Shown in pieces: positions 1 to 64,000 of a DNA stretch of 64,000 bases. Source of the stretch: Clostridia bacterium (GTDB lineage: Bacteria; Bacillota; DAOUPZ01); NCBI GenBank assembly GCA_030625885.1, contig DAOUPZ010000012.1, positions 1 to 64,000 on the forward strand. The letters are read 5' to 3'. The position numbers and the translations under genes are program-made. The stretch's first letter is position 1, and each line of letters starts with the position of its first letter. Under the pieces are notes generated by a model. It was not told where the DNA came from. It was given only the letters and a program-made list of their open reading frames with translations, and searched no databases.

Positions 1-877
1 TTACTGACTCAATTCTACTAAGTTCATTAATAAAATATCTAGTTAACTCTTTTTCATGGTTTCTAATGCTTTCTGTACCTCTGTCAAGTATATATTGTAC
101 TCCTGCACCCAGTCCTACAATGCCAGGTGTATTGGGTGTACCACTTTCAAATTTATCCGGCATCATTTCTGGTTGCGTCGTCAATTCGGATTTACTTCCG
201 GTGCCGCCTTCCATCATTTGTCGAACATCCAAACCTTTTTTGATATATAATAATCCTGTTCCCTGAGGCCCCATCAGTCCTTTATGTCCAGGAACCGCCA
301 GCATATCAATATGCATGGCTTTAACATCAATCTCATAGATCCCTGCCGACTGGGCGGCGTCCAGTAAATAGGTAATCTGATGTTTCTGCGCAATCTTGCC
401 AATCTCTTTAACTGGCATAATGGTCCCTGTGACATTAGAAGCATGGGTGGTCACAATTAACTTCGTATTATCTTTTATGGCTGCTTCTAAATCGTTTGTG
501 TCCAACATCCCTTCCTGGTTACATTTTACAATCGTATGTTCAATACCTATTTTTTCTATTTCTTTAATAGGTCTGACTACCGAGTTATGTTCCATACTTG
601 TTAATATGACATGATCCCCTTTTTTCAAAAATCCCTTAATCCCTAAATTAAGAGCTGAAGTCGCATTATTAGTAAACACAATTTGCATAGGATCATCAAT
701 ATTAAATAATTGAGCCGCCAATTCTCTGGTTTCAAATATTGTTCTACTAGCCTGCAAAGCCAATTTATGCCCTGAACGTCCAGGATTAGCGCCATATTCT
801 CTTAAACATTTATCTATTTCTTCATATACAATTTCCGGTTTCGGATAAGTCGTTGCTGCGTTATCCAAATATATCAT
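1..877 (-). CDS. Cysteine desulfurase-like class-V aminotransferase (partial)
   Basis: The frame opens with ATG at 877 behind an AAAGGAAG ribosome site and runs off the left edge, so only about 292 N-terminal residues of an expected ~380 are visible. The start MIYLDNAATTYPKP is typical of the NifS/SufS-type PLP fold, and AVPGHKGLMGPQG holds the Schiff-base lysine in the form seen in the desulfurase-like subfamily TIGR01977. Such enzymes mobilise sulfur or selenium from cysteine or selenocysteine. The active-site cysteine loop would lie in the missing part, so desulfurase activity cannot be confirmed. It is the last gene of the leftward transporter/reductase cluster, separated from it by a hairpin. 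Confidence 0.85.
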   Translation of the reverse strand, partial: MIYLDNAATTYPKPEIVYEEIDKCLREYGANPGRSGHKLALQASRTIFETRELAAQLFNIDDPMQIVFTNNATSALNLGIKGFLKKGDHVILTSMEHNSVVRPIKEIEKIGIEHTIVKCNQEGMLDTNDLEAAIKDNTKLIVTTHASNVTGTIMPVKEIGKIAQKHQITYLLDAAQSAGIYEIDVKAMHIDMLAVPGHKGLMGPQGTGLLYIKKGLDVRQMMEGGTGSKSELTTQPEMMPDKFESGTPNTPGIVGLGAGVQYILDRGTESIRNHEKELTRYFINELSRIESV

Positions 878-924
878 TTTAACACTTCCTTTATTGATAA
901 GTTTTATTTATCAAACTGATAAAA

Positions 925-943
925 GCAGAGCGGTTTGCTCTGC
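925..943 (-). terminator. Intercistronic hairpin, weak terminator
   Basis: Seven-base stem GCAGAGC/GCTCTGC followed on the minus strand by TTTTATC. It lies between the reductase gene and the aminotransferase gene and probably reduces read-through rather than blocking it. Confidence 0.5.
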
Positions 944-1007
944 GTACAATCCCCTTAGTAATTTATGCCAAACCATTTCTTTACATTCATTATTATACAT
1001 TAAAGAT

Positions 1008-1023
1008 ATTAACAGCGTACAAT
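1008..1023 (-). promoter_or_regulatory. Shared upstream motif, copy 1
   Basis: On the minus strand this reads ATTGTACGCTGTTAAT. It matches 14 of 16 positions with a site at 5322-5337 upstream of the substrate-binding lipoprotein. The two copies precede the first and last genes of the same cluster, so a shared regulator is possible; no factor is recognised. Confidence 0.3.
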
Positions 1024-1088
1024 AAAATTATCTTATATCTTGTAAGTATGTTATAGAAAAAAATTATGAATAATTTCGCTGAGTACTT

Positions 1089-2237
1089 TTATAACATCTC
1101 AATAAATGCACTTATTCTTGTAGTCAGCTGTCCAATATCATTCTGAGAATAATCGGTTTCCACACTCATATAAGAAATCCCTTTATTATCCTTTACGAGT
1201 TCCTTAATTCTCATTGTTTCTACATTATAAGTATGACAGGCTTGTAAAATAACATCGATCACCCCATCTACTTGATACTCATCAATTAATCGGTCTAATA
1301 ATTCAATCCTATTATCATTCGGACTGGTACAGGAACAAGGTACTTGTAAGTATTTTTCTGCAATAGCATCTATCGGTTTTTTGGTTTCATCTACTAAAAA
1401 TTCCTTTTCTTTAATGCCGCTACAGTTTTCATAGCATACCACTACGCCACCATTTTCTTCAATAATTTTTATGATTTTTTCTACTGCACCTCCCATTGGA
1501 CAACCGGTAATCAAAATCCTTGCTCTGCTTTTTTCGACTCTTCGTTCACCGTTGTCATAAGCATCTTTTATCTCATTAGTAATATTTTCAATGTCTTTTA
1601 CGACTTCTTCTTTGTCAAAACCAAACTTGGCACTATTCATTACAAGCTGAACCTCTTCACCGGAAATGGGTGGTGGTACTAATTTAGAAAGACTACAGAA
1701 ATCTTTAAGTACTTTTCTTTCTTTATTACGCAGCTTTATTTGTTCCTTAAGCTTTTCCTCTGTTATTTCAACCATGCATTCTTTTTCCAATCTTTCTTTT
1801 AAATAGATGATCTCTTTTTTCCACAAATCAATTGATTCTTCGCGGTTAAGTGTTTGCGGCAACTGCATGACATGCATTGGTTTTATTCTTTCTAAATATT
1901 CATACATCTTTTTCTTACCATCGCAGGTGGTCTCACCAACAATCATATCAGAAAAAGAAAAATAAGGACATTTATCGGTAATCCCATATCCGTAACTTGA
2001 TTTAATCAAAGGACATAAATTCCTGGGCAAATGTTTTTCCGCAGCGGGAATTGTAACATCACTGGTGCTGCAAAGAGATGCTGGAATAGCATCAGCCGCT
2101 GCAATGACTTCCCAGGGGGTAAATACACAGTATGTGCCTACCACCTTTTTCCCCTTTTCCTTTGCTTCTTTAATCTCTATAACACCTTTTTTACTATTTT
2201 CTCTTAAGTTCTCAAAAATATAATCTAAACGACTCAC
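1089..2237 (-). CDS. 2-Hydroxyacyl-CoA dehydratase-family (double-cubane type) reductase
   Basis: This 382-residue protein belongs to the HgdB/FldB-like family of Fe-S reductases and closely resembles the YjiM / double-cubane cluster branch. Visible signatures include LPRNLCPLIKSSYG, TDKCPYFSFSDMIVGETTCD and HVMQLPQ, with further cysteines at GCPMGG, ENCSG, PCSC and QACH able to ligate clusters. Known members receive electrons from an ATP-hydrolysing HgdC-type activator and perform low-potential reductions; no activator gene is in this window. A longer frame begins at a TTG (2285), but GTG at 2237 has GGAGGAG seven bases upstream, so that start is preferred. It follows the ABC ATPase gene in one likely operon, suggesting it acts on the imported compound. 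Substrate unknown. Confidence 0.88.
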   Translation of the reverse strand: MSRLDYIFENLRENSKKGVIEIKEAKEKGKKVVGTYCVFTPWEVIAAADAIPASLCSTSDVTIPAAEKHLPRNLCPLIKSSYGYGITDKCPYFSFSDMIVGETTCDGKKKMYEYLERIKPMHVMQLPQTLNREESIDLWKKEIIYLKERLEKECMVEITEEKLKEQIKLRNKERKVLKDFCSLSKLVPPPISGEEVQLVMNSAKFGFDKEEVVKDIENITNEIKDAYDNGERRVEKSRARILITGCPMGGAVEKIIKIIEENGGVVVCYENCSGIKEKEFLVDETKKPIDAIAEKYLQVPCSCTSPNDNRIELLDRLIDEYQVDGVIDVILQACHTYNVETMRIKELVKDNKGISYMSVETDYSQNDIGQLTTRISAFIEML

Positions 2238-2340
2238 TTCTAATCTCCTCCACTTATCTAAATAACCTTTCTTATTAGTATACAATACTCTCCATAATCA
2301 TTCACTTTAAATTTTTTCTTTGTAATATTCTGTAAAATCA

Positions 2341-3117
2341 TCAGAATGCCATAGATTTTTCAATATCCCCACTGTTCATCAGAGTCATTAACTCTTTAAA
2401 ATACGTTCCAAATTCTTCATTCCATCGATCTCTGGGATATGGAAGGTCAATCTTATAATCTCCAATAATACGTCCAGGCCTGCTACTCATTGCAATGACT
2501 CGAGTACCTAAAAATACAGCCTCTTCTACACTATGTGTAACAAATACAATCGTCCTTTTTTCTTCCAGCCAAAAAGATATTAATCCTTTTTGCATCTTAA
2601 ATCGAGTAAAAGCATCTAAAGCACCGAACGGTTCATCCATATATAATATTTGGGGAGATATTGCAATGGCTCTTGCAATAGCCGCTCTTTGCTTCATACC
2701 ACCTGATAACTCATGGGGAAAACTACTATAAAAATCTTCAATTCCAAACCGTTCTAATATCTTACCAGCTATTTCATATCTTTTATTTTTAGGAACCTTT
2801 CGCAGCTCTAATCCCAAAGCAACATTATCAATAATATTTCTCCACGGAAACAAAGAATACTCTTGGAAAACCATGGCTGCTTCCGGTATTGGTCCCTTTA
2901 AAGGCTTATTCATGACTTTAATCGTTCCTGTTGTAGGTGTAATCAATCCTTCCATCAAACGGAGTAAAGTGGATTTACCGGAACCTGAAGGCCCAATTAA
3001 ACAGACAAACTCTTGATCTTTTATATCTAAATTAACATCCCTTAAAGCTTGAACTGCCTGCTTTTTTTCTGAAACAAATATCTTACTCAACCCATTAATT
3101 TCAACAATATTATCCAT
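2341..3117 (-). CDS. ABC transporter ATP-binding protein, SsuB/TauB-like
   Basis: The 258-residue ATPase has Walker A (GPSGSGKST), the ABC signature (LSGGMKQR), Walker B (ILYMDEP) and the switch histidine (FVTHS). The SNxR-like region and overall length match nitrate/sulfonate/taurine importer ATPases. The ATG at 3117 follows AGGAGG. The permease stop lies nine bases upstream, so the two are translated from one message. It would energise uptake through the neighbouring permease. The substrate is not deducible from the ATPase. Confidence 0.93.
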   Translation of the reverse strand: MDNIVEINGLSKIFVSEKKQAVQALRDVNLDIKDQEFVCLIGPSGSGKSTLLRLMEGLITPTTGTIKVMNKPLKGPIPEAAMVFQEYSLFPWRNIIDNVALGLELRKVPKNKRYEIAGKILERFGIEDFYSSFPHELSGGMKQRAAIARAIAISPQILYMDEPFGALDAFTRFKMQKGLISFWLEEKRTIVFVTHSVEEAVFLGTRVIAMSSRPGRIIGDYKIDLPYPRDRWNEEFGTYFKELMTLMNSGDIEKSMAF

Positions 3118-3126
3118 TGTTTCCTC

Positions 3127-4035
3127 CTATTTAGACATACTCTGCCATTTAAAAAACTTAGCTTCGATTTTTTGGAATATCCAATCCAATAACCCACCTA
3201 CAAAACTAATAGCAATCATTCCTGCAATAACAATATCGGTTCGTGCAACCGTATAAGCATGCGTAATCAAGTATCCAACACCCGCTAAACTCCCTGGTAA
3301 CATTTCCGCTGATACCAGACACATCCATGCTACCCCCAAGCCAATTCGAAGCCCTGTTACAACAGAAGGCAAAGCAGCAGGCAATAATACTTTTAACAAT
3401 ACATCTTTTTCATTAGCACCTAATGTTAAAATAGAATCTATTAGTGTTTTACGAACACTTTTCACACCATAAATACTATTAGTAAGAATAGGAAAAAACG
3501 CTCCAATAAATATAATAAAGATCATGGATACTTTAATATTATTAAATAATACATATAAACTTCCTCTTTCTATCTGAAATATCGTCGCTATACTGGTTAC
3601 CCCAAACCAGGCTAAAACAAGCGGAACCCACGCAAGCGGTGCAATGGGCCTAAATAAATTGACAAATGGCATAATAAATTCAGCTACTTTTTTGGAATAA
3701 CCAATAAATAACCCGAGGGGTATAGCTATCAGTACTGCTGCAAAATAACCAAGCCCAACCCTTAAAATACTGACCAGAACATTTCTAATCAATGAGCCAA
3801 TACTTAATAAATTAGCAGTCGGCTTAACTAATATATCCAAAACTTCATGAACTGTGGGAAGAACGATTGAATTATCTATTCTTACAGCAAATACCTGCCA
3901 AAAAACGATGAAAAAAACAGGTAAAATAATAGGAGATAAAAAACTGCCAATTCGATCTAATCTAAATACTTCTACCGTCAAAAAATTTTTTATAGATAAG
4001 AAGCTCAGAGATACTGAACGAGTTGTTTTGTCCAC
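3127..4035 (-). CDS. ABC transporter permease, SsuC/TauC-like
   Basis: This 302-residue membrane protein has about six to seven hydrophobic helices and the binding-protein-dependent transport signature near the end (GANEKDVLLKVLLPAALPSVVTGLRIG), the EAA loop that contacts the ATPase. It starts with GTG at 4035 behind GGAGGGG. It sits between the solute-binding lipoprotein and the ATPase in an importer operon of the aliphatic sulfonate/nitrate/taurine class. Confidence 0.92.
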   Translation of the reverse strand: MDKTTRSVSLSFLSIKNFLTVEVFRLDRIGSFLSPIILPVFFIVFWQVFAVRIDNSIVLPTVHEVLDILVKPTANLLSIGSLIRNVLVSILRVGLGYFAAVLIAIPLGLFIGYSKKVAEFIMPFVNLFRPIAPLAWVPLVLAWFGVTSIATIFQIERGSLYVLFNNIKVSMIFIIFIGAFFPILTNSIYGVKSVRKTLIDSILTLGANEKDVLLKVLLPAALPSVVTGLRIGLGVAWMCLVSAEMLPGSLAGVGYLITHAYTVARTDIVIAGMIAISFVGGLLDWIFQKIEAKFFKWQSMSK

Positions 4036-4075
4036 ACAAACCCCTCCAATTTGATATATTTGTAAATGGATAAAA

Positions 4076-4093
4076 GCAGGGCAAAAGCCCTGC
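4076..4093 (-). terminator. Hairpin between binding-protein and permease genes
   Basis: GCAGGGC/GCCCTGC with a four-base loop, followed on the minus strand by TTTTATCC. A leaky terminator or stabilising hairpin here would leave more mRNA for the upstream binding protein than for the membrane parts, a common arrangement in importers. Confidence 0.55.
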
Positions 4094-4120
4094 TAAATAT
4101 TCCAATTTGAGCATTAATAA

Positions 4121-5257
4121 TTATTTCCCTAATACTTTATTGATGAAGTTAAATTCAAATAAGTCTTTTTGAACATCACTGTATTCTTTATCCATAAAAC
4201 TTCCACTAAATTTATTGGCTTTTTCTAATGTATCAAATATAAGACCTAAATTAGATATCCATGCTTCACTCGGATCTGTGGTGTATTTGATTGATGCCAT
4301 TTTAGCTGCTTCTTCAGAAACACCCGTAAAATCTGCTGTAATTTTTGCTGCTTCACCTTTGTGTTCATTAGAATAATCTGCTGCAGTTGTTATCAACTTC
4401 ATAAAGTCTTCTAAGACATCAGCATGTTCCGTAATGGTTTTTTCCGTAGCTGATACTACACAGCAGGGGAAGTCATACCATTGACCTTCTGGAGGCATAT
4501 GTTTCATATCCAACGCAATTTTCCCTACATTTTCTGTTACCGCTAATTCTGGATAAGGTGAAGGGCCAACCCATGCTGTCACCTGATTAGATGTCAGCGT
4601 AGGAATCAAATTAGAAGTTCCTTTTAAGTCTACTAACAAAATATCAGCATCTAAGTCTTCCGGGTTGCGAGTGTAACTAATGCCAGCCTGCTTAATAGCC
4701 GCTTCAAATAAAATAACCGGCGCACTGGTTGGTGAATGATAACCAACTTTAACAGGTTCAGCTGTTTCTCCTACAAATTTAACAAAATCTTCCCAATTAT
4801 TGATTGAAGCATCTTTTCCAACTACCAAACCAATACCTTCGGTATGTATAGGACATAACATTTTTACTTTTGTCCCTTTATCTATTGCGGAAATATTAGC
4901 CGCACTTGATGCCAAACCAATGTCGATATGACCTTGTGCCATCATGGTCATGGTTTCAGAACCACTTTTGGTTACTACCAATTGTAAATTAGCGACTGGA
5001 TCTTCGCCGTTCATTAAAGTATATTTTTCCCTTTTGACAACTTCTTTTAGATAAACACCCGAACCTTTAAAAGCATCTTCTTTCTCAGCAGCTACCATAA
5101 TAGGTGTTTGATGATTGGTAAATATGTAGGACACTTTTAAATCAGGAACATCTTTTCTTTCACTACTTGCCTGCTCTCCTTGTGTTCCGCAACCTACAAG
5201 CACTACAATTGAAAAAACCATCAAGAATAAAACCCACAATCCCTTCTTTTTCAACAT
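4121..5257 (-). CDS. ABC transporter substrate-binding lipoprotein, SsuA/NMT1-like
   Basis: The 378-residue protein starts with a lipoprotein signal peptide ending in LVGC (lipidated cysteine at about residue 23). The mature part resembles the NMT1/THI5-like and SsuA periplasmic-binding fold. It is the first gene of the importer operon. The DNA encodes a segment DFPCCVVSATEK with two adjacent cysteines, unusual for an extracytoplasmic protein and possibly relevant to ligand binding. Family members bind sulfonates, nitrate, taurine, pyrimidine precursors or aromatic acids, so the ligand is left open. Confidence 0.9.
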   Translation of the reverse strand: MLKKKGLWVLFLMVFSIVVLVGCGTQGEQASSERKDVPDLKVSYIFTNHQTPIMVAAEKEDAFKGSGVYLKEVVKREKYTLMNGEDPVANLQLVVTKSGSETMTMMAQGHIDIGLASSAANISAIDKGTKVKMLCPIHTEGIGLVVGKDASINNWEDFVKFVGETAEPVKVGYHSPTSAPVILFEAAIKQAGISYTRNPEDLDADILLVDLKGTSNLIPTLTSNQVTAWVGPSPYPELAVTENVGKIALDMKHMPPEGQWYDFPCCVVSATEKTITEHADVLEDFMKLITTAADYSNEHKGEAAKITADFTGVSEEAAKMASIKYTTDPSEAWISNLGLIFDTLEKANKFSGSFMDKEYSDVQKDLFEFNFINKVLGK

Positions 5258-5321
5258 TCTACCTCACTCCTCAATAATATTTTAATCCAATTATTAACAA
5301 CACATATTATATATTAGGTTC

Positions 5322-5337
5322 ATTAACAATGTACAAT
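5322..5337 (-). promoter_or_regulatory. Shared upstream motif, copy 2
   Basis: Minus-strand ATTGTACATTGTTAAT, 65 bases before the binding-lipoprotein start; matches the site at 1008-1023 at 14 of 16 positions. Possible operator for the importer cluster. Confidence 0.3.
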
Positions 5338-5384
5338 TAATTATTTCGATGATCTATAAGGCCATTATAAAAAAATATTATGTA

Positions 5385-5422
5385 TAAAAAGATAGGGCAG
5401 GAAACCAATCCTTCCCTATCTT
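5385..5422 (-). terminator. Terminator overlapping the stop of the DUF457-type gene
   Basis: Stem AAGATAGGG/CCCTATCTT (5389-5397 with 5414-5422), followed on the minus strand by a T run. The stop codon of the upstream gene lies in the stem. Confidence 0.75.
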
Positions 5423-5970
5423 AAAACCTTCATAAAAAACATATATATCATGAACCCACAAATTAAATATTCGCCTATACTACCTGTACGAATTGAAAGT
5501 ATATTGCATTTTTTCTTATATGGGTAAAATACAGGACATCCGGAAGGCGTTAGCATATCAAGTATGATATGACTTAAATAACCAATCCCAAAATATAACC
5601 CAACTTCAATAGGCCAATTAACAAGATGTGCAATAAAATAAGCAAATGCTGTCATGATCATAAAACCCAATAAGGAATGTGTTATTTTTCTATGTCCTTT
5701 AAATGCCCAGTATAAAGGGAATAACAGAAATTTATTAATTATGGCTTTGGAGTGATCGATATCAGGTAAAATCGAACCAAATGCAACAGGTAAATATGCC
5801 CAATATGGCGCTTCCATTATAAAAGCAAAGTTAAGCACAAAAAATATATGAGTAATATAAATGAAAACACTCGCCTCCTTTCTGATACAGTATATCGGAG
5901 GCATACCGAAAAAAGCAAAGGAATTTTTATACATATATATTGTTTCTTTCTTAACTATTGTATAGATCAT
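5416..5970 (-). CDS. YdjM-like membrane metal-dependent hydrolase (DUF457)
   Basis: The protein has several membrane helices and the family motifs LPDIDH, HRKITHSLLG and GYLSHIILDMLTPSG, whose histidines and aspartates are the proposed metal ligands of the YdjM/YbcI (DUF457) family. Members sit in the cytoplasmic membrane; activity is poorly defined. The ATG at 5970 has no clear ribosome site. ATG at 5934 is an alternative. The strongest Shine-Dalgarno (AGGAGG, about 5880) lies 11 bases before an in-frame ATT and fits the usual family N-terminus better, so the start is uncertain. It diverges from the GerAB gene. Confidence 0.78.
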   Translation of the reverse strand: MIYTIVKKETIYMYKNSFAFFGMPPIYCIRKEASVFIYITHIFFVLNFAFIMEAPYWAYLPVAFGSILPDIDHSKAIINKFLLFPLYWAFKGHRKITHSLLGFMIMTAFAYFIAHLVNWPIEVGLYFGIGYLSHIILDMLTPSGCPVFYPYKKKCNILSIRTGSIGEYLICGFMIYMFFMKVLR

Positions 5971-6019
5971 CGTTGATAGGAAAACAATATACTTTATACT
6001 ATCCTAAGGAGCAATCAAT

Positions 6020-7135
6020 ATGAAGATAAACGAAAATGATAAAATATCTCCTCTTCAATATACGCTTTTAATTGCAGTGACCCTCATAGGTGCGGGTATT
6101 CTATCCATGCCAAGAAGTGTAATTGAAATTGCAGGCCCTGACGGCTGGTTGGCAACCCTAGGCGGAGGATTACTGGTTCTTTTGCTAACCTACCTGCTTC
6201 ACAAACTTGCATTAATGTTTCCACAGGATACTTTTGTATCATTTTCACAGAAAATCGTAGGAAAATGGTTAGGACTTACATTAAGCGTTATTTTTTTTGT
6301 ATATTTCCTATTGTTTTCTGCTTATGAAGCACGAGTTATAGGTGAAATAAGCAATGTTTTCCTAGTCGATCGAACCCCTATAGGATTTGTAATGTTTATT
6401 TATCTTTGGGTTACTATTATGGGAGCACGAGGGGGAATTGAAGGCATTGCCCGTATTTGTCAATTATTATTCCCAATCATTTTTCTTTTTGGCGTTCCTC
6501 TTGGTTTTTTATTAATTCCTAAACTCCATATCAGTCATTTATTACCCATATTACATACACCCTGGCAAGACTTATCAAAAGCAGTTTTTACCACTTCTTT
6601 ATCCTTTTTGGGGTTTGAAATCATTTTATTTTTAGTACCCTCTTTAGCCAAACCCCAAAAAGCAATAAAAAATGCCATAATAGCTGTTGTTATGATTATT
6701 GGAATATACATTTATATTGTAATGATAGATACTGCACTCTTTGGCGTTACTGAAATTAAGAGGATTACCTGGCCCTTAATAACGGGCATTAAGATGGTCG
6801 ATTTTCCTGGAGGTATTTTGGAACGTTTTGAATCTCTTCTTTTATCATTATGGGCTTTTTCTACCTTTACGTCATCTATAGTATTTACTTATTTTGCAGT
6901 TTATATCATGGCACTTGTAAGTGGTTTTCGTGAGTTTAAACCAATCTTGTATTTTGTGATGCCAGTTATATACGGCATATCTTTTATACCAGAACATAGT
7001 GAACATGTTTTCACACTGGGAGATTTTATTGGAAAATATGGATTTATATTCATAACGGTGGTGACTCTTATTTTATTTCTAATTGTCAAAATACAAAAAA
7101 TATATAAAAGTTCCCATAAATCAAAGTCCACTTAG
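6020..7135 (+). CDS. GerAB-type spore germination permease, copy 1
   Basis: A 371-residue, roughly ten-helix membrane protein beginning MKINENDKISPLQYTLLI, the hallmark start of GerAB/GerKB (endospore germination permease, APC superfamily). B subunits help form the inner-spore-membrane receptor that senses amino acids or other germinants. ATG at 6020 follows AAGGAG. No GerAA or GerAC gene is adjacent, so it is an orphan B subunit; its partners would have to be encoded elsewhere. It is clearly paralogous to the gene at 23026-24111. The spore gene sspH follows. Confidence 0.92.
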   Translation: MKINENDKISPLQYTLLIAVTLIGAGILSMPRSVIEIAGPDGWLATLGGGLLVLLLTYLLHKLALMFPQDTFVSFSQKIVGKWLGLTLSVIFFVYFLLFSAYEARVIGEISNVFLVDRTPIGFVMFIYLWVTIMGARGGIEGIARICQLLFPIIFLFGVPLGFLLIPKLHISHLLPILHTPWQDLSKAVFTTSLSFLGFEIILFLVPSLAKPQKAIKNAIIAVVMIIGIYIYIVMIDTALFGVTEIKRITWPLITGIKMVDFPGGILERFESLLLSLWAFSTFTSSIVFTYFAVYIMALVSGFREFKPILYFVMPVIYGISFIPEHSEHVFTLGDFIGKYGFIFITVVTLILFLIVKIQKIYKSSHKSKST

Positions 7136-7201
7136 GTTATAAAAATCTTTTTTTGGCAGAATATAATAGTGTTTATTACAATGAAAAGGATGTGATATAT
7201 C

Positions 7202-7387
7202 ATGAATTATCAGAGAGCACACGAAATTGTGTCATCAAAAGGCATTATTGATGTAGAATTTCAAGGAAAACCTGTTTGGATTAAAAATATCAATAAACAA
7301 GATGGCCAAGCAGAAGTAGAGTTCCTTAATGCATCTGTGGATTCTAGATTCGTAGATATTAATGAATTGTCAGAAGTTAATATGTAG
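7202..7387 (+). CDS. sspH: Small acid-soluble spore protein H
   Basis: The 61-residue protein matches SspH along its length: MNYQRAHEIVSSKGIIDVEF, then KPVWI and a C-terminal SRFVDINEL. SspH-type proteins are minor SASPs made in the forespore. ATG at 7202 follows AAAAGGATGTG. A strong terminator follows, so it is monocistronic. Its presence is direct evidence of an endospore former. Confidence 0.94.
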   Translation: MNYQRAHEIVSSKGIIDVEFQGKPVWIKNINKQDGQAEVEFLNASVDSRFVDINELSEVNM

Positions 7388-7388
7388 T

Positions 7389-7430
7389 AAAAAGATAAGC
7401 AAAGAATCTTATCTTTGCTTATCTTTTTTT
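7389..7430 (+). terminator. Strong terminator after sspH
   Basis: Perfect 15-bp stem (7391-7405 with 7412-7426) and six-base loop, running into seven T. Confidence 0.92.
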
Positions 7431-7585
7431 AACCAAAAGTTGTCTTTTATAAAAAAATATGATTTATGGATTAATTTATATAAATTACTAATTATTGTCG
7501 ATAAAATTATCTATAAAAAAAATGAAATTATCAAATACTATATTTAAAGTCTTAAAATAATATATTAATCCTAGGAGGAAATCAT

Positions 7586-8380
7586 ATGAAGAAAAAATCT
7601 TTTATTCTGTTAATCATTTTGACATTGCTCTATTCTTTAATTTTTACTACTTCATGTACACAATCTTCACAGAAAAAACAAACATCATCTCAGGGTAAAG
7701 AATCTTCTATTTTTGATACAGGTGAAATTGAAAAAATAAAAATAACATCGCCAAATACAAATGTTAGATCCGGTTGCTCTAACGAATTTCCTACTACAGG
7801 AACTTTAGATAAAAATGATAAAGTGGATGTAGTAGGTAAAGTTAAGGATTGGTACGTTGTACAACTCCCCAATAATAAGGTTGGTGCTGTTTCGGAAAAT
7901 GATTGCAAACCTGTAGTTGTTGAAGAAAAAGGAGAAATGAACACAAGAGAACAGCAATATATGGAAGAACAACCCAATCTAAACAATGATTTAACTGCTC
8001 AAGAGCAGCAAATGTTAAGATTAGTCAATGATGCTCGTGCAAAAAACAATCTATCCCCTTTAGAGGTGGATTTTGAGATCACTAAACTTGCTAGACTTAA
8101 ATCTCAGGATATGATTGATAATGATTATTTTAGTCACTATTCCCCTACTTACGGAAGCCCATTTGATATGATGAAAAAATATGGTGTGGAATATGTCTAT
8201 GCAGGCGAAAATCTTGCAGCAAATTCAACGGTACAAAGAGCTCATGATGCATTAATGAAATCTCCAGGTCATAGGGAAAACATCTTAAAGCGTGAATTCA
8301 CCCATATCGGAATCGGAATAAAAGAAGGGGGCCCATCCGGCTTAATGTTTACACAAATGTTTATCAGCAAACCTGAATAA
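7586..8380 (+). CDS. SH3b-CAP domain lipoprotein (YkwD-like)
   Basis: Residues 1-25 form a lipoprotein signal with lipobox TTSC. A bacterial SH3 domain follows (NVRSG, WYVVQLPNNKVGAVSEN, about 50-110), then a CAP/SCP-PR1 domain at about 135-260 with LVNDARAKNNLSPLEVD, YFSHYSPTYGSPFDMM, GENLA and SPGHRENIL, holding the conserved His/Glu residues. YkwD-like proteins are surface or spore-associated; SH3b domains usually bind peptidoglycan or protein. ATG at 7586 follows AGGAGG. It is flanked by terminators and so is expressed alone. Confidence 0.9.
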   Translation: MKKKSFILLIILTLLYSLIFTTSCTQSSQKKQTSSQGKESSIFDTGEIEKIKITSPNTNVRSGCSNEFPTTGTLDKNDKVDVVGKVKDWYVVQLPNNKVGAVSENDCKPVVVEEKGEMNTREQQYMEEQPNLNNDLTAQEQQMLRLVNDARAKNNLSPLEVDFEITKLARLKSQDMIDNDYFSHYSPTYGSPFDMMKKYGVEYVYAGENLAANSTVQRAHDALMKSPGHRENILKREFTHIGIGIKEGGPSGLMFTQMFISKPE

Positions 8381-8381
8381 G

Positions 8382-8404
8382 AAAAACAGTCTGCGACTGT
8401 TTTT
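8382..8404 (+). terminator. Terminator after CAP lipoprotein
   Basis: Ten-base stem AAAAACAGTC/GACTGTTTTT with a three-base loop directly after the stop codon. Confidence 0.8.
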
Positions 8405-8487
8405 AATTAAAATTTAAAATTTAAAACTATCAAACAACACGATTTGAGAAACAGGGTTGTGTTGGTAAGTTTATTGTTATTTACTAA

Positions 8488-8522
8488 AAAAAGTAGTGCT
8501 ATTTATATAAGCACTACTTTTT
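8488..8522. terminator. Bidirectional terminator
   Basis: Stem 8488-8500 with 8510-8522 (AAAAAGTAGTGCT), flanked by A run and T run. It separates the rightward lipoprotein gene from the leftward yfcE-bioB pair. Confidence 0.85.
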
Positions 8523-8562
8523 ATATTCTAATAAGACAACGGAGACATTCCTCTTCTAATCA

Positions 8563-9108
8563 TTACTTAACATTAATTGATTTTATTATATTTCCCTCCA
8601 GATCTTTAATTTCAAATAAGTGATTTTGCAGAATAGCATAAGAATTAGGGTTGTTTTCCTTTGGTAAAGTAATAGATCCTGGATTAAGTAAATATATTTT
8701 ATCTAGTTTTTCCGCTACTGGAATATGGGTATGGCCATGAATTAATACATCATTTTCATTTAAATTAGGTAGTTTATCCTTATTATAGAGATGGCCATGA
8801 GTTAAAAATAATTTTCTATTATTAAAGAGGATGATCGCATATTCACTCATCATAGGATAATCAAGCATCATTTGATCGACTTCACTATCACAATTTCCTC
8901 TTACTGCAATAATTTTTTCTTTATAGTCATTTAATAATGATGCCACTTCCTTTGGATTATATTCCCTTGGTAATGGGTTTCTCGGCCCATGATATAAAGC
9001 ATCTCCTAGAATAACGATATAATCCGCTTCTTCTTTTTCATAATTTTCTAGCGCTTTTTTTAAATAATACAAAGAGCCATGAACGTCGGATATAATAAAT
9101 AACTTCAT
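8563..9108 (-). CDS. YfcE-like metallophosphoesterase
   Basis: A 181-residue protein of the MJ0936/YfcE calcineurin-like family. Dimetal motifs are in order: SDVHGS, LGDALYHGPR, GNCD, THGH and HGHTH, with LNPGS near the end as in YfcE. YfcE hydrolyses phosphodiesters such as bis-pNPP; the natural substrate is unclear. A longer frame starts at 9147, but ATG at 9108 is preceded by GAAGGGGG and gives the usual family start MKLFIISDVHGS. The bioB stop is 28 bases upstream, so the two are probably cotranscribed. Confidence 0.9.
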   Translation of the reverse strand: MKLFIISDVHGSLYYLKKALENYEKEEADYIVILGDALYHGPRNPLPREYNPKEVASLLNDYKEKIIAVRGNCDSEVDQMMLDYPMMSEYAIILFNNRKLFLTHGHLYNKDKLPNLNENDVLIHGHTHIPVAEKLDKIYLLNPGSITLPKENNPNSYAILQNHLFEIKDLEGNIIKSINVK

Positions 9109-9136
9109 ATTTCCCCCTTCTTTCATATATAACCTA

Positions 9137-10114
9137 TCAAATATCAACCTTTAATCCTAAAGCAGTAATCATCTTAATATCATCTTCAATTCCGTTTCCT
9201 ATAGTTGTTAAATAATTTCCTACTAAAGCTGCATTGACTCCCCCTTGAAAACCTTTCTCTTGATATTGTTTGAGCACCTGCCTTCCCCCCGCATAGCGAA
9301 TATAAGACATCGGTAGAATAAAACGATAGATTGCCATGGTCTGCAAAATTTCCTGTGGCTTTAGAATCACGTTATTTTCTAATGGCGTTCCAGGAATGGG
9401 GTTAAGTACGTTAAGCGGCACAGATTTTATCCCCAGATTTCTTAATTCCAAAGCCATGTCTATACGGTCTTCAATCGTTTCCCCCATGCCAATAATTCCA
9501 CCGGAACAAACCTGTAACCCTGCCTCCTGGACTTTATGGATCGTTTTCACTCGTTCCTTATAAGTATGCGTGGTACATATATTATGGAAAAAATTTTTCC
9601 CTGTTTCTAAATTATGATGATACGTTTTTATGCCTGCCATTTTGAGTTGTTGTGCCTGTTTTAGAGAAATCATCCCCAATGATGCACATATTTTCAATTG
9701 TGGAAGTTCTTTATGAAGATAAGCAAAAATCCCTAATATCGTATTGAAATCATCTCCTTTAAGTGTGCTTCCGCTTGTAACCAGGGAAAAATGATGCACC
9801 CCCAAACTCATGTTCTCTCGCGCACGGTTTAATGCAGCTTCTTTAGTAACCAAAGGATATTCTTCTATACCCGTATGATAATGACTAGATTGCGCACAGT
9901 ATTTACAATCTTCAGAACATCTGCCCGACTTAGCATTCATAATCGTACATAGATCCACTTTATTTCCCATAAAATGCTCACGAATTTCATTAGCCGCTTT
10001 CAATAATCCTTCTATATCTTTTATTTCATATAATTGAACCGCTTCTTCTTTAGTAATTCGTTCCCCTTTTATGATCTTCTCCTTAAATGATAACAGATTA
10101 TCTCTCCATGACAC
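9137..10114 (-). CDS. bioB: Biotin synthase
   Basis: A 325-residue radical SAM enzyme that inserts sulfur into dethiobiotin. SGRCSEDCKYCAQSS has the CxxxCxxC cluster ligands and the BioB-specific continuation; VNLNP-like VPLNVLNPIPGTPLE and the Arg in IRYAGGRQ (ligand of the sacrificial [2Fe-2S] cluster) are present. The start is GTG at 10114 behind AGAGGTGG. No other biotin gene is nearby, so the cell may import or otherwise obtain dethiobiotin or keep bioADF elsewhere. Confidence 0.95.
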   Translation of the reverse strand: MSWRDNLLSFKEKIIKGERITKEEAVQLYEIKDIEGLLKAANEIREHFMGNKVDLCTIMNAKSGRCSEDCKYCAQSSHYHTGIEEYPLVTKEAALNRARENMSLGVHHFSLVTSGSTLKGDDFNTILGIFAYLHKELPQLKICASLGMISLKQAQQLKMAGIKTYHHNLETGKNFFHNICTTHTYKERVKTIHKVQEAGLQVCSGGIIGMGETIEDRIDMALELRNLGIKSVPLNVLNPIPGTPLENNVILKPQEILQTMAIYRFILPMSYIRYAGGRQVLKQYQEKGFQGGVNAALVGNYLTTIGNGIEDDIKMITALGLKVDI

Positions 10115-10404
10115 TTATTATTCCACCTCTTAGCTTGATATCATTTTTATAAGTATTAAAACAAAAACAGTACAACCTATTTATACCAAAAGTTTAAGCT
10201 TAGTATACAAAAATTGTATTGTATTGTCAACCTTATATTTATAGCCCGTTAACAATAGGCACAAAAAAAACAGAGAAATGATCAACGCCTTCTTTTTTTC
10301 ACCTTTAATATTTATATACTTTGTAATAAAGATTTTGCACTTAGAATTGTTCTTGCAAACCCACAATGTAAACGCTTTATTACATTATATATAGAAACAA
10401 ATTA

Positions 10405-10668
10405 TTATAGCATATACTTTATATTTATCATGATAGCTATCGCAGATAATGGATATACTGTTACGATGATACTAGATGAAGTCCCTAATGGGGATCGGGC
10501 AGATACTAGAAAAGTACCTGGTGCTTCATAAGCATGGGTCACAATGGAACCAATCATTAGCGTCCCATCTCCAAAGTTCCATTTATATTGTATTGATAAA
10601 TCACGCGGATAAAAAGTAATCGTCTCTCCTGTTTTAGGTCTAAGCGGTGAATAGTAAAAATCAGCCAC
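10405..10668 (-). CDS. Single PKD-domain protein
   Basis: An 87-residue protein consisting almost wholly of one PKD (Ig-like) domain: WNFGDGT, then HAYEAPGTFLVSARS. PKD domains normally occur inside larger surface proteins. GTG at 10668 has TGGAGGGAG upstream and places the start right at the domain; a longer frame from 10716 lacks a ribosome site. There is no signal peptide, which is odd for a PKD protein, and the C-terminus is hydrophobic. Function unknown. Confidence 0.72.
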   Translation of the reverse strand: MADFYYSPLRPKTGETITFYPRDLSIQYKWNFGDGTLMIGSIVTHAYEAPGTFLVSARSPLGTSSSIIVTVYPLSAIAIMINIKYML

Positions 10669-10749
10669 TATGCTCCCTCCATTAAGGATTATTTTTTTGA
10701 ATATTCCTAATATCATTTTTAAATTATATTAACATGCCTCACCAAATAG

Positions 10750-10778
10750 AATAACCCAGGGCTGATTCCTGGGTTATT
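10750..10778 (-). terminator. Hairpin after cheX
   Basis: Eleven-base stem around AATAACCCAGG/CCTGGGTTATT with a seven-base loop. The T tract on the minus strand is weak (TTCTATTTGG). Confidence 0.55.
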
Positions 10779-10810
10779 CGTAACGTTGATATATTTTTTT
10801 ATAAGGCAAA

Positions 10811-11275
10811 CTACATTTTATCAAGAGCAATATTGATTTCAATCGGAATATTATCAACAAGAATACTAATACATAGAACTTTATCCACATTCGTTTTTAC
10901 TTCAAAATCCTCACCATACATTAATGTCGGGGGTGAGATATTCATATCTATTCCAATATTAGAGAAATTCATACTAGCATTTGCCGTCACCATATTTGTA
11001 AGTTCTGATAATGCACTTTGTGCCATATCATCCAACTCATTAACAGGTGCACCCATCATCATTTTAGAAGCAATTTTTTTTCCACTTTCAGTATCCATGC
11101 CATATATAACGTTACCTTTCATGGTTCCTACAATACCTAATATAATCATAACCCCATCACTTTTAAGATTCCGTTCTTTAACAGTAACTGATTGTTTTTT
11201 GATATCACTAAACCCAATTTGAGGCATAATCGTCAAAAATGAATTTATGAAAGGGTTTATGTATTTTACATCCAT
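10811..11275 (-). CDS. CheX-like chemotaxis phosphatase
   Basis: The 154-residue protein matches the CheX/CheC-FliY fold: SALSELTNMVTANASMNFS carries the Glu-x2-Asn pair used to dephosphorylate CheY-P, followed by DMNISPPTLMYGEDF. CheX turns off the CheY signal in chemotaxis or related phosphorelays. ATG at 11275 follows AAGGGGTG. No motility or chemotaxis genes are adjacent, so it could serve another response regulator. Confidence 0.87.
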   Translation of the reverse strand: MDVKYINPFINSFLTIMPQIGFSDIKKQSVTVKERNLKSDGVMIILGIVGTMKGNVIYGMDTESGKKIASKMMMGAPVNELDDMAQSALSELTNMVTANASMNFSNIGIDMNISPPTLMYGEDFEVKTNVDKVLCISILVDNIPIEINIALDKM

Positions 11276-11368
11276 TCCACTTCACCCCTTTTAAATTTGA
11301 CATTTAAATTTATTTCTCTAAAAATAGTTTTATTCATTTCTTAACCCCCTTGCTTTTTTGAACATCCC

Positions 11369-12286
11369 TTATATTGATAACCCACTGCATTTTTCAATCA
11401 GATCCTTTATATCTTCACTTAACGCCGCAGTAAAAACGATCTTTTCTGTTTTCCCAGGCAGAACAAATTCAATTTCCTTAGCGTGCAAGGCTTGTCTTTC
11501 AATATACTCACATTTTTTATCATTATATAAATCATCACCTAATATTGGATGCCCTAAATACTGCATATGAACCCTAAGTTGATGCGTTCTTCCTGTCTTG
11601 GGAACCAATTCAACAAGAGATGCATTTGAAAATTCCTCCAAAACTTTATAAGTGGTCACAGACTTTTTACCACTGTCCATAATACTTCTTGTAATTGATT
11701 GCTGACATTCTCGACCTATAGGCGCATCGATTACCCCCTCTTTTTCACCAAGCCTTCCGGCAACTACAGCCCAATAAACTTTTTTTACATTGCGTTCCTT
11801 AATTTGCTTCTGCACATAATGATGCGCATACCTATTTTTGGATATAATGATAATCCCTGATGTGTTTTTATCCAGCCGGTTTACAAACCTTATTTTAGCT
11901 TCAATTCCTTTTTGACAATAATAGTGTGCAACTGCATTTGCTAAAGTGCCATTAAGATACCGCCTCAAAGGATGTGTTACTATAAACGGTTCCTTATTAA
12001 CCACAAGTAAATCATGATCTTCATAAATTATCTTCATTGAAATATCTTGGGGCTCGATATCAAGGCTTTCTTTCCCAATATCAATCATTAAAATGTCTCC
12101 TGAACACACTTTCTGATACAACATACTCTCCGTATGATTAAGATAAACTTTCCCTTCAGATTTTATCTTTATTAATAGTGAAGCAGAAAAATCATGCGAC
12201 CTTAAATATTGCTTTATGGTTTGCCCAGTATATTTTTCTTCAACTCTAAACACAAGCGTATGGATATTTTCTTTAATTGTTAGCAT
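11369..12286 (-). CDS. RluD/RluA-family pseudouridine synthase
   Basis: A 305-residue RNA pseudouridine synthase. An N-terminal S4-like region (about 15-65) precedes the catalytic domain with NRLDKNTSG, whose Asp is the catalytic residue, and KTGRTHQLRVHMQYLGHPILGD. The usual HRLD histidine is replaced by Asn. Members modify 23S rRNA or tRNA; the target cannot be told from sequence. ATG at 12286 follows AAGGATG. Confidence 0.92.
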   Translation of the reverse strand: MLTIKENIHTLVFRVEEKYTGQTIKQYLRSHDFSASLLIKIKSEGKVYLNHTESMLYQKVCSGDILMIDIGKESLDIEPQDISMKIIYEDHDLLVVNKEPFIVTHPLRRYLNGTLANAVAHYYCQKGIEAKIRFVNRLDKNTSGIIIISKNRYAHHYVQKQIKERNVKKVYWAVVAGRLGEKEGVIDAPIGRECQQSITRSIMDSGKKSVTTYKVLEEFSNASLVELVPKTGRTHQLRVHMQYLGHPILGDDLYNDKKCEYIERQALHAKEIEFVLPGKTEKIVFTAALSEDIKDLIEKCSGLSI

Positions 12287-12432
12287 AACTTTTCATCCTT
12301 ATTTCTCATTTATATTGATTGTCCGCGCTTACAGTAATTTCATAAGTCTAATCCTATTGTTTTATACTTTATTCCCTTTAACAAATAAAATACCTCTTTT
12401 TTGTATAGAATAAACTATTTTTCCCTAAAGTA

Positions 12433-12458
12433 AAGCATCTACTATTTCTGTAGATGCT
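12433..12458 (-). terminator. Terminator after nitroreductase gene
   Basis: Nine-base stem AGCATCTAC/GTAGATGCT (12434-12442 with 12450-12458), overlapping the stop codon of the nitroreductase gene. Confidence 0.6.
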
Positions 12459-12990
12459 AATTGTATCGAGCATGATACTGATTCATATGAACTTTATCAA
12501 ATTTCAATTCTTCTTCACAATGCGTGTGCTTCTCTTCTGCAGGATAACCTATAGCAATAATAGATTCTACTTTATAATGTTCAGGAATCGTTAATAGATT
12601 TTTGATATTGTTTTCTGCTGCCTGTGTTGAATGCTGCATTCTATTTCGTATTTGAATCCAGCAAGAACCCAATCCCACTGATTCAGCCACCAATTGAATG
12701 ATGATTGAGGCAATGGAAGTATCTTCAACCCATACATCGCTTTTAGTTTCATCAGCTAAAACAACAATCCCTAATGGTGCATCTTTTAAGAATAATGAAC
12801 CATGTTCTTTAGCATGGGAAAGTTTCTCCAAAAGACTTTTATCATTAATAATCACAAATTCCCATGGGCAAATACCGCGAGATGAAGGAGATAAAAGAGC
12901 GGCTTTTACCAACTGATCAATTTTTTCCTTTTCTATTTCTTTCTCCATAAATTTTCGAATACTTCTCCTTTTCTTTAAAAGATCTAACAT
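12457..12990 (-). CDS. Nitroreductase-family FMN protein
   Basis: A 177-residue member of the nitroreductase fold with RRSIRKF near the start, LLSPSSRGICPWEFVII for FMN binding and a GLGSCWIQIRNR segment typical of the short clostridial members. It probably reduces nitro, quinone or flavin substrates with NAD(P)H. ATG at 12990 follows GGAGGGAAT. Monocistronic. Confidence 0.88.
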   Translation of the reverse strand: MLDLLKKRRSIRKFMEKEIEKEKIDQLVKAALLSPSSRGICPWEFVIINDKSLLEKLSHAKEHGSLFLKDAPLGIVVLADETKSDVWVEDTSIASIIIQLVAESVGLGSCWIQIRNRMQHSTQAAENNIKNLLTIPEHYKVESIIAIGYPAEEKHTHCEEELKFDKVHMNQYHARYN

Positions 12991-13033
12991 TCTATTCCCT
13001 CCAAAGTCTTTTGAAATATACTCTATTTTAACA

Positions 13034-13073
13034 CAAAAAATGAGACAATGTGACCTGTTCTCCCTATTGTCTC
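13034..13073 (-). terminator. Terminator of the corrinoid/GGDEF operon
   Basis: Stem GAGACAAT/ATTGTCTC (13042-13049 with 13066-13073) followed on the minus strand by ATTTTTTG, immediately after the last gene. Confidence 0.75.
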
Positions 13074-13077
13074 GATA

Positions 13078-15036
13078 TCATGATTTAATTTCTTCAAATA
13101 ATTGAAACCCACATTTACCGCTTTTCTTAACACAATACATAGCTATATCGGCTTTTTTAATCAATACATCAACATCTTTTCCGTCTTTTGGATAGAAAGA
13201 TACACCGATACTAGCTGAAATGTCAATAGCATTTCCCTCGATAATGCATCTTTCCCTTAAACTATTTAGTATCCTTTTAACAGTCTTTATTGCTGCCTCC
13301 GCTGAATCAATATCTGACAACAATAACGTGAATTCGTCCCCGCCCATTCGTGCTACCGTATCATTCTTACGAACATGTTTCTTTAACCTTTTGGCCGTTT
13401 CGATTAATAACTTATCTCCAACTTCATGTCCTAAATGATCATTAATTTGTTTAAATTTATTTAAATCGATAAATATGACTGCTAATTTGTTATTATTTTT
13501 ATCAGAAATCCGTATTTCTTCTTCCAATTTTTTTATAAATACTCTCCTGGTAGATAATCCGGTCAAACTATCGTTAAAAGCAAGTTTCTTTAGCTTTTCT
13601 TCTCTGCGTTTCTTTTCTGATATATCGGAATAAATAACATAAGTTCCAACTTTTTTACCTTCATTGATAATTGGATAGGCCAAGATTTTAACATCAAGCA
13701 TTTCCCCATCTTTACGTTTTCTTACTGTTTCTAATTTAACAAAATTCCCGGATAATATGTTATCTTTAACCCAAAATAGCTCTTCTATTTTATCATCCAA
13801 AACTAATATTTCAATATTTTTCCCCTGAATCTCTTCGAAAGAATATTGAAATAATTCTATAAACCCATTATTAATATTTGAAATTTTTCCATCATTATCT
13901 AAGATGATTATTGATTCTGGAGAATTCTTAAACAATTGTTGAAAATATGATTTTTGTAATTTTAGGTTTTGCTGTGTTAATATAAGTTCATGATATTTTC
14001 GAGCATTAAAAATAGCTAAACCACATATACTGCTCATGTTCAAAAATGTATTAAGAAAATATTTTTTGCGTTCATCATATAAAATATCATCAATGCAAAT
14101 AATACCTTGCTCTTCATTATTATATTGGATCCGCATGATAAATCCCTTATTTGATTTTGTCCACATATATCTTCCATTAAAACCAGTTTTTTGTGCTTCA
14201 ATCAACTCATTATAGTCGACTTGTACGGGATATGAGAAAATCTTATCAATTTCTCCATCAACTAATGAAAGATAGACAATTTTATCAGGTGTAATAATCA
14301 TTTTAATTAGATCAAAAATACTGTCTATTACTTTTTCTTCTTGACCAATGTTAGTAATTCTGCTAAACAAATCAAAAACCATTGAATATTCTGCCAGTTG
14401 CCTGTTTCTAACAGCTAAACCTTTTGATTTTTCTTCTTGACAAACCTTAAGCCTGAAGTTTAAAATTATTTTTTCAATCATATGCTTCATATAATCAAGA
14501 CTTACATTTACAACATCAAAGGGTCTACCTACAAATTCAGAAAGTGATTCCATTCTGTTAATACAGTCATCATAAACACCCGTATCTAATAAAAGAAGCT
14601 TAGAGGTAAATTCACCGAAAAATTCCTGAGCCATTCTTTTATCAAACTTCCATGTATCAATGAAATAAACCATCCATCTCATTAACCAGCCTGGTGTTAT
14701 GAGGTAATATCCATCATCTAAATATCGATTGATAACACTTTCATTAAGCAGTAAGTTAAAACATAACTTCGTTTTGGTAATACTACAATTTGGTATTTCT
14801 TCAAATGTATCATCTATAGCCGCACAACCTTCAGTACAAATCAGCTCCGTATGAGAACATTGTTCCTTATTTTTCTCAATAAACATTTTAATATCATCAC
14901 TATGAATTCTTTTGCATTCACCACAATTGGCAGGAAAGCTTTTCAATATTACATTTTCATACCCCTCTGATTCAATTATCGTTTTTAATTCGTGATAAAA
15001 ATTACTACATATCATTAAGCATAAACTATGATCCAT
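13078..15036 (-). CDS. DUF1638-like/GAF/PAS/GGDEF protein (diguanylate cyclase)
   Basis: This 652-residue protein has four parts. Residues 1-200 are cysteine-rich (NCGEC, CTEGC) and contain YYLITPGWLMRWM and LLDTGVYDD, resembling DUF1638 proteins that occur beside corrinoid methyltransferases. A GAF-like region (about 215-350) and a PAS domain (about 365-480) follow, then a complete GGDEF domain with MGGDEF. It should make c-di-GMP. There is no transmembrane segment, so the signal is intracellular. ATG at 15036 lies one base after the methyltransferase stop, with GGATTG upstream; a TTG at 15045 is the alternative. The coupling to a corrinoid methyltransferase pair is the notable point. The DUF1638 assignment is from pattern memory. 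Confidence 0.85.
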   Translation of the reverse strand: MDHSLCLMICSNFYHELKTIIESEGYENVILKSFPANCGECKRIHSDDIKMFIEKNKEQCSHTELICTEGCAAIDDTFEEIPNCSITKTKLCFNLLLNESVINRYLDDGYYLITPGWLMRWMVYFIDTWKFDKRMAQEFFGEFTSKLLLLDTGVYDDCINRMESLSEFVGRPFDVVNVSLDYMKHMIEKIILNFRLKVCQEEKSKGLAVRNRQLAEYSMVFDLFSRITNIGQEEKVIDSIFDLIKMIITPDKIVYLSLVDGEIDKIFSYPVQVDYNELIEAQKTGFNGRYMWTKSNKGFIMRIQYNNEEQGIICIDDILYDERKKYFLNTFLNMSSICGLAIFNARKYHELILTQQNLKLQKSYFQQLFKNSPESIIILDNDGKISNINNGFIELFQYSFEEIQGKNIEILVLDDKIEELFWVKDNILSGNFVKLETVRKRKDGEMLDVKILAYPIINEGKKVGTYVIYSDISEKKRREEKLKKLAFNDSLTGLSTRRVFIKKLEEEIRISDKNNNKLAVIFIDLNKFKQINDHLGHEVGDKLLIETAKRLKKHVRKNDTVARMGGDEFTLLLSDIDSAEAAIKTVKRILNSLRERCIIEGNAIDISASIGVSFYPKDGKDVDVLIKKADIAMYCVKKSGKCGFQLFEEIKS

Positions 15037-15037
15037 T

Positions 15038-16084
15038 TTAATCAATCCAATCCAAAGGATATTTCCCCCATTTTCGGACTACTTCCGAAATGTGCGACAG
15101 TATTTCTTCTGAAACTTGCCAGGGAATTTCAGCTTGACTATTTGTAATGATTAATCCACCCCCATGACCTGCTTTGGCAATAATCTCTTTTAAATTCTTT
15201 TCGGCAGCCGCCTTATCCCAGCGGCACATTTCAATTTCGTTTAAATTTCCTGTTATACAAATCTTCCCTTTACATTTCCTCTTTATACTACCAATATCTT
15301 CAAGTTCAGTCGTACCTATACCCACCGTTTTAGTTTTCATAACATCCTCTACAATGGACATACAACCGCTGGAACCAAAATGTGTAATAACAGGACCATT
15401 AATCTTAGCAATCGTCCTTTGGGCAATTTCAAATCCAGTTTCTTTATATAGTTGTTTTGGTATGATCATTGGTGAAGAAACGGGATCAATATAAATAATT
15501 GCAGTTGCCCCGGCCTCAATCTGTGCATTAGCCCATTTGATACAATGCGCTTCATTTTTTTTCATTAATATTTTAAATAAGTTGTCCTCTTCATACAGTA
15601 ATTGTATATATTTATCAAATCCCATTTGCATGATAGGAAGAGAAAAGGGGGATATAACCACCCCAATAACTGGGACTTCATGTCCAACTTTCTCTTTTAA
15701 TATTTCTGTGGTTTTTAAAACCTTAACAAGACATGGCGTGTCCTTTATTTCAGGAACCGTTAGAGTCTCAATTTGTTGACAACGTTTAATAATAGGTTCT
15801 CCTGCGTTTGGCGCTTCTTTATCCCTAAATACGACTTTACCACCCCATGCTTCAAATTCAATTGCAATATAATACAAAGTATAGACACAATCATTATGAT
15901 ATTTTTCTCTAATGTTTAATTGACCTTTGGCGACATACTCGGGTTTAGAATAGTATTCTTTAATAGACATCCCCAATTCCTTCGCACCATACATAGAAAG
16001 AAATAAAAATAATGGGATTTTATCTGGTTCTTTATGCTGCAATGTTGTTAATACACGCGTCAAAGAGGTCATCATTTTAGTCAT
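15038..16084 (-). CDS. MtaA/CmuA-like corrinoid methyltransferase (UroD family)
   Basis: The 348-residue protein has the uroporphyrinogen-decarboxylase barrel used by MtaA, MtbA and CmuA-type methyltransferases, with YIDPVSSPMI, THFGSSGC (zinc-ligand His and Cys region), TGNLNE and a glycine-rich GHGGGLIITNS end. Such enzymes move methyl groups between a corrinoid protein and a thiol or pterin. ATG at 16084 overlaps the TGA of the corrinoid gene (ATGA), with GGGAGAG upstream; longer forms up to 16168 would overlap it by 88 bases and are unlikely. The partner is the gene directly upstream. The methyl donor and acceptor are not identifiable. Confidence 0.88.
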   Translation of the reverse strand: MTKMMTSLTRVLTTLQHKEPDKIPLFLFLSMYGAKELGMSIKEYYSKPEYVAKGQLNIREKYHNDCVYTLYYIAIEFEAWGGKVVFRDKEAPNAGEPIIKRCQQIETLTVPEIKDTPCLVKVLKTTEILKEKVGHEVPVIGVVISPFSLPIMQMGFDKYIQLLYEEDNLFKILMKKNEAHCIKWANAQIEAGATAIIYIDPVSSPMIIPKQLYKETGFEIAQRTIAKINGPVITHFGSSGCMSIVEDVMKTKTVGIGTTELEDIGSIKRKCKGKICITGNLNEIEMCRWDKAAAEKNLKEIIAKAGHGGGLIITNSQAEIPWQVSEEILSHISEVVRKWGKYPLDWID

Positions 16085-16728
16085 GCTAGCTCTCCCATCC
16101 ACTTCAAAATAATATCCGCCGCTTCTTTGGCACTTGTCGCCATCGCATCTGCACCAACATTTTTCCATAAATTATCATCAAAACGAAATGGTGCGCCCCC
16201 AACTAATAATTTTACATCTAACCCTTTCATTTTTAGCCTTTCTCTTACATTTTTAACCTTTAAAGCTGATGGTAACATCAATACTGAAATCAGAATAATC
16301 CTTATTTTATCTTTTTCAGCCTTGTTAACCAAAGTATCTTCATCAATTCCACTTCCGTAATCTAATAAATCAAATCCATAAGTTCTTAAAGCAGAATAAA
16401 TAATTGTTTTCCCTAACGTGTGAAAATCATTTAAAGTTACTATCGCAATAGGTATCGTATCTTTAGTATGACTTGTTGATAATTTTTTTAGGATATGCTC
16501 TATTAATTCTTCACAGATTCGCCCACTCATATAAACTTGTGATAAAGCGACATCTCCCTTTTCCCAATCTTGCCCTATTTTTTCTAATACAGGAACGATT
16601 ACATCATTAACAAAATTAATTTCTTCTTTGCTTTCTTGTACTTGCTCAAATATTCTCATCACATTCAAGCGATTTAATTCTAATATTGACGTTTCAAATT
16701 CGTCTCTTAAACTTCCCAAACGCTTCAT
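16081..16728 (-). CDS. Methyltransferase corrinoid protein (MtaC/MtbC-like)
   Basis: A 215-residue protein: N-terminal helical cap (about 1-85) and a cobalamin-binding Rossmann domain with DFHTLG, the DxHxxG motif whose His is the lower ligand to cobalt, then LLDYGSG and LLVGGAPF. It carries the methyl group for the overlapping UroD-type methyltransferase. ATG at 16728 has GGAGG five bases upstream; an upstream TTG at 16755 is less likely. It is the first gene of the three-gene operon. No substrate-specific methyltransferase of the MtaB, MtgB or MttB type is adjacent, so the first half-reaction must be supplied elsewhere or by the UroD protein itself. Confidence 0.91.
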   Translation of the reverse strand: MKRLGSLRDEFETSILELNRLNVMRIFEQVQESKEEINFVNDVIVPVLEKIGQDWEKGDVALSQVYMSGRICEELIEHILKKLSTSHTKDTIPIAIVTLNDFHTLGKTIIYSALRTYGFDLLDYGSGIDEDTLVNKAEKDKIRIILISVLMLPSALKVKNVRERLKMKGLDVKLLVGGAPFRFDDNLWKNVGADAMATSAKEAADIILKWMGELA

Positions 16729-17053
16729 ATAAACCTCCATGAATGGTATATTCAATTCATTAACGCGTTCATTTATTATCTATTTTACCAAAGTATATGG
16801 ATATGAAACATAGAATGACAGTAATTTGCAAATATTCGATAATAAGAACATAAATTTACAATTACTCTTATTAATTATTTTCTTATCAATCTCACTATAT
16901 TTTTCTTTACTGTTGATAACCCTATTTAATATGGTTAGGAATTGATTTGTCAGTACTCATTACTAAATATAAATTATGAATTATTAATTTAATAATAAAT
17001 CAATTCATGATAAAATATATGCACCAACATAAAATACTTAAGGAGGTATCATC
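16729..17053. other. Divergent intergenic region
   Basis: AT-rich spacer between the corrinoid operon (leftward) and the VanX-like gene (rightward). It should hold both promoters. A near-palindromic TTAACGCGTTCA lies around 16758-16769. I see no gene or RNA. Confidence 0.4.
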
Positions 17054-17815
17054 ATGAAAAAATTATTAACCATTTTATTGATTGTGACCCTTGCTTTATG
17101 TGGATGCTCATCTGCTGCAAATTCCGAAGCACAAATACAAACCCCAAAACCTGATATCACCGTGTCAGAAATGCCCAACGAATCAGAAATCCCCAAAGAA
17201 CCAGAAATTCACGAAGGATTTGTTTATGTAGAAGGCATCATTCCTAATGCAGCTTTAGATATTCGATATTTCAGTAATTATAATTTTGTCGGCTGCCCGA
17301 TTGATGGGTACAATGCGCCTAAACCCATTCTCACAAATGAGGCTGCACTAGCCTTAAAAGAAGTTCAGAATAAACTCAATAAGTTTTCTCTAGGCATTAA
17401 AATCTATGATGCTTATCGTCCTCAAACTGCTGTAACCCACTTTATACGCTGGGCAAAAGATTTAGGCGATACAAAAATGAAAAAAGAATTTTACCCCAAT
17501 GTTAATAAAAAAGATCTGTTTGCAAAAGGCTATATAGCCAAAAAATCGGGTCATAGCCGAGGAAGTACTGTAGATTTAACACTCATTGACTTAAATACGG
17601 GCAAAGATCTAGACATGGGAAGCCCTTTTGACTTCTTCGGTAAAATATCTGCCTCTGAATATCCAAACATAACTTATCAACAAAAGGCCAATCGCTTACT
17701 CTTAAGAACCCTTATGGAGAAACACGGATTTGTCCATTATTCTGAGGAGTGGTGGCACTTTACCCTTAATAATGAACCCTATCCTGATACTTACTTTGAT
17801 TTTCCGGTAGAATAA
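17054..17815 (+). CDS. VanX-like D-Ala-D-Ala dipeptidase lipoprotein
   Basis: A 253-residue protein with a lipoprotein signal ending LCGC. The mature part is an M15D (VanX/DdpX) peptidase: YDAYRPQTA, the zinc motif [12 protein letters not shown] (SxHxxGxxxD) and EWWHF giving the third ligand and catalytic Glu. VanX hydrolyses D-alanyl-D-alanine. An anchored extracellular form suggests wall-peptide recycling or sporulation/germination rather than vancomycin resistance, since VanH and VanA are absent. ATG at 17054 follows AAGGAGG. Confidence 0.91.
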
Positions 17816-17837
17816 ATTCTTTCTATTCATCAAAACC

Positions 17838-17890
17838 AAGAGGGCGGTTTCATGTCGTGTTTTGGAAATATGACATGAAACCGCCCTCTT
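17838..17890. terminator. Strong convergent terminator
   Basis: Perfect 19-bp inverted repeat (17838-17856 with 17872-17890) between the convergent VanX-like and yejK-like genes. Confidence 0.85.
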
Positions 17891-17904
17891 CTGTTTATCA
17901 TTAA

Positions 17905-18924
17905 TTACTTGTCTGCAATACAACTAATATTTTTGATTAAAATAGATAACGTACCGTCTTGATTACTAATAAACTCAACTTTTTCTCTGCTTTTCATATA
18001 TTCCAGTGGCAACTTTATTTCGATACCATTATCCGTTATTAATCTCTGTTTCCTATTGACCCTCTTTTCTAAATTTTCATTTATATTTATGGTTTCCTCG
18101 TTCAAACCACCTCTTTTTACTTCTTCTATATAAATGTCTTTCATCTCTTGATCTTCTTTAAATACCCTGTCAGCTATTTCATTTAAATCTATTTCACTTT
18201 TTTCTTCGACACTTTTTGCAAATACATTCTTAATATCAGCCATTTTTAAAACATCTTCATTATAATACTTCTTAACAAAATTCTTTGTAGATTTATTTAA
18301 TAGGTCTACTTTTTCTCTTTCAGAAATATCGCTGGTACATTCTAAAATTTTAGTCGAGAGATAAAACTGCTTTTCACCATCGATTTCAAATTTCTTCTCT
18401 TTTATGCTGATTGAATAATCCAATAAGTTAATAAGCATACACTCTTCTAGTTTCTGATTCTCGTTTGGCAACGCCGTCTTTTGCTTAATAATTGAATTTA
18501 CTCTTCCCTCACTATTTTCTTCAACGTGGTGTATGTATGATGGTTTATAATTAAATTTTAATATGCCAAGATATTTATTATTTTTAAAATCAAATAGACA
18601 ACATACTAAATCAGCCGAGGGAATACTGGAATGATTATTAAAAAATTGGTATATATATTTGGCAATATCTCTAGTCATTTCGGAAAATTGCTGTATTTGA
18701 TTGACTAACTTTTCGCAGGATTTTTTCACAACATTCTCATGATTAATAAAGTAAGCATCTTTTAAGTCATAATCATTAAAAAGTTTAGCAATATGCTTGC
18801 TCATAAAATCCTTAATATCATCATTAAGTTGATGTTCCGTATCAGATAAAACCGCCATCCCTAAATTTTGATCCAGAATATGTACAATCATTTCTTTAAT
18901 AAAAATATCGTTTGCTTCAACCAT
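17905..18924 (-). CDS. Nucleoid-associated protein, YejK/NdpA family
   Basis: A 339-residue protein matching the 37-kDa nucleoid-associated family in length and layout, with FIKEMIVHILDQ at the start and GIEIKLPLEYM near the end. Members co-purify with the nucleoid; YejK interacts with topoisomerase IV in E. coli. ATG at 18924 follows AAAAGGAG; the longer frame from 18984 reads through a repeat-like hairpin and is rejected. Confidence 0.82.
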   Translation of the reverse strand: MVEANDIFIKEMIVHILDQNLGMAVLSDTEHQLNDDIKDFMSKHIAKLFNDYDLKDAYFINHENVVKKSCEKLVNQIQQFSEMTRDIAKYIYQFFNNHSSIPSADLVCCLFDFKNNKYLGILKFNYKPSYIHHVEENSEGRVNSIIKQKTALPNENQKLEECMLINLLDYSISIKEKKFEIDGEKQFYLSTKILECTSDISEREKVDLLNKSTKNFVKKYYNEDVLKMADIKNVFAKSVEEKSEIDLNEIADRVFKEDQEMKDIYIEEVKRGGLNEETININENLEKRVNRKQRLITDNGIEIKLPLEYMKSREKVEFISNQDGTLSILIKNISCIADK

Positions 18925-18950
18925 TATAATCTCCTTTTCCAATGAAAATA

Positions 18951-18977
18951 GAGACGATTCTCTAAAAAACCGTCCCC
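18951..18977. repeat. REP-like hairpin fragment
   Basis: On the minus strand GGGGACGGTTTTTTAGAG followed by AATCGTCTC; an imperfect hairpin with the GGGGACGG core also seen at 28936-28976 and 51299-51342. Confidence 0.5.
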
Positions 18978-18987
18978 ATAACAAATT

Positions 18988-19824
18988 TTACAACAACTCA
19001 ATCCCTTTTTCAGTCAGTTTAATCTTCCCTTCTTTTAATAATCTCCCCACTGCTCTTTTGAAGGCACTCTTACTCATATTTAATTCATCTTTTATTTTAT
19101 TTGGTGAACTATGATCATCTAGCGATAGTATACCCTCTTTTAGATTTAATTTTTCTAAAATCACTTTTACATCTTCATCTGTTTGCTTATGCGCTTTCTC
19201 TCTCAAGCTTAAATCTAATTTTCCATCTTCTCTTACATTAGTCACTCTAACCTCTACTTCATCACCACATCTATAATTTCCATATAATTCATTCAAGGGT
19301 ATTAAACCATGATACTTATTATCGACTGCTACAAGTGCTCCCATATCCTTCTTGATACTATAAATTATTCCCCTCACTCTATCATTTTCCCTATAGGGTG
19401 ACTCACTACTAAGATACCTATAAACATCCATTGTTGCACACAATCTATCGCTTTTATCTACATATAAATTCACTAAATATTCTCTGCCTTTTTGAATTTC
19501 AGTTGTTTGCTCTTCAAAAGGCAAAAATAGATCTTTTTCCAAACCCCAATCTAAAAAGGCACCAATGCGTGTAATGTCTACTACTTTTAGAGGCGATAAC
19601 GCCCCAAGTGTTAGTTTAGGTTTTCTTGTCGTAGCGATCAACCGATCCTCAGAATCTCTATAAACAAATACTTCTATTTCGTCCCCTACTTCAATCCCTG
19701 GTGGCACTTGTTTCTTTGGTAATAAAATACTATCAATCGTTTCCTCATCTTTTGAATTCACATATACCCCTACTGAAGTATTTCTAATAATTTCTAAATT
19801 TTGTATTTTCCCTAATTCTATCAT
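18988..19824 (-). CDS. cvfB: CvfB-type S1 RNA-binding protein
   Basis: A 278-residue protein with three S1-like OB domains (about 1-65, 70-135, 145-210) and a C-terminal winged helix, as in CvfB/YitL: VGVYVNSKD, IGAFLDWGLEKDLFLPF, SKSAFKRAVGRLLKEGKI. CvfB binds RNA and affects virulence-gene expression in staphylococci. ATG at 19824 follows AAGGGGAG. Confidence 0.9.
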   Translation of the reverse strand: MIELGKIQNLEIIRNTSVGVYVNSKDEETIDSILLPKKQVPPGIEVGDEIEVFVYRDSEDRLIATTRKPKLTLGALSPLKVVDITRIGAFLDWGLEKDLFLPFEEQTTEIQKGREYLVNLYVDKSDRLCATMDVYRYLSSESPYRENDRVRGIIYSIKKDMGALVAVDNKYHGLIPLNELYGNYRCGDEVEVRVTNVREDGKLDLSLREKAHKQTDEDVKVILEKLNLKEGILSLDDHSSPNKIKDELNMSKSAFKRAVGRLLKEGKIKLTEKGIELL

Positions 19825-19920
19825 TTTTTCTCCCCTTTATCTTTTAATATTTATGTGCTTCGTGATAACGTAATATGTTTTTTGTGTAAAGCGAATGAAT
19901 AAACACCAATAACCAACTGC

Positions 19921-19961
19921 CCTCTGAAATTAAACTCTAAAAAAAATATTTAATGCGTTCA
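19921..19961. repeat. Partial copy of dispersed repeat
   Basis: Contains a 20-base string (19942-19961) identical to 41303-41322, with recognisable but weaker similarity to its left. See the longer element at 41200-41331. Confidence 0.5.
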
Positions 19962-19972
19962 CTATAATAATT

Positions 19973-21253
19973 TTATTTTTGACATTGAATATCTATAGTT
20001 GAAGACTTAATATTTGAAATATCTAAGAATCTATTAATAATAATAATTAATATGCCTATAAATAAAAATAAAATACTAAGGCTGTATTGATCTGCTATGA
20101 ACCCAAACAGCGGCGCAAAAACAACAGTAAACAATGATCTAAGTTGGCTATCCACGGACAATACAGTCGCTCTTTCGTCTTTTTTCATATAGTCCCCATA
20201 TACATCAACAACCAAAGGTCTTCTAGCAGCTTTTAAAACATATAAAATCAGGAAAGTAACTATAATTATTAATGTATAGCTATTTTTTATAGCAACAAAC
20301 AAAATGACTGATAAAACACCCATCACATCAAATAACACAACCATTAGCTTGCTAGAATCAGCAACTTTATTCAGCTTATAGACATTTCTTGATACAAATG
20401 AGCTAAGTATATTAAAAACACCATATACAATCCCCAGATATATGATTATCTTTTTATCAGGCGCAAAACTTTGCAATTCTACGACAGACACAGCTAAAAT
20501 CGTCATTTCCAATATCGGCTGAATATAATCCTTTATACTCTTAAAAATACTTTCATAAAGCGAGGAGCTTAATAATATCTTAGTTAATTTCCTACTAGCA
20601 AAGATACGCTTTAGCTGATAACAACATGTCTTAAAAAATTCCTTCAGATTTAAACTTCCCTTCCTCCGTTCATCTAAACGATCAGGATATGATAATATTA
20701 ATAAGAAGTCTAATATATAAGGGATAATACATAATAGAAAAACCCACTTTACTTCCGGAAGGTTCAAAATAAATATAATAGATATAAATGCAGATATAGA
20801 AGAACCTATCAGTGAAAAAGAACGTGTCCTGCCATACACAAAGGCTTTATATTGAAACCAATCTTTCTGCTCTAAATATGAATAAATCATAGACTTATGA
20901 GTCCCCGAGCGAAAAGCTTCCCCAAGGCCATAGAATACCATAGCGATAATTAAAACATAAAAATTGATACCTAAAAAGAAAAATACAAAAGATATCATAT
21001 AAAAAGTAAAGCATATCATCAATTCTTTCTTCTTACCATAATGATCTGCAAAAATTCCGGATGGGACTTCAAATACATAAATAAAAATTTCTCTTACTGA
21101 AAATAATATTCCGATTTTAAACAAATTAAGTCCGAGATTCATTAAATAGATCAGTAGATAAGGTTCAAAAAATCTAAGGTTTTTTAATAATCCATAAAAA
21201 CAAAATTTCCAAATCTGTTTATCCTTTTTTATGGTTTTATAGATATGATCCAT
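19973..21253 (-). CDS. MFS transporter
   Basis: A 426-residue protein with about twelve membrane helices. The loop between helices 2 and 3 reads GIFADHYGKKKEL, a version of the MFS signature, and EVPSGIFAD is common in the clostridial drug-efflux-like MFS group. Substrate unknown. ATG at 21253 is preceded by TTGGAGG; a TTG at 21265 is less likely. It lies 40 bases after a diguanylate cyclase gene on the same strand. Confidence 0.88.
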   Translation of the reverse strand: MDHIYKTIKKDKQIWKFCFYGLLKNLRFFEPYLLIYLMNLGLNLFKIGILFSVREIFIYVFEVPSGIFADHYGKKKELMICFTFYMISFVFFFLGINFYVLIIAMVFYGLGEAFRSGTHKSMIYSYLEQKDWFQYKAFVYGRTRSFSLIGSSISAFISIIFILNLPEVKWVFLLCIIPYILDFLLILSYPDRLDERRKGSLNLKEFFKTCCYQLKRIFASRKLTKILLSSSLYESIFKSIKDYIQPILEMTILAVSVVELQSFAPDKKIIIYLGIVYGVFNILSSFVSRNVYKLNKVADSSKLMVVLFDVMGVLSVILFVAIKNSYTLIIIVTFLILYVLKAARRPLVVDVYGDYMKKDERATVLSVDSQLRSLFTVVFAPLFGFIADQYSLSILFLFIGILIIIINRFLDISNIKSSTIDIQCQK

Positions 21254-21293
21254 GCTAACCTCCAAGCCGCTTAATATACTCTAATATATTACA

Positions 21294-22448
21294 TTAGCTT
21301 ATAATGAATTCAACCCTATTTCTCTCATTATCTTTCGCTTTATACAATCCTTTATCCGCTCTATTAATTATGGTATCAATTGTATCCCCTTCTCGATATG
21401 TTGATACACCAAAACTACTCGTTGTATGATTGATTACCGAGAAACGATGGTTTTCAATTGTTTTTCTCAATTGCTCGGCTAACTCTAATGCCAGATTCAA
21501 GTTGCTTTCAGGACAGATAATCAAAAATTCTTCTCCACCCCATCTGCCAACCGTATCACACTTTCTAATATTAATTTTTAAAATATGAGCGATCTCTATG
21601 AGAACTTGATCACCGGCATTATGTCCAAATGTATCATTAATACATTTAAAATTATCTAAATCCAGCAGAATAACAGAAAAATCTATATTTTGCTTTTTGG
21701 CGATACTATATTCATACCTCAAAACCTCATCCAGTTTACGTCTATTGCAAATATTCGTTAAACTATCTTTTATTGAAAGCTCTACTAATTTCTCATTCAT
21801 TTTTTGAATCTTTACGTTCTTTTCTTTAAGTTCTTCATTATTTCTTTGGATAATTTTTTTATTAGTGAACTCTTTTACATATTTACGATAATTAATTAAT
21901 GAAGCAATCCAAGCAATTATAGTATTAGATATAATATCTTCTATATAACTACTTGATGCAATATGAGGTTGAAATATCGGTAAAAAGAAAATTAATAAAC
22001 CACTCATTATGAAGTAAACACTTAAGCTTTGAATCGGACTTAAATAATAAATTACAGCTAACCCATAAAGTACAGCAATAAATATAGTCGGCAAATAAAA
22101 GCCATCCGTCTGAATCAATATAGCTCTCAAAACCGCAATAAAGAGTCCCCAGAAACCAAAACTCACTTCATAAATTTGATGCATACGGGAAATTCTAAAA
22201 GGCTTTTTAATTTGAAGATAAGTACTTAAAACAACATAAATGAACATGATCAGTACAGTAAGTAAGTGTATTTTTTGAACCAGACTTCCTGATACACGTA
22301 CAAAAAAACCATAATACAGTTGCTCAACTGTTAGAAAAACAGCAAGAATCAAAATACGCATATTATTGTCCATGAATTTCTGTCGAGAGAATTCTTGATT
22401 ATGTCGTGTAGAAACTGGTAAAACAAAGAATTTATAAAACGAAACCAT
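21294..22448 (-). CDS. Membrane diguanylate cyclase
   Basis: A 384-residue protein. Residues 30-200 hold about six transmembrane helices without a large extracellular loop, resembling MASE-type sensor modules; a short coiled coil (about 200-220) leads to a GGDEF domain with SLTNICNRRKL, LDLDNFKCINDTFGHNAGD and the active-site form GGEEF. It should synthesise c-di-GMP in response to a membrane or small-molecule signal. ATG at 22448 follows TTGAGGTG. Confidence 0.92.
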   Translation of the reverse strand: MVSFYKFFVLPVSTRHNQEFSRQKFMDNNMRILILAVFLTVEQLYYGFFVRVSGSLVQKIHLLTVLIMFIYVVLSTYLQIKKPFRISRMHQIYEVSFGFWGLFIAVLRAILIQTDGFYLPTIFIAVLYGLAVIYYLSPIQSLSVYFIMSGLLIFFLPIFQPHIASSSYIEDIISNTIIAWIASLINYRKYVKEFTNKKIIQRNNEELKEKNVKIQKMNEKLVELSIKDSLTNICNRRKLDEVLRYEYSIAKKQNIDFSVILLDLDNFKCINDTFGHNAGDQVLIEIAHILKINIRKCDTVGRWGGEEFLIICPESNLNLALELAEQLRKTIENHRFSVINHTTSSFGVSTYREGDTIDTIINRADKGLYKAKDNERNRVEFIIS

Positions 22449-22756
22449 TATAACACCTCAATATCCAACAGAATAATAAATATATATAATATGATAAAGA
22501 ATTTACATTCATGCAGCAATTTCATATCACAATACTAATATTTAAAAACGCTCCTTTTATCTAATATTTACTATTATATATATGTATTAATTTTCTTGCA
22601 AATAATTATGACAAAAAATCTACATGAAAAATTTATCCAGTTCGCTTCAGTCCCTAATTAAAGTTTTTCAACATACTTTACATCAACAATGTATTTAGGA
22701 CGGACTGTCAAAAATAAATAATCAGTAAAATAGAAATTAAGATGAGGAGTGAGCGA
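22449..22756. other. Intergenic region, promoters only
   Basis: AT-rich divergent spacer between the diguanylate cyclase and a small gene. CAGTCC (about 22649) and GGACTG (about 22702) could pair. I see no gene. Confidence 0.35.
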
Positions 22757-22948
22757 ATGTTCTTCAAATTTGGTATTAAAAATAAAACGGTAAAAGAATT
22801 ACGCAAGAATCAATGTCTAACGGCTAAAGAACTAGCCCTGCGTTTAAAATTAGATACCATACAAATATTAAAAATTGATACTATGAAACTCAAAGATGTA
22901 CCAGAACCTCTAAAAACTAAAATTACATCTTACTTTAGGGATAGATAA
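22757..22948 (+). CDS. Small conserved-looking HTH-like protein
   Basis: A 63-residue basic protein. The segment LTAKELALRLKLDTIQILKI looks like a helix-turn-helix. ATG at 22757 follows GAGGAGTG with seven-base spacing; the ATG at 22742 overlaps the ribosome site. I do not recognise a named family. It lies just upstream of the second GerAB gene, but with its own spacing of 77 bases. Confidence 0.6.
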   Translation: MFFKFGIKNKTVKELRKNQCLTAKELALRLKLDTIQILKIDTMKLKDVPEPLKTKITSYFRDR

Positions 22949-23025
22949 AGTCTTACTTAACTTCTGTATAGATTACCTTTATTATGAAAACAATAAAACA
23001 TCATGATTTTTGAGGTGTAATCTAT

Positions 23026-24111
23026 ATGAACGTAAATGAGAATGACAAGATATCTCCCCGCCAGTATATTTACTTATTTCCAAGCATAACTATTGCAGCA
23101 GGTATTTTACACGCTCCTAGAGTAGCAGCAGAAGCAGCGGGAACTGATAGCTGGCTGGTAATGCTAGCTGGTGGGTTATTATTTCTTTTTTTAACGTACT
23201 TACTTAACAAGCTAGCGCTTCTGTTTCCAGAAGAAACATTTGTGACATTTTCACAAAAAATTGTGGGAAAGTGGCTAGGAATTATATTAAGTATTCTATT
23301 TGTATTTGATTTTTTTCTTGTTTCACTATATGAAGTTCGAATTGTTGGTTTAGTCAGCAACGTTTATCTATTAGATCGTACCCCTTTGGATGCCGTGATA
23401 CTAGTTTATCTTTGTATTACTATTATTGGGTCACGGGGAGGCATTGAAGTTATTGCCCGTACTTGTCAATTGCTATTTCCCCTTTTGATTCTAATTACAG
23501 TATTAATGAGTGCTTTGATTTTTCCAAAACTTGATTTTAGAAACTTGTTGCCAATATTACATACACCATGGCAAACTTTGTCCAAGGCAACTTTTACGAC
23601 TTCATTTTTCTATATCGGCTCAGAAATGGTGTTGTTTTTAATGCCTTATTTAGCGAAACGCAAGAATACTATAAAAAAATCTGCTATCGGTTTTAGTATA
23701 ATTATAGCACTTTACATCTGGATTACGATATCAAGCATATCATTCTTAGGAATTTCTAATATTAAAAATACCTTGTGGCCTGGTATAGAAGTGATTAAAA
23801 CACTTGATATCCCAGGCACCATTATTGAGCGGCCTGAATCTCTTTTTATATCAATATGGATTAGCACTGTTTTTGCAACATCTATCCTATGTAATTACTT
23901 TGCAGCTCAAATAACATCAAGTATAACTGGTTTCCGTGAACTAAAACCGATTTTAATCTTTTTTATACCATTTATTTTCTTTTTTGCTTTATTGCCGAAT
24001 AATACAGAGGATGTTTTTAAGTTAGCTAATTTAGCAGGAACATTCGCATTTATTCTTATAATAATTGCTGCTATCGTCTTGTTAGGTATTGCTAAAATAC
24101 GAAAAATTTAA
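23026..24111 (+). CDS. GerAB-type spore germination permease, copy 2
   Basis: A 361-residue paralogue of the protein at 6020-7135, sharing the NENDKISP start, TFVSFSQKIVGKWLG-like segment, RGGIEVIAR and LLPILHTPWQ. About ten membrane helices. Again no GerAA or GerAC gene is adjacent. ATG at 23026 follows GAGGTG. Two solo B-type genes 17 kb apart may be alternative specificity subunits for receptors whose A and C parts lie elsewhere. Confidence 0.91.
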   Translation: MNVNENDKISPRQYIYLFPSITIAAGILHAPRVAAEAAGTDSWLVMLAGGLLFLFLTYLLNKLALLFPEETFVTFSQKIVGKWLGIILSILFVFDFFLVSLYEVRIVGLVSNVYLLDRTPLDAVILVYLCITIIGSRGGIEVIARTCQLLFPLLILITVLMSALIFPKLDFRNLLPILHTPWQTLSKATFTTSFFYIGSEMVLFLMPYLAKRKNTIKKSAIGFSIIIALYIWITISSISFLGISNIKNTLWPGIEVIKTLDIPGTIIERPESLFISIWISTVFATSILCNYFAAQITSSITGFRELKPILIFFIPFIFFFALLPNNTEDVFKLANLAGTFAFILIIIAAIVLLGIAKIRKI

Positions 24112-24244
24112 TAATAAAAAATGAAACAATAAAAACATAGCAAGAAAAGATGACAAAGCTTTTAATTGACAAAAAAGCATCCAACGTATAGAATTATAGA
24201 AGCTTTTTAGGGACAAATATATTAATATAAAAGAGGCGATCAAT

Positions 24245-25399
24245 ATGGTGACTTCATTTGAAGATTTAGAATTGAATTCAAATTTAATAAGCGGTTTAAA
24301 AAAGGAAGCTATAAATGAACCCACAGATATTCAAGTAAAAGCAATACCTTTGGCATTAGAAAACAAAGATATCATCGCTCAATCAGAAACAGGAAGTGGA
24401 AAAACGTTAGCCTACTTACTGCCTCTATTCCAAAAAATAAACAGTACTAAGAAAGAAATGCAAGCTATAATATTAGCCCCAACTCATGAACTTGTCATGC
24501 AAATAAATACACAAATAAAACGTTTATCTGAAAACGCCGGCGTACCTGTTACCTCAACGGCTATAATAGGAGAAGTTAATATAAAAAGACAAATTGAGAA
24601 ACTAAGAGAAAAACCTCATATCATTGTAGGCTCAACCGGAAGAATATTGGAACTTATTAAAAAGAAAAAAATACATGCCCATACCATTAAAACTATTGTT
24701 ATCGATGAGGGAGATCGACTGCTTGATCAAAACAATATAGTGGGCGTAAAAGATGTTATTAAAACAACAATGAAAGACAGACAATTAATGGTGTTTTCAG
24801 CTACTATAACCGCAAAAGCAGAGAATATAGCGAGGGATTTAATGAAAGAAGCAGAAGTTGTAAGAATTGAAGAAAAGAAACTGGTTAATCCAAATATTTC
24901 TCATATGTATGTGGTTACAGAGCAAAGGAATAAAATTGAAACTTTAAGAAAATTGATCGTTGCACTAAAACCAGAAAAAGCGATTGTATTTATAAATAAG
25001 AGTGACAACATCCAAATAACAACAGCAAAGCTTCAATATCACCACATTAAAGCATATGGCATATATGGTAACGCTTCTAAAGAAGAACGCAAAAAAGCTT
25101 TAGAAGAATTTAGACGCGGAAAAATCCAACTATTAATCGCTTCAGATATAGCTGCTAGAGGACTAGATATCAAAGGCGTATCTCATATATTCAATTTAGA
25201 TTTAACTGAGGAATCAAAGGGTTATCTACATCGAGTAGGGAGAACTGGAAGGGCTGGAAAATCAGGGACCGCAATCTCTATTATTACTCAAAAAGAACTC
25301 GGATTAATTAAAAAGTATGAAAAGGATTTTAATCTAAAAATTCAACCCAAACAAGTCTATAAAGGAGCTATCTTAGACCCCGACATGGCTAAAAGATAA
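24245..25399 (+). CDS. YfmL-like DEAD-box RNA helicase
   Basis: A 384-residue helicase with the motifs in order: Q motif (PTDIQ), motif I (AQSETGSGKT), Ia (LAPTHELVMQI), GSTGR, motif II written VIDEGD, motif III (FSAT), motif V (SDIAARGLDI) and VI (HRVGRTGRAG). Motif II is DEGD, not DEAD; B. subtilis YfmL, which it resembles throughout, also departs from DEAD there. YfmL acts in ribosome assembly. There is no C-terminal RNA-binding extension. ATG at 24245 follows AAAGAGGCG. Confidence 0.9.
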   Translation: MVTSFEDLELNSNLISGLKKEAINEPTDIQVKAIPLALENKDIIAQSETGSGKTLAYLLPLFQKINSTKKEMQAIILAPTHELVMQINTQIKRLSENAGVPVTSTAIIGEVNIKRQIEKLREKPHIIVGSTGRILELIKKKKIHAHTIKTIVIDEGDRLLDQNNIVGVKDVIKTTMKDRQLMVFSATITAKAENIARDLMKEAEVVRIEEKKLVNPNISHMYVVTEQRNKIETLRKLIVALKPEKAIVFINKSDNIQITTAKLQYHHIKAYGIYGNASKEERKKALEEFRRGKIQLLIASDIAARGLDIKGVSHIFNLDLTEESKGYLHRVGRTGRAGKSGTAISIITQKELGLIKKYEKDFNLKIQPKQVYKGAILDPDMAKR

Positions 25400-25409
25400 A
25401 TAATTAAAC

Positions 25410-25464
25410 AAAAAAGCTATGGAAGATTACTTTAAACTAAAGTGTAACTTTCCATAGCTTTTTT
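25410..25464. terminator. Convergent terminator
   Basis: Fifteen-base stem AAAAAAGCTATGGAA (25410-25424) with 25450-25464, ending in a long T run; works for the helicase and, on the other strand, the acyl-CoA synthetase. Confidence 0.85.
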
Positions 25465-25485
25465 TATTATCTTAAGTAAGACACT

Positions 25486-27150
25486 TTATTGCCCACTTGC
25501 TTTATCGTCTTCTCTAATTTCAACGCGGCGAATTTTGCCGCTGATGGTCTTGGGTAACTCTTGCACAAAATCAATCAATCGCGGATATTTATAAGGCGCG
25601 GTTACCCGCTTCACATGGTCCTGAAGCTCAACTTTAAGAACATCGCTCGGTTGATAGTTCTTTGCCAAAATCACCGATGCTTTTACAATCTGCCCCCGAT
25701 CAGGATGCGGAACCGCGGTAACTGCACACTCAAGTACTGCCGGATGTTCCATCAATGCACTTTCTACTTCAAATGGACCAATCCGATAACCTGAACTTTT
25801 GATAACATCATCTGCTCTTCCCACAAACCAATAATATCCATCTTCGTCCCGCCATGCCATATCACCGGTATAATAGATCCCTTTATCCCAAGCTTTCTTT
25901 GTCTTTAATTCATCCCGATAATAACCACCGAACATCCCGATGGGGGTATTTCTGTCAGTACGGACGATAATTTGACCTTTCTCTCCTACTTCGCAGGGGT
26001 TTCCTTCTTCGTCAATCAAATCAATATCATATCCTGGTGCTGGCTTACCCATCGAACCCGGTTTGGGCTCCATCCATGGGAAAGTCCCAATTGTGACAGT
26101 AAGCTCTGTTTGGCCATATATTTCCATCAACTTAATTCCCGTCATCTCTAAGAATCGGTTATAAACCTCAGGATTTAAAGGTTCTCCAGCAATTGTACAA
26201 TACTTTAATTGACTTAAATTATATTGAGTTAAATCTTCCTTAATAAAAAATCTATATATTGTCGGAGGTGCACAGAATGTTGTAACGCCATATTTTACAA
26301 TGACATTCAATAGTTCACTCGGATTGAATTTATCATAATCATACACAAAAACAGCGCTTCCAGCAATCCACTGTCCATATATTTTACCCCAAACAGCTTT
26401 CGCCCATCCCGTATCGGCAACCGTAAAATGCAGGCCGTCTTTTTGTACATTATGCCAATATTTCGCGGTAACAATATGCCCTAATGGGTATTTGAAATCG
26501 TGTCTTACCATTTTAGGCATTCCTGTAGTTCCCGAGGTAAAGTATAAAAGTGAAATATCATCATTTTCGGTAGCCTCTTCACCCATTAATCGCTCAAAGT
26601 TTTCACTGTTTTTTTCTAATTCCTCGTTAAAATTATACCAGCCTTCACGATCACCATTAAGCATGGCCTTAAGTTTTAAAGTAGGCGATTTTTCCGCAGC
26701 TTCTTCAACATGTTGAATGACATCGGGTTCATCCACGCATACGACCATTTTTATATCCGCAGCATTGTTCCTATAAACAAGATCTTTTGTTTTCATCATA
26801 TGGGTTGATGGAATACAAATGGCACCCAGCTTGTGTAATGCAAGAAGGCAAAACCAAAACTCGTAACGTCTTTTTAAAATCAACGTCACTGGATCGCCTT
26901 TTTTAATACCAAGCGATTTGAAAAAATTGGCCGCTTTGTTGCTTTGACGTTTTAACTCCCCAAATGTAAAAGTTGCTTCTTCCCCCTGATCATTACACCA
27001 TACAATGGCTACTTTATCCGGGGTTTGTGATGCAATTTCATCTACTACATCGTAGGCGAAATTAAAATTTTCAGGTACTTTGATCTTAAAATTGTTGTAA
27101 AAATCTTCATAAGATTCAAAATTTTCACGCGATACAAATTTTTCTAACAT
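25486..27150 (-). CDS. AMP-forming acyl-CoA synthetase
   Basis: A 554-residue ANL-superfamily ligase with the P-loop [53 protein letters not shown] and the catalytic lysine in [10 protein letters not shown]. It converts a carboxylic acid, CoA and ATP to acyl-CoA; the sequence resembles short- and medium-chain acid ligases more than true acetyl-CoA synthetase. ATG at 27150 follows AGGAGG; the frame can extend to 27174. A complete T-box leader and promoter lie upstream, so expression should respond to an uncharged tRNA, most likely tRNA-Ile. That context suggests activation of a branched acid such as 2-methylbutyrate for isoleucine synthesis; this is inference. Confidence 0.9.
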
Positions 27151-27229
27151 TATTTTTTCCTCCTTTTTAGTCACGAACTTAGATTAATAATATAAGGGCT
27201 ATTCCTAACAATCCAATTGATTAATCTGC

Positions 27230-27537
27230 ACAAAAAAACCTCTCAATCCCTAACTACAAGTAGTTAGGGATGAGAGGAATATTCCTTCATGATACCACCC
27301 TATTTTGTTCCTTCCTCACGGAAGAAACCTCATCAAGTACGGGACTTTCATCCGATACCCTGCACACTAACGGGTGCTACCGGCTCAGCTTACTCGTTTT
27401 TGACTTTCAGCCTGCTGCTCCAGGTGATTTTCAACAGTCTGTTCTGTACCGGCTTCCATCAACCCGGCTTGCTGTAACAGAAATTGAATGTTTACTCGTC
27501 CGTTCATCGCATTTCAAAAATAGCGTTTATGTAGTTA
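27230..27537 (-). promoter_or_regulatory. T-box leader of the acyl-CoA synthetase gene
   Basis: Minus-strand RNA shows the T-box layout: Stem I with a GACGAGTA K-turn-like motif, apical loop GGTTGATGGAA, a specifier side reading GAAAATCACC, the T-box AGGGTGGTATC (27289-27302) with the TGGT that pairs with uncharged tRNA, and a long terminator hairpin (27232-27278) ending in seven T. The codon in the specifier position is most easily read as ATC, isoleucine; ACC, threonine, is the alternative. Such leaders normally control aminoacyl-tRNA synthetases or amino-acid genes. Confidence 0.9.
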
Positions 27538-27543
27538 AAAAGA

Positions 27544-27572
27544 ATTATACTACATATATATGTATATGTCAA
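27544..27572 (-). promoter_or_regulatory. Sigma-A promoter of the T-box transcript
   Basis: Consensus TTGACA (27567-27572), 17-base spacer and TATAAT (27544-27549) directly upstream of Stem I. Confidence 0.88.
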
Positions 27573-27666
27573 TATCTTTTGTAATTTTTTTAAACTTTTA
27601 AAGCTAATGTTTTATATTCGCCTTCATTCACAAGTTCAAGTACACATTACCACTTATTTGATAACG

Positions 27667-28221
27667 TTATACAATAACTGCTAATAATTTAGCCGTTTTA
27701 TTTTCCAGGGCCTTTAGACTATGATTAAGACTGGAATTGAAAAATAGCGAATCACCTTCATTAAGAATAACTTCATGATTGTCTATACTAACTTTTACAA
27801 CACCTTCCAGTACATAATTAAATTCTTGTCCAGGATGTGAATTATTGACAATTTCATCATCTTTCAATCCAGGTTCAACCGTAACCAAAAATGGCTCCGC
27901 TTTCTTATGAATGAAATCATATGCCAGGTTCTTGTATTTATATTGCTTAATTCTCTCTACATCTACGCCTTTACCCTTACGCACAACACAATAAGTATGT
28001 AATTTAGGCTCTTCACCCGTAATAATCGCCGCCAATTCAATATTAAATTTGTGGGCTATTTTGTAAAGAAAACTTACCGGAATATCTGCATCCCCATTTT
28101 CATATTCGTCATATATTTCTATTGGAATATTAAATTCTCTTGCTAGATCTTCTTTAGAAATTCCCGCAATTTCCCTTAATTCCTTAACTCTCTCTGCAAC
28201 CATTTTGATCTGCTCTTTCAT
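27667..28221 (-). CDS. XRE-cupin transcriptional regulator
   Basis: A 184-residue protein with an N-terminal XRE helix-turn-helix (about 8-62, AGISKEDLAREFNIP) and a C-terminal cupin (about 110-184, HPGQEFNYVLEGVVKVSI). Such regulators sense a small ligand through the cupin. It lies upstream of the T-box transcript with its own promoter region. Cupin-XRE proteins often neighbour acyl-CoA ligases, so it may control this one or its pathway. ATG at 28221 follows AAGGAGAGGAAG. Confidence 0.88.
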   Translation of the reverse strand: MKEQIKMVAERVKELREIAGISKEDLAREFNIPIEIYDEYENGDADIPVSFLYKIAHKFNIELAAIITGEEPKLHTYCVVRKGKGVDVERIKQYKYKNLAYDFIHKKAEPFLVTVEPGLKDDEIVNNSHPGQEFNYVLEGVVKVSIDNHEVILNEGDSLFFNSSLNHSLKALENKTAKLLAVIV

Positions 28222-28427
28222 TTAATCTTCCTCTCCTTTCAGACAGATTATAGTGTAATTAATTTATTATACCAAAAAATTGTCTTCCTTGATAGATAAT
28301 ATTATACCCTTACTTTTTTAATCAAAACATTTAATAAATTTATTGGTTTTGGGTAAAAATACGCTACATAAAACATTTTAAATTAAAAATAAATTCGATC
28401 ATATTAGATTATAAAGGAGGGTTTAAG

Positions 28428-28922
28428 ATGTCTTATCATAAAGATGAGAAATTAAAAGAACTTTTACAAAATGCGCTTCAAAAAGATATTAATCTAAAAG
28501 GTTATGCTCTAAAAGGAGATGTCGTAGAAGGTGAAGCACAGTTACAAGGCATTGTAGATACTCTAGCGGAAAAAGAGCATGCAGGAAACTTAACGAAAAA
28601 CATTTCAGGTATAAAAAAAGTTGATAACAGTATATCCATCAGTACTGATGGAGACATTACTGACAGCGATGTGGCATTCGAGGTATCAGAAGAGCTAAGT
28701 GCTAATCCAAACATCAACTTAAAACACATCAGTGCCAAAATTTCAGGTGGTGTCGTTACTTTGGTAGGAAATGTTACAGATCCTGCCGAAATAGAAGAAG
28801 CACGCCATACCGCGAGCAAAGCGCGTGGTGTAACTAAGGTTGTAAGCCAAGTAAAAGTACAAAAATCAGAAATGAATTTAGAGCAAATATTCCATAGTCA
28901 GGTTAATAATGACGAGGACTAA
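28428..28922 (+). CDS. Double BON-domain protein
   Basis: A 164-residue protein with two BON domains (about 8-75 and 82-150); the second has ISGGVVTLVGNVTDPAE and VTKVVSQVKV. BON domains bind phospholipid or mediate protein contacts. No signal peptide is present, so it is cytoplasmic or peripheral. ATG at 28428 follows AAAGGAGGG. Confidence 0.85.
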   Translation: MSYHKDEKLKELLQNALQKDINLKGYALKGDVVEGEAQLQGIVDTLAEKEHAGNLTKNISGIKKVDNSISISTDGDITDSDVAFEVSEELSANPNINLKHISAKISGGVVTLVGNVTDPAEIEEARHTASKARGVTKVVSQVKVQKSEMNLEQIFHSQVNNDED

Positions 28923-28935
28923 TAGCTGAGCAATA

Positions 28936-28976
28936 TTAAGGGGACGGGGTTATTCATAATAACCCCGTCCCCTTAA
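28936..28976. repeat. REP-like perfect hairpin
   Basis: Nineteen-base perfect inverted repeat (28936-28954 with 28958-28976) around GGGGACGGGGTTATT with a three-base loop, between convergent genes. It lacks a T run; the core recurs elsewhere, so it is a dispersed repeat that may also stop transcription. Confidence 0.75.
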
Positions 28977-28983
28977 CATTGTA

Positions 28984-29880
28984 TTAATCATCATAAAAGA
29001 ATGAATGTAATTTCTGAGGACCTTCTATTATTTCTCTTTCTACATACAATGTTCCATCATTTTTGGTATTGACACTCCATTTTATCATCATGATTTCACC
29101 ATTTTGAATTTCAACTCCGGTTATACAACGTGGATGAATGCAACTCCCATCGTTAAAATATAAAGGATCTCCGACATTAGGAAACGCCGGGCGGTGACTA
29201 TGACCTGCAATAACCATTTGCTTATGATCTTTTACCCACTTTATAATATTTTCTTCATTTGTACTTTTCTTCTCATAATTCTTTGCCGGCCCTGTTGGAT
29301 CATTAAATCCGAGTAATTCCAAAGGCCGCCATATATATCTAACGATAAACCGGTTGAACCACCAAAGACGATCATTAAATAAATCCCCTTGATGCCCATG
29401 AAAAATAAAAATTTTGTGATCTGTACCTGCATATTTTAGGATTAGTCCCTCATAAACTTCGATTTTATCAAATAATGGCTTATACTTTTCTTTACGCTCA
29501 TCGTAATAGCGATATAAGTTTTTTTCAACAAAACGCTTGTGTTTTTTTACCATGTCATGATTTCCCCAAATCATATAAAGTCTTTTTTTCATATAAAACT
29601 TACGCATCATCCAAAAAATATGACTATGTGATTGTCTAATCTCTGAAAAATTTCTATTCTCCCACAGTTCTTCCCCATCTCCAATTTCAATATAAGTAAA
29701 GCCTTCGTTGAAGTAGTGATTCAATGCCGTAAACAAAAGATTTTGATTATGCGCAAAGTCATCTGCCCAACTATTATCCCCGCGGTGACAATCACTAAAA
29801 AAGATGAATTTAGATGAGTCATCAAAAGGAATTTCCTTTGATGATTTAAATACTTGCGATAAACGCCTTGAAGTAGACAT
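28984..29880 (-). CDS. Calcineurin-like metallophosphoesterase
   Basis: A 298-residue phosphoesterase with SDCHRGD, IGDGEELWE, WGNHDM, FHGHQGD and AGHSHRP, the five blocks that bind two metals. The layout is similar to LpxH-like or UDP-2,3-diacylglucosamine hydrolase-related proteins, but no lipid-A genes are expected here. ATG at 29880 has a GGGGGG ribosome site seven bases upstream; the longer frame from 30018 has none. Confidence 0.85.
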   Translation of the reverse strand: MSTSRRLSQVFKSSKEIPFDDSSKFIFFSDCHRGDNSWADDFAHNQNLLFTALNHYFNEGFTYIEIGDGEELWENRNFSEIRQSHSHIFWMMRKFYMKKRLYMIWGNHDMVKKHKRFVEKNLYRYYDERKEKYKPLFDKIEVYEGLILKYAGTDHKIFIFHGHQGDLFNDRLWWFNRFIVRYIWRPLELLGFNDPTGPAKNYEKKSTNEENIIKWVKDHKQMVIAGHSHRPAFPNVGDPLYFNDGSCIHPRCITGVEIQNGEIMMIKWSVNTKNDGTLYVEREIIEGPQKLHSFFYDD

Positions 29881-29981
29881 CTCCCATCCCCCCATAGGAT
29901 TACCTAGTCTCCTACACTTATATAAAGCAACCCTTGTGGCAATATATGAAATGGTGGTGGATTTTGTGATAGGGGATAATG

Positions 29982-30025
29982 AAAAATGACGGTCATCTAA
30001 GTTATATTTCTCAGACAACCGTCAT
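29982..30025 (-). terminator. Terminator after the Fic gene
   Basis: Stem ATGACGGT near 30018-30025 with ACCGTCAT (29986-29993), extended by further pairs, then TTTTT on the minus strand. Confidence 0.8.
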
Positions 30026-30081
30026 CTTCACTCATAATTTTAATTGTAAGCTGATTATATATCACATGTTTTTGTTTAATG

Positions 30082-31260
30082 CTATCTTACATTAGCTACT
30101 ATTGTATACTTAACACGATTCCCATACTTATGACTCACTAAAATTCCCATCTTCTCAAACTTCAATACGAAACTTCGAATTGTTGCATAAGCAGCATTTT
30201 TAAAATCTTTTTCAAGCTGTTTGGTTGAAAATTCTTTATTTCCATAGGCGGAAAGGACAAAGTTAAATAAATCTTTCTCTTTCTCAGTAATTTTACCTTC
30301 TGACAGTGCAACTCGATAAACTTCAATCATATCAATATTATAATCACTGGCACTAATATGGTTATATACATTTTCAATAAAGTAGATGAAAAAAGGTGTA
30401 ATGTCAATTAGTTCACTAATTTTAAAGTTGTCCTCCACTTGGGTATACGCTTTATAATATGCGCTAAGGCTCTTATTGATGTAGCTGGAAAAAGGAATAA
30501 ACAATGCGGATGGATAACCATTTTGTACAAGAAACCACAGATGAATAAATCGAGCCATTCTTCCATTTCCATCGAAATAGGGATGCAAATATGCAATATA
30601 GAAATGAATTGCCGCAGCCTTTAGTATATCGTCCATCGCGCTGTCTGCCTGAATAAATTTTACAAGTTTTTTCATATAAACCGACAGCTTCTTATGATCT
30701 AATCCTTGGTGTTCGACTTTGCCCCCCACAATAAATACACTATCATGTCGATACATTTGATTAGAGAGTAAGCGGTCATTCTCAGACAAATAATTACCAA
30801 CAGTTAGTTGATACAACTTGTGAATATTTTCTTCGTTAATCCTATTTGTTGTATCACTGATAAAATCCAGTCCCTGCTTCATTCCAAATATACGGTTTTC
30901 CATTTCATCCTTAGGCGCGTAACCGCTCAAGATTCTGCGTATGCTGTCTCTTGACGAATCAATATTTTCAATAGTCAAAGATGCGTAGATTTCTTCCTCC
31001 ATCGCTTTCAGTCCATAGGAACCAGAAGAACTTCCAAAAGAAAGCAACGATTTATATATGGACATGTGTACTCGTGCTATACTTTCCAAGTATACAATAC
31101 CCTGACCAAAAAAATCTTTTAATGGTAATGTTTTATAGGCTGTCTCTTTTAACAGTGAAATCATTTCTGACACAGATTCATTAGAATACTTATATTGCAT
31201 TTTTCTAAGCTCACGGAAGTTGTCATCATAAAGCATCTTAGCATATAGTGCAGCATCCAT
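30082..31260 (-). CDS. Fic-domain protein (class II)
   Basis: A 392-residue Fic protein. The active motif HPYFDGNGRMAR (about 226-237) is intact, so AMP transfer to a target hydroxyl is likely. SLTIEN (about 94-99) matches the inhibitory (S/T)xxxE(G/N) motif placed before the Fic core, which defines class II. A C-terminal winged helix (about 325-392) may bind DNA. ATG at 31260 follows GAGGTG; a GTG three codons earlier overlaps it. It stands alone, bounded by a terminator. Target unknown. Confidence 0.92.
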   Translation of the reverse strand: MDAALYAKMLYDDNFRELRKMQYKYSNESVSEMISLLKETAYKTLPLKDFFGQGIVYLESIARVHMSIYKSLLSFGSSSGSYGLKAMEEEIYASLTIENIDSSRDSIRRILSGYAPKDEMENRIFGMKQGLDFISDTTNRINEENIHKLYQLTVGNYLSENDRLLSNQMYRHDSVFIVGGKVEHQGLDHKKLSVYMKKLVKFIQADSAMDDILKAAAIHFYIAYLHPYFDGNGRMARFIHLWFLVQNGYPSALFIPFSSYINKSLSAYYKAYTQVEDNFKISELIDITPFFIYFIENVYNHISASDYNIDMIEVYRVALSEGKITEKEKDLFNFVLSAYGNKEFSTKQLEKDFKNAAYATIRSFVLKFEKMGILVSHKYGNRVKYTIVANVR

Positions 31261-31348
31261 AGACTTCACCTCGGTTGATTTTTATTGGTATCAATTAGTA
31301 TCATTTTATCATCTTTGTTTTATTTTGCAAGAGGTTTTTATGCCAAAC

Positions 31349-31407
31349 ATGTTTATATATCACTTTTACCGGATATTGCAACCGCACGAACCGCACCCTT
31401 GGTTTTA
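31349..31407. repeat. 59-bp direct repeat, left copy
   Basis: Matches 32838-32896 at 56 of 59 positions in the same orientation; the pair brackets the ccdA-thioredoxin module. Confidence 0.85.
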
Positions 31408-31410
31408 AAG

Positions 31411-32103
31411 TTAAAATCCTAAAAAGAACATATAAAATGCTATAAGTAAAATTACTCCGCCCATTGCATATTTTAGAACTTTACTAAATACGCCATATTT
31501 ATTACTTGATGTAAGTTTTTTTACAAAACCAATTGATGTTCCTGCGATAAGTACCAAAACACTGTGACCGATTGAATAAAGTAACAGTAGTAATATACCC
31601 CAAGCTACGTTACCACTTTTTGCAACAATTCCAAGTAAGACAACAAGTACCGGTGTTGCACATGGAGAAGAAAATACGCCACCTAAAATTCCAGCAATTA
31701 ATGCGCCTATATACCCCTTTTTGGTGTTTTTGCTCGTCAGATGGGTGGATGGGATAAAGTTATACACCTCCCATGTTTGCAGGGCCATCAAGATCATTAA
31801 AATGCCTAATGCAATATACCACCAACTGCTTGATGTTCCCATCAACTTACCAAGCATTGAAGCAATTGTCCCAAGTGCAGTAAATGTAACTGCCATTCCG
31901 ATAGCAAATGTTAAAGACAGACGAAATACCCTTTTAGGATCATTATTTCCAGTGCTTCCTACATAACCTATAACAAGCGGTATACTAGATAAGGCGCAGG
32001 GTGTTACAGAGGTTAGAACACCTGCCAGCAACGCAATAAGTGGTGCAAGCCAAATGCTTTGAGAAATAAGCTGTGATAGCGTTTCAAGCCACTCATTTAT
32101 CAT
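31411..32103 (-). CDS. CcdA/DsbD-like membrane thiol transporter
   Basis: A 230-residue protein with six transmembrane helices. The redox cysteines are visible in VTPCALSSIP and SSPCATPVL, one in each three-helix half, as in CcdA. It carries reducing equivalents across the membrane. Its ATG overlaps the TGA of the thioredoxin-like gene (ATGA), so the two form one redox relay. Confidence 0.91.
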   Translation of the reverse strand: MINEWLETLSQLISQSIWLAPLIALLAGVLTSVTPCALSSIPLVIGYVGSTGNNDPKRVFRLSLTFAIGMAVTFTALGTIASMLGKLMGTSSSWWYIALGILMILMALQTWEVYNFIPSTHLTSKNTKKGYIGALIAGILGGVFSSPCATPVLVVLLGIVAKSGNVAWGILLLLLYSIGHSVLVLIAGTSIGFVKKLTSSNKYGVFSKVLKYAMGGVILLIAFYMFFLGF

Positions 32104-32666
32104 TCTTCCATCCCCATTTCTTTCAAGGCGGTAAGTATCATTTCTTCTGTCATGCCACCCTCATGAGTTGTAAATACATGCTCATTGGTATCCTTTAAGG
32201 CGTACGTATTCATTTGCATACCTTGGAGGTCAGAGGGATTAAAAGGATTTCCGTCTTTATCAAAAAATACCTGTGTAGGAATTACTTTTATAGGATAATC
32301 CTGCGCCAGTTCTTGATACTTCCATACATCTACGAACTTAATTATTGCCTTTCCTCGCAATTCCTTATTAAGCTTAGCAAGTACAGGCGCCATTTCCTTA
32401 CATGGTATACATGAATCTGCGCCAAAATCTATCATTATCGGCAGACTATAAGATTTAAGTTGTTCGAGGTCAAGTGCTTCTGTAACATGTAAATCAAAGT
32501 CTGGATTAGCCGCCTCGTCTGTTTCACTCATTGAAATATCTGGCGATTCTTGCTTCTTTTCATTTTTCAAAAACCATATGCCGCCAATGACAGCAATGAT
32601 GAAAATAGGTATGATAATTTTAACAGCAAGTCCCTTTGAAACTGCTTCTTGTTTTTTCTCTTCCAT
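32100..32666 (-). CDS. Membrane-anchored thioredoxin-like protein
   Basis: A 188-residue protein: one N-terminal transmembrane helix (about 14-34), an acidic linker, then a thioredoxin fold at about 60-188 with DFGADSCIPCKEM (CxPC-like CIPC) and VIPTQVFF with the cis-proline. It is anchored outside and probably receives electrons from the CcdA-like partner encoded by the overlapping gene. ATG at 32666 follows GGAGG. Confidence 0.9.
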   Translation of the reverse strand: MEEKKQEAVSKGLAVKIIIPIFIIAVIGGIWFLKNEKKQESPDISMSETDEAANPDFDLHVTEALDLEQLKSYSLPIMIDFGADSCIPCKEMAPVLAKLNKELRGKAIIKFVDVWKYQELAQDYPIKVIPTQVFFDKDGNPFNPSDLQGMQMNTYALKDTNEHVFTTHEGGMTEEMILTALKEMGMEE

Positions 32667-32837
32667 GAACAGTTACCTCCATTTTTTATGGTATATATAA
32701 TATGCCCCTCACCATCCTCAAATATTGTTTAATGGTTAATTCTCTTATTCTTTCTTCGTGTTTTCATTGGAATATTATACCACATTATATATATTGGGTC
32801 ATGTTGTTAATTACTTGACAAGTCCCGCCGTTTTGTT

Positions 32838-32896
32838 ATGTTTATATATCACTTTTACTGGCTATTGCAACCGCACGAACCGTACCCTTGGTTTTA
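32838..32896. repeat. 59-bp direct repeat, right copy
   Basis: Second copy of the repeat at 31349-31407. On the minus strand both copies carry an open frame ending in VRAVAI and SKSDI or GKSDI; the right copy has an ATG in frame, giving a 20-codon frame (32842-32904). Confidence 0.85.
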
Positions 32897-32932
32897 GAAG
32901 GCATTACTCTATCACGATTCATCAGCTTAACT

Positions 32933-33697
32933 TTAAGGTTCATTCCTTTTATATAAGATTCGAACTCTTTCTAATAATTCTTCTAAACTTATTGACCGTA
33001 TCCCAATATTTTTAAGATCAATCTTTTCATCTGAAATTTTCTCTATAAATAATTCAACATCTGTAATTATTTCTTTATTAACGTCAATCCTTTTTTCGGG
33101 AGATATGAACATTAGCAACCTAAATATATCGTTTTTATGTTTTTTTACATCTCTAGAATCAATATAATCCCCCTGTTCCTTCCGTTCTGATAAATCTAAC
33201 CATGCCCTAATCTTAAAAAGCAAAACATATTCTATGGCTAAAACTGAATAACCATTAATTACACTCTTTCCATCTAATAAAAGCTGGTAATAGTCATCAT
33301 TAAGCAGAATGGCTGATAAACTGGCTATACTTTCTCCTAAGGGTATAGGCGTAAGTGCAGATGCAAGATTAAGTATCATCCCATCAGGCTTTCGACTAAA
33401 AAGTTCTATCATTTTTGGGAAACCATGTTTTTGAGGATTTGAAAAACGATAGAATTGCTCATAACCAGTACTTTTTTGTCTGTGTATATATCCACCATCC
33501 TCAATAAATGACCAAAACGTTTCACCAAAAGATTCATCAAGTTCTTCTATAAGCAGAACCATATCTAAGTCTTTTGTTGCTCTAAAATCCATACCCAGTT
33601 CATCTAGTAATATGGAACACGCTGTACCTCCAATAAAAACATATTGCCCTGTATAATCATTAAAGTATTCTTTGAATTTTTCTATCCCATATACCAT
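32933..33697 (-). CDS. AbiEii/AbiGii-like nucleotidyltransferase (toxin candidate)
   Basis: A 254-residue protein with a DNA polymerase beta-type nucleotidyltransferase motif: FIGGTACSILL (GG at 23-24) followed by RATKDLDMVL (D43 and D45). This matches the GSx10DxD pattern of AbiEii-type toxins, which modify tRNA or other RNAs. Its ATG lies inside the last 16 bases of the winged-helix gene, with GAGGGTG upstream, so expression is translationally coupled. The pair looks like a toxin-antitoxin operon, but no member with this exact layout is recognised. Confidence 0.72.
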   Translation of the reverse strand: MVYGIEKFKEYFNDYTGQYVFIGGTACSILLDELGMDFRATKDLDMVLLIEELDESFGETFWSFIEDGGYIHRQKSTGYEQFYRFSNPQKHGFPKMIELFSRKPDGMILNLASALTPIPLGESIASLSAILLNDDYYQLLLDGKSVINGYSVLAIEYVLLFKIRAWLDLSERKEQGDYIDSRDVKKHKNDIFRLLMFISPEKRIDVNKEIITDVELFIEKISDEKIDLKNIGIRSISLEELLERVRILYKRNEP

Positions 33698-34659
33698 GAC
33701 TCACCCTCTAACCTTTCATCCATCGCCTGATCTACACGCTCATCATTTAAGTCACTAAGTGATAATGATAATGATAGAACATCTATTTGACCATTTTTAG
33801 TTAAAAATTCTGGATCATAATCCCATATTTGAATTTCTACTAGATTTCCATCTGCGATTCTATCAATACTCTTAATAAAATTATTTTTTATTTTTTTAGC
33901 CTTGGCTTTTGAAATTGCTCGAATTGATTGCTTCGGTGGATTTAACATTGACATTTTTGATAATGCATCAAGCCCAGCAACGAGGTAATCTTCATTTACT
34001 TCTTCAACGTAAACGACTTGACCTACTGGATTTCTCAAGTAGTCTTTTCCTATACGATAATAATCTGGATCTTGAATGCGCCTATAGTATTTACTTCTTC
34101 CTGTTTTACCACCGATTTCATAGGTGAGTAATCCAAGATTATAAAGATTTTTTAGAGCTCTGACCACGTGCATTTGCGAAAAATTCATTCGATTAGCTAA
34201 CTCAGTAGCATTTATGACCAGATCTTGATGATATAGAAAATATAGGAATACAAACTGTGATGTAGGTGTAAACTGATCTATTGAAATCATTTGCTCTTTG
34301 GTTTCCTGATTTAAATCCAGCCCTAAAAAAGGCAAGTACATTTGTCCATTTTCCACGATAAACGGAAGTCTATGTTCAATCATATTCTTTCTTTTATAAT
34401 GAGAGATACTTTTAAACAAAAACGCTAAATGGCTTTTTGTATGTTTTCCTATCAGGTTCATATGTTTTTGCATTTCAATTATTCCTGGAGTATCTATTAG
34501 AATTTTAATAAATACACATGATACTCCAAGAAGCTCAACTTGATAGAAATTATATTTTTCAGTCAAAATAAACGGTAATTTCTTTTGATCAGCCCATGGT
34601 GCAATTGATACATTCTCACTAATATTCTCTTTTAAATAATTCAAGAGTACATTTTCCAT
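33682..34659 (-). CDS. Winged-helix regulator/antitoxin candidate
   Basis: A 325-residue protein. The N-terminal ~120 residues could be a restriction-endonuclease-like or ligand domain; about 150-215 hold a MarR-like winged helix (ATELANRMNFSQMHVVRALKNL, GLLTYEIGGKTGRSKYYRR). ATG at 34659 follows AAGAGGTG. It overlaps the downstream nucleotidyltransferase gene by 16 bases. The arrangement recalls AbiEi-AbiEii, with the winged helix repressing the operon, though AbiEi is shorter. Inverted repeats upstream could be its operators. Confidence 0.68.
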   Translation of the reverse strand: MENVLLNYLKENISENVSIAPWADQKKLPFILTEKYNFYQVELLGVSCVFIKILIDTPGIIEMQKHMNLIGKHTKSHLAFLFKSISHYKRKNMIEHRLPFIVENGQMYLPFLGLDLNQETKEQMISIDQFTPTSQFVFLYFLYHQDLVINATELANRMNFSQMHVVRALKNLYNLGLLTYEIGGKTGRSKYYRRIQDPDYYRIGKDYLRNPVGQVVYVEEVNEDYLVAGLDALSKMSMLNPPKQSIRAISKAKAKKIKNNFIKSIDRIADGNLVEIQIWDYDPEFLTKNGQIDVLSLSLSLSDLNDERVDQAMDERLEGESWYMG

Positions 34660-34683
34660 TTTTATCACCTCTTAATTTAACAT

Positions 34684-34713
34684 TTATATTTTAAATATAA
34701 CATTGATTATGTT
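34684..34713 (-). promoter_or_regulatory. Operator-like inverted repeats
   Basis: TTATATTT-T-AAATATAA (34684-34700) and AACAT-N5-ATGTT (34699-34713) directly upstream of the winged-helix gene, in the promoter position. Possible autoregulatory sites. Confidence 0.4.
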
Positions 34714-34763
34714 AGATTTCAATTATTTATGCTTAATTAAGAACATTATAATATAAAAATGAC

Positions 34764-34787
34764 CATAGGGACACCCGCGATGGATGC
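34764..34787. repeat. REP-like hairpin beside transposase remnant
   Basis: Imperfect stem with GGGACA at the left and TGCCCC at the right, next to the decayed REP-associated transposase. Confidence 0.4.
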
Positions 34788-34805
34788 CCCCACTCATAAC
34801 CTTTT

Positions 34806-34922
34806 TTATTCCATATTCTCTTCTATTAGTCTATTTATCTCATCATCGAAAATTTGGTATCTTTCTCTAACCATGATATGATAAATTCCTGTACAAATCT
34901 TTTTTATAGCTTGCCTTGGAAT
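34806..34922 (-). pseudogene. Remnant of REP-associated (Y1) transposase
   Basis: A 38-codon open frame reading PRQAIKKICTGIYHIMVRE and then QIFDDE, which matches the N-terminus of IS200-like REP-associated transposases (PRxAR...GIYHIMxRG...QIFxD). The start codon is ATT instead of ATG, RG is changed, and the catalytic tyrosine domain is missing. GGGGACAGGGAACATG just upstream resembles REP sequence. Confidence 0.7.
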
Positions 34923-34971
34923 ATTCTACCGTATCATACATGTTCCCTGTCCCCTTGTATGATATGACATT

Positions 34972-36186
34972 TTATTTCATATCATCAAAATACGATACAT
35001 ACTTAATTTTATACTTGTCTTCAGGAAATAGATAACTATATAAATCAATAAAGTAATCGTCAGTCATACTTGCAATATAGTCCACAACTATTTGATTAGG
35101 TTCCTCATCAGTATAAGAAGATTCCTCCACATAATGTTTTCTAATATTATTTACAAATTTTATATGATGTTTATAAATGACTGAATTTTTTTTCTTGTCC
35201 TTAACGTCTTTTAATAATTTGTAATATATTTTATAAAACATTGGTTTAATATTTTCGTTATATGATTTATTGATGCTTTCATCGTTATAAATAAGAGCAT
35301 AGTTTTCATCTTTAGCAGTCTTTAATCCATGAAAATGATCTTTGTCTAACATAATATAATCTTTTCCATAACTATTTTCAATAATATTAACTGTTAGGTT
35401 ATTAATGATTTGAGCATTCTCAGTGCCAATAACACCTTCTGTAAAAACTTGTTTATTATTAATTAATTGTGCTTTTTTTGCATCTTGCCGATCTTTCCCT
35501 AAATATGATATCATATCACAAACTCTTACTACACATGCCTCGAGTGTAGAAGGAATTAACGTATTTACATTATTTTTATCAACATAGCAATTTTCAACTT
35601 TTTGATCAAATACCCTAAAATCAGTTAAACTACAAGGTCTATATTCTTGTTGTTCAAATTCTCCATTATGGCACAATATACCATCCAGTGTCTGTAAACT
35701 TATGTTACGTGCGGAAAGATTATCAAGAACTCGAACACTATGTACATTATGATTAAAATGCCGCCCTGTCTCTGATTGCAACAATTCACTTAAAAATTTT
35801 TCGCCAGCATGACCAAAAGGGGTATGTCCTATATCATGTCCTAAAGAAATAGCTTCAATTAAATCTAATTCTAAGCCTAATATACTACCGATATTTCGAG
35901 CAATACGGGATACTAATTGTACATGAAGCGCTCTTCTAGTAATATCGTCATTACGATAAAATGAAAACACCTGCGTTTTATCGGCATATCGATTATAATA
36001 AGGAGAGTGCATAATTTTTTCAGTATCTCTTACAAAAGAAGTTCTCCATAAGTTTTGTTTATCCCGTTCATTATTTCTGCGTAAAACTTGTTTATCACTA
36101 CAGCGATAAGGATTTGTTTTCCCTAAAACTCTATCAGCTTTTATTTTTTCTTGCAATTCAGAAGATAAAGTACTATATGTGAGCAT
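34972..36186 (-). CDS. dGTPase-like HD-domain nucleotidase
   Basis: A 404-residue HD protein with the dGTPase signature HDIGHTPFGHAGE (about 116-128), HNVHSVRVLD and a C-terminal helical region. Such enzymes cleave dGTP or other dNTPs to deoxynucleoside and triphosphate; some protect against phage by depleting dNTPs. The N-terminus RRNNERDKQNLWRTSFVRDTEKI is family-typical. ATG at 36186 follows AAAAGGAAGG. Its place next to a TA-like pair and transposase remnant is consistent with a defence role but does not prove it. Confidence 0.87.
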   Translation of the reverse strand: MLTYSTLSSELQEKIKADRVLGKTNPYRCSDKQVLRRNNERDKQNLWRTSFVRDTEKIMHSPYYNRYADKTQVFSFYRNDDITRRALHVQLVSRIARNIGSILGLELDLIEAISLGHDIGHTPFGHAGEKFLSELLQSETGRHFNHNVHSVRVLDNLSARNISLQTLDGILCHNGEFEQQEYRPCSLTDFRVFDQKVENCYVDKNNVNTLIPSTLEACVVRVCDMISYLGKDRQDAKKAQLINNKQVFTEGVIGTENAQIINNLTVNIIENSYGKDYIMLDKDHFHGLKTAKDENYALIYNDESINKSYNENIKPMFYKIYYKLLKDVKDKKKNSVIYKHHIKFVNNIRKHYVEESSYTDEEPNQIVVDYIASMTDDYFIDLYSYLFPEDKYKIKYVSYFDDMK

Positions 36187-36284
36187 TAATACACCTTCCT
36201 TTTCTTTATATTATTAATATTGAATTATTGACGATACAGATTCATCATAATTTCATTATCATCTCTTTTCCAAAATTAAACATA

Positions 36285-36368
36285 TTATTTAACTCCAGCT
36301 ATTATAGCTTTTCCAACTGGTCGTTTCTTTTTCGCTTTTTTAGTCGTTAGTTTTAATGCCATTTTCAT
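36285..36368 (-). CDS. Possible 27-residue basic peptide
   Basis: An ATG frame of 27 codons, rich in lysine (KLTTKKAKKKRPVGK), preceded by a TATAAT-like sequence near 36408 but with no clear ribosome site. The lysine-rich composition is also what AT-rich spacer would give by chance. Listed as a low-confidence candidate in an otherwise empty 490-base spacer. Confidence 0.22.
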   Translation of the reverse strand: MKMALKLTTKKAKKKRPVGKAIIAGVK

Positions 36369-36508
36369 TATATTTATCAATACTTCTACCAATATTAATA
36401 ATTGTATTATATTGTAATGTATTGAACGTTAATAATAGAAATCCTTGTAACTTTTTGTTAATTTTTAACTAAATTCATCCCACTAACGTCTTACTCACTA
36501 TGTAAAAA

Positions 36509-36598
36509 GGGACACACCACTCGTACCTCGCGGAATGTCCCCATCTTTCCTTCGCTTTTCCTGCAAACCTGTAATGTAAGTTATTTATTGCATTACAT
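36509..36598. repeat. 90-bp dispersed repeat, copy A
   Basis: Matches 54733-54822 at 88 of 90 positions. Begins GGGACACACC, with GGGACA and TGTCCC able to pair, and ends in a second potential hairpin around TGTAATGTAAG / GCATTACA. A weak partial copy of its right end is at 10351-10386. Confidence 0.9.
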
Positions 36599-36646
36599 CT
36601 ACTTCATTTTCTAATACAACTTAATCGCTGGTCAATACGCAGGAAT

Positions 36647-36677
36647 AAAAAATGACCTCTATCAACTATAGAGATCA
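36647..36677 (-). terminator. Terminator of the glycyl radical operon
   Basis: Ten-base stem (36653-36662 with 36668-36677, one G-U pair) followed on the minus strand by six T. Confidence 0.8.
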
Positions 36678-36679
36678 CC

Positions 36680-37594
36680 TTATTTGTATTTTCCCTTAAA
36701 CCTCTTTTCAAACATTTCACGCCATTGCTTTTCCTCTTTCCGATCCACCATATAATCAGGAATATCAGCCGATATCTCTTTCTGTATACTCGACCTCTTG
36801 GTTATTCCACCCGTATTATAAGTTAGCAGTGAATAATCGGTACACCCGAATTCTCTCATGAAATCCGCAACAGCCAAAAGATTTTCCGCTACTGTTGTTA
36901 TACCTGGTACCAAAGGCAGCCGCGGTATAACCTGAATACTTTTTTCTTTTACCAGATATAGAAAATTATTCAAAATGATGCGATTATCCCTGCCTGTGTA
37001 TTTTTTATGTAAAAGTGGATCTATAAACTTTATATCATAAAACACCCTATCTACATAAGGCAGCACTTTTTGCTCAAAAAGAGCAAGGTCAAAGCATCCG
37101 CATGTTTCAACCGCTATATGTATCCCTTCCCTTTTCAATTGACGCATGACCTGACCCAGATAATCCATATACAGCAATGGCTCTCCCCCACTAAAAGTGA
37201 CACCGCCGCCTGAAACTTGATAAAATATTTTATCAAGTTTTAATGTTTCAATCAGTTCATTGACGGTATACAGCCGCCCAATTTTTTTAATGGCAAGCGT
37301 TGGACAAGCGTTAGCACATTGACCGCAGCTTATACACAATTCTCGTTCAATTCTACCCGGCAGTTCAAAGTTAATTGCTTCGTTCGGGCAAGCCGCCCTA
37401 CACGCTCCGCATCCAATACATTGCTCAGGGTAAAATGCCATTTCAGCATGGCAATCTATAGATTCCGGGTTATGGCACCATAAACAATTTAGCGGACAAC
37501 CTTTGAAAAAAATGACAGTTCTTATTCCGGGACCATCATCAATAGATCCACGGCCTATATCAAATATCAACGGTCCCTCTTGGTTATTTCTCAT
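36680..37594 (-). CDS. Glycyl-radical enzyme activase
   Basis: A 304-residue radical SAM protein. FFKGCPLNCLWCHNPES contains the CxxxCxxC cluster ligands, followed by a ferredoxin insert with two [4Fe-4S] motifs (CIGCGACRAACP, CISCGQCANACP), then FSGGEPLL. The insert is typical of activases for non-PFL glycyl radical enzymes. It installs the glycyl radical on the enzyme encoded two genes upstream. ATG at 37594 overlaps the TGA of the SCP2-like gene. Confidence 0.93.
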   Translation of the reverse strand: MRNNQEGPLIFDIGRGSIDDGPGIRTVIFFKGCPLNCLWCHNPESIDCHAEMAFYPEQCIGCGACRAACPNEAINFELPGRIERELCISCGQCANACPTLAIKKIGRLYTVNELIETLKLDKIFYQVSGGGVTFSGGEPLLYMDYLGQVMRQLKREGIHIAVETCGCFDLALFEQKVLPYVDRVFYDIKFIDPLLHKKYTGRDNRIILNNFLYLVKEKSIQVIPRLPLVPGITTVAENLLAVADFMREFGCTDYSLLTYNTGGITKRSSIQKEISADIPDYMVDRKEEKQWREMFEKRFKGKYK

Positions 37595-38049
37595 GAGCCT
37601 GTAAACATCAAACGCAAATGATTGGCCATGTATACAAATTTACTGATGTAATTCAGGTTACCTTCGTAAGTAACATCCTGGTTAAGTATGGTACTCAAAA
37701 TATCTAATTTGGGCGAAAGTAAAAAATTCATCAACGCTTTTTGATTTTTAAATATAATGGTGACATGGGTGTGATCCATTTCACCCTCCAGCACTTTCAT
37801 CTTTGAATCCTTAAATACAACACCCACACTGATATCCTCACTTTTATCCTTAAATAAATATTTGGCATTGAAATTATCAATATTACGTCTGAAATCTTTA
37901 TCTATGCAAAACATCAGCCCCATTAGTTTCAAAAGTAATTCTAAAAACTCTTCTGCAAATTCTGACTCCAATGTTTCTACAAATTTCTTTCCGACTCGTT
38001 TGGTTCTAAACTTTCTTAACAATAATTGGTTTATAATCGAATCAAACAT
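37591..38049 (-). CDS. SCP2-like protein in a glycyl radical operon
   Basis: A 152-residue protein with no named motif. Residues 70-150 (VGVVFKDSKMKVLEGEMDHT, HVTIIFKNQKALMNFL) look like an SCP2 sterol-carrier-like domain, which forms a hydrophobic pocket. It starts two bases after the glycyl radical enzyme and its stop overlaps the activase start, so it is tightly coupled. It may carry a hydrophobic substrate or product. The domain call is tentative. Confidence 0.6.
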   Translation of the reverse strand: MFDSIINQLLLRKFRTKRVGKKFVETLESEFAEEFLELLLKLMGLMFCIDKDFRRNIDNFNAKYLFKDKSEDISVGVVFKDSKMKVLEGEMDHTHVTIIFKNQKALMNFLLSPKLDILSTILNQDVTYEGNLNYISKFVYMANHLRLMFTGS

Positions 38050-38051
38050 TG

Positions 38052-40529
38052 TTAGAATGTTCCCTCCCTTGCTCCAAAGCCAGGAAACGGTACCGCTATT
38101 CCAGTCCTCAAATTATATTCTGTTCTAGTAATCAACTCATCTTGCATGGTTTCATTTAAGTCTTTGAAGTAAGCCGAATATCCCGAAACCCGTACCAGCA
38201 ATTCTGGATATTTTTCAGGATGCTTCTTGGCATCCATCAACATCTCATAAGACATAATGTTAAATTGTACTTGCAGACCGCCGATACGAAAATAGGTTTC
38301 AACAAAATCGGCAAATTTCTCAATATCTGTTTCATTCTCAATAGACGTATACTTAAGGTTTAACGCCTCACCTCCAGGTATACACAAACTGTCTAAACCA
38401 CCCACCGTTCTCAGACATGAAGTTAACGCCCTTGCTGCTCCCGATGTTGGCGTAATACCGCTCGCAAAAGGTTCTCCCGCCTTTCTTCCGTTAGGCAGGG
38501 CCCCTGCCAGTTTTCCTTGACCCGCATGATTAGTCATTGTCCAATAAGCAGGACGGTATTTACCCCCTCTGTAATTGGTTTTATAATGATATAAATTATA
38601 CAAAAATTTTATGAGATTTTGGGAGTTCCTCACCGCAATGGGATCTTCCGTTCCATACTTGGGTGTCTTGTTAACCAAATATTGTTGCATCGCCTCATAT
38701 CCTACAAAATTATTTTTCAGACCTATAAGTATTTCATTAAAGGAATATTTTTTATCAATAAAAACTGCCTTCTCAATGGCGTTAAGGGAATCAACCATAT
38801 CTGCAAACCCAATATGAGTTACCCCGGAAGAGTTGTAAAGTGCACCCCCAAATATAAGGTCTTTACCTTTTTCCAACGGCCCCTCAAAATAAGCAGATAA
38901 TAACGGTGTCTGCAACATCTCCTGGTGAATTTTTCCGAAACATTCATTCAGTTCTATGGCGCCTTCGATCAACCATTTGGATTGGGACTTGAAAGCCTCC
39001 CAAAACTGAGTAAAATTCTTGAAATTTACCGGATCACCACTTTGGGGACTAACCTGCTCACTGCCCGAAGTAGGACGTTTACCGTTATATAAGGTTAATT
39101 CCAGCGGCGCTGCCAGATTCATCATGATTGAACTGGAAGCATCATAACTTTTGCCGCTGCTTGCTAATTCCACACAGCCAATAATGGCATAGTCACGCGC
39201 ATGTTCCAGTATCGTTCCTTGATTTTTAAGAATTTGAATATCAACAACATCATTATGAAATGCCGGTACGGCTTTCGTATTGGCAATGACTTCACATACT
39301 CTATTGCGATATTCCCTCGTGTTTTTTTCATAATGGTAGCGGGCATTCATACTCGGATCCCTTAGCTTTAGTAATTCAGTCACTCTGAGCATGATATAAG
39401 TCAGATCATTGACCGCATCCTCGCCATTACGAGCAATGCCTCCCAAAGTAACAGCAGGAGCTGTTCCTGCGCCGCCCCAAAGTTCCTCTGCTGTCTCCGG
39501 CACCATGTTAACATTATCGCCCAACTTCAACCAAAGACAACCCACAATCTCTATCGCCTCTTTAACCGTCAGCTTACCTTCTGAAATATCCTTTCTATAA
39601 TACTTGTAAAGGATTTGATCCAGTCTGCCCGGACTGATCGCCATATTTATATTTTCAGCATGAATTGCGATATGGGAAATCCACAAAGAATTAACCGCTT
39701 CATGAAACGAAGACGCGGGATTGGCAGGCACCTTACTGCATATCTCAGCCATTTTTTCCAGTCTCTTTTTTCTTTGAGGATCACGTTCTTTTTCGGATAA
39801 TGTCAATGCTCTCCGGCTTAGATTATTGGCATAGTTGATGATCCCTTCTAAAGCAATCTTCACCGCCTGGTAAAAATGTATTTTCTCACGATCATGATCG
39901 GATATGTTAATCTGCTTACTTATGGCATTCTCTTTATCAGCAATTTCCTTTATAATATCATTCAATCCTCTGTCAATGACTTTGCTGTAATCAGGCACCG
40001 TATGTGAAATACAGCCCGGCTTTCCCATGATATAGTAGATCAATTGTTCAAAAAGTTTTAACGACTGAGGGCTATGATACCTTTTTCTCACCACTTCAAG
40101 CACATTTTTTTCCATCCAAAAAGGATAAATATCAAAATTCAGTATTTCAGCTTCCTTTTCTGATAATGCCTGCGGGTTATTTTGCCTGGTACTTATGGTA
40201 TCCAGTTCCGGCCATATCGTAAGGGCAACGAATTCAGGATATAAGGGTGCGCCAAGGGGTTTGGAAGTGGTTGTTCCCGCAAGCAAGTTATCATCGAAAA
40301 TAATCGGTTCCTTATTAGAAAGAAAATAATTTACCGCTTTTGCTCTTCTTATAATCGGCGGCTCTTCCTGTTTGACCTTATATTTTAAATATTCGGTTAT
40401 GTATTTAGCGCGCTCAATGCATATCGAACTTTTCAGTTTAAAATGGTGCTCACGTAATTCTTTTAATAATTTCAAATTATCAAGTGTAAATTCCGAAAGC
40501 CTGATATTATTTAAGTTTATCCGTCCCAT
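38052..40529 (-). CDS. Glycyl radical enzyme of eliminase/dehydratase type
   Basis: An 825-residue glycyl radical enzyme. The thiyl cysteine and base are in IIGCVELASSG (C452, E454), the GCxE form found in glycerol dehydratase, choline TMA-lyase and related enzymes but not in PFL; H176 in CISHTVPDYSKVI matches the conserved GHTxxD segment of that group. The radical glycine is G783 in VRVSGYSAYF. The residues after GCVE differ from those I know for glycerol, propanediol, choline, hydroxyproline or isethionate enzymes, so the substrate is open. ATG at 40529 follows GGAGATG. Its operon partners, an SCP2-like protein and a membrane protein, hint at a lipophilic substrate. Confidence 0.92.
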   Translation of the reverse strand: MGRINLNNIRLSEFTLDNLKLLKELREHHFKLKSSICIERAKYITEYLKYKVKQEEPPIIRRAKAVNYFLSNKEPIIFDDNLLAGTTTSKPLGAPLYPEFVALTIWPELDTISTRQNNPQALSEKEAEILNFDIYPFWMEKNVLEVVRKRYHSPQSLKLFEQLIYYIMGKPGCISHTVPDYSKVIDRGLNDIIKEIADKENAISKQINISDHDREKIHFYQAVKIALEGIINYANNLSRRALTLSEKERDPQRKKRLEKMAEICSKVPANPASSFHEAVNSLWISHIAIHAENINMAISPGRLDQILYKYYRKDISEGKLTVKEAIEIVGCLWLKLGDNVNMVPETAEELWGGAGTAPAVTLGGIARNGEDAVNDLTYIMLRVTELLKLRDPSMNARYHYEKNTREYRNRVCEVIANTKAVPAFHNDVVDIQILKNQGTILEHARDYAIIGCVELASSGKSYDASSSIMMNLAAPLELTLYNGKRPTSGSEQVSPQSGDPVNFKNFTQFWEAFKSQSKWLIEGAIELNECFGKIHQEMLQTPLLSAYFEGPLEKGKDLIFGGALYNSSGVTHIGFADMVDSLNAIEKAVFIDKKYSFNEILIGLKNNFVGYEAMQQYLVNKTPKYGTEDPIAVRNSQNLIKFLYNLYHYKTNYRGGKYRPAYWTMTNHAGQGKLAGALPNGRKAGEPFASGITPTSGAARALTSCLRTVGGLDSLCIPGGEALNLKYTSIENETDIEKFADFVETYFRIGGLQVQFNIMSYEMLMDAKKHPEKYPELLVRVSGYSAYFKDLNETMQDELITRTEYNLRTGIAVPFPGFGAREGTF

Positions 40530-40564
40530 GTGCCGACATCTCCTTAATCTAGGCTGCTATTTAC

Positions 40565-41125
40565 TTACCCCTTACTCGCCTTTTTCTTTAACCACACCCC
40601 CGTAAACACCGTTGCAACTGCCATATAACCCATAAAAAACAGCCATCCGCCAAAGAAAGGGTTTGCAAAAAAAGAATACCCCTGATTAGCTTGAATCTGC
40701 GCATACGTACCAATTTTCCACCATACACCCCATCTTAATATAAAAGGTAATATAGCAAGAAAAGTCCCAACGATAGAACCATAAATAACCCGTTGACCCT
40801 TTCCCTTTAGATACCAGTCATGTCCGAGAATGTACCCTATGTTTCCAAATAAAATCATTAAAGCCATAAACAGTACATAAAACCCTGCTACAAACGGTTG
40901 GTTAAACGTCTTTTCAACCCAGTCCGTTAGATACATGGCTTCCCACGATGGCCACCCTACCAAAAGGTACATACCCGTCGGCACAAATCCACAAGACATA
41001 TAGAAATTAAAAGGCCCCAGTAATTTATTTGAAAATTTTTCCGGTGTTCTTTTTAGGTAATCTCGTGATAAAAAAGCAAAAATCTGCCCAATCGCAAACG
41101 AAGCCGGTAAATCGACTTGAATCAC
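40565..41125 (-). CDS. Integral membrane protein of the glycyl radical operon
   Basis: A 186-residue protein with about four to five transmembrane helices and many aromatic residues (VGWPSWEAMYLTDW, GYILGHDWYLKGKG). I do not recognise a family. GTG at 41125 follows GAAGGGGGA; an ATG at 41143 overlaps that ribosome site. It is the first gene of the operon, 35 bases before the glycyl radical enzyme. It could be a permease or a membrane partner for substrate supply. Confidence 0.75.
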   Translation of the reverse strand: MIQVDLPASFAIGQIFAFLSRDYLKRTPEKFSNKLLGPFNFYMSCGFVPTGMYLLVGWPSWEAMYLTDWVEKTFNQPFVAGFYVLFMALMILFGNIGYILGHDWYLKGKGQRVIYGSIVGTFLAILPFILRWGVWWKIGTYAQIQANQGYSFFANPFFGGWLFFMGYMAVATVFTGVWLKKKASKG

Positions 41126-41199
41126 ATAAAGTCCCCCTTCCATTTTAAGTTAAGTATTTTACTATATGAAACGCAATATATGGCATAAACTTTATAGTA

Positions 41200-41331
41200 A
41201 AAGTAGAAAGTAGAAAGACTAGAGATAAGGAATAGTGAAACATTCTATATTTTAATTCCTTAATCTTTTACTTCCAACTTTCCCCTAATATTAAAACTAA
41301 TGAAAAATATTTAATGCGTTCAATATATATA
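41200..41331. repeat. Dispersed repeat with imperfect hairpin (MITE-like)
   Basis: Left arm around 41205-41233 (GAAAGTAGAAAG then ATAAGGAAT) pairs imperfectly with 41254-41281. The right flank carries 20 bases (41303-41322) identical to 19942-19961. It fills the spacer upstream of the glycyl radical operon; any promoter for that operon must lie in or beside it. Confidence 0.5.
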
Positions 41332-41416
41332 ATGTATTGATGACCTTTTATATAACTGCAATTTATAAATTCACCCAGCCAGTTTTATCCTTTTTTATCA
41401 TATCTCATAATACCAG

Positions 41417-41461
41417 CCAAAAATAAAATTAGGTGTTCCTATTAATAGGAACACCTAATTT
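41417..41461 (-). terminator. Terminator after EamA transporter
   Basis: Perfect 16-base stem (41426-41441 with 41446-41461), four-base loop, then TTTTATTTTT on the minus strand. Confidence 0.88.
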
Positions 41462-41506
41462 ATACCATTAACTAAATTTCAAATAGACTCATTTCCGACT
41501 CCACCA

Positions 41507-42430
41507 TCAAGCTTTATGCTCAGACTTTGCTTCATTCATTACAGACGGTGTAAAATAATTGGTTCCAAAAGCACCAAATAAAATCAATAGTGTCCCTACA
41601 AAATGATACCAATAAAAATGATCACCAAAAAACCAAACACCCGTTGCGATCGAAATGACTGTCTCCAAATTCAATAAAACACTCACTTCAAAAGTTTTGA
41701 GTTTAGACAAATTATAATTCATCAGAAAAAACGCGCCTACCGATGATAGAATCCCCAGATAAGCAAGCCCGATCATAAATTCCTGGTGCCATAACGGCTC
41801 AAAAAATTGCCCTAAAGACCCGGCGGAAACCAATTGCAGCGCAGCTAAACCATTGAAAATCACTGCGCCAAAACCCATCATCACGTAGGTAATCTCCATT
41901 GATGAAAAATTAGATGCAGCTTTTCGTGAAAACACGAAATAGCATGCTGCTGACAAATCTGCAAGCAGTAACAGTAATGTTCCCCTTCCAAGGGAAAATC
42001 CATTATACTTTATCAAATTAATCAATGCAGCACCTGCAATAGAGAGGATGATAAAAACATATTGAAGAACAGTGGGTCTTTCTTTCAAAAACACAGCCGA
42101 TAAAAGAACGACAAATGCGGGAATAAGAGACAGCATTAATCCCATTTCAGAAACTGGTGCATATAGCAGCGCATAAGTTTCAAAAATAAAATATAAAACA
42201 GGTTGAAAAAGCGCCACTAGAAATAACGATTTTAAATTTTTACCACGCAAACTGATTTTGATCCATCCCAACGCGTTCAGGATGCTTAGTAACATGAATG
42301 CCACCAAAAATCTGAACCCGATTAATTGTATCGGCTGAGCATATTCTAAAGCCATTTTGGAAAACACAAAAGAAAATCCAAAGATTGATGCAGCCAGAAG
42401 CCCTGCTGCTTGAGGCGGACAATTTTTCAT
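41507..42430 (-). CDS. EamA/DMT-family transporter
   Basis: A 307-residue membrane protein with ten predicted helices and two EamA repeats: AASIFGFSFVFSKMAL and PIQLIGFRFLVA in the first, SVGAFFLMNYNLSKLKTFEVSVLL in the second. Members export amino acids or other metabolites. ATG at 42430 follows AAGGAGG; the longer frame to 42466 is unlikely. Monocistronic, with terminators on both sides. Confidence 0.9.
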   Translation of the reverse strand: MKNCPPQAAGLLAASIFGFSFVFSKMALEYAQPIQLIGFRFLVAFMLLSILNALGWIKISLRGKNLKSLFLVALFQPVLYFIFETYALLYAPVSEMGLMLSLIPAFVVLLSAVFLKERPTVLQYVFIILSIAGAALINLIKYNGFSLGRGTLLLLLADLSAACYFVFSRKAASNFSSMEITYVMMGFGAVIFNGLAALQLVSAGSLGQFFEPLWHQEFMIGLAYLGILSSVGAFFLMNYNLSKLKTFEVSVLLNLETVISIATGVWFFGDHFYWYHFVGTLLILFGAFGTNYFTPSVMNEAKSEHKA

Positions 42431-42554
42431 CTTGTACCTCCTTTCAAGAAGACGAAGTCGTATCAAAGAAACAATTTGTAAGTATTATCACTTTCCGTCT
42501 CGTTGATAATTAATATCCTATCATATATTGCTTTTGTTAGCATATGATTTTTAG

Positions 42555-42616
42555 AAATAAATTAAGAAGCTGTAACAAAAGCTAACGCGCTTTTGTTACA
42601 GCTTCTTAATTTATTT
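42555..42616 (-). terminator. Very long terminator after DUF1540 gene
   Basis: Perfect 28-base stem (42555-42582 with 42589-42616) and six-base loop, the longest perfect hairpin seen in the window. It ends the DUF1540 transcript. Confidence 0.85.
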
Positions 42617-42679
42617 CACTTTTTTAATCAATGTCTGACTCTTTACATAACATTCACAAACTGGAGAAAACACTAACCC

Positions 42680-42841
42680 TTACTCTGGTCTTTGGTTTAC
42701 ATACGTTTTACATGCAGTTTTTAGTTCAGAACCAGCGATTTGACTACCGTCACTTACCATGACTTCAATTCCATCTGCAGAACAGGATCCATTATCCCAG
42801 TATAGGCAATCGTGCACACTACATTTTATATTATTCTCCAC
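42680..42841 (-). CDS. DUF1540 small cysteine protein
   Basis: A 53-residue protein with IKCSVHDCLYWDNGSCSA and TACKTYV; the four cysteines at 7, 12, 20 and 44 match DUF1540, a small family in spore-forming Firmicutes thought to bind metal. GTG at 42841 has AAGGAGG eight bases upstream. It is followed by a strong terminator. Function unknown. Confidence 0.85.
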   Translation of the reverse strand: MENNIKCSVHDCLYWDNGSCSADGIEVMVSDGSQIAGSELKTACKTYVNQRPE

Positions 42842-43055
42842 AACATGCACCTCCTTCTTTGCAGTAGGATGACCTTCTTTTACCGCTGCCCTTTTATAAA
42901 TACTTACATCAAATTATTTTTTGCGAATCTTAAAATTAGTATATGTGATAATTTTTTTGCTATCCGCTACAGTTTTTGTCTACGTTATTTGCATCTGTAT
43001 TTTTGTTTTGAAAATGGAAAAATAATATTTATATAATAGGTACCTTTTACACAAC

Positions 43056-43106
43056 AAATAAAAAGAAGTAAAGGGACTAAAATGGACCCTTTACTTCTTT
43101 TTATTT
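43056..43106 (-). terminator. Terminator after large lipoprotein gene
   Basis: Perfect 20-base stem (43056-43075 with 43087-43106), ending the leftward transcript. Confidence 0.85.
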
Positions 43107-43124
43107 TTCTTTAACTAACACTTT

Positions 43125-44771
43125 CTAAAAAACACAAATTCTCTCCAGCATAAAATTACTTGGGTTATAATAGAGCCATACATGATCTCCCCATCTTGGA
43201 ACATAATAACGCTTATACTCAGTACCCCATACCGTTTCATCTTGTTGATACTCAGCATCAGCAGGTAAATCAGCAATATGATCACCTAAACTAACATCCC
43301 GTGCCGTTATATTTTTTGAATAAGCAACACCCTCTGCTGAAATCTCAACATTTTTAACCATCTCATACTCATTATATTCTAGTGTTACTTTATAACCATC
43401 AAAGTGAATAGTCGTATATCCATAGGGATAATGATCTGTACCTTCAAGGTTAGAAAAAACTCTGCTTCCATAGTATTCATGCGCTTTTTGATCGGAAGCA
43501 ACCTTTTCACCCGGTGTAACCTCAGTAATAAAATCATTAAAATTCGTTATACTTATAGCCTTTGCAGCTTCTACTTTTTTATTAGAATAAACATCGATTC
43601 TAGAAACAATGCCTTCTGTATAAACACCATCCCCATTCTCGGAGAATTCAACCTTAACATCAACATTCCCATTTTCTGGCCATCCGGGTATATTGGTGAC
43701 ATATTTTTTAGCTTCTTTAAGCGTCATATCAAAGTTAATACCCATATAACTATTTCCAGAGTTCTCACTAAATTCACTATCATAATGCTCATTTTTCATA
43801 ATTGTCACTCTATTAATAGTGTAATTATCTTTGGGTGCAACCCAGTACAGTTTTGTTAAACCGCCATATTTCTCTTCATAATAGGCACCACCCTCTTCAT
43901 CAACAAAAGGTAATGGTCCCATTTTCATGGTTAAGAAATCTCTATCGCCATCTAAGAAATAAAATATATCAATGTCGCAATTCTCATATCCGGAGTTATC
44001 ATTCTCTTTTCTTTCAGACGTTACATCATTCGCGCCCTTCGCCTGATCGGGTTGGTCTTCTGATCCTGATTCCTTTGACAATTCTTGTTTTTCAAATTTA
44101 AATTCTTTCTGGTTCCATGTGTATTGAGCATGTTCTTCAATTTTTGTTTCAGGTATGCCTTCAGATGTTTTCTTGTTGGTCAGCGTATATTCAAATTTTG
44201 TCAACGGCCCATTAAACTCAGAAGTCTTTTCTTCTGAATATGGTTTAGGTCCAACAACCCCCAGAGAAGATTCGGTTACAAGCGAACCCAATACCATCTG
44301 CATTTTTTCTCCATCATATTTCCATATCTCAGCCCAACTCTCAGCGATCCCTGAGCCGCCTGTTTTTTTCACCACTTTTAAAAACCCGTCTACTACTTCA
44401 GCATCATTGCTGTATTTTGACGCTTCGTCCTGCAAGATAACTTCATATTGATCCGTCAAAGCTCTAATCACCAATATATGATCATGCCAGTTATCACCTA
44501 TCAGAATGGCTTCTTCTTGGCCATCGTCCGTCACATCGCCATATTTAAATTGGTACTTTGACATAAAATCCTTGGTCGTTATCGGTTCTTCTACGTATTT
44601 TTCAATAACAAATTCAACAACTTTTTCTTCATCATGAATATCCAATGTTTTCACATTTGTTGTACTCGATTGATTTGTTTCATTTGATTGATTTGTTTCA
44701 CTACCACATCCACTAACCATCATTGCAATCATTATAAAACAGACATATGCGATCAATCTTTTTTTCATCAT
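43125..44771 (-). CDS. Large lipoprotein of unknown function
   Basis: A 548-residue protein with a lipoprotein signal (lipobox VSGC, Cys at about 22) and a low-complexity Asn/Gln/Ser linker. YGDVTDDGQEEAIL resembles a VCBS/FG-GAP calcium-binding loop. The central part (about 260-400) and the C-terminal part (about 410-548) look like separate beta-rich domains with many aromatic and acidic residues. I do not recognise them. GGAGG precedes two tandem ATG codons; the second (44768) has better spacing. Surface-exposed and probably monocistronic. Confidence 0.8.
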   Translation of the reverse strand: MMKKRLIAYVCFIMIAMMVSGCGSETNQSNETNQSSTTNVKTLDIHDEEKVVEFVIEKYVEEPITTKDFMSKYQFKYGDVTDDGQEEAILIGDNWHDHILVIRALTDQYEVILQDEASKYSNDAEVVDGFLKVVKKTGGSGIAESWAEIWKYDGEKMQMVLGSLVTESSLGVVGPKPYSEEKTSEFNGPLTKFEYTLTNKKTSEGIPETKIEEHAQYTWNQKEFKFEKQELSKESGSEDQPDQAKGANDVTSERKENDNSGYENCDIDIFYFLDGDRDFLTMKMGPLPFVDEEGGAYYEEKYGGLTKLYWVAPKDNYTINRVTIMKNEHYDSEFSENSGNSYMGINFDMTLKEAKKYVTNIPGWPENGNVDVKVEFSENGDGVYTEGIVSRIDVYSNKKVEAAKAISITNFNDFITEVTPGEKVASDQKAHEYYGSRVFSNLEGTDHYPYGYTTIHFDGYKVTLEYNEYEMVKNVEISAEGVAYSKNITARDVSLGDHIADLPADAEYQQDETVWGTEYKRYYVPRWGDHVWLYYNPSNFMLERICVF

Positions 44772-44952
44772 TCATCCTCCTCATTTTATATCCTATGTAT
44801 ATGATTGGTATCTTCTTAGTGTCCTATCTCCCCCTAAAAGTTATTTTTATTATCTACGAAAAATTTATTTATTTTGTAATATTATAGCATAATATGTAGT
44901 ATTTTCATAGAAGTACAGGGGGCGTCATAAGAAAATATTCATAGAAAAACAA

Positions 44953-46326
44953 TTAGTTAATTCCTAACTTCTCCTCACAAATATTGATGATATATTCATC
45001 GGAAAAGTCAACATCACCATCTAACCAATATATTTCATCGCCCTTTTGCAGCACAATGTTTGATTTGTTCTCCCAGAGATAATATCCTCTATCCACATCC
45101 CAAAGACCATCAGGAATTTTGCTTAATGGGCTTTTCATTTGTTCAGCCTCTTCTTGACTATATGCCATCGTTTCATTGACACGTTCATTAAACCTTGATT
45201 CTTTCTTCTTAATACATCCATCAAATAAATAGGTCGCCACATCTTTATTGATCGCTTTGGCATATTCTGTTGAAATAGAATATACTTCATTTTCCAGCGC
45301 TTTCCTGCCTAGCGTTTCATAATAATTGAAGTGAACAGGAACAAAAATACTGGTTTCTTCATGAAGTCTTGTACGCTCCGGTTGATCGGCTGTACCAAAA
45401 TCCGAAAGCTGTAAAACGATATGTCCGTTCTGTTTCACATCCTCATTTTCATGAAATTTAAAAATTACAATACTCATAATAGCGGTGGTAGATATAACGA
45501 TCGCTATTATGATCGCAATTGACAAAAATATGATATTCTTCGTGCGGGTTCTTTTTTTGCTCTTGAATCTCTTTTTGCAACAATGACCAACTACCATACC
45601 AACAATAATCGGTATAAAAGCAGCAATAATCACTTTAAAGTTATCACTTAGCACAAAAATGATTAATATCCAATAAGCTCCAATAAGCATCCATGAGAGA
45701 ACTACTCGAAATTTAGTATTTTTATAAGTCGAAAATTCAAGTGATTCACCCTTTAACAAAGCAATTTTATTCTTAATCAGCCAAATAACAGAATAACCAT
45801 AAATTGCAATTAATATTAACATGAGAAATAGCGGTGATATCATCGCCAATAACATACTATTACTATAAAGATATGTATAATTAAAATTAAAAAGCTGCAA
45901 TGAATTTGATGCGATTAAAAGTAAAAGCATACAAATAGAAATCAATTCCGTTTTCATAAATGTCCTTTTTATGATCCGATATTCTTCATGTCTATCGGTG
46001 TGTATAGGTGTAGGATTGTCCGCATCATTTGCATAGAATACTTGCACAAGGTCATTACTCGCAGCGAATGTCCAACCGCTTTCCACACACAGATCCTGAT
46101 AACTTTGTGCATCCTCTTCATCAGGATAATCAAAGGGGGTCGTATTGTAAAATAAGCTGACATTAAATTTTAGATTCTGCGGCTCTATTTCCTCAAAATA
46201 CAGGGTGGTTCTTTTAATTTTAGTAAGCAGCCAACCCTTCTCAGCCATTTTTTCGAGATATATTTCAAGTGATTTGTAGTCAACGATCGACATCATCCGA
46301 AAAACTTTTTTGGTTTTTTTACTCAT
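44953..46326 (-). CDS. DUF2812 membrane protein
   Basis: A 457-residue protein. The N-terminal ~125 residues (YLEKMAEKGWLLTKI, PDEEDAQSYQDLCVESGW) match DUF2812, followed by about five membrane helices (130-300) and an extracytoplasmic C-terminal part. DUF2812 genes are habitually paired with PadR regulators, as here: its ATG overlaps the PadR stop by eight bases. Probably involved in stress or envelope response; molecular role unknown. Confidence 0.86.
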   Translation of the reverse strand: MSKKTKKVFRMMSIVDYKSLEIYLEKMAEKGWLLTKIKRTTLYFEEIEPQNLKFNVSLFYNTTPFDYPDEEDAQSYQDLCVESGWTFAASNDLVQVFYANDADNPTPIHTDRHEEYRIIKRTFMKTELISICMLLLLIASNSLQLFNFNYTYLYSNSMLLAMISPLFLMLILIAIYGYSVIWLIKNKIALLKGESLEFSTYKNTKFRVVLSWMLIGAYWILIIFVLSDNFKVIIAAFIPIIVGMVVGHCCKKRFKSKKRTRTKNIIFLSIAIIIAIVISTTAIMSIVIFKFHENEDVKQNGHIVLQLSDFGTADQPERTRLHEETSIFVPVHFNYYETLGRKALENEVYSISTEYAKAINKDVATYLFDGCIKKKESRFNERVNETMAYSQEEAEQMKSPLSKIPDGLWDVDRGYYLWENKSNIVLQKGDEIYWLDGDVDFSDEYIINICEEKLGIN

Positions 46327-46642
46327 CTTCTTGCCCCCCTAATATGTTGATTCCATCATCAACCAATTGCTTTAATCTTTGGTGTTCTGCTGCTAAAATA
46401 TCCATTCCTTTAGAAGTGAGTTTATAAATTTTCTTTGTTCCGTCACTGCCAATTTGACAGACAATCTCTTCTTTTTCAAATCTCGACAACAATGAATAGA
46501 GTGTCCCTGCGCCAACTTTTACTCTGCCGTCTGTCGTTTTTTCCACCTGTTTCATGATACCGTAGCCATGCTTAGGCTCGACTAAACTAAGCAAAATATA
46601 ATACATGGGTTCAGTCAAATTCTGTAATTGTTTTCGCGCCAT
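46319..46642 (-). CDS. PadR-family repressor
   Basis: A 107-residue PadR winged-helix regulator: YYILLSLVEPKHGYGIMKQVE and VGAGTLYSLLSRFEKEE are diagnostic. It shares an operon with the DUF2812 gene. A perfect inverted repeat overlies its promoter, so autorepression is very likely. ATG at 46642 follows GAGGGCG. Confidence 0.93.
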   Translation of the reverse strand: MARKQLQNLTEPMYYILLSLVEPKHGYGIMKQVEKTTDGRVKVGAGTLYSLLSRFEKEEIVCQIGSDGTKKIYKLTSKGMDILAAEHQRLKQLVDDGINILGGQEDE

Positions 46643-46655
46643 ATTTCGCCCTCCC

Positions 46656-46700
46656 TATATCGAATATAGCTATATTATATCTATATTCGATATATGTCAA
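46656..46700 (-). promoter_or_regulatory. PadR promoter and operator
   Basis: Perfect inverted repeat TATATCGAATATAG (46656-46669) with 46681-46694. On the minus strand TTGACA (46695-46700), a 17-base spacer and TAATAT (46672-46677) form the promoter; one repeat arm fills the spacer and the other lies just downstream of the -10. Confidence 0.85.
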
Positions 46701-46789
46701 TAGTCGATATAAAATAGGGCATAAAAAACTGCCATATTCCTATGACAGCAAACTTCATTAGATTTTTTTAGGTAATTGGCATTTAATAA

Positions 46790-46832
46790 AAAGAAAAACC
46801 ACTTACAAGCTAATCCCAGCTCATAAGTGGTT
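46790..46832 (-). terminator. htpG terminator
   Basis: Stem AACCACTTA (46797-46805) with TAAGTGGTT (46824-46832), then TTTTTCTTTTT on the minus strand. Confidence 0.82.
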
Positions 46833-46837
46833 CTTAT

Positions 46838-48718
46838 CTATTTCATTATTTTACAGATACTGTCTGTAAACTCTACCGGATCTGTAATTGGTAATCCTTC
46901 GATCAACAACGCTTGGTTATATAATAGATTGGTATATAAATCAAGCTTATCTTTATCACTTTCGAAAGATTCTTTCAATGATTTGAATACATCATGATTG
47001 ATGTTTATTTCTAAAACTTTATCTGCTTTGATATTTTGGTTGTTAGGCATAGAATTCAATACTTTTTCCATTTCTATTGTCAGTTCACCATCATTCGCTA
47101 AACATACGGGATGATTCTTTAATCTCTTTGATGCTCTAACATTATCAACTTTATCTGATAAAATATTTTTCATATGTTCAAAAAGTTCTTTATGATCCTT
47201 ATTATCTGAATCAGATGTATCCTCATTTTCTTCCATTTCTATCCCTAAATCACCGCTTGAAACAGATTTAAATTCCTTTTCTTGATAAGCCATTAACATT
47301 CTTATCGCAAACTCATCGACGTCATCGGTAAAGTATAAAATTTCATAGCCTTTATCTGATACCAATTCTGTTTGTGGCAGTTTCTCAATGCTTTCATTCG
47401 ATTTTCCTGCTGCATAGTAAATATATTTTTGCTCTTCCGGCATTCTCGAAACATATTCGTCTAAAGTAACCATTTTTTTCTCTTTCGATGAGTAAAACAT
47501 TAATAAATCTTGCAAGAAATCTTTATTGCTTCCGAAATCACTATAAACACCATATTTCAATTGTCTTCCGAAAGACTCATAGAAATTTTCATACATTTCT
47601 CTTTCATTTTTTAATAGGTTCTCCAACGCCTTCTTAATTTTAGCTTTGATATTTTTGGCAATTATTTTCAACTGCCGATCATGTTGCAACATTTCTCGCG
47701 ATATGTTAAGGGACAAATCCTCTGAATCCACTACGCCTTTTACAAAACTAAAATAATCAGGCAACAAATCAGCACAATTATTCATAATCAAGACACCATT
47801 CGCATATAACTCTAATCCTTTTTCATATTCCGGTGTATAAAAATCATATGGCATTTTTTCCGGGATATATAGAATAGCATTGTAACTCACAGCACCATCA
47901 ACAATGATATGAATATGTTTTACTGGTTTATCAAAACCGTAATGCTTTTCAGCATAGAAATTATCATAATCTTCCTTAGTCAATTCGTTTTTATTTTTTT
48001 TCCAGATAGGAACCATACTATTTACAACCTGCTCCTCTGTATAGTCCTCGTATTCTTCTTCACTGCCTTCTTTAAGTTTGCTTTCCGTTATATCCATTTT
48101 AATTGGATATCTGATGAAATCAGAGTATTTCTTGATAATGGATTTTAGTCTGTGTTCCTCAAGGTACTCATCAAATTTTTCATCTTCTGTATTCTCTTTT
48201 ATTTTAAGTATAATATCTGTACCCACAGCATCTTTTTCACAAGGTTCAATGGTATAACCTTCTGTACCATTAGATTCCCATTTGTAAGCTTCATCGCTGC
48301 CAAAAGCTTTACTGATCACAGTAACCGTATCAGATACCATAAATGCAGAATAGAAACCCACTCCAAACTGCCCAATGATGTCATGTCCATCCTTTAATTC
48401 ATTTTCTTTTTTGAATGATAAAGAGCCGCTTTTAGCGATAACCCCCAGGTTATCATCCAGATCTTCTTTTGTCATGCCGATACCGGCATCAGAGATTTTC
48501 AATATTCTGTTTTTCTTGTCAGAGACTATTTTAATATAGTAGTTATCTTGATCAAAGCTCAATGAATCATCTGTTAATGCCTTGTAATAAATTTTATCAA
48601 TTGCATCACTGGCATTAGAAATGAGTTCTCTTAAAAAAATCTCCCTATGGGTATATATTGAGTTGATCATCATATCCAGTAATCTCTTCGACTCTGCTTT
48701 AAACTGTTTTTCTGCCAA
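46838..48718 (-). CDS. htpG: Hsp90 chaperone HtpG
   Basis: A 626-residue Hsp90. [16 protein letters not shown] opens the protein as in most Htp[23 protein letters not shown] and [13 protein letters not shown] form the GHKL ATP site. It is an ATP-dependent cytosolic chaperone. The start is TTG at 48718 with GGGAGAG upstream, giving the family N-terminus; the longer frame from 48757 would run into the CIRCE region. CIRCE upstream predicts HrcA repression. Confidence 0.95.
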
Positions 48719-48750
48719 ATAAATCTCTCCCTTGAAGTATTTTAGTTTTG

Positions 48751-48777
48751 TTAGCACTCTCTCTATATGAGTGCTAA
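48751..48777 (-). promoter_or_regulatory. CIRCE operator of htpG
   Basis: Perfect TTAGCACTC-N9-GAGTGCTAA, the HrcA binding site, 33 bases before the htpG start. A TTGACA (48810-48815) lies upstream. Confidence 0.95.
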
Positions 48778-48867
48778 TTTTATTTTAAGGTACACCTTTT
48801 TTTATAATTTGTCAATACCTTTCGACCAGTTTGAAGAATAAAGCTCAGGTTAGGTTCTCTTGCTTCT

Positions 48868-50373
<1,506 letters not shown>

Positions 50374-50443
50374 TCATGCTAATTTATGATTAGTTATATT
50401 CTGCAAAATTATAGCAATTTCCTTGAGGTTTTATCTTCAGAAA

Positions 50444-50478
50444 CAAAAAAAATTGGGCCCAATTGGGTTCAATTTTTC
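50444..50478 (-). promoter_or_regulatory. Putative attenuator in the glpK leader
   Basis: On the minus strand AAAAATTG-AA-CCC-AATT-GGG-CC-CAATTTTT forms a hairpin followed by more T, about 95 bases before glpK. In B. subtilis, glp leaders end in terminators relieved by GlpP; the same could apply here. Confidence 0.5.
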
Positions 50479-50627
50479 TGTCTTCTTTTTGCCACCTTTT
50501 TAAACTTCCGGCAATTATGGATAAGGGAGAGATAAAATCTGCTATAATAACAGCAAACATCTTCTTATAAAGCGCAAGAATGGTTCTTAATTCGCTTTCT
50601 AAACGAGATTCTCAACCATTCCAATGG

Positions 50628-51233
50628 TTATTTTCTCCTCCTGATTAATTTAATAATTTCTTCTGCTTTTTCATTAATGTCTCTTCCCATTAATTGAAGT
50701 TCATAAACTTTACTATCCCTTTCATCAGTGAAGTAACTTACATTAAAATCAACATTATTATCTTTTAGAATATGTACAATGTTATATGATATTTCTGCAA
50801 ACTGATTATTATCTTTGATGGAGTTATCATAATAATACACGTATATTCTATCGACAATTTTTGGGTAATCTATTTCCTCACCGGTATTTAGATCGTTCTT
50901 GTAAGATGATACATTTAGATGCTCTATATAACGTTTTACATCTTCATTTTCAAAATACGAATTGATTACCCTGTTCATTTCTTCTCTGTTTTTGGTTAAT
51001 AAATATTCTTCGGATATAACATTCTGTTTATGAATGCTAAATTTGGTTCCGTCATTATTACAATAAACGGTAGCAAAAAAATGATTGCCATATATAAAAT
51101 CATATTTAACCCAATGCAGATCAAACGATTTGTCTGGATACTTTTCAACTAGATAGTCCTTAAATTCATTATAAATTGTAAGTTTATAACCATTAAAAAT
51201 GACTGTAATAAGTATTATTATAGCCATCGCCAA
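50628..51233 (-). CDS. YfjL-like membrane-anchored protein
   Basis: The visible frame gives 201 residues with one N-terminal transmembrane segment and a domain resembling YfjL-like proteins (FKDYLVEKYPDKSFDLHWVKYD). Function unknown. The TTG at 51233 has no ribosome site. An ATG at 51273 with AGAAGGAA upstream would extend the protein, but it is out of frame by one base because of a seven-G run (51262-51268); six G would join them. This could be a phase-variable tract, a frameshifted gene or a sequencing error. Confidence 0.65.
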   Translation of the reverse strand: MAMAIIILITVIFNGYKLTIYNEFKDYLVEKYPDKSFDLHWVKYDFIYGNHFFATVYCNNDGTKFSIHKQNVISEEYLLTKNREEMNRVINSYFENEDVKRYIEHLNVSSYKNDLNTGEEIDYPKIVDRIYVYYYDNSIKDNNQFAEISYNIVHILKDNNVDFNVSYFTDERDSKVYELQLMGRDINEKAEEIIKLIRRRK

Positions 51234-51298
51234 CCAGCCAATTTTCTTTAAAATTATAAGACCCCCCCTTCATTTCCTTCTATGATAAATATGCCAAT

Positions 51299-51342
51299 GT
51301 CAAGAAGACGAAGTGTGTCAACAACCCCGTCCCCTTGACACT
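51299..51342. repeat. REP-like element
   Basis: TGTCAAG and CTTGACA bracket AACCCCGTCCCC; the GGGGACGGGGTT core matches 28936-28976. The 14 bases CAAGAAGACGAAGT (51301-51314) also occur at 42445-42458. Confidence 0.6.
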
Positions 51343-51453
51343 ATTGGACACTATCGTGCAAGTAGCGCTGTTTAAACTGTTGTTGTTTTCAGCTTCCATT
51401 AGTTTTGACAAAAGCTTTATAGTATCTTAGTTTTTCTATTTATTGGTGATTAA

Positions 51454-53613
51454 CTATTTACTCAACTTTTGTTTTTCATTTTCCATAAAACCATTTATTC
51501 TTGCAAGAATATAGTTTGGAACAATGTCATATTTGAAAAAATTTAAGCAGTACGTATAATCATTTTCTATGTGGTAAATATCATCAACAAATTTAAGAAT
51601 AACATCATCTTTTACTATATTTCTAATATCCTCGATTTCCAAATACCCCCTGAAGATCTGAAGTTTTAGATAGCTGTTTTCTTCATTCTCATATTGGGTA
51701 ATAAACGAATTTTTTGTATATTGATTCTCTAGGTTTTCTTCATAACTAAAATCATCAATAAATCTTTGTATGAATTTATTTCCTAACTCCAACTCTTCTT
51801 TGGTGAGGCGTATACACTCTTTATCACTGATTTTTTTATCAGCGTATTTTTTGCAATGTATTAATGAAGATAGGATATCATAAGCAAGTAGTCCCTCTTC
51901 TTGATTTTGATTTGTATGCTCAATAAATTTCCTTAAAAACACAACCCTATGGACAATATTTAGTTGATTGTTCTTAATGTTTTCTAGCAACATTAATGTC
52001 ATTGATTTTATATCACTATTTCCTTCTATAGGTTTTTCTTGAAGAATACCATTGGTGTTTTTTACATAATGAGCTTTTACAAAGCCACCTGTAGGCTTTT
52101 GATTTATAATAAAATCTATAACAGATTCAAAATCATGAGTTAGCATCAATACTGTTTTTTTATAAAAACTATTATTATTTGGCATATTTTTAAAAAGTCT
52201 ATTAATTATGGAATACTTTTTATTGCTATCGAAAGAGGAGATAGGATCATCTAAAATCACAATATCTACATTTTGCTGAATAGAATAATACATAAACAGC
52301 ACAAGTGAAAATGCATTTTTCTCACCCCAACTTAAGTGTTTCTTGATATTGCCCACATCAAAAGTATCCGTACCGTTACTTTTATATTTCAATGTTGTCT
52401 TGGCATTATTTTCATCTGAAACTAATATATCAACTTCATAACTAATACCTGCAGATTCAAGAAATGCGTTAATATCTCTTTTTGATTGTTCAATTGCTGC
52501 TGTTATATAACCATTCAACTTGCCTACTTCTCTTTTTAATTCTTCTACTTCATTATATATCTTTTCAATCTTTTGGTTAATCAATGTTAGTATACTAATT
52601 GACCTAGTGCTATTAAAGATATCTAACATAGATTCATCAATACTTAATTTTTTAACTTTTTTATCTAATTCCGATATTTCTTCGTTTTTAATTCTATATG
52701 AATCGAATTCTATAACAGCACTTATCTTTTCTCTTATAAAATTAAGCTCTTGAATAAATTTGCCCAATTCAAGTGACAAAGTATTTTCATCAGTTTCCTT
52801 TTTAATACAATCTAGAAGTTTGTAATATTTTTCATCATTGATGTACTCCTTTAAATCTATAAAATAATTGAGCATATCTATTAAATCTTTTGTACTCTTT
52901 TTATCATACGTACTTTTAAAAACTGTTTTTTCTTCAGTGTAACCTGCATCTAATTTTTCAGTACAAAAGGGACAAACATTATTGTTATCATAGCTATATC
53001 CCTTTGATTTCCAATCAATCCACTCTACGCTATATTCCTCTTGCATAAAGTTTTTATATTTGTGAAGCTTGGGAGGTATATTAAATAAGTTATCTCTTTT
53101 AAGTAAACTTTTTACAAATGGATTTTTCTTAACAGATTTATCTTGGTTTAATAATATTTTTTTTGAAACTTCAGAACTACTTTTCTGAATATTTACAATA
53201 TCAGGATGACTTCCAATATCAACTTTCAATTCTCTAAGTCTTTCGTTTAATTGTTGCCTTCTTATATCATAATTTGGTGTTTTAATAAAAATATCAAAAG
53301 AGTTAGTTATAACTTCAGCCTCTTTAAAAACAACATTGTTTATAAAGGTTTCATCAAAAACAAGAACTTTATTGAGGCTTTTATTTATAAAAACCTCTGG
53401 TTCACCTGACTGTGTAAAAGGTACTAAATCATCAAGCTTATTCCCCTCTAGATATAACTTTATCGCTTTTGAAATAGTAGATTTGCCCGTACCATTCATA
53501 GCATACTTTATATTCAACATGTTCTCATGAATGGTCATATTACCTTCTTCAATATTGTTACAATTTTTAATACAGATACCAATTTCTTTTAGATTAGTTT
53601 CTGGTATTACCAT
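51454..53613 (-). CDS. RloC/PrrC-like SMC-type ATPase (defence candidate)
   Basis: A 719-residue protein of the AAA_13 group. Walker A is MNGTGKST (39-46), a zinc-hook-like CPFC sits at 214-217, coiled coils follow (about 285-385), the signature is LSWGEKNAF (427-435), Walker B is VILDDP (452-457) and the switch is LTHD (491-494). RloC and PrrC, which cleave tRNA anticodon loops after phage attack, share this head; RloC also has the hook. R561, E565 and H586 could form the Arg-Glu-His nuclease triad, though Glu-His spacing is shorter than in PrrC. ATG at 53613 follows GGGAG. It is a stand-alone gene, as rloC usually is. Confidence 0.75.
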   Translation of the reverse strand: MVIPETNLKEIGICIKNCNNIEEGNMTIHENMLNIKYAMNGTGKSTISKAIKLYLEGNKLDDLVPFTQSGEPEVFINKSLNKVLVFDETFINNVVFKEAEVITNSFDIFIKTPNYDIRRQQLNERLRELKVDIGSHPDIVNIQKSSSEVSKKILLNQDKSVKKNPFVKSLLKRDNLFNIPPKLHKYKNFMQEEYSVEWIDWKSKGYSYDNNNVCPFCTEKLDAGYTEEKTVFKSTYDKKSTKDLIDMLNYFIDLKEYINDEKYYKLLDCIKKETDENTLSLELGKFIQELNFIREKISAVIEFDSYRIKNEEISELDKKVKKLSIDESMLDIFNSTRSISILTLINQKIEKIYNEVEELKREVGKLNGYITAAIEQSKRDINAFLESAGISYEVDILVSDENNAKTTLKYKSNGTDTFDVGNIKKHLSWGEKNAFSLVLFMYYSIQQNVDIVILDDPISSFDSNKKYSIINRLFKNMPNNNSFYKKTVLMLTHDFESVIDFIINQKPTGGFVKAHYVKNTNGILQEKPIEGNSDIKSMTLMLLENIKNNQLNIVHRVVFLRKFIEHTNQNQEEGLLAYDILSSLIHCKKYADKKISDKECIRLTKEELELGNKFIQRFIDDFSYEENLENQYTKNSFITQYENEENSYLKLQIFRGYLEIEDIRNIVKDDVILKFVDDIYHIENDYTYCLNFFKYDIVPNYILARINGFMENEKQKLSK

Positions 53614-53857
53614 AATTATTTTCTCCCTTCGTTTATTAAAAAATAAACACTAAATATTAACAATACTTGTGGTACTGTTCGCCATAAAAACGCATTACCT
53701 ATATAATTAAAATCACTTAACAAAGTAGCTCAAACCTCGTTGAACTCCCTCCTAATATATACCTTATTTTGTTCTATTTTGTAAATTAGACAAAAATTAT
53801 AAAATCCCTTGTATTATTTTAACAATTTTCATCACAAACAAATTATTCCATAAAAAA

Positions 53858-53890
53858 ATAAGGTTGAAAGAGAATCTCTTTCAACCTTAT
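53858..53890 (-). terminator. Terminator downstream of antitoxin region
   Basis: Sixteen-base stem (53858-53873 with 53875-53890) followed on the minus strand by TTTTTTT. Confidence 0.8.
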
Positions 53891-54137
53891 GCTATCCTTA
53901 TCTTTAATTTATTTAAAATAATTCACTCCTGCCGCAAAAATCTGCTGATCTTTTTTACCGGGTACATTAACTGCCACATCTAAACCAATTCTTTCCGAAT
54001 ACCCCAACTGGTGATTCCCTCAATTGCTTCAATGGAGCCATTTTACCTTCAAAATCAACAGAAAAAGCGCAGAAACAATTCTTTTGCTTTTTTAAACATT
54101 AGAAAAAGGATGCATCAACAAAAGCAATAGTAATAAA
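53891..54137 (-). other. Decayed coding fragment, unidentified
   Basis: A minus-strand open frame ending at 53909 reads RIGLDVAVNVPGKKDQQIF and on to a stop, with an in-frame look but no start; further upstream another frame reads EGITSW. This suggests the frameshifted 3' end of a lost gene. I cannot name it. Confidence 0.3.
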
Positions 54138-54287
54138 TCATCTGATAATCCTTTCAATATTCATCTTTGCATAAACAATTCTGTGTATTTCCACCTCATA
54201 TTCAGTTACTACATAGAACACCAGATAGTTTTTTACTGATAAAATTCTATATTCAGCTTTAAGGGGTTCTATGGGTTGATTCAGCAA
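54138..54287 (-). pseudogene. Truncated RelE/ParE toxin
   Basis: Overlapping the antitoxin 3' end in another frame, a 49-codon frame reads LLNQPIEPLKAEYRIL, then NYLVFYVV and IHRIVYAK. This matches the C-terminal half of RelE/ParE toxins. The N-terminal half, including the usual start, is absent, consistent with an internal deletion that joined the antitoxin end to mid-toxin sequence. Confidence 0.72.
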
Positions 54288-54543
54288 GCTTTGCCCTTAA
54301 ATTGGCAAACACTTCTTCATGTGAAAAACGTTTGTCAGTGGACTTTGCTTCCAACTCTGCTTCCTTCAGTTTAAAATAGATTTCACTTTCAAATAGTTTA
54401 CGTTCATAGGCTTCAATGCTCATTACAACCATATCACCATAACCATTCTTGGTCAAAAACACTGGTTCTGCTGTTTCATGTACAACCCTTGAAATATCAG
54501 CAAAATTGTTTCGCAAATCTGAAACTGGTCTAATATGTGGCAT
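54259..54543 (-). CDS. Phd/YefM-family antitoxin
   Basis: A 94-residue protein with IRPVSDLRNNFADISR and PVFLTKNGYGDMVVMSIEAY, the N-terminal DNA-binding fold of Phd/YefM antitoxins, then a charged toxin-binding tail. Start ATG at 54543 follows AAAGGGGTG. A perfect inverted repeat upstream is its likely operator. The toxin behind it is truncated, so this is now an orphan antitoxin that may still protect against related toxins. Confidence 0.9.
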   Translation of the reverse strand: MPHIRPVSDLRNNFADISRVVHETAEPVFLTKNGYGDMVVMSIEAYERKLFESEIYFKLKEAELEAKSTDKRFSHEEVFANLRAKLAESTHRTP

Positions 54544-54562
54544 ATAATCACCCCTTTATTAG

Positions 54563-54593
54563 TTTAGCATAATTTTATCATAATTATGCTAAA
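54563..54593 (-). promoter_or_regulatory. Antitoxin operator
   Basis: Twelve-base perfect inverted repeat TTTAGCATAATT with a seven-base spacer, 20 bases upstream of the antitoxin start. Confidence 0.75.
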
Positions 54594-54732
54594 ACTTCAA
54601 ATTATATATGCTCAATACTATCTCAAATCTTATTTATTATTTGTTTATCAATAACTTCTTTCCTAAATAAATAAAAGATAACTGTATGAAACACAATAAA
54701 GTTTTTACATTTAGAATGGCTCTGGCAACACG

Positions 54733-54822
54733 GGGACACACCACTCGTACCTCGCGGAATGTCCCCATCTTTCCTTCGCTTTTCCTGCAAACCTGTAATG
54801 TAAGTTTTTTATTGCGTTACAT
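54733..54822. repeat. 90-bp dispersed repeat, copy B
   Basis: Matches 36509-36598 at 88 of 90 positions. It occupies the spacer between the Etf operon and the antitoxin gene. Confidence 0.9.
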
Positions 54823-54888
54823 ATAGTTAAACAAAACCAATTATCTTTTATTTAAACGCTACCTACTGCACATCTATCATAACGTTTT

Positions 54889-56085
54889 TTATCCTCTATT
54901 TTTTCTCTCTTTACACGCTTTAATCATTGCCGGTAAAACCTCTGTTACATCTCCAACAATACCATAGTTAGCAATTTTGAAGATAGGCGCCTCTTTATCT
55001 TTATTCACCGCGATAATAATATCTGTGGTTGACATACCCGCAAGATGTTGAATGGCGCCAGAAATTCCAAATGCAAAATAAACTTTAGGCGCAACCGTCT
55101 TTCCTGTCTGCCCAACTTGGTGGCTGTAATCAATCCAACCAGCATCAACTAAAGGACGCGAAGCCGCTACAGCTGCGCCCAAAGCATCCGCCAGTTCATT
55201 GATAAGCTCTAAGTTCTTAGCTTCTCCGATCCCTCTACCTGCCGCAACAATAACATCTGCATCAGCTAGATTAATTCCGCTATCTAAGTTGCTTACAACT
55301 TCTAAAACTTTTGTATTGAGATTCGTAGGAATATTAACCTGCGGTCTAATGACTTCTCCCCTTCGTGAAAAATCCGGTTCAATAGCTTTCATAACCTTAG
55401 GTCTTACCGTAGCCATTTGTGGTCTATGATTAGGACAAATAATTGAAGCCATGATATTACCGCCAAAAGCCGGTCTAGTTTGAATCAGTATTTTCTCTTC
55501 CGGATCTATTTCAAGCACTGTACAATCTGCTGTAAGTCCCGTATCCAGTCGTGATGCTATTCTTGGAGCCAGTGATCTTCCATATGCCGTAGCACCCAAC
55601 AGTACAATATCAGGTTTATATTCAGTTATAAGCTGTGTCATGATGTCGCAATAGCTTTCATCATTAAAATTTGCAAGCGCAGGGTCTTCTATCATATATA
55701 TTTCATCTGCACCATGAGCAATCAGCGTTTTTGCGTTATCCGCTACATTCTCGCCTATTATAACAGCAGAAACTTTAGTTTCAAGATCAGCAGCCAGCTT
55801 GCTTGCTATGCCTAAAAGCTCCAGTGCCACATCCGCTGCCCTATTATTTTTTTGTTCAGCAAAAACCCAAATTCCTTCATATTCTGATAGATCAACAGGC
55901 TTTACTTCATCTCGTGTAAAGTCAATGGCCTCAAATTTACAACTGCTGACACAAGCGCCGCAAAGTGAACAGTTGTCTAAAATTTTGGCTGTTTTGCCTT
56001 CCATAACGATTGCCCCAAAAGGACAGGTACTCACACATTTTTTACAACCGATGCATTTGTCAACTAATATTTTTATATCACCCAT
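54889..56085 (-). CDS. etfA: EtfA with N-terminal ferredoxin domain
   Basis: A 398-residue electron-transfer flavoprotein alpha subunit. Residues 1-60 hold two [4Fe-4S]-type motifs (CIGCKKCVSTCP and CSLCGACVSSC). The Etf part follows, with the C-terminal FAD signature QVGQTGKTVAPKVYFAFGIS. LctC of the acetogen LDH/Etf complex has a similar ferredoxin extension. Last gene of the three-gene operon, 16 bases after etfB. Confidence 0.93.
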   Translation of the reverse strand: MGDIKILVDKCIGCKKCVSTCPFGAIVMEGKTAKILDNCSLCGACVSSCKFEAIDFTRDEVKPVDLSEYEGIWVFAEQKNNRAADVALELLGIASKLAADLETKVSAVIIGENVADNAKTLIAHGADEIYMIEDPALANFNDESYCDIMTQLITEYKPDIVLLGATAYGRSLAPRIASRLDTGLTADCTVLEIDPEEKILIQTRPAFGGNIMASIICPNHRPQMATVRPKVMKAIEPDFSRRGEVIRPQVNIPTNLNTKVLEVVSNLDSGINLADADVIVAAGRGIGEAKNLELINELADALGAAVAASRPLVDAGWIDYSHQVGQTGKTVAPKVYFAFGISGAIQHLAGMSTTDIIIAVNKDKEAPIFKIANYGIVGDVTEVLPAMIKACKERKNRG

Positions 56086-56101
56086 GTTCTCCCTCCATTG
56101 T

Positions 56102-56896
56102 TCATTCGCACCCTAGAAAATTTTCTGCTGCAAGTTTCTCCATAAGATCTTTAGCTTGCTGATCAGGCGTACCTTCTAGAATTTGGATTTCCTTATTATA
56201 TTGAGGTATAAATGTTCTTACAACTTGGGTTGGTGAACCACTCAAACCGATCAATTGACTATCGGCAGCCACATCCGCGGTAGTCCATATTAGCACCTCT
56301 TTTTCCAATGCATTTTTGAAATGCTTGATAGAAGGAATACGTGGCCTATTAATACCTTTTTCAACTGTAATAACGGCCGGCAACGATAATTCAATGATTT
56401 CATATCCGTCATCAACCAGTTTCTTTACCCTGATATAGTCGGACCCTATTTCTTCAATATGGCTTACATAGGTACAATGAGAAATACCTAATTTTTCAGC
56501 CAGACTGGGTCCGACCTGTGCCGTATCTCCATCCGTTGCCTGTTTACCGCATATGATCAGATCAAAATCATTTATTTTCTTTACACCTAACGATAAAGCG
56601 TATGCTGTAGCCAAAGAATCAGCCCCAGCAAATTTTCTATCACTCAGAAGCACCGCATCATCTACGCCTAAAGCCAATATCTCCTTTAGCATTTGTACTG
56701 CATCCGGTATGCCCATACTCAGTGCAGTAACCTTTCCTCCATAGACATCTTTTATTTTTAACCCTTCCTCTATGGCAAAAGCATCAAAAGGATTAACAAC
56801 AGACTCAACGCCTTCTCTAATAATTGTATTTGTTTCGGGATTCATTTTAACCTCAGTCGTATCTGGCACTTGCTTTACACATACAATGATATTCAT
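56102..56896 (-). CDS. etfB: EtfB, bifurcating type
   Basis: A 264-residue Etf beta subunit: VKQVPDTTEV, NPFDAFAIEE and GKQATDGDTAQVGP, the last typical of electron-bifurcating EtfB proteins. It would bind FAD and NAD(H). It is cotranscribed with the FAD oxidase (24-base gap) and etfA. Confidence 0.93.
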   Translation of the reverse strand: MNIIVCVKQVPDTTEVKMNPETNTIIREGVESVVNPFDAFAIEEGLKIKDVYGGKVTALSMGIPDAVQMLKEILALGVDDAVLLSDRKFAGADSLATAYALSLGVKKINDFDLIICGKQATDGDTAQVGPSLAEKLGISHCTYVSHIEEIGSDYIRVKKLVDDGYEIIELSLPAVITVEKGINRPRIPSIKHFKNALEKEVLIWTTADVAADSQLIGLSGSPTQVVRTFIPQYNKEIQILEGTPDQQAKDLMEKLAAENFLGCE

Positions 56897-56920
56897 GACT
56901 TCACCTACTTTTATTATTTA

Positions 56921-58492
56921 TTAAAAAAGGTTACCTGGATTCAGTCTAAAATCCACATCAAATAAGGCTTTTAACGCTTTCATTTCGTTTATACCTTCCT
57001 CACCAAGCATTTCTTTGAGTAAGGTTTTTTTCATTTTGCCGATGCCGTGTTCTGCAGAAACCGTTCCTCCCATTTTTATAACTTCGCTCGCCCATTTAGT
57101 ATATAGAGATTTACCTTTAGCGTAATCATCTTGATTTCGCGGAAGAATGTTAACATGAACATGGTTATTACCGATATGCCCGAATGTTACAGAGTCGAGT
57201 CCTTCTTTTTGCAAGCATGTATTGTATAAATCAATAATTTCTTCTAATTGTTCATCCGGAACAGCCATATCTGTTCCCAGTTTCGTAAGGTTAGGCTCAG
57301 TTTTTCGCCGCTCATCAATGAGAAGGTTAACGGATTCAGGTACAGCATGCCTAAAAGCATGTAGCTGCTGCATGGTCTGCGTGTTAAGAGCAAGCCATGT
57401 ATCTTCTTCCCTCCCGCCACAAGCAACTATTGCCTTACTTGCTTCTAAAATCATATTTGTAACTGCTTCTTCCAAATCCCCATGATATTCAACATAGACG
57501 GCCGTATGAAAATGATCCGGCATATCTAATATATCTGAGAATGCAGGTTTTGATTTCTTTTGTTCTCTTAAAAGATTGAGGGCTTTATGGTTAAAGTACT
57601 CAATAGAAGCTGGTTTTTCTTCTTTTTCTCTTACTGCTCTAATATATTTCAAAGCTTTATCTTCGGAAGTAAAAAATGTTGTCAAACAGTAAATATACTT
57701 GGGATGAGGCAACAACCGCAGATCAATTTCCGTAATGATACCGAGCGTTCCTTCACAACCAATAAATACATCAACCAAGTCCATATCATCTTCTACATAA
57801 TATCCAGATGCATTTTTTACGTTAGGCATCATATACTTAGGTACATTTCCTTCAATGGTTCTGCCTGATTCTGTTTTTACTATAAAAGAACGGCCTTGGG
57901 TTTTGTGTTCGCCTCTTCTTACAAAAATCGTATCCCCATCAACTAAAATAATCCGCAATGCTTCAATATGTTTTCGCGTAGAACCGTACTTAAATGAACG
58001 TGCGCCTGAAGCGTTACAAGCAACCATGCCTCCGATTGAAGCACTTGTTTCCGTAGGATCAGGCGAGAAAAAATATGTCCGCGAATTTTTTAACAACTCC
58101 AATGCATCGAGAGATTTCTGTGACCAATTACTGACAGCAAATGTCTTTTTAAGCAGTGCTTCTCTAATCTCTGATAGCAACACACCCGTTTGAACTTTAA
58201 GTAAAAACGTTTTAAGATTTTCATCGTAACGCAGGCCTAGAATTTGATCCATTTTGTTAAGGTTTAAAATGTGCCCGCTTTCGGGTGCTGCGCCACCGGC
58301 AATACCTGTACGCGCTCCCTGTACTGTAATTGGAATTTTATCTTGAGATAATGCTGCTAAGATTTCTAAAATCTCATTCTCATCTTTAGGAAAAGAAATG
58401 GATTGCGCTGTACCAGCCAAACGAGATTCGTCTCTTAGATATTCTTCGTATTCTTGCATAGAAGTTCTAATAAGATTATCCACCATCTTCAT
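56921..58492 (-). CDS. FAD-linked 2-hydroxyacid (lactate) dehydrogenase, LctD/GlcD-like
   Basis: A 523-residue FAD oxidase with a PCMH-type FAD domain (GARTGIAGGAAP, ACNASGARSFKYGSTR) and the C-terminal substrate domain with HIGNNHVHVNILP and EHGIGKMKK. It resembles LctD, the lactate dehydrogenase that works with EtfAB to drive NAD+ reduction from lactate by electron confurcation with ferredoxin. The gene order here is dehydrogenase, etfB, etfA. Lactate is the likely substrate, but glycolate or another 2-hydroxyacid is possible. ATG at 58492 follows GGAGATTAG. No lactate permease is adjacent. Confidence 0.9.
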   Translation of the reverse strand: MKMVDNLIRTSMQEYEEYLRDESRLAGTAQSISFPKDENEILEILAALSQDKIPITVQGARTGIAGGAAPESGHILNLNKMDQILGLRYDENLKTFLLKVQTGVLLSEIREALLKKTFAVSNWSQKSLDALELLKNSRTYFFSPDPTETSASIGGMVACNASGARSFKYGSTRKHIEALRIILVDGDTIFVRRGEHKTQGRSFIVKTESGRTIEGNVPKYMMPNVKNASGYYVEDDMDLVDVFIGCEGTLGIITEIDLRLLPHPKYIYCLTTFFTSEDKALKYIRAVREKEEKPASIEYFNHKALNLLREQKKSKPAFSDILDMPDHFHTAVYVEYHGDLEEAVTNMILEASKAIVACGGREEDTWLALNTQTMQQLHAFRHAVPESVNLLIDERRKTEPNLTKLGTDMAVPDEQLEEIIDLYNTCLQKEGLDSVTFGHIGNNHVHVNILPRNQDDYAKGKSLYTKWASEVIKMGGTVSAEHGIGKMKKTLLKEMLGEEGINEMKALKALFDVDFRLNPGNLF

Positions 58493-58993
58493 CTAATCTC
58501 CTTCCCTGATCGTATTGCGTCACAACTATTCTTGTTGCACAAAATCACGTCATATCATCACTGCTAGTCATTTTAAAATTAAAACACATTTAACTTATTA
58601 TATCATATATGAATTTATGACAAAATATTTTCACTGCTTAATTATTAATTAGTTACTAACATGATACGAAATCAATATCATCTGCTTTTTCCTACTAAAA
58701 TATTAAGAAACCTTTGTTTTAACCATCATTCTACTAATGCTTATAACGCAAAAAGAAGCAAAAGGACACCCCCTTCGCTTCTTCCACTTTCATTATTTTA
58801 ATAATAGATCATTATCGGTTGATACGCATCTAAATCCCTCATATGTAGTAATGATGCTATAGGATACAAGTAAACATTTATTCAATGTACTAGGCATTTA
58901 AGATTCACACTTCTAATAATATAAGTTAATGTACGATTTAAAAAATCATCGTTTTTTATCTTATGGTGTATAGCAAATAAGGGGGAACATACC
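58493..58993. other. Intergenic region with REP-like hairpin
   Basis: Spacer between divergent transcripts. It contains a hairpin (58753-58759 with 58777-58783) around GGACACCCCC, with the look of the other REP-like elements. I see no gene. Confidence 0.45.
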
Positions 58994-59749
58994 ATGATCA
59001 AAATCTCAGATTATGTAACGCCTGCGCATCATATTCTCAATCAATATGAATTTAGCCCAATTGAAAAATTAATGATCCAAAAAATAGATTCAAGTCCTAA
59101 AATTTATCATTATACTTCATTTGCTCAGTTTAAATTTGAACTCACTTTGCGCGTGAATATTATTGACGCCGCTAAAGCGCTTAATAAAAGTCGTTTGAAA
59201 TTTAAAACATTTGGTGAGGCTATGTGTAATCCCAAGTACTGGATTCTCACTGATGAAGGCGGGTTTAAATTAAGGGGTGATGTAGAGGCATCTGATGCAA
59301 TTATAGATATTTTTATGAACGGCTATAAATATGGTACGGAATGTTCTACAGCCATTGTCATTGTATTTTACAAAGCCGTTTTAAGTACGTTGGGTCCAAC
59401 ACTTTTCAATGAATATTTTTCAAATTTATATTTAATGGACTGGAAAAATATTGACGATGATCTTGGTATTCGTTCATATCAAAATGAACGCTTCTATTTT
59501 CCAGGTGATTGCAGATATTTCGATAATCCGGATGTATCCTCCCGCACGCCTTACTGGCAAGGTGAAAATGTCATTGACCTTGGTTATGATCTTTATTATG
59601 GTCATGGTATCGGAATAAAATCAGCTGATAAAATGATTTACATTTTGAATAAGTTTAGAAAAAAAGATGCAACCGTATCCGCTTACTTAACAGGCACTGT
59701 TGTCCGACTCAATTTTAGACACCTCTTCAATCTATATCAAGCCCTATAA
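58994..59749 (+). CDS. tgl: Spore-coat transglutaminase
   Basis: A 251-residue protein aligning with B. subtilis Tgl along its length: FELTLRVNIIDAAKAL, GTECSTAIVIVFYKA with the catalytic cysteine (about 117), PGDCRYFDNPD, YWQGENVIDLGYDLYYGHGIG. Tgl cross-links spore-coat proteins through glutamine and lysine late in sporulation. ATG at 58994 follows AAGGGGG. Monocistronic; a mother-cell sigma factor is expected but no clear sigma-K site was identified. Confidence 0.93.
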   Translation: MIKISDYVTPAHHILNQYEFSPIEKLMIQKIDSSPKIYHYTSFAQFKFELTLRVNIIDAAKALNKSRLKFKTFGEAMCNPKYWILTDEGGFKLRGDVEASDAIIDIFMNGYKYGTECSTAIVIVFYKAVLSTLGPTLFNEYFSNLYLMDWKNIDDDLGIRSYQNERFYFPGDCRYFDNPDVSSRTPYWQGENVIDLGYDLYYGHGIGIKSADKMIYILNKFRKKDATVSAYLTGTVVRLNFRHLFNLYQAL

Positions 59750-59822
59750 CTTTTAATATGAAATATAATGAAAAGATTCAGGCATATAATTAAGTGTATC
59801 ATAAAATATTTTTTAGAAAGGG

Positions 59823-60221
59823 ATGGTTGAGATAAAACATAAGATATTAGTCATTATTTTAATTGGATTACTTTGTACAATTGGTCTTTTTATATTGTAT
59901 CAAGAAAACCAAGGATGTTTAGGTCATTCAGAACAACAGATTGCAGAAAAGGATTTGATAAAAGTAAAAGTTGAAAAAGGTATGCATGAAATGTTAACTG
60001 GTAAAATTAAAGAAATAAAGGTGAGAGATGGTAAAAGATCATTATTAATCGAGGATGAAAAGGATCATGAATATATTTTTCATATAAATGAACATACTAT
60101 TGTGTTAACTTTTGAAAAGCTAAAAGAGGGTCAGGATGTAGATATAATTTTTAATGGTATTTTAACAAGAAGTATACCGCCCCAGGGAAATGCAATTATA
60201 GTAAATGGATTAAAATTATAA
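59823..60221 (+). CDS. Small membrane-anchored protein (DUF3221-like)
   Basis: A 132-residue protein: one N-terminal transmembrane helix (about 7-25) and a beta-rich outer domain with MLTGKIKEI, LLIEDE and LKEGQDVDIIFNG, resembling YobA/DUF3221 proteins. Function unknown. The ATG lies too close to AGAAAGGG for ideal spacing, so the exact start is uncertain. Confidence 0.65.
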   Translation: MVEIKHKILVIILIGLLCTIGLFILYQENQGCLGHSEQQIAEKDLIKVKVEKGMHEMLTGKIKEIKVRDGKRSLLIEDEKDHEYIFHINEHTIVLTFEKLKEGQDVDIIFNGILTRSIPPQGNAIIVNGLKL

Positions 60222-60284
60222 CAGATATTTTTAAGCGCATTTGTATTCTAAGTATATGTTTTTATACATTTTAAATATTTCAAT

Positions 60285-60324
60285 AAAGCGTAGGTCGGTT
60301 CTCCTGCTTCCATCCTACGCTTTT
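60285..60324 (+). terminator. Terminator after DUF3221-like gene
   Basis: Stem AAAGCGTAGG (60285-60294) with CCTACGCTTT (60314-60323), then T. Confidence 0.75.
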
Positions 60325-60355
60325 GAAATACCTAGAATTCTTGCTTTTCTGGGCA

Positions 60356-60397
60356 TAAAAACACGTCTAATCCAAGTCATCTCAGATTAGACGTGTT
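60356..60397 (-). terminator. Terminator after UPF0316 gene
   Basis: Thirteen-base stem (60360-60372 with 60385-60397), then TTTTT on the minus strand. Confidence 0.8.
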
Positions 60398-60433
60398 GTC
60401 AATAACCCTGTTCACATAGATAGGCTGAATGGG

Positions 60434-60973
60434 TTAAACTGCCTTTATTCTTGTAGCAGTAATTTTACCTTCTACTTTATTTAGATTTTTAATCTTTAAA
60501 GTTGGATCTTTTACACCACACTCATCCATAATATCTTCAAGTACTTTGAATTCTTTTCTTTTTATAACCACCTCTACCTTGTATCTTCTATCCCCATTAT
60601 TTCCTCGAGCTAAAAAATTATTAACTGTATAGCCTTCTTCCCTAAGCTGTTCTGCTATTTTAATCATCTTATTTTTATTATTTAAAAATACATCTACTTC
60701 TAAAATACCCAGGGCAAGTCGTTCTTCGATTTTACCACCGATAAAAACACCTAGTGTTTTCCCTAGAGCATATGCAATTGCAAAATGAATGCCTTCTGAG
60801 CTCGTTACCTTACCAAGTACTGTTGCAAAAATAATAGCATCTATAAACACTAAAAAATAAACCGGGTTCATAATGTTCTTTGCCAGCAATATACTCTTCA
60901 ATGTTGCTAAAATATTCGTTAGTGCTGTTATTAAGAACAAGCCGATCAGCGTGAATATTATTTGTTGTGTCAT
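60434..60973 (-). CDS. UPF0316 / DUF2179-type membrane protein
   Basis: A 179-residue protein with three N-terminal membrane helices (LATLKSILLAKNIMNPVYFLVF) and a C-terminal DUF2179-like domain (about 85-165, with YTVNNFLARGNNGDRRYKVEVVIKR in the middle). UPF0316 proteins are conserved in Firmicutes without a known role; DUF2179 domains are cyclic-nucleotide or ligand-sensing candidates. ATG at 60973 follows AGGGAGG. Confidence 0.87.
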   Translation of the reverse strand: MTQQIIFTLIGLFLITALTNILATLKSILLAKNIMNPVYFLVFIDAIIFATVLGKVTSSEGIHFAIAYALGKTLGVFIGGKIEERLALGILEVDVFLNNKNKMIKIAEQLREEGYTVNNFLARGNNGDRRYKVEVVIKRKEFKVLEDIMDECGVKDPTLKIKNLNKVEGKITATRIKAV

Positions 60974-61066
60974 TAATACACCTCCCTCTATAATTTCTAA
61001 TTATCTTTTAATATAATCGAATATGTTTGTTCGTATTTTATTTCTTCCATGTAAGTATTACATAAC

Positions 61067-61095
61067 AAAAAAAGCTAACATAGCAGTATGTTAGC
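61067..61095 (-). terminator. Terminator of a short leftward transcript
   Basis: Nine-base stem GCTAACATA/TATGTTAGC (61074-61082 with 61087-61095) followed on the minus strand by seven T. No annotated gene feeds it except the short frame at 61091-61219. Confidence 0.75.
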
Positions 61096-61219
61096 AAAAA
61101 TCAATCAATGTATTCAATAACGCCATTACTAAACCTAAAATCGTTGCACAAAATATGTAACTATTATTACTAGCGTATAATAGTAAACATCCTGTACAAA
61201 ATTTGCGAGGATTAATCAT
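61091..61219 (-). CDS. Possible 42-residue hydrophobic protein
   Basis: An ATG frame encoding INPRKFCTGCLLLYASNN then a hydrophobic helix (ATILGLVMALLNTLI) and a final Cys. The stop codon lies in the terminator stem, which favours a real transcript, and a separate terminator (61407-61444) isolates it from the upstream gene. There is no clear ribosome site, so confidence is low. Confidence 0.35.
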   Translation of the reverse strand: MINPRKFCTGCLLLYASNNSYIFCATILGLVMALLNTLIDFC

Positions 61220-61406
61220 GTAATTATTTATTTTAATAATTCGTATTGAAAATTCAAGAATAAAACAAATCTACTTTATTATCAGATATTTTAGGAGTAT
61301 CTAATATTCACTAAGGAAAGCATCTTCATGATAATTTTTAAACTAACGATAAGATTATTACAAAAAATAATTTGACTATACATTAATCAGCTTTGTCCAA
61401 ATACTA

Positions 61407-61444
61407 AACTAACCTATGTATTATAACACATACATAGGTTAGTT
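61407..61444 (-). terminator. Hairpin after lipoprotein 61490-62257
   Basis: Fourteen-base perfect stem (61407-61420 with 61431-61444), ten-base loop; only a short T tract follows. Confidence 0.65.
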
Positions 61445-61489
61445 ACAAATTAACTTTTTCCCAATATCTTAACTATCTTTGACAAGGTA

Positions 61490-62257
61490 TTACTCATAAT
61501 AGGTCTTTTCGGTTTCATTTATCATATATTCGCCCTCTGACATCTGAATAAACAAGCCACTTTCTAGGATTTTATCAACTGCAACTTTAAAATCTTCGAT
61601 TTCATTATAAAAGTCAAAGTCTTTTATATCCTGTGTAAACATATGTCCATCAGTAGAGATATTTTTTAAATACCAGAAAAATGTGTCCTCATAAAAATCA
61701 ATGGGATAACCTTGATCTGCTTTATAAGTTGGATTTTTTTCGCCATTTAATGAAATGATTTTTTTAGCTTCAACAGATACCCCCATTTCTTCATGGCGGT
61801 TAAAACTATTTTTATCTACCTCTACCTCTATATCTATATTGCTGTTATACTCATCTTTTAAGACAGCATTGACGTACATTTGATATGTAAAGTAACTTCT
61901 TTGCAGATAATCCTCTACAGATATATTACTTAGATAGATTTCGTTTGCATTTTCACCCTGTACATTGATATCATCTTCTAACAAAACACCGCCGCCAATG
62001 TCATTACTTATAAATTTACCTTTTAACGTCATTGTCTCCTCTTGATTTTCTGCATCATTTTCATCTTGTGCCTCAGCAATTTCATTATTGTTGTTACTGT
62101 TATCATTACTTTGCTCACTTTTCATTTCAGCTTCCATTTCTGCTCTTATCTCTGCTTTTAGCTCCTCTTCTGTTTTTTGGCTTGTTGTTTCAGAAGAACA
62201 CCCAACTACCGTTAACATAAGCATTAAAACAAGTAATAAACCAATTATTCTTTTCAT
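61490..62257 (-). CDS. Lipoprotein with QKTEEELKAEIRAEMEAE module, copy 1
   Basis: A 255-residue lipoprotein (lipobox VVGC, Cys at about 20) with a charged N-terminal helix EEELKAEIRAEMEAEM, an Asn/Glu-rich linker and a C-terminal domain of about 170 residues that I do not recognise. The first 45 residues are nearly the same as in the next gene upstream, but the rest is unrelated. The 34-base gap suggests one transcript. Confidence 0.8.
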   Translation of the reverse strand: MKRIIGLLLVLMLMLTVVGCSSETTSQKTEEELKAEIRAEMEAEMKSEQSNDNSNNNNEIAEAQDENDAENQEETMTLKGKFISNDIGGGVLLEDDINVQGENANEIYLSNISVEDYLQRSYFTYQMYVNAVLKDEYNSNIDIEVEVDKNSFNRHEEMGVSVEAKKIISLNGEKNPTYKADQGYPIDFYEDTFFWYLKNISTDGHMFTQDIKDFDFYNEIEDFKVAVDKILESGLFIQMSEGEYMINETEKTYYE

Positions 62258-62291
62258 AAAAAAATCCCCCTCGCTGTCCTAATTTATAAAC

Positions 62292-63260
62292 TTATTTTTT
62301 AAATATATTAATTGAACCTAAAGCGTCGGTATAATCATCTAATGATTCATCATAATTTTCATATAGTGAAACGCCTATATCATCTCTAGTGTTATTTAAG
62401 TTGTATCTTCCTCCATAAATCGACATATCAAAATCCACACCAAAAAAGCTTTTTTTAGCACTGTCTTTAATATTAGTGTACGCATCATTCGGCTCAATTC
62501 TTATGGAATCTATAGTTGGTTCACCATAAGGGGATACTGATAACGTAACGTTATATCCTAAAGGTTCATTATATATGTGAAAATACGGTTCGCCTTCCAT
62601 TTCACCATACTCTATTTCTACATTCGCGAAGTGATTGCAGTTATTAAACTCATCTTCTGTCATCCCCATATAGCCTATGAATAACTCTACAGCATCGTCA
62701 TAACTTGAAGGTAATTTATCTTTTTCATCAATTTTTGCTATCAACTTTTGCTCATCAGGGTCTTCTGAAACATAACACTCGTCTGTCATAAGATGATACG
62801 TATGCTCTCTCATACCACTATCAAAAAACGATATGATAAACATCTCTCCCACTACAGCACTTCTATGTATAACCAGTTCTGTATCTTTTAGGCTTTCAAA
62901 TTCTTTAATAGGCATGTAATTCCCTTCTGTAAACCATTCGGCAAATCCAATCTTAACGTCTTTAACCTCCCCAAATAGTGCAATCCGATCAGTCGCCCCA
63001 ATCTTAAAATGGTGGTCATAAGGATTTTCGTTACAGTCTATCTCTATCTGCTCAAGTCTCTCAAGCCCTTCTCCTTCATAATTCAGGATTGCCATGTTGA
63101 CAGGGCCTACAACCTCTTTTAGCTTTTGCTCCGCCTCCATTTCTGCTCTTATCTCAGCTTTTAGCTCTTCTTCTGTTTTTTGGCTTGTTGTTTGCTGTTC
63201 ACAGCCTACTACTGCTAAAGCAAACATTAAAGTTAAAATTAATGTAATAATTTTTCTCAT
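62292..63260 (-). CDS. Lipoprotein with QKTEEELKAEIRAEMEAE module, copy 2
   Basis: A 322-residue lipoprotein (lipobox VVGC) sharing the signal-plus-helix module with the downstream gene. The remainder is acidic and beta-rich with several aromatic residues; no family recognised. ATG at 63260 follows AGGGGGGA. The shared charged helix could mediate pairing between the two lipoproteins or with the wall. Confidence 0.8.
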   Translation of the reverse strand: MRKIITLILTLMFALAVVGCEQQTTSQKTEEELKAEIRAEMEAEQKLKEVVGPVNMAILNYEGEGLERLEQIEIDCNENPYDHHFKIGATDRIALFGEVKDVKIGFAEWFTEGNYMPIKEFESLKDTELVIHRSAVVGEMFIISFFDSGMREHTYHLMTDECYVSEDPDEQKLIAKIDEKDKLPSSYDDAVELFIGYMGMTEDEFNNCNHFANVEIEYGEMEGEPYFHIYNEPLGYNVTLSVSPYGEPTIDSIRIEPNDAYTNIKDSAKKSFFGVDFDMSIYGGRYNLNNTRDDIGVSLYENYDESLDDYTDALGSINIFKK

Positions 63261-63422
63261 AAAAGTCCCCCCTATTAAGTTTATATTTTTAACTTATTAT
63301 ATTAATAATACCAACTTTTAACTAAATATCCAAGCATTTTTACAAAATTCGACACATCATCTCTATGTTTTTCTCTATGATATTTCAAATTGCTTTTAAC
63401 AATTTTATTGATATTCAACCAC

Positions 63423-63460
63423 TAAAAAGCACATGAGGTATGATTACATACCTCATGTGC
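63423..63460 (-). terminator. yjdF terminator
   Basis: Perfect 14-base stem GCACATGAGGTATG (63429-63442) with 63447-63460, then CTTTTTA on the minus strand. Confidence 0.85.
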
Positions 63461-63466
63461 AAAAAA

Positions 63467-63874
63467 TTAATGCCCTTTTTTCTTTCGCTTCTTCTTTTGT
63501 TGTTTTCTTAAAAATTCTTCATCTTTCTCCAGTTCTTTTCTTTCTTTGGATATCTTTTTTCTTTCAATTTTGTTTGCTTCTCTCTCAAGCCTCATTACTT
63601 CTTGTGCTTTCGTCGAAACACCTTCACTAGATTCAAGCTTTTTAATTTTTCTTTGCAACCGCTTAGGGTTAATCTTTTTTACAACTTCCTTTTGGACTTT
63701 TATGGGCCTGCTAAATTTCAAATGATAATAATGTTTCAAAACAAAATCATATACCTCATAGTCTTTTGGTTCCGATCCAAAAATCACCCTACACGTTTCT
63801 AAAAAACCATTATCACACTGTTCGAATACACCAACCCAAAATGGATCTTCAAAAAAAACGGTTAATTTGCTCAC
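63467..63874 (-). CDS. yjdF: YjdF-family protein (DUF2992)
   Basis: A 135-residue protein. SKLTVFFEDPFWVGVFE and then CRVIFGSEPKDYEVYDFVLK match YjdF; the C-terminal half is a very basic coiled coil (KKINPKRLQRKIKKLE, ending in a lysine-rich tail). YjdF is controlled by an azaaromatic-sensing riboswitch in many Firmicutes; the protein may handle such toxic compounds. GTG at 63874 has AGGAGG seven bases upstream; ATG at 63880 is too close to it. Confidence 0.9.
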   Translation of the reverse strand: MSKLTVFFEDPFWVGVFEQCDNGFLETCRVIFGSEPKDYEVYDFVLKHYYHLKFSRPIKVQKEVVKKINPKRLQRKIKKLESSEGVSTKAQEVMRLEREANKIERKKISKERKELEKDEEFLRKQQKKKRKKKGH

Positions 63875-63888
63875 TACCATTCCTCCTG

Positions 63889-63993
63889 TCTTATTAGCTT
63901 ATGACAGAGAATGGACAACCCCAGGAGGGCAGGTTACTGACAGATATAATCTGCATCCGGACTACCAACCGGATTGTGTTTTTATCTCAAAGC
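63889..63993 (-). promoter_or_regulatory. Probable yjdF riboswitch
   Basis: The leader begins just after a TATAAT at 63995-64000 and contains ATCCGG/CCGGAT and CAGAT/ATCTG stems followed by TCAGTAACCTGCC. CAGGAGG at 63922-63928 on the + strand means the RNA carries CCTCCTG, which can pair with the CAGGAGG ribosome site (63882-63888), an evident expression switch. Position and gene fit the yjdF RNA. The -35 region lies outside the window. Confidence 0.65.
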
Positions 63994-64000
63994 TATTATA

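Follow-up and report, generated by a model that had tools for sequence, protein, structure and literature searches.

A corrinoid protein–UroD–sensor operon with exchangeable outputs: a probable sensory module found in many phyla

The window, a 64,000-nucleotide stretch of DNA from a Clostridia bacterium, contains a three-gene operon on the minus strand, running from 16728 to 13078, that encodes a corrinoid protein, a UroD-type methyltransferase and a DUF1638–GAF–PAS–GGDEF sensor. Relatives of this operon occur in bacteria and archaea, and their input module remains constant while the output changes between kinase, cyclase and HD-GYP. We consider it moderately probable that the operon is a dedicated sensory module and not a catabolic operon. 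The more specific idea, that the methylation state of the corrinoid acts via DUF1638 and GAF to set c-di-GMP or phosphotransfer directly in many phyla, is tentative and falls somewhat short of an even bet. The features of the operon are as follows.

16081..16728, minus strand: gene 1, corrinoid protein (Pfam PF02607 and PF02310, B12-binding_2 and B12-binding)
15038..16084, minus strand: gene 2, UroD-type methyltransferase (PF01208, E 1e-55)
13078..15036, minus strand: gene 3, sensor of 652 residues, DUF1638-helix-GAF-PAS-GGDEF (Pfam, motifs, AlphaFold2)
14497..15036, minus strand: DUF1638 domain, residues 1-180, with C10, C38, C71 and C92 (PF07796, profile-profile match)
14353..14496, minus strand: long helix, residues 181-228 (AlphaFold2 model, pLDDT 82-97 by block)
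13984..14340, minus strand: GAF-fold domain, residues 233-351 (AlphaFold2 and Foldseek)
13606..13944, minus strand: PAS domain, residues 365-477 (PF13426, E 2.4e-13)
13114..13578, minus strand: GGDEF diguanylate cyclase domain, residues 487-641 (PF00990, E 8.7e-48; motifs intact)
13035..13073, minus strand: probable intrinsic terminator (8-bp perfect inverted repeat, 16-nt loop region, U6)

An earlier note on this DNA had described the three genes as tightly coupled, and the junctions bear this out: genes 1 and 2 share an ATGA overlap, and the ATG of the sensor lies one base past the UroD stop. A ribosome-binding site (GGAGGT) stands upstream of the corrinoid protein gene. The single terminator that the note assigned to the operon is plausible; its inverted repeat and U6 are present, but we grade it no higher because the candidate hairpin folds no better than shuffled sequences (z -0.86). 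The flanking genes, a nitroreductase downstream and a divergent M15 peptidase upstream, are unrelated to the operon. No Rfam family was matched in 10-20 kb of the window, so there is no hint of a riboswitch, and a promoter scan returned sites no more numerous than in shuffles.

Searching 399 genomes of the window's phylum with the DUF1638–GAF part of the sensor, we found five strong relatives, each of which follows a corrinoid gene and a UroD gene arranged as in the window. The top matches of a sensor-first search in a second phylum (297 genomes) likewise have a corrinoid–UroD neighbourhood. The sensor N-terminus by itself is too divergent for a contig scan, which gave no match, and a whole-sensor search was swamped by GGDEF and PAS matches. 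We also scanned the UroD protein alone, a query blind to the third gene, against 84,980 species genomes, and took the best 80 of the 200 relatives for neighbourhood analysis. The corrinoid gene lies upstream of UroD in 79 of these best 80 loci, and a sensor lies directly downstream in 78, the contigs of the other two ending there. Linkage between the sensor and the methyltransferase pair, which the earlier note had proposed checking in relatives, is thus conserved at 78 of the 78 loci able to show a sensor, in a UroD clade originally defined from sensor-linked members. Chance adjacency was dropped as an explanation on this count. Many of the records are MAGs, where truncated genes occur; contamination was dropped as well, since named isolates, among them Thiocapsa roseopersicina DSM 217 and Desulfocicer vacuolatum DSM 3385, carry the three-gene unit too.

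Going by the names of the sequence records, the best 80 loci come from about 14 bacterial and archaeal groups at phylum level. Carriers belong to Thermodesulfobacteriota, Nitrospirota, Chloroflexota, Bacteroidota, Pseudomonadota, Bacillota, Spirochaetota, Verrucomicrobiota, Nitrospinota, Riflebacteria, SAR324, Neomarinimicrobiota and methanogenic archaea, and include Thiocapsa and Chloroflexaceae. UroD, corrinoid protein and sensor diverge in step, with correlated distances (Mantel r 0.62-0.70; 0 of 2000 permutations as high), a correlation to which shared species history contributes.

In contrast to this constant input, the signalling end is exchanged. Two of the five relatives in the window's phylum carry GGDEF and three carry a hybrid histidine kinase (one in two frames). 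In a set of 46 full-length fused sensors that contains the window's own, we found HATPase_c in 28, GGDEF in 14, a receiver in 8 and Hpt in 2, with DUF1638 matched in 43 at E <= 0.01. GG[DE]EF is present in 10 of the 14 GGDEF relatives, the pattern missing four Thiocapsa proteins. A divergent second class, which emerged from the sensor-first search of the second phylum, combines corrinoid and UroD genes with a DUF1638-PAS kinase in Desulfocicer vacuolatum and with a DUF1638-GAF-PAS-PAS-HD-GYP protein at locus L263. Mapped on the UroD tree, the GGDEF output requires 7 changes, of which well-supported branches force at least 2. GGDEF is therefore one of at least three outputs, which together point to c-di-GMP synthesis, probably c-di-GMP degradation, and phosphotransfer. 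Where the earlier note saw a corrinoid methyltransferase operon ending in a cyclase, the operon and its coupling stand, but the arrangement is one example of a widespread module with swapped outputs and not a one-off fusion.

The loci also vary at the input end of the sensor. DUF1638 and GAF are fused in 53 of the best 80 loci (of 200), whereas 18 have a GAF domain with no DUF1638 either fused to it or in the flanks; DUF1638 is therefore not always in cis. A separate DUF1638 gene precedes a GAF kinase at 3 of the 80, DUF1638 occurs without GAF at 4 (some cut by contig ends), and 2 end before the sensor. At one locus (L214), two corrinoid–UroD pairs lie ahead of one sensor. Judged from these architectures, the GAF-like domain appears to be as much the minimal partner as DUF1638.

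In the corrinoid protein the DxHxxG motif is intact, as the earlier note had read it (D101-x-H103-x-x-G106), and is accompanied by S148-x-L150 and G177-G178. These ligands (D101, H103, G106, S148, L150 and the GG pair) are invariant in 80 of the best 80 loci (of 200), and the window protein is off-consensus at 1 of 26 near-invariant positions. It scores 92 bits against TIGR02370 (methyltransferase cognate corrinoid protein), for which the curated cut-off is 215. With DxHxxG, SxL and GG intact, it is therefore a corrinoid protein of another subfamily.

The window UroD is 49-58% identical to the operon clade, and its best solved structural relative is MtaA (4ay7, E 4e-14). Against TIGR01463 (MtaA/CmuA methyltransferase) it reaches 103 bits, compared to a curated cut-off of 235. 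The HxC...C zinc ligands are absent: the window protein has H235-F-G, and 98% of the clade has H-x-A. The window genome and genome G049 also contain UroD paralogues, 19-25% identical, which retain HxC and lie in sensor-free neighbourhoods. Across 80 UroDs, invariance reaches 95% or more at some 90 positions, including H235, H317, E319 and E76, and DNHGEIP is a near-invariant motif particular to the operon clade. With this motif of its own, the clade probably retains an active site in most members. The window UroD is an outlier, with 14 of the 90 near-invariant positions changed (4 in the next worst member), including H317Q within DNHGEIP (here NSQAEIP), and for this reason its own catalysis is doubtful. 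The enzyme has either gained a new substrate or ceased to catalyse, and the latter would fit a redox-type reading of the module.

In the sensor, the earlier note had recognized a DUF1638-like domain, and HMM comparison confirms this identity. The N-terminus scores 32 bits against PF07796 (gathering score 27, E 1.4e-7, model positions 51-160 only), and profile-profile comparison with 30 standalone DUF1638 proteins gives a match over 182 columns (probability 98.4, E 9.4e-15). Foldseek with the DUF1638 domain alone returned nothing below E 1e-3 and unconvincing TM-scores, so the fold offers no functional lead; a PDB sequence search with the input module gave no significant match. The long helix that follows in the AlphaFold2 model is likely a coiled-coil signalling helix. 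Pfam gives no match for GAF in the window sensor, where the fold was identified from AlphaFold2 (pLDDT 92.9) and Foldseek, the top matches being GAF structures (for example KdpD GAF, TM-score 0.70 by target); PF01590 (GAF) is matched directly in the class II protein of L263. The PAS and GGDEF domains named in the earlier note are clear, with the GGDEF motif and the RxxD I-site (RKND) intact. Overall, the window sensor deviates at 5 of 23 near-invariant positions, which is not extreme among members.

The earlier note had also singled out the cysteines of NCGEC and CTEGC as possible ligands. One cysteine of each motif, C38 and C71, is conserved, together with C10 and C92, but C41 and C67 are not. 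Among 51 sensors, conservation is 100% for C10, 94% for C38, 94% for C71 and 88% for C92. Cysteines of the standalone family (in iAC, GxCGN and DDCIS) align with C10, C71 and C92, and C38 adjoins the histidine of lHn.P in that family. Given these shared positions, a metal or Fe-S site is likely in the DUF1638 family as a whole.

Among genes lying up to 6 kb from the 80 loci, a single family recurs widely, and it is one of kinases and response regulators (38 loci); transporters, acceptor methyltransferases, activators and metabolic families in general do not recur across the set. The combination of MT II (PF00809) and RACo that would mark a catabolic O-demethylase is not found in or near the operon. 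RACo is located elsewhere in the window genome, where it accompanies a further corrinoid cluster. Of the five carrier genomes more than 90% complete, two (G103 and G303) have no RACo, nor does G393 (72% complete), one of the six carrier genomes of the window's phylum. In the window genome and G103, PF00809 is confined to an apparent dihydropteroate synthase and MetH, and these genomes therefore have no separate acceptor methyltransferase of that family. G393 has MetH only, and further PF00809 members occur in G303 and G370. MetH could still serve as an acceptor.

We propose that the UroD-like enzyme, triggered by a compound or condition, would move a methyl group or alter the cobalt state on the corrinoid protein, which would then dock on the DUF1638 domain of the sensor. 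The four conserved cysteines of this domain are probable ligands of a metal or Fe-S centre. A DUF1638 protein of Phaeobacter is genetically linked to a B12-dependent methionine synthase and a RamA-like activator, which makes it plausible that the domain acts on corrinoid proteins and so may recognize them here. The corrinoid state would be relayed via the long helix and GAF to the output particular to each lineage: PAS-GGDEF and hence c-di-GMP in the window, a histidine kinase with or without a receiver in most relatives, and HD-GYP in the divergent class. GAF may be part of reading the corrinoid state, since 18 loci keep it without fused DUF1638. The earlier note's suggestion that corrinoid or methyl-transfer state sets the output withstood both the DUF1638 search and the neighbourhood comparison, but we still infer its mechanism: the docking, the metal, the ligand and the direction of the response.

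Pairs of UroD and corrinoid proteins are normally metabolic, and the operon might be an ordinary catabolic methyltransferase pair whose co-transcribed regulator senses something else. The intact corrinoid ligands and the RACo-bearing corrinoid cluster elsewhere in the window genome agree with such a role. We nevertheless judge it quite unlikely: transporter, acceptor methyltransferase and activator do not recur alongside, some carriers lack RACo and a separate PF00809 acceptor, and a regulator of catabolism with a changing output would hardly keep its linkage throughout about 14 groups.

Alternatively, the module could be a redox or oxygen sensor in which UroD only holds or loads the corrinoid, and which reports either how cob(II) and cob(I) are balanced or whether the four-cysteine centre is oxidized. 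The conserved cysteines and lost HxC motif would suit this, as would the degeneration of the window UroD next to intact corrinoid and cysteine ligands; moreover, MsmS and RdmS of Methanosarcina are redox sensors regulating methyl sulfide genes (PMC6944256). The near-invariant UroD positions, which resemble a kept active site, argue against it, and we regard a pure redox sensor as rather unlikely. It is very unlikely that the fused DUF1638 is a mere corrinoid reactivation factor, with an output that either is incidental or calls for reactivation. In favour of that role, DUF1638 and a RamA-like protein occur together in alpha-proteobacteria, where B12-dependent methionine synthesis requires DUF1638 (PMC5764234). 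On the other side, several carriers lack RACo, 18 of 80 loci have GAF without fused DUF1638, and kinase, cyclase and HD-GYP would not have replaced one another repeatedly if the output were incidental. Finally, B12 photoreceptors of the CarH kind exist, and Thiocapsa and Chloroflexaceae carry the module, so that photolysis of alkyl-cobalamin on the corrinoid protein might be what is signalled. Since carriers are mostly sediment anaerobes by appearance and the UroD enzyme would be superfluous, light sensing seems extremely improbable. A dedicated sensory module is the reading we favour, with methyl-transfer sensing at the tentative level given above.

The closest known systems are the methyltransferase-associated sensor kinases MsmS and RdmS of Methanosarcina. 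To our knowledge, DUF1638 and an obligatory corrinoid–UroD pair are both absent from them. They were described from one archaeon, whereas the window module spans many phyla. In Methanosarcina acetivorans, both are GAF/PAS signalling proteins that regulate methyl sulfide metabolism genes, with a link to redox or dimethyl sulfide; unlike the module, MsmS senses by its own heme and RdmS by its own thiols (PMC6944256). The Phaeobacter inhibens DUF1638 gene PGA1_c13340 adjoins a B12-binding protein gene and is needed for methionine synthesis with a split MetH and a RamA-like activator, a B12-dependent methyl transfer, though its authors make no specific proposal for its role (PMC5764234). It differs in being standalone, with no fused signalling output and a RamA-like activator as partner. 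MtaA, CmuA, MtbA and O-demethylase MT I share the fold and partner of the window UroD, but the operon UroDs lack HxC and form a separate clade, and both RACo and an acceptor gene are missing from the operon. The output domains are shared with GAF/PAS diguanylate cyclases and hybrid histidine kinases, whereas the input here combines DUF1638 with a separate enzyme-like unit of two proteins. CarH and AerR photoreceptors also use a cobalamin-binding domain in signalling, but inside the regulator, while the module has a methyltransferase-cognate corrinoid protein acting in trans.

We found no description of such a corrinoid–UroD–sensor module in the open-access literature, although subscription papers could hold one. 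PMC5764234 and another study treat DUF1638 in the context of B12 reactivation and not of signalling, and a census of c-di-GMP stimuli names neither cobalamin nor corrinoid (PMC8846402). The parts are known; the three-gene unit appears new as a kind of signalling system, a judgement that leans partly on its proposed function. Its presence in many phyla with a swapped signalling end suggests an undescribed route from the state of a B12 enzyme to a signal. If the proposal is correct, B12 methyl-transfer chemistry would be an information input for cells beyond metabolism, DUF1638, a domain without assigned function, would gain a role as a corrinoid-protein reader, and c-di-GMP and two-component networks would have an unrecognized input. 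Corrinoid-state signalling is approachable with the three-gene unit in T. roseopersicina DSM 217 and D. vacuolatum DSM 3385.

When the UroD-type methyltransferase of the window operon (15038-16084) was compared with its clade, 14 of the 90 near-invariant positions proved to be altered, including the histidine of the DNHGEIP motif (H317Q). On the basis of its sequence, the protein is an outlier within its own clade. The corrinoid protein encoded beside it is intact. The window genome carries an additional corrinoid cluster (L125), in which a DUF1638 protein of the sensor type is absent. The contents of this cluster, and two further genes of the window, are as follows:

L125, 5182-9864 (G000:C6, locus coordinates): genes for a corrinoid protein, a UroD carrying HICG, RACo and another UroD-like protein
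Window 10811-11275, close to the operon and in the same orientation: CheX-like phosphatase gene
Window 10405-10716: a small protein (103 residues), most of its length a single PKD domain

Two loci (L261, 4938-9793; L263, 3705-7983) represent a second, divergent class of corrinoid-UroD-sensor module. Here DUF1638 is either separate or fused to GAF-PAS-PAS-HD-GYP, and the UroDs also lack the HxC zinc motif. At L214 (5346-8825), two tandem corrinoid-UroD pairs precede a single DUF1638-GAF-kinase, an arrangement in which one sensor is perhaps fed by two substrates. Further signaling genes lie near other modules: at L185, an additional GAF-GGDEF protein (11439-12497), its GAF of the same clade as the module's, is encoded approximately 3.6 kb downstream, and at L079 the corrinoid gene is immediately preceded, in the same orientation, by a gene for a GAF-PAS-GGDEF-HD-GYP protein (7110-9485).

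Among the best 80 of 200 relatives from the UroD scan, many module carriers are metagenome-assembled genomes from lineages with magnetotactic members, among them Magnetobacterium, Magnetominusculus, Desulfamplus, SAR324 and Magnetococcales. Their presence may reflect either sampling or biology.
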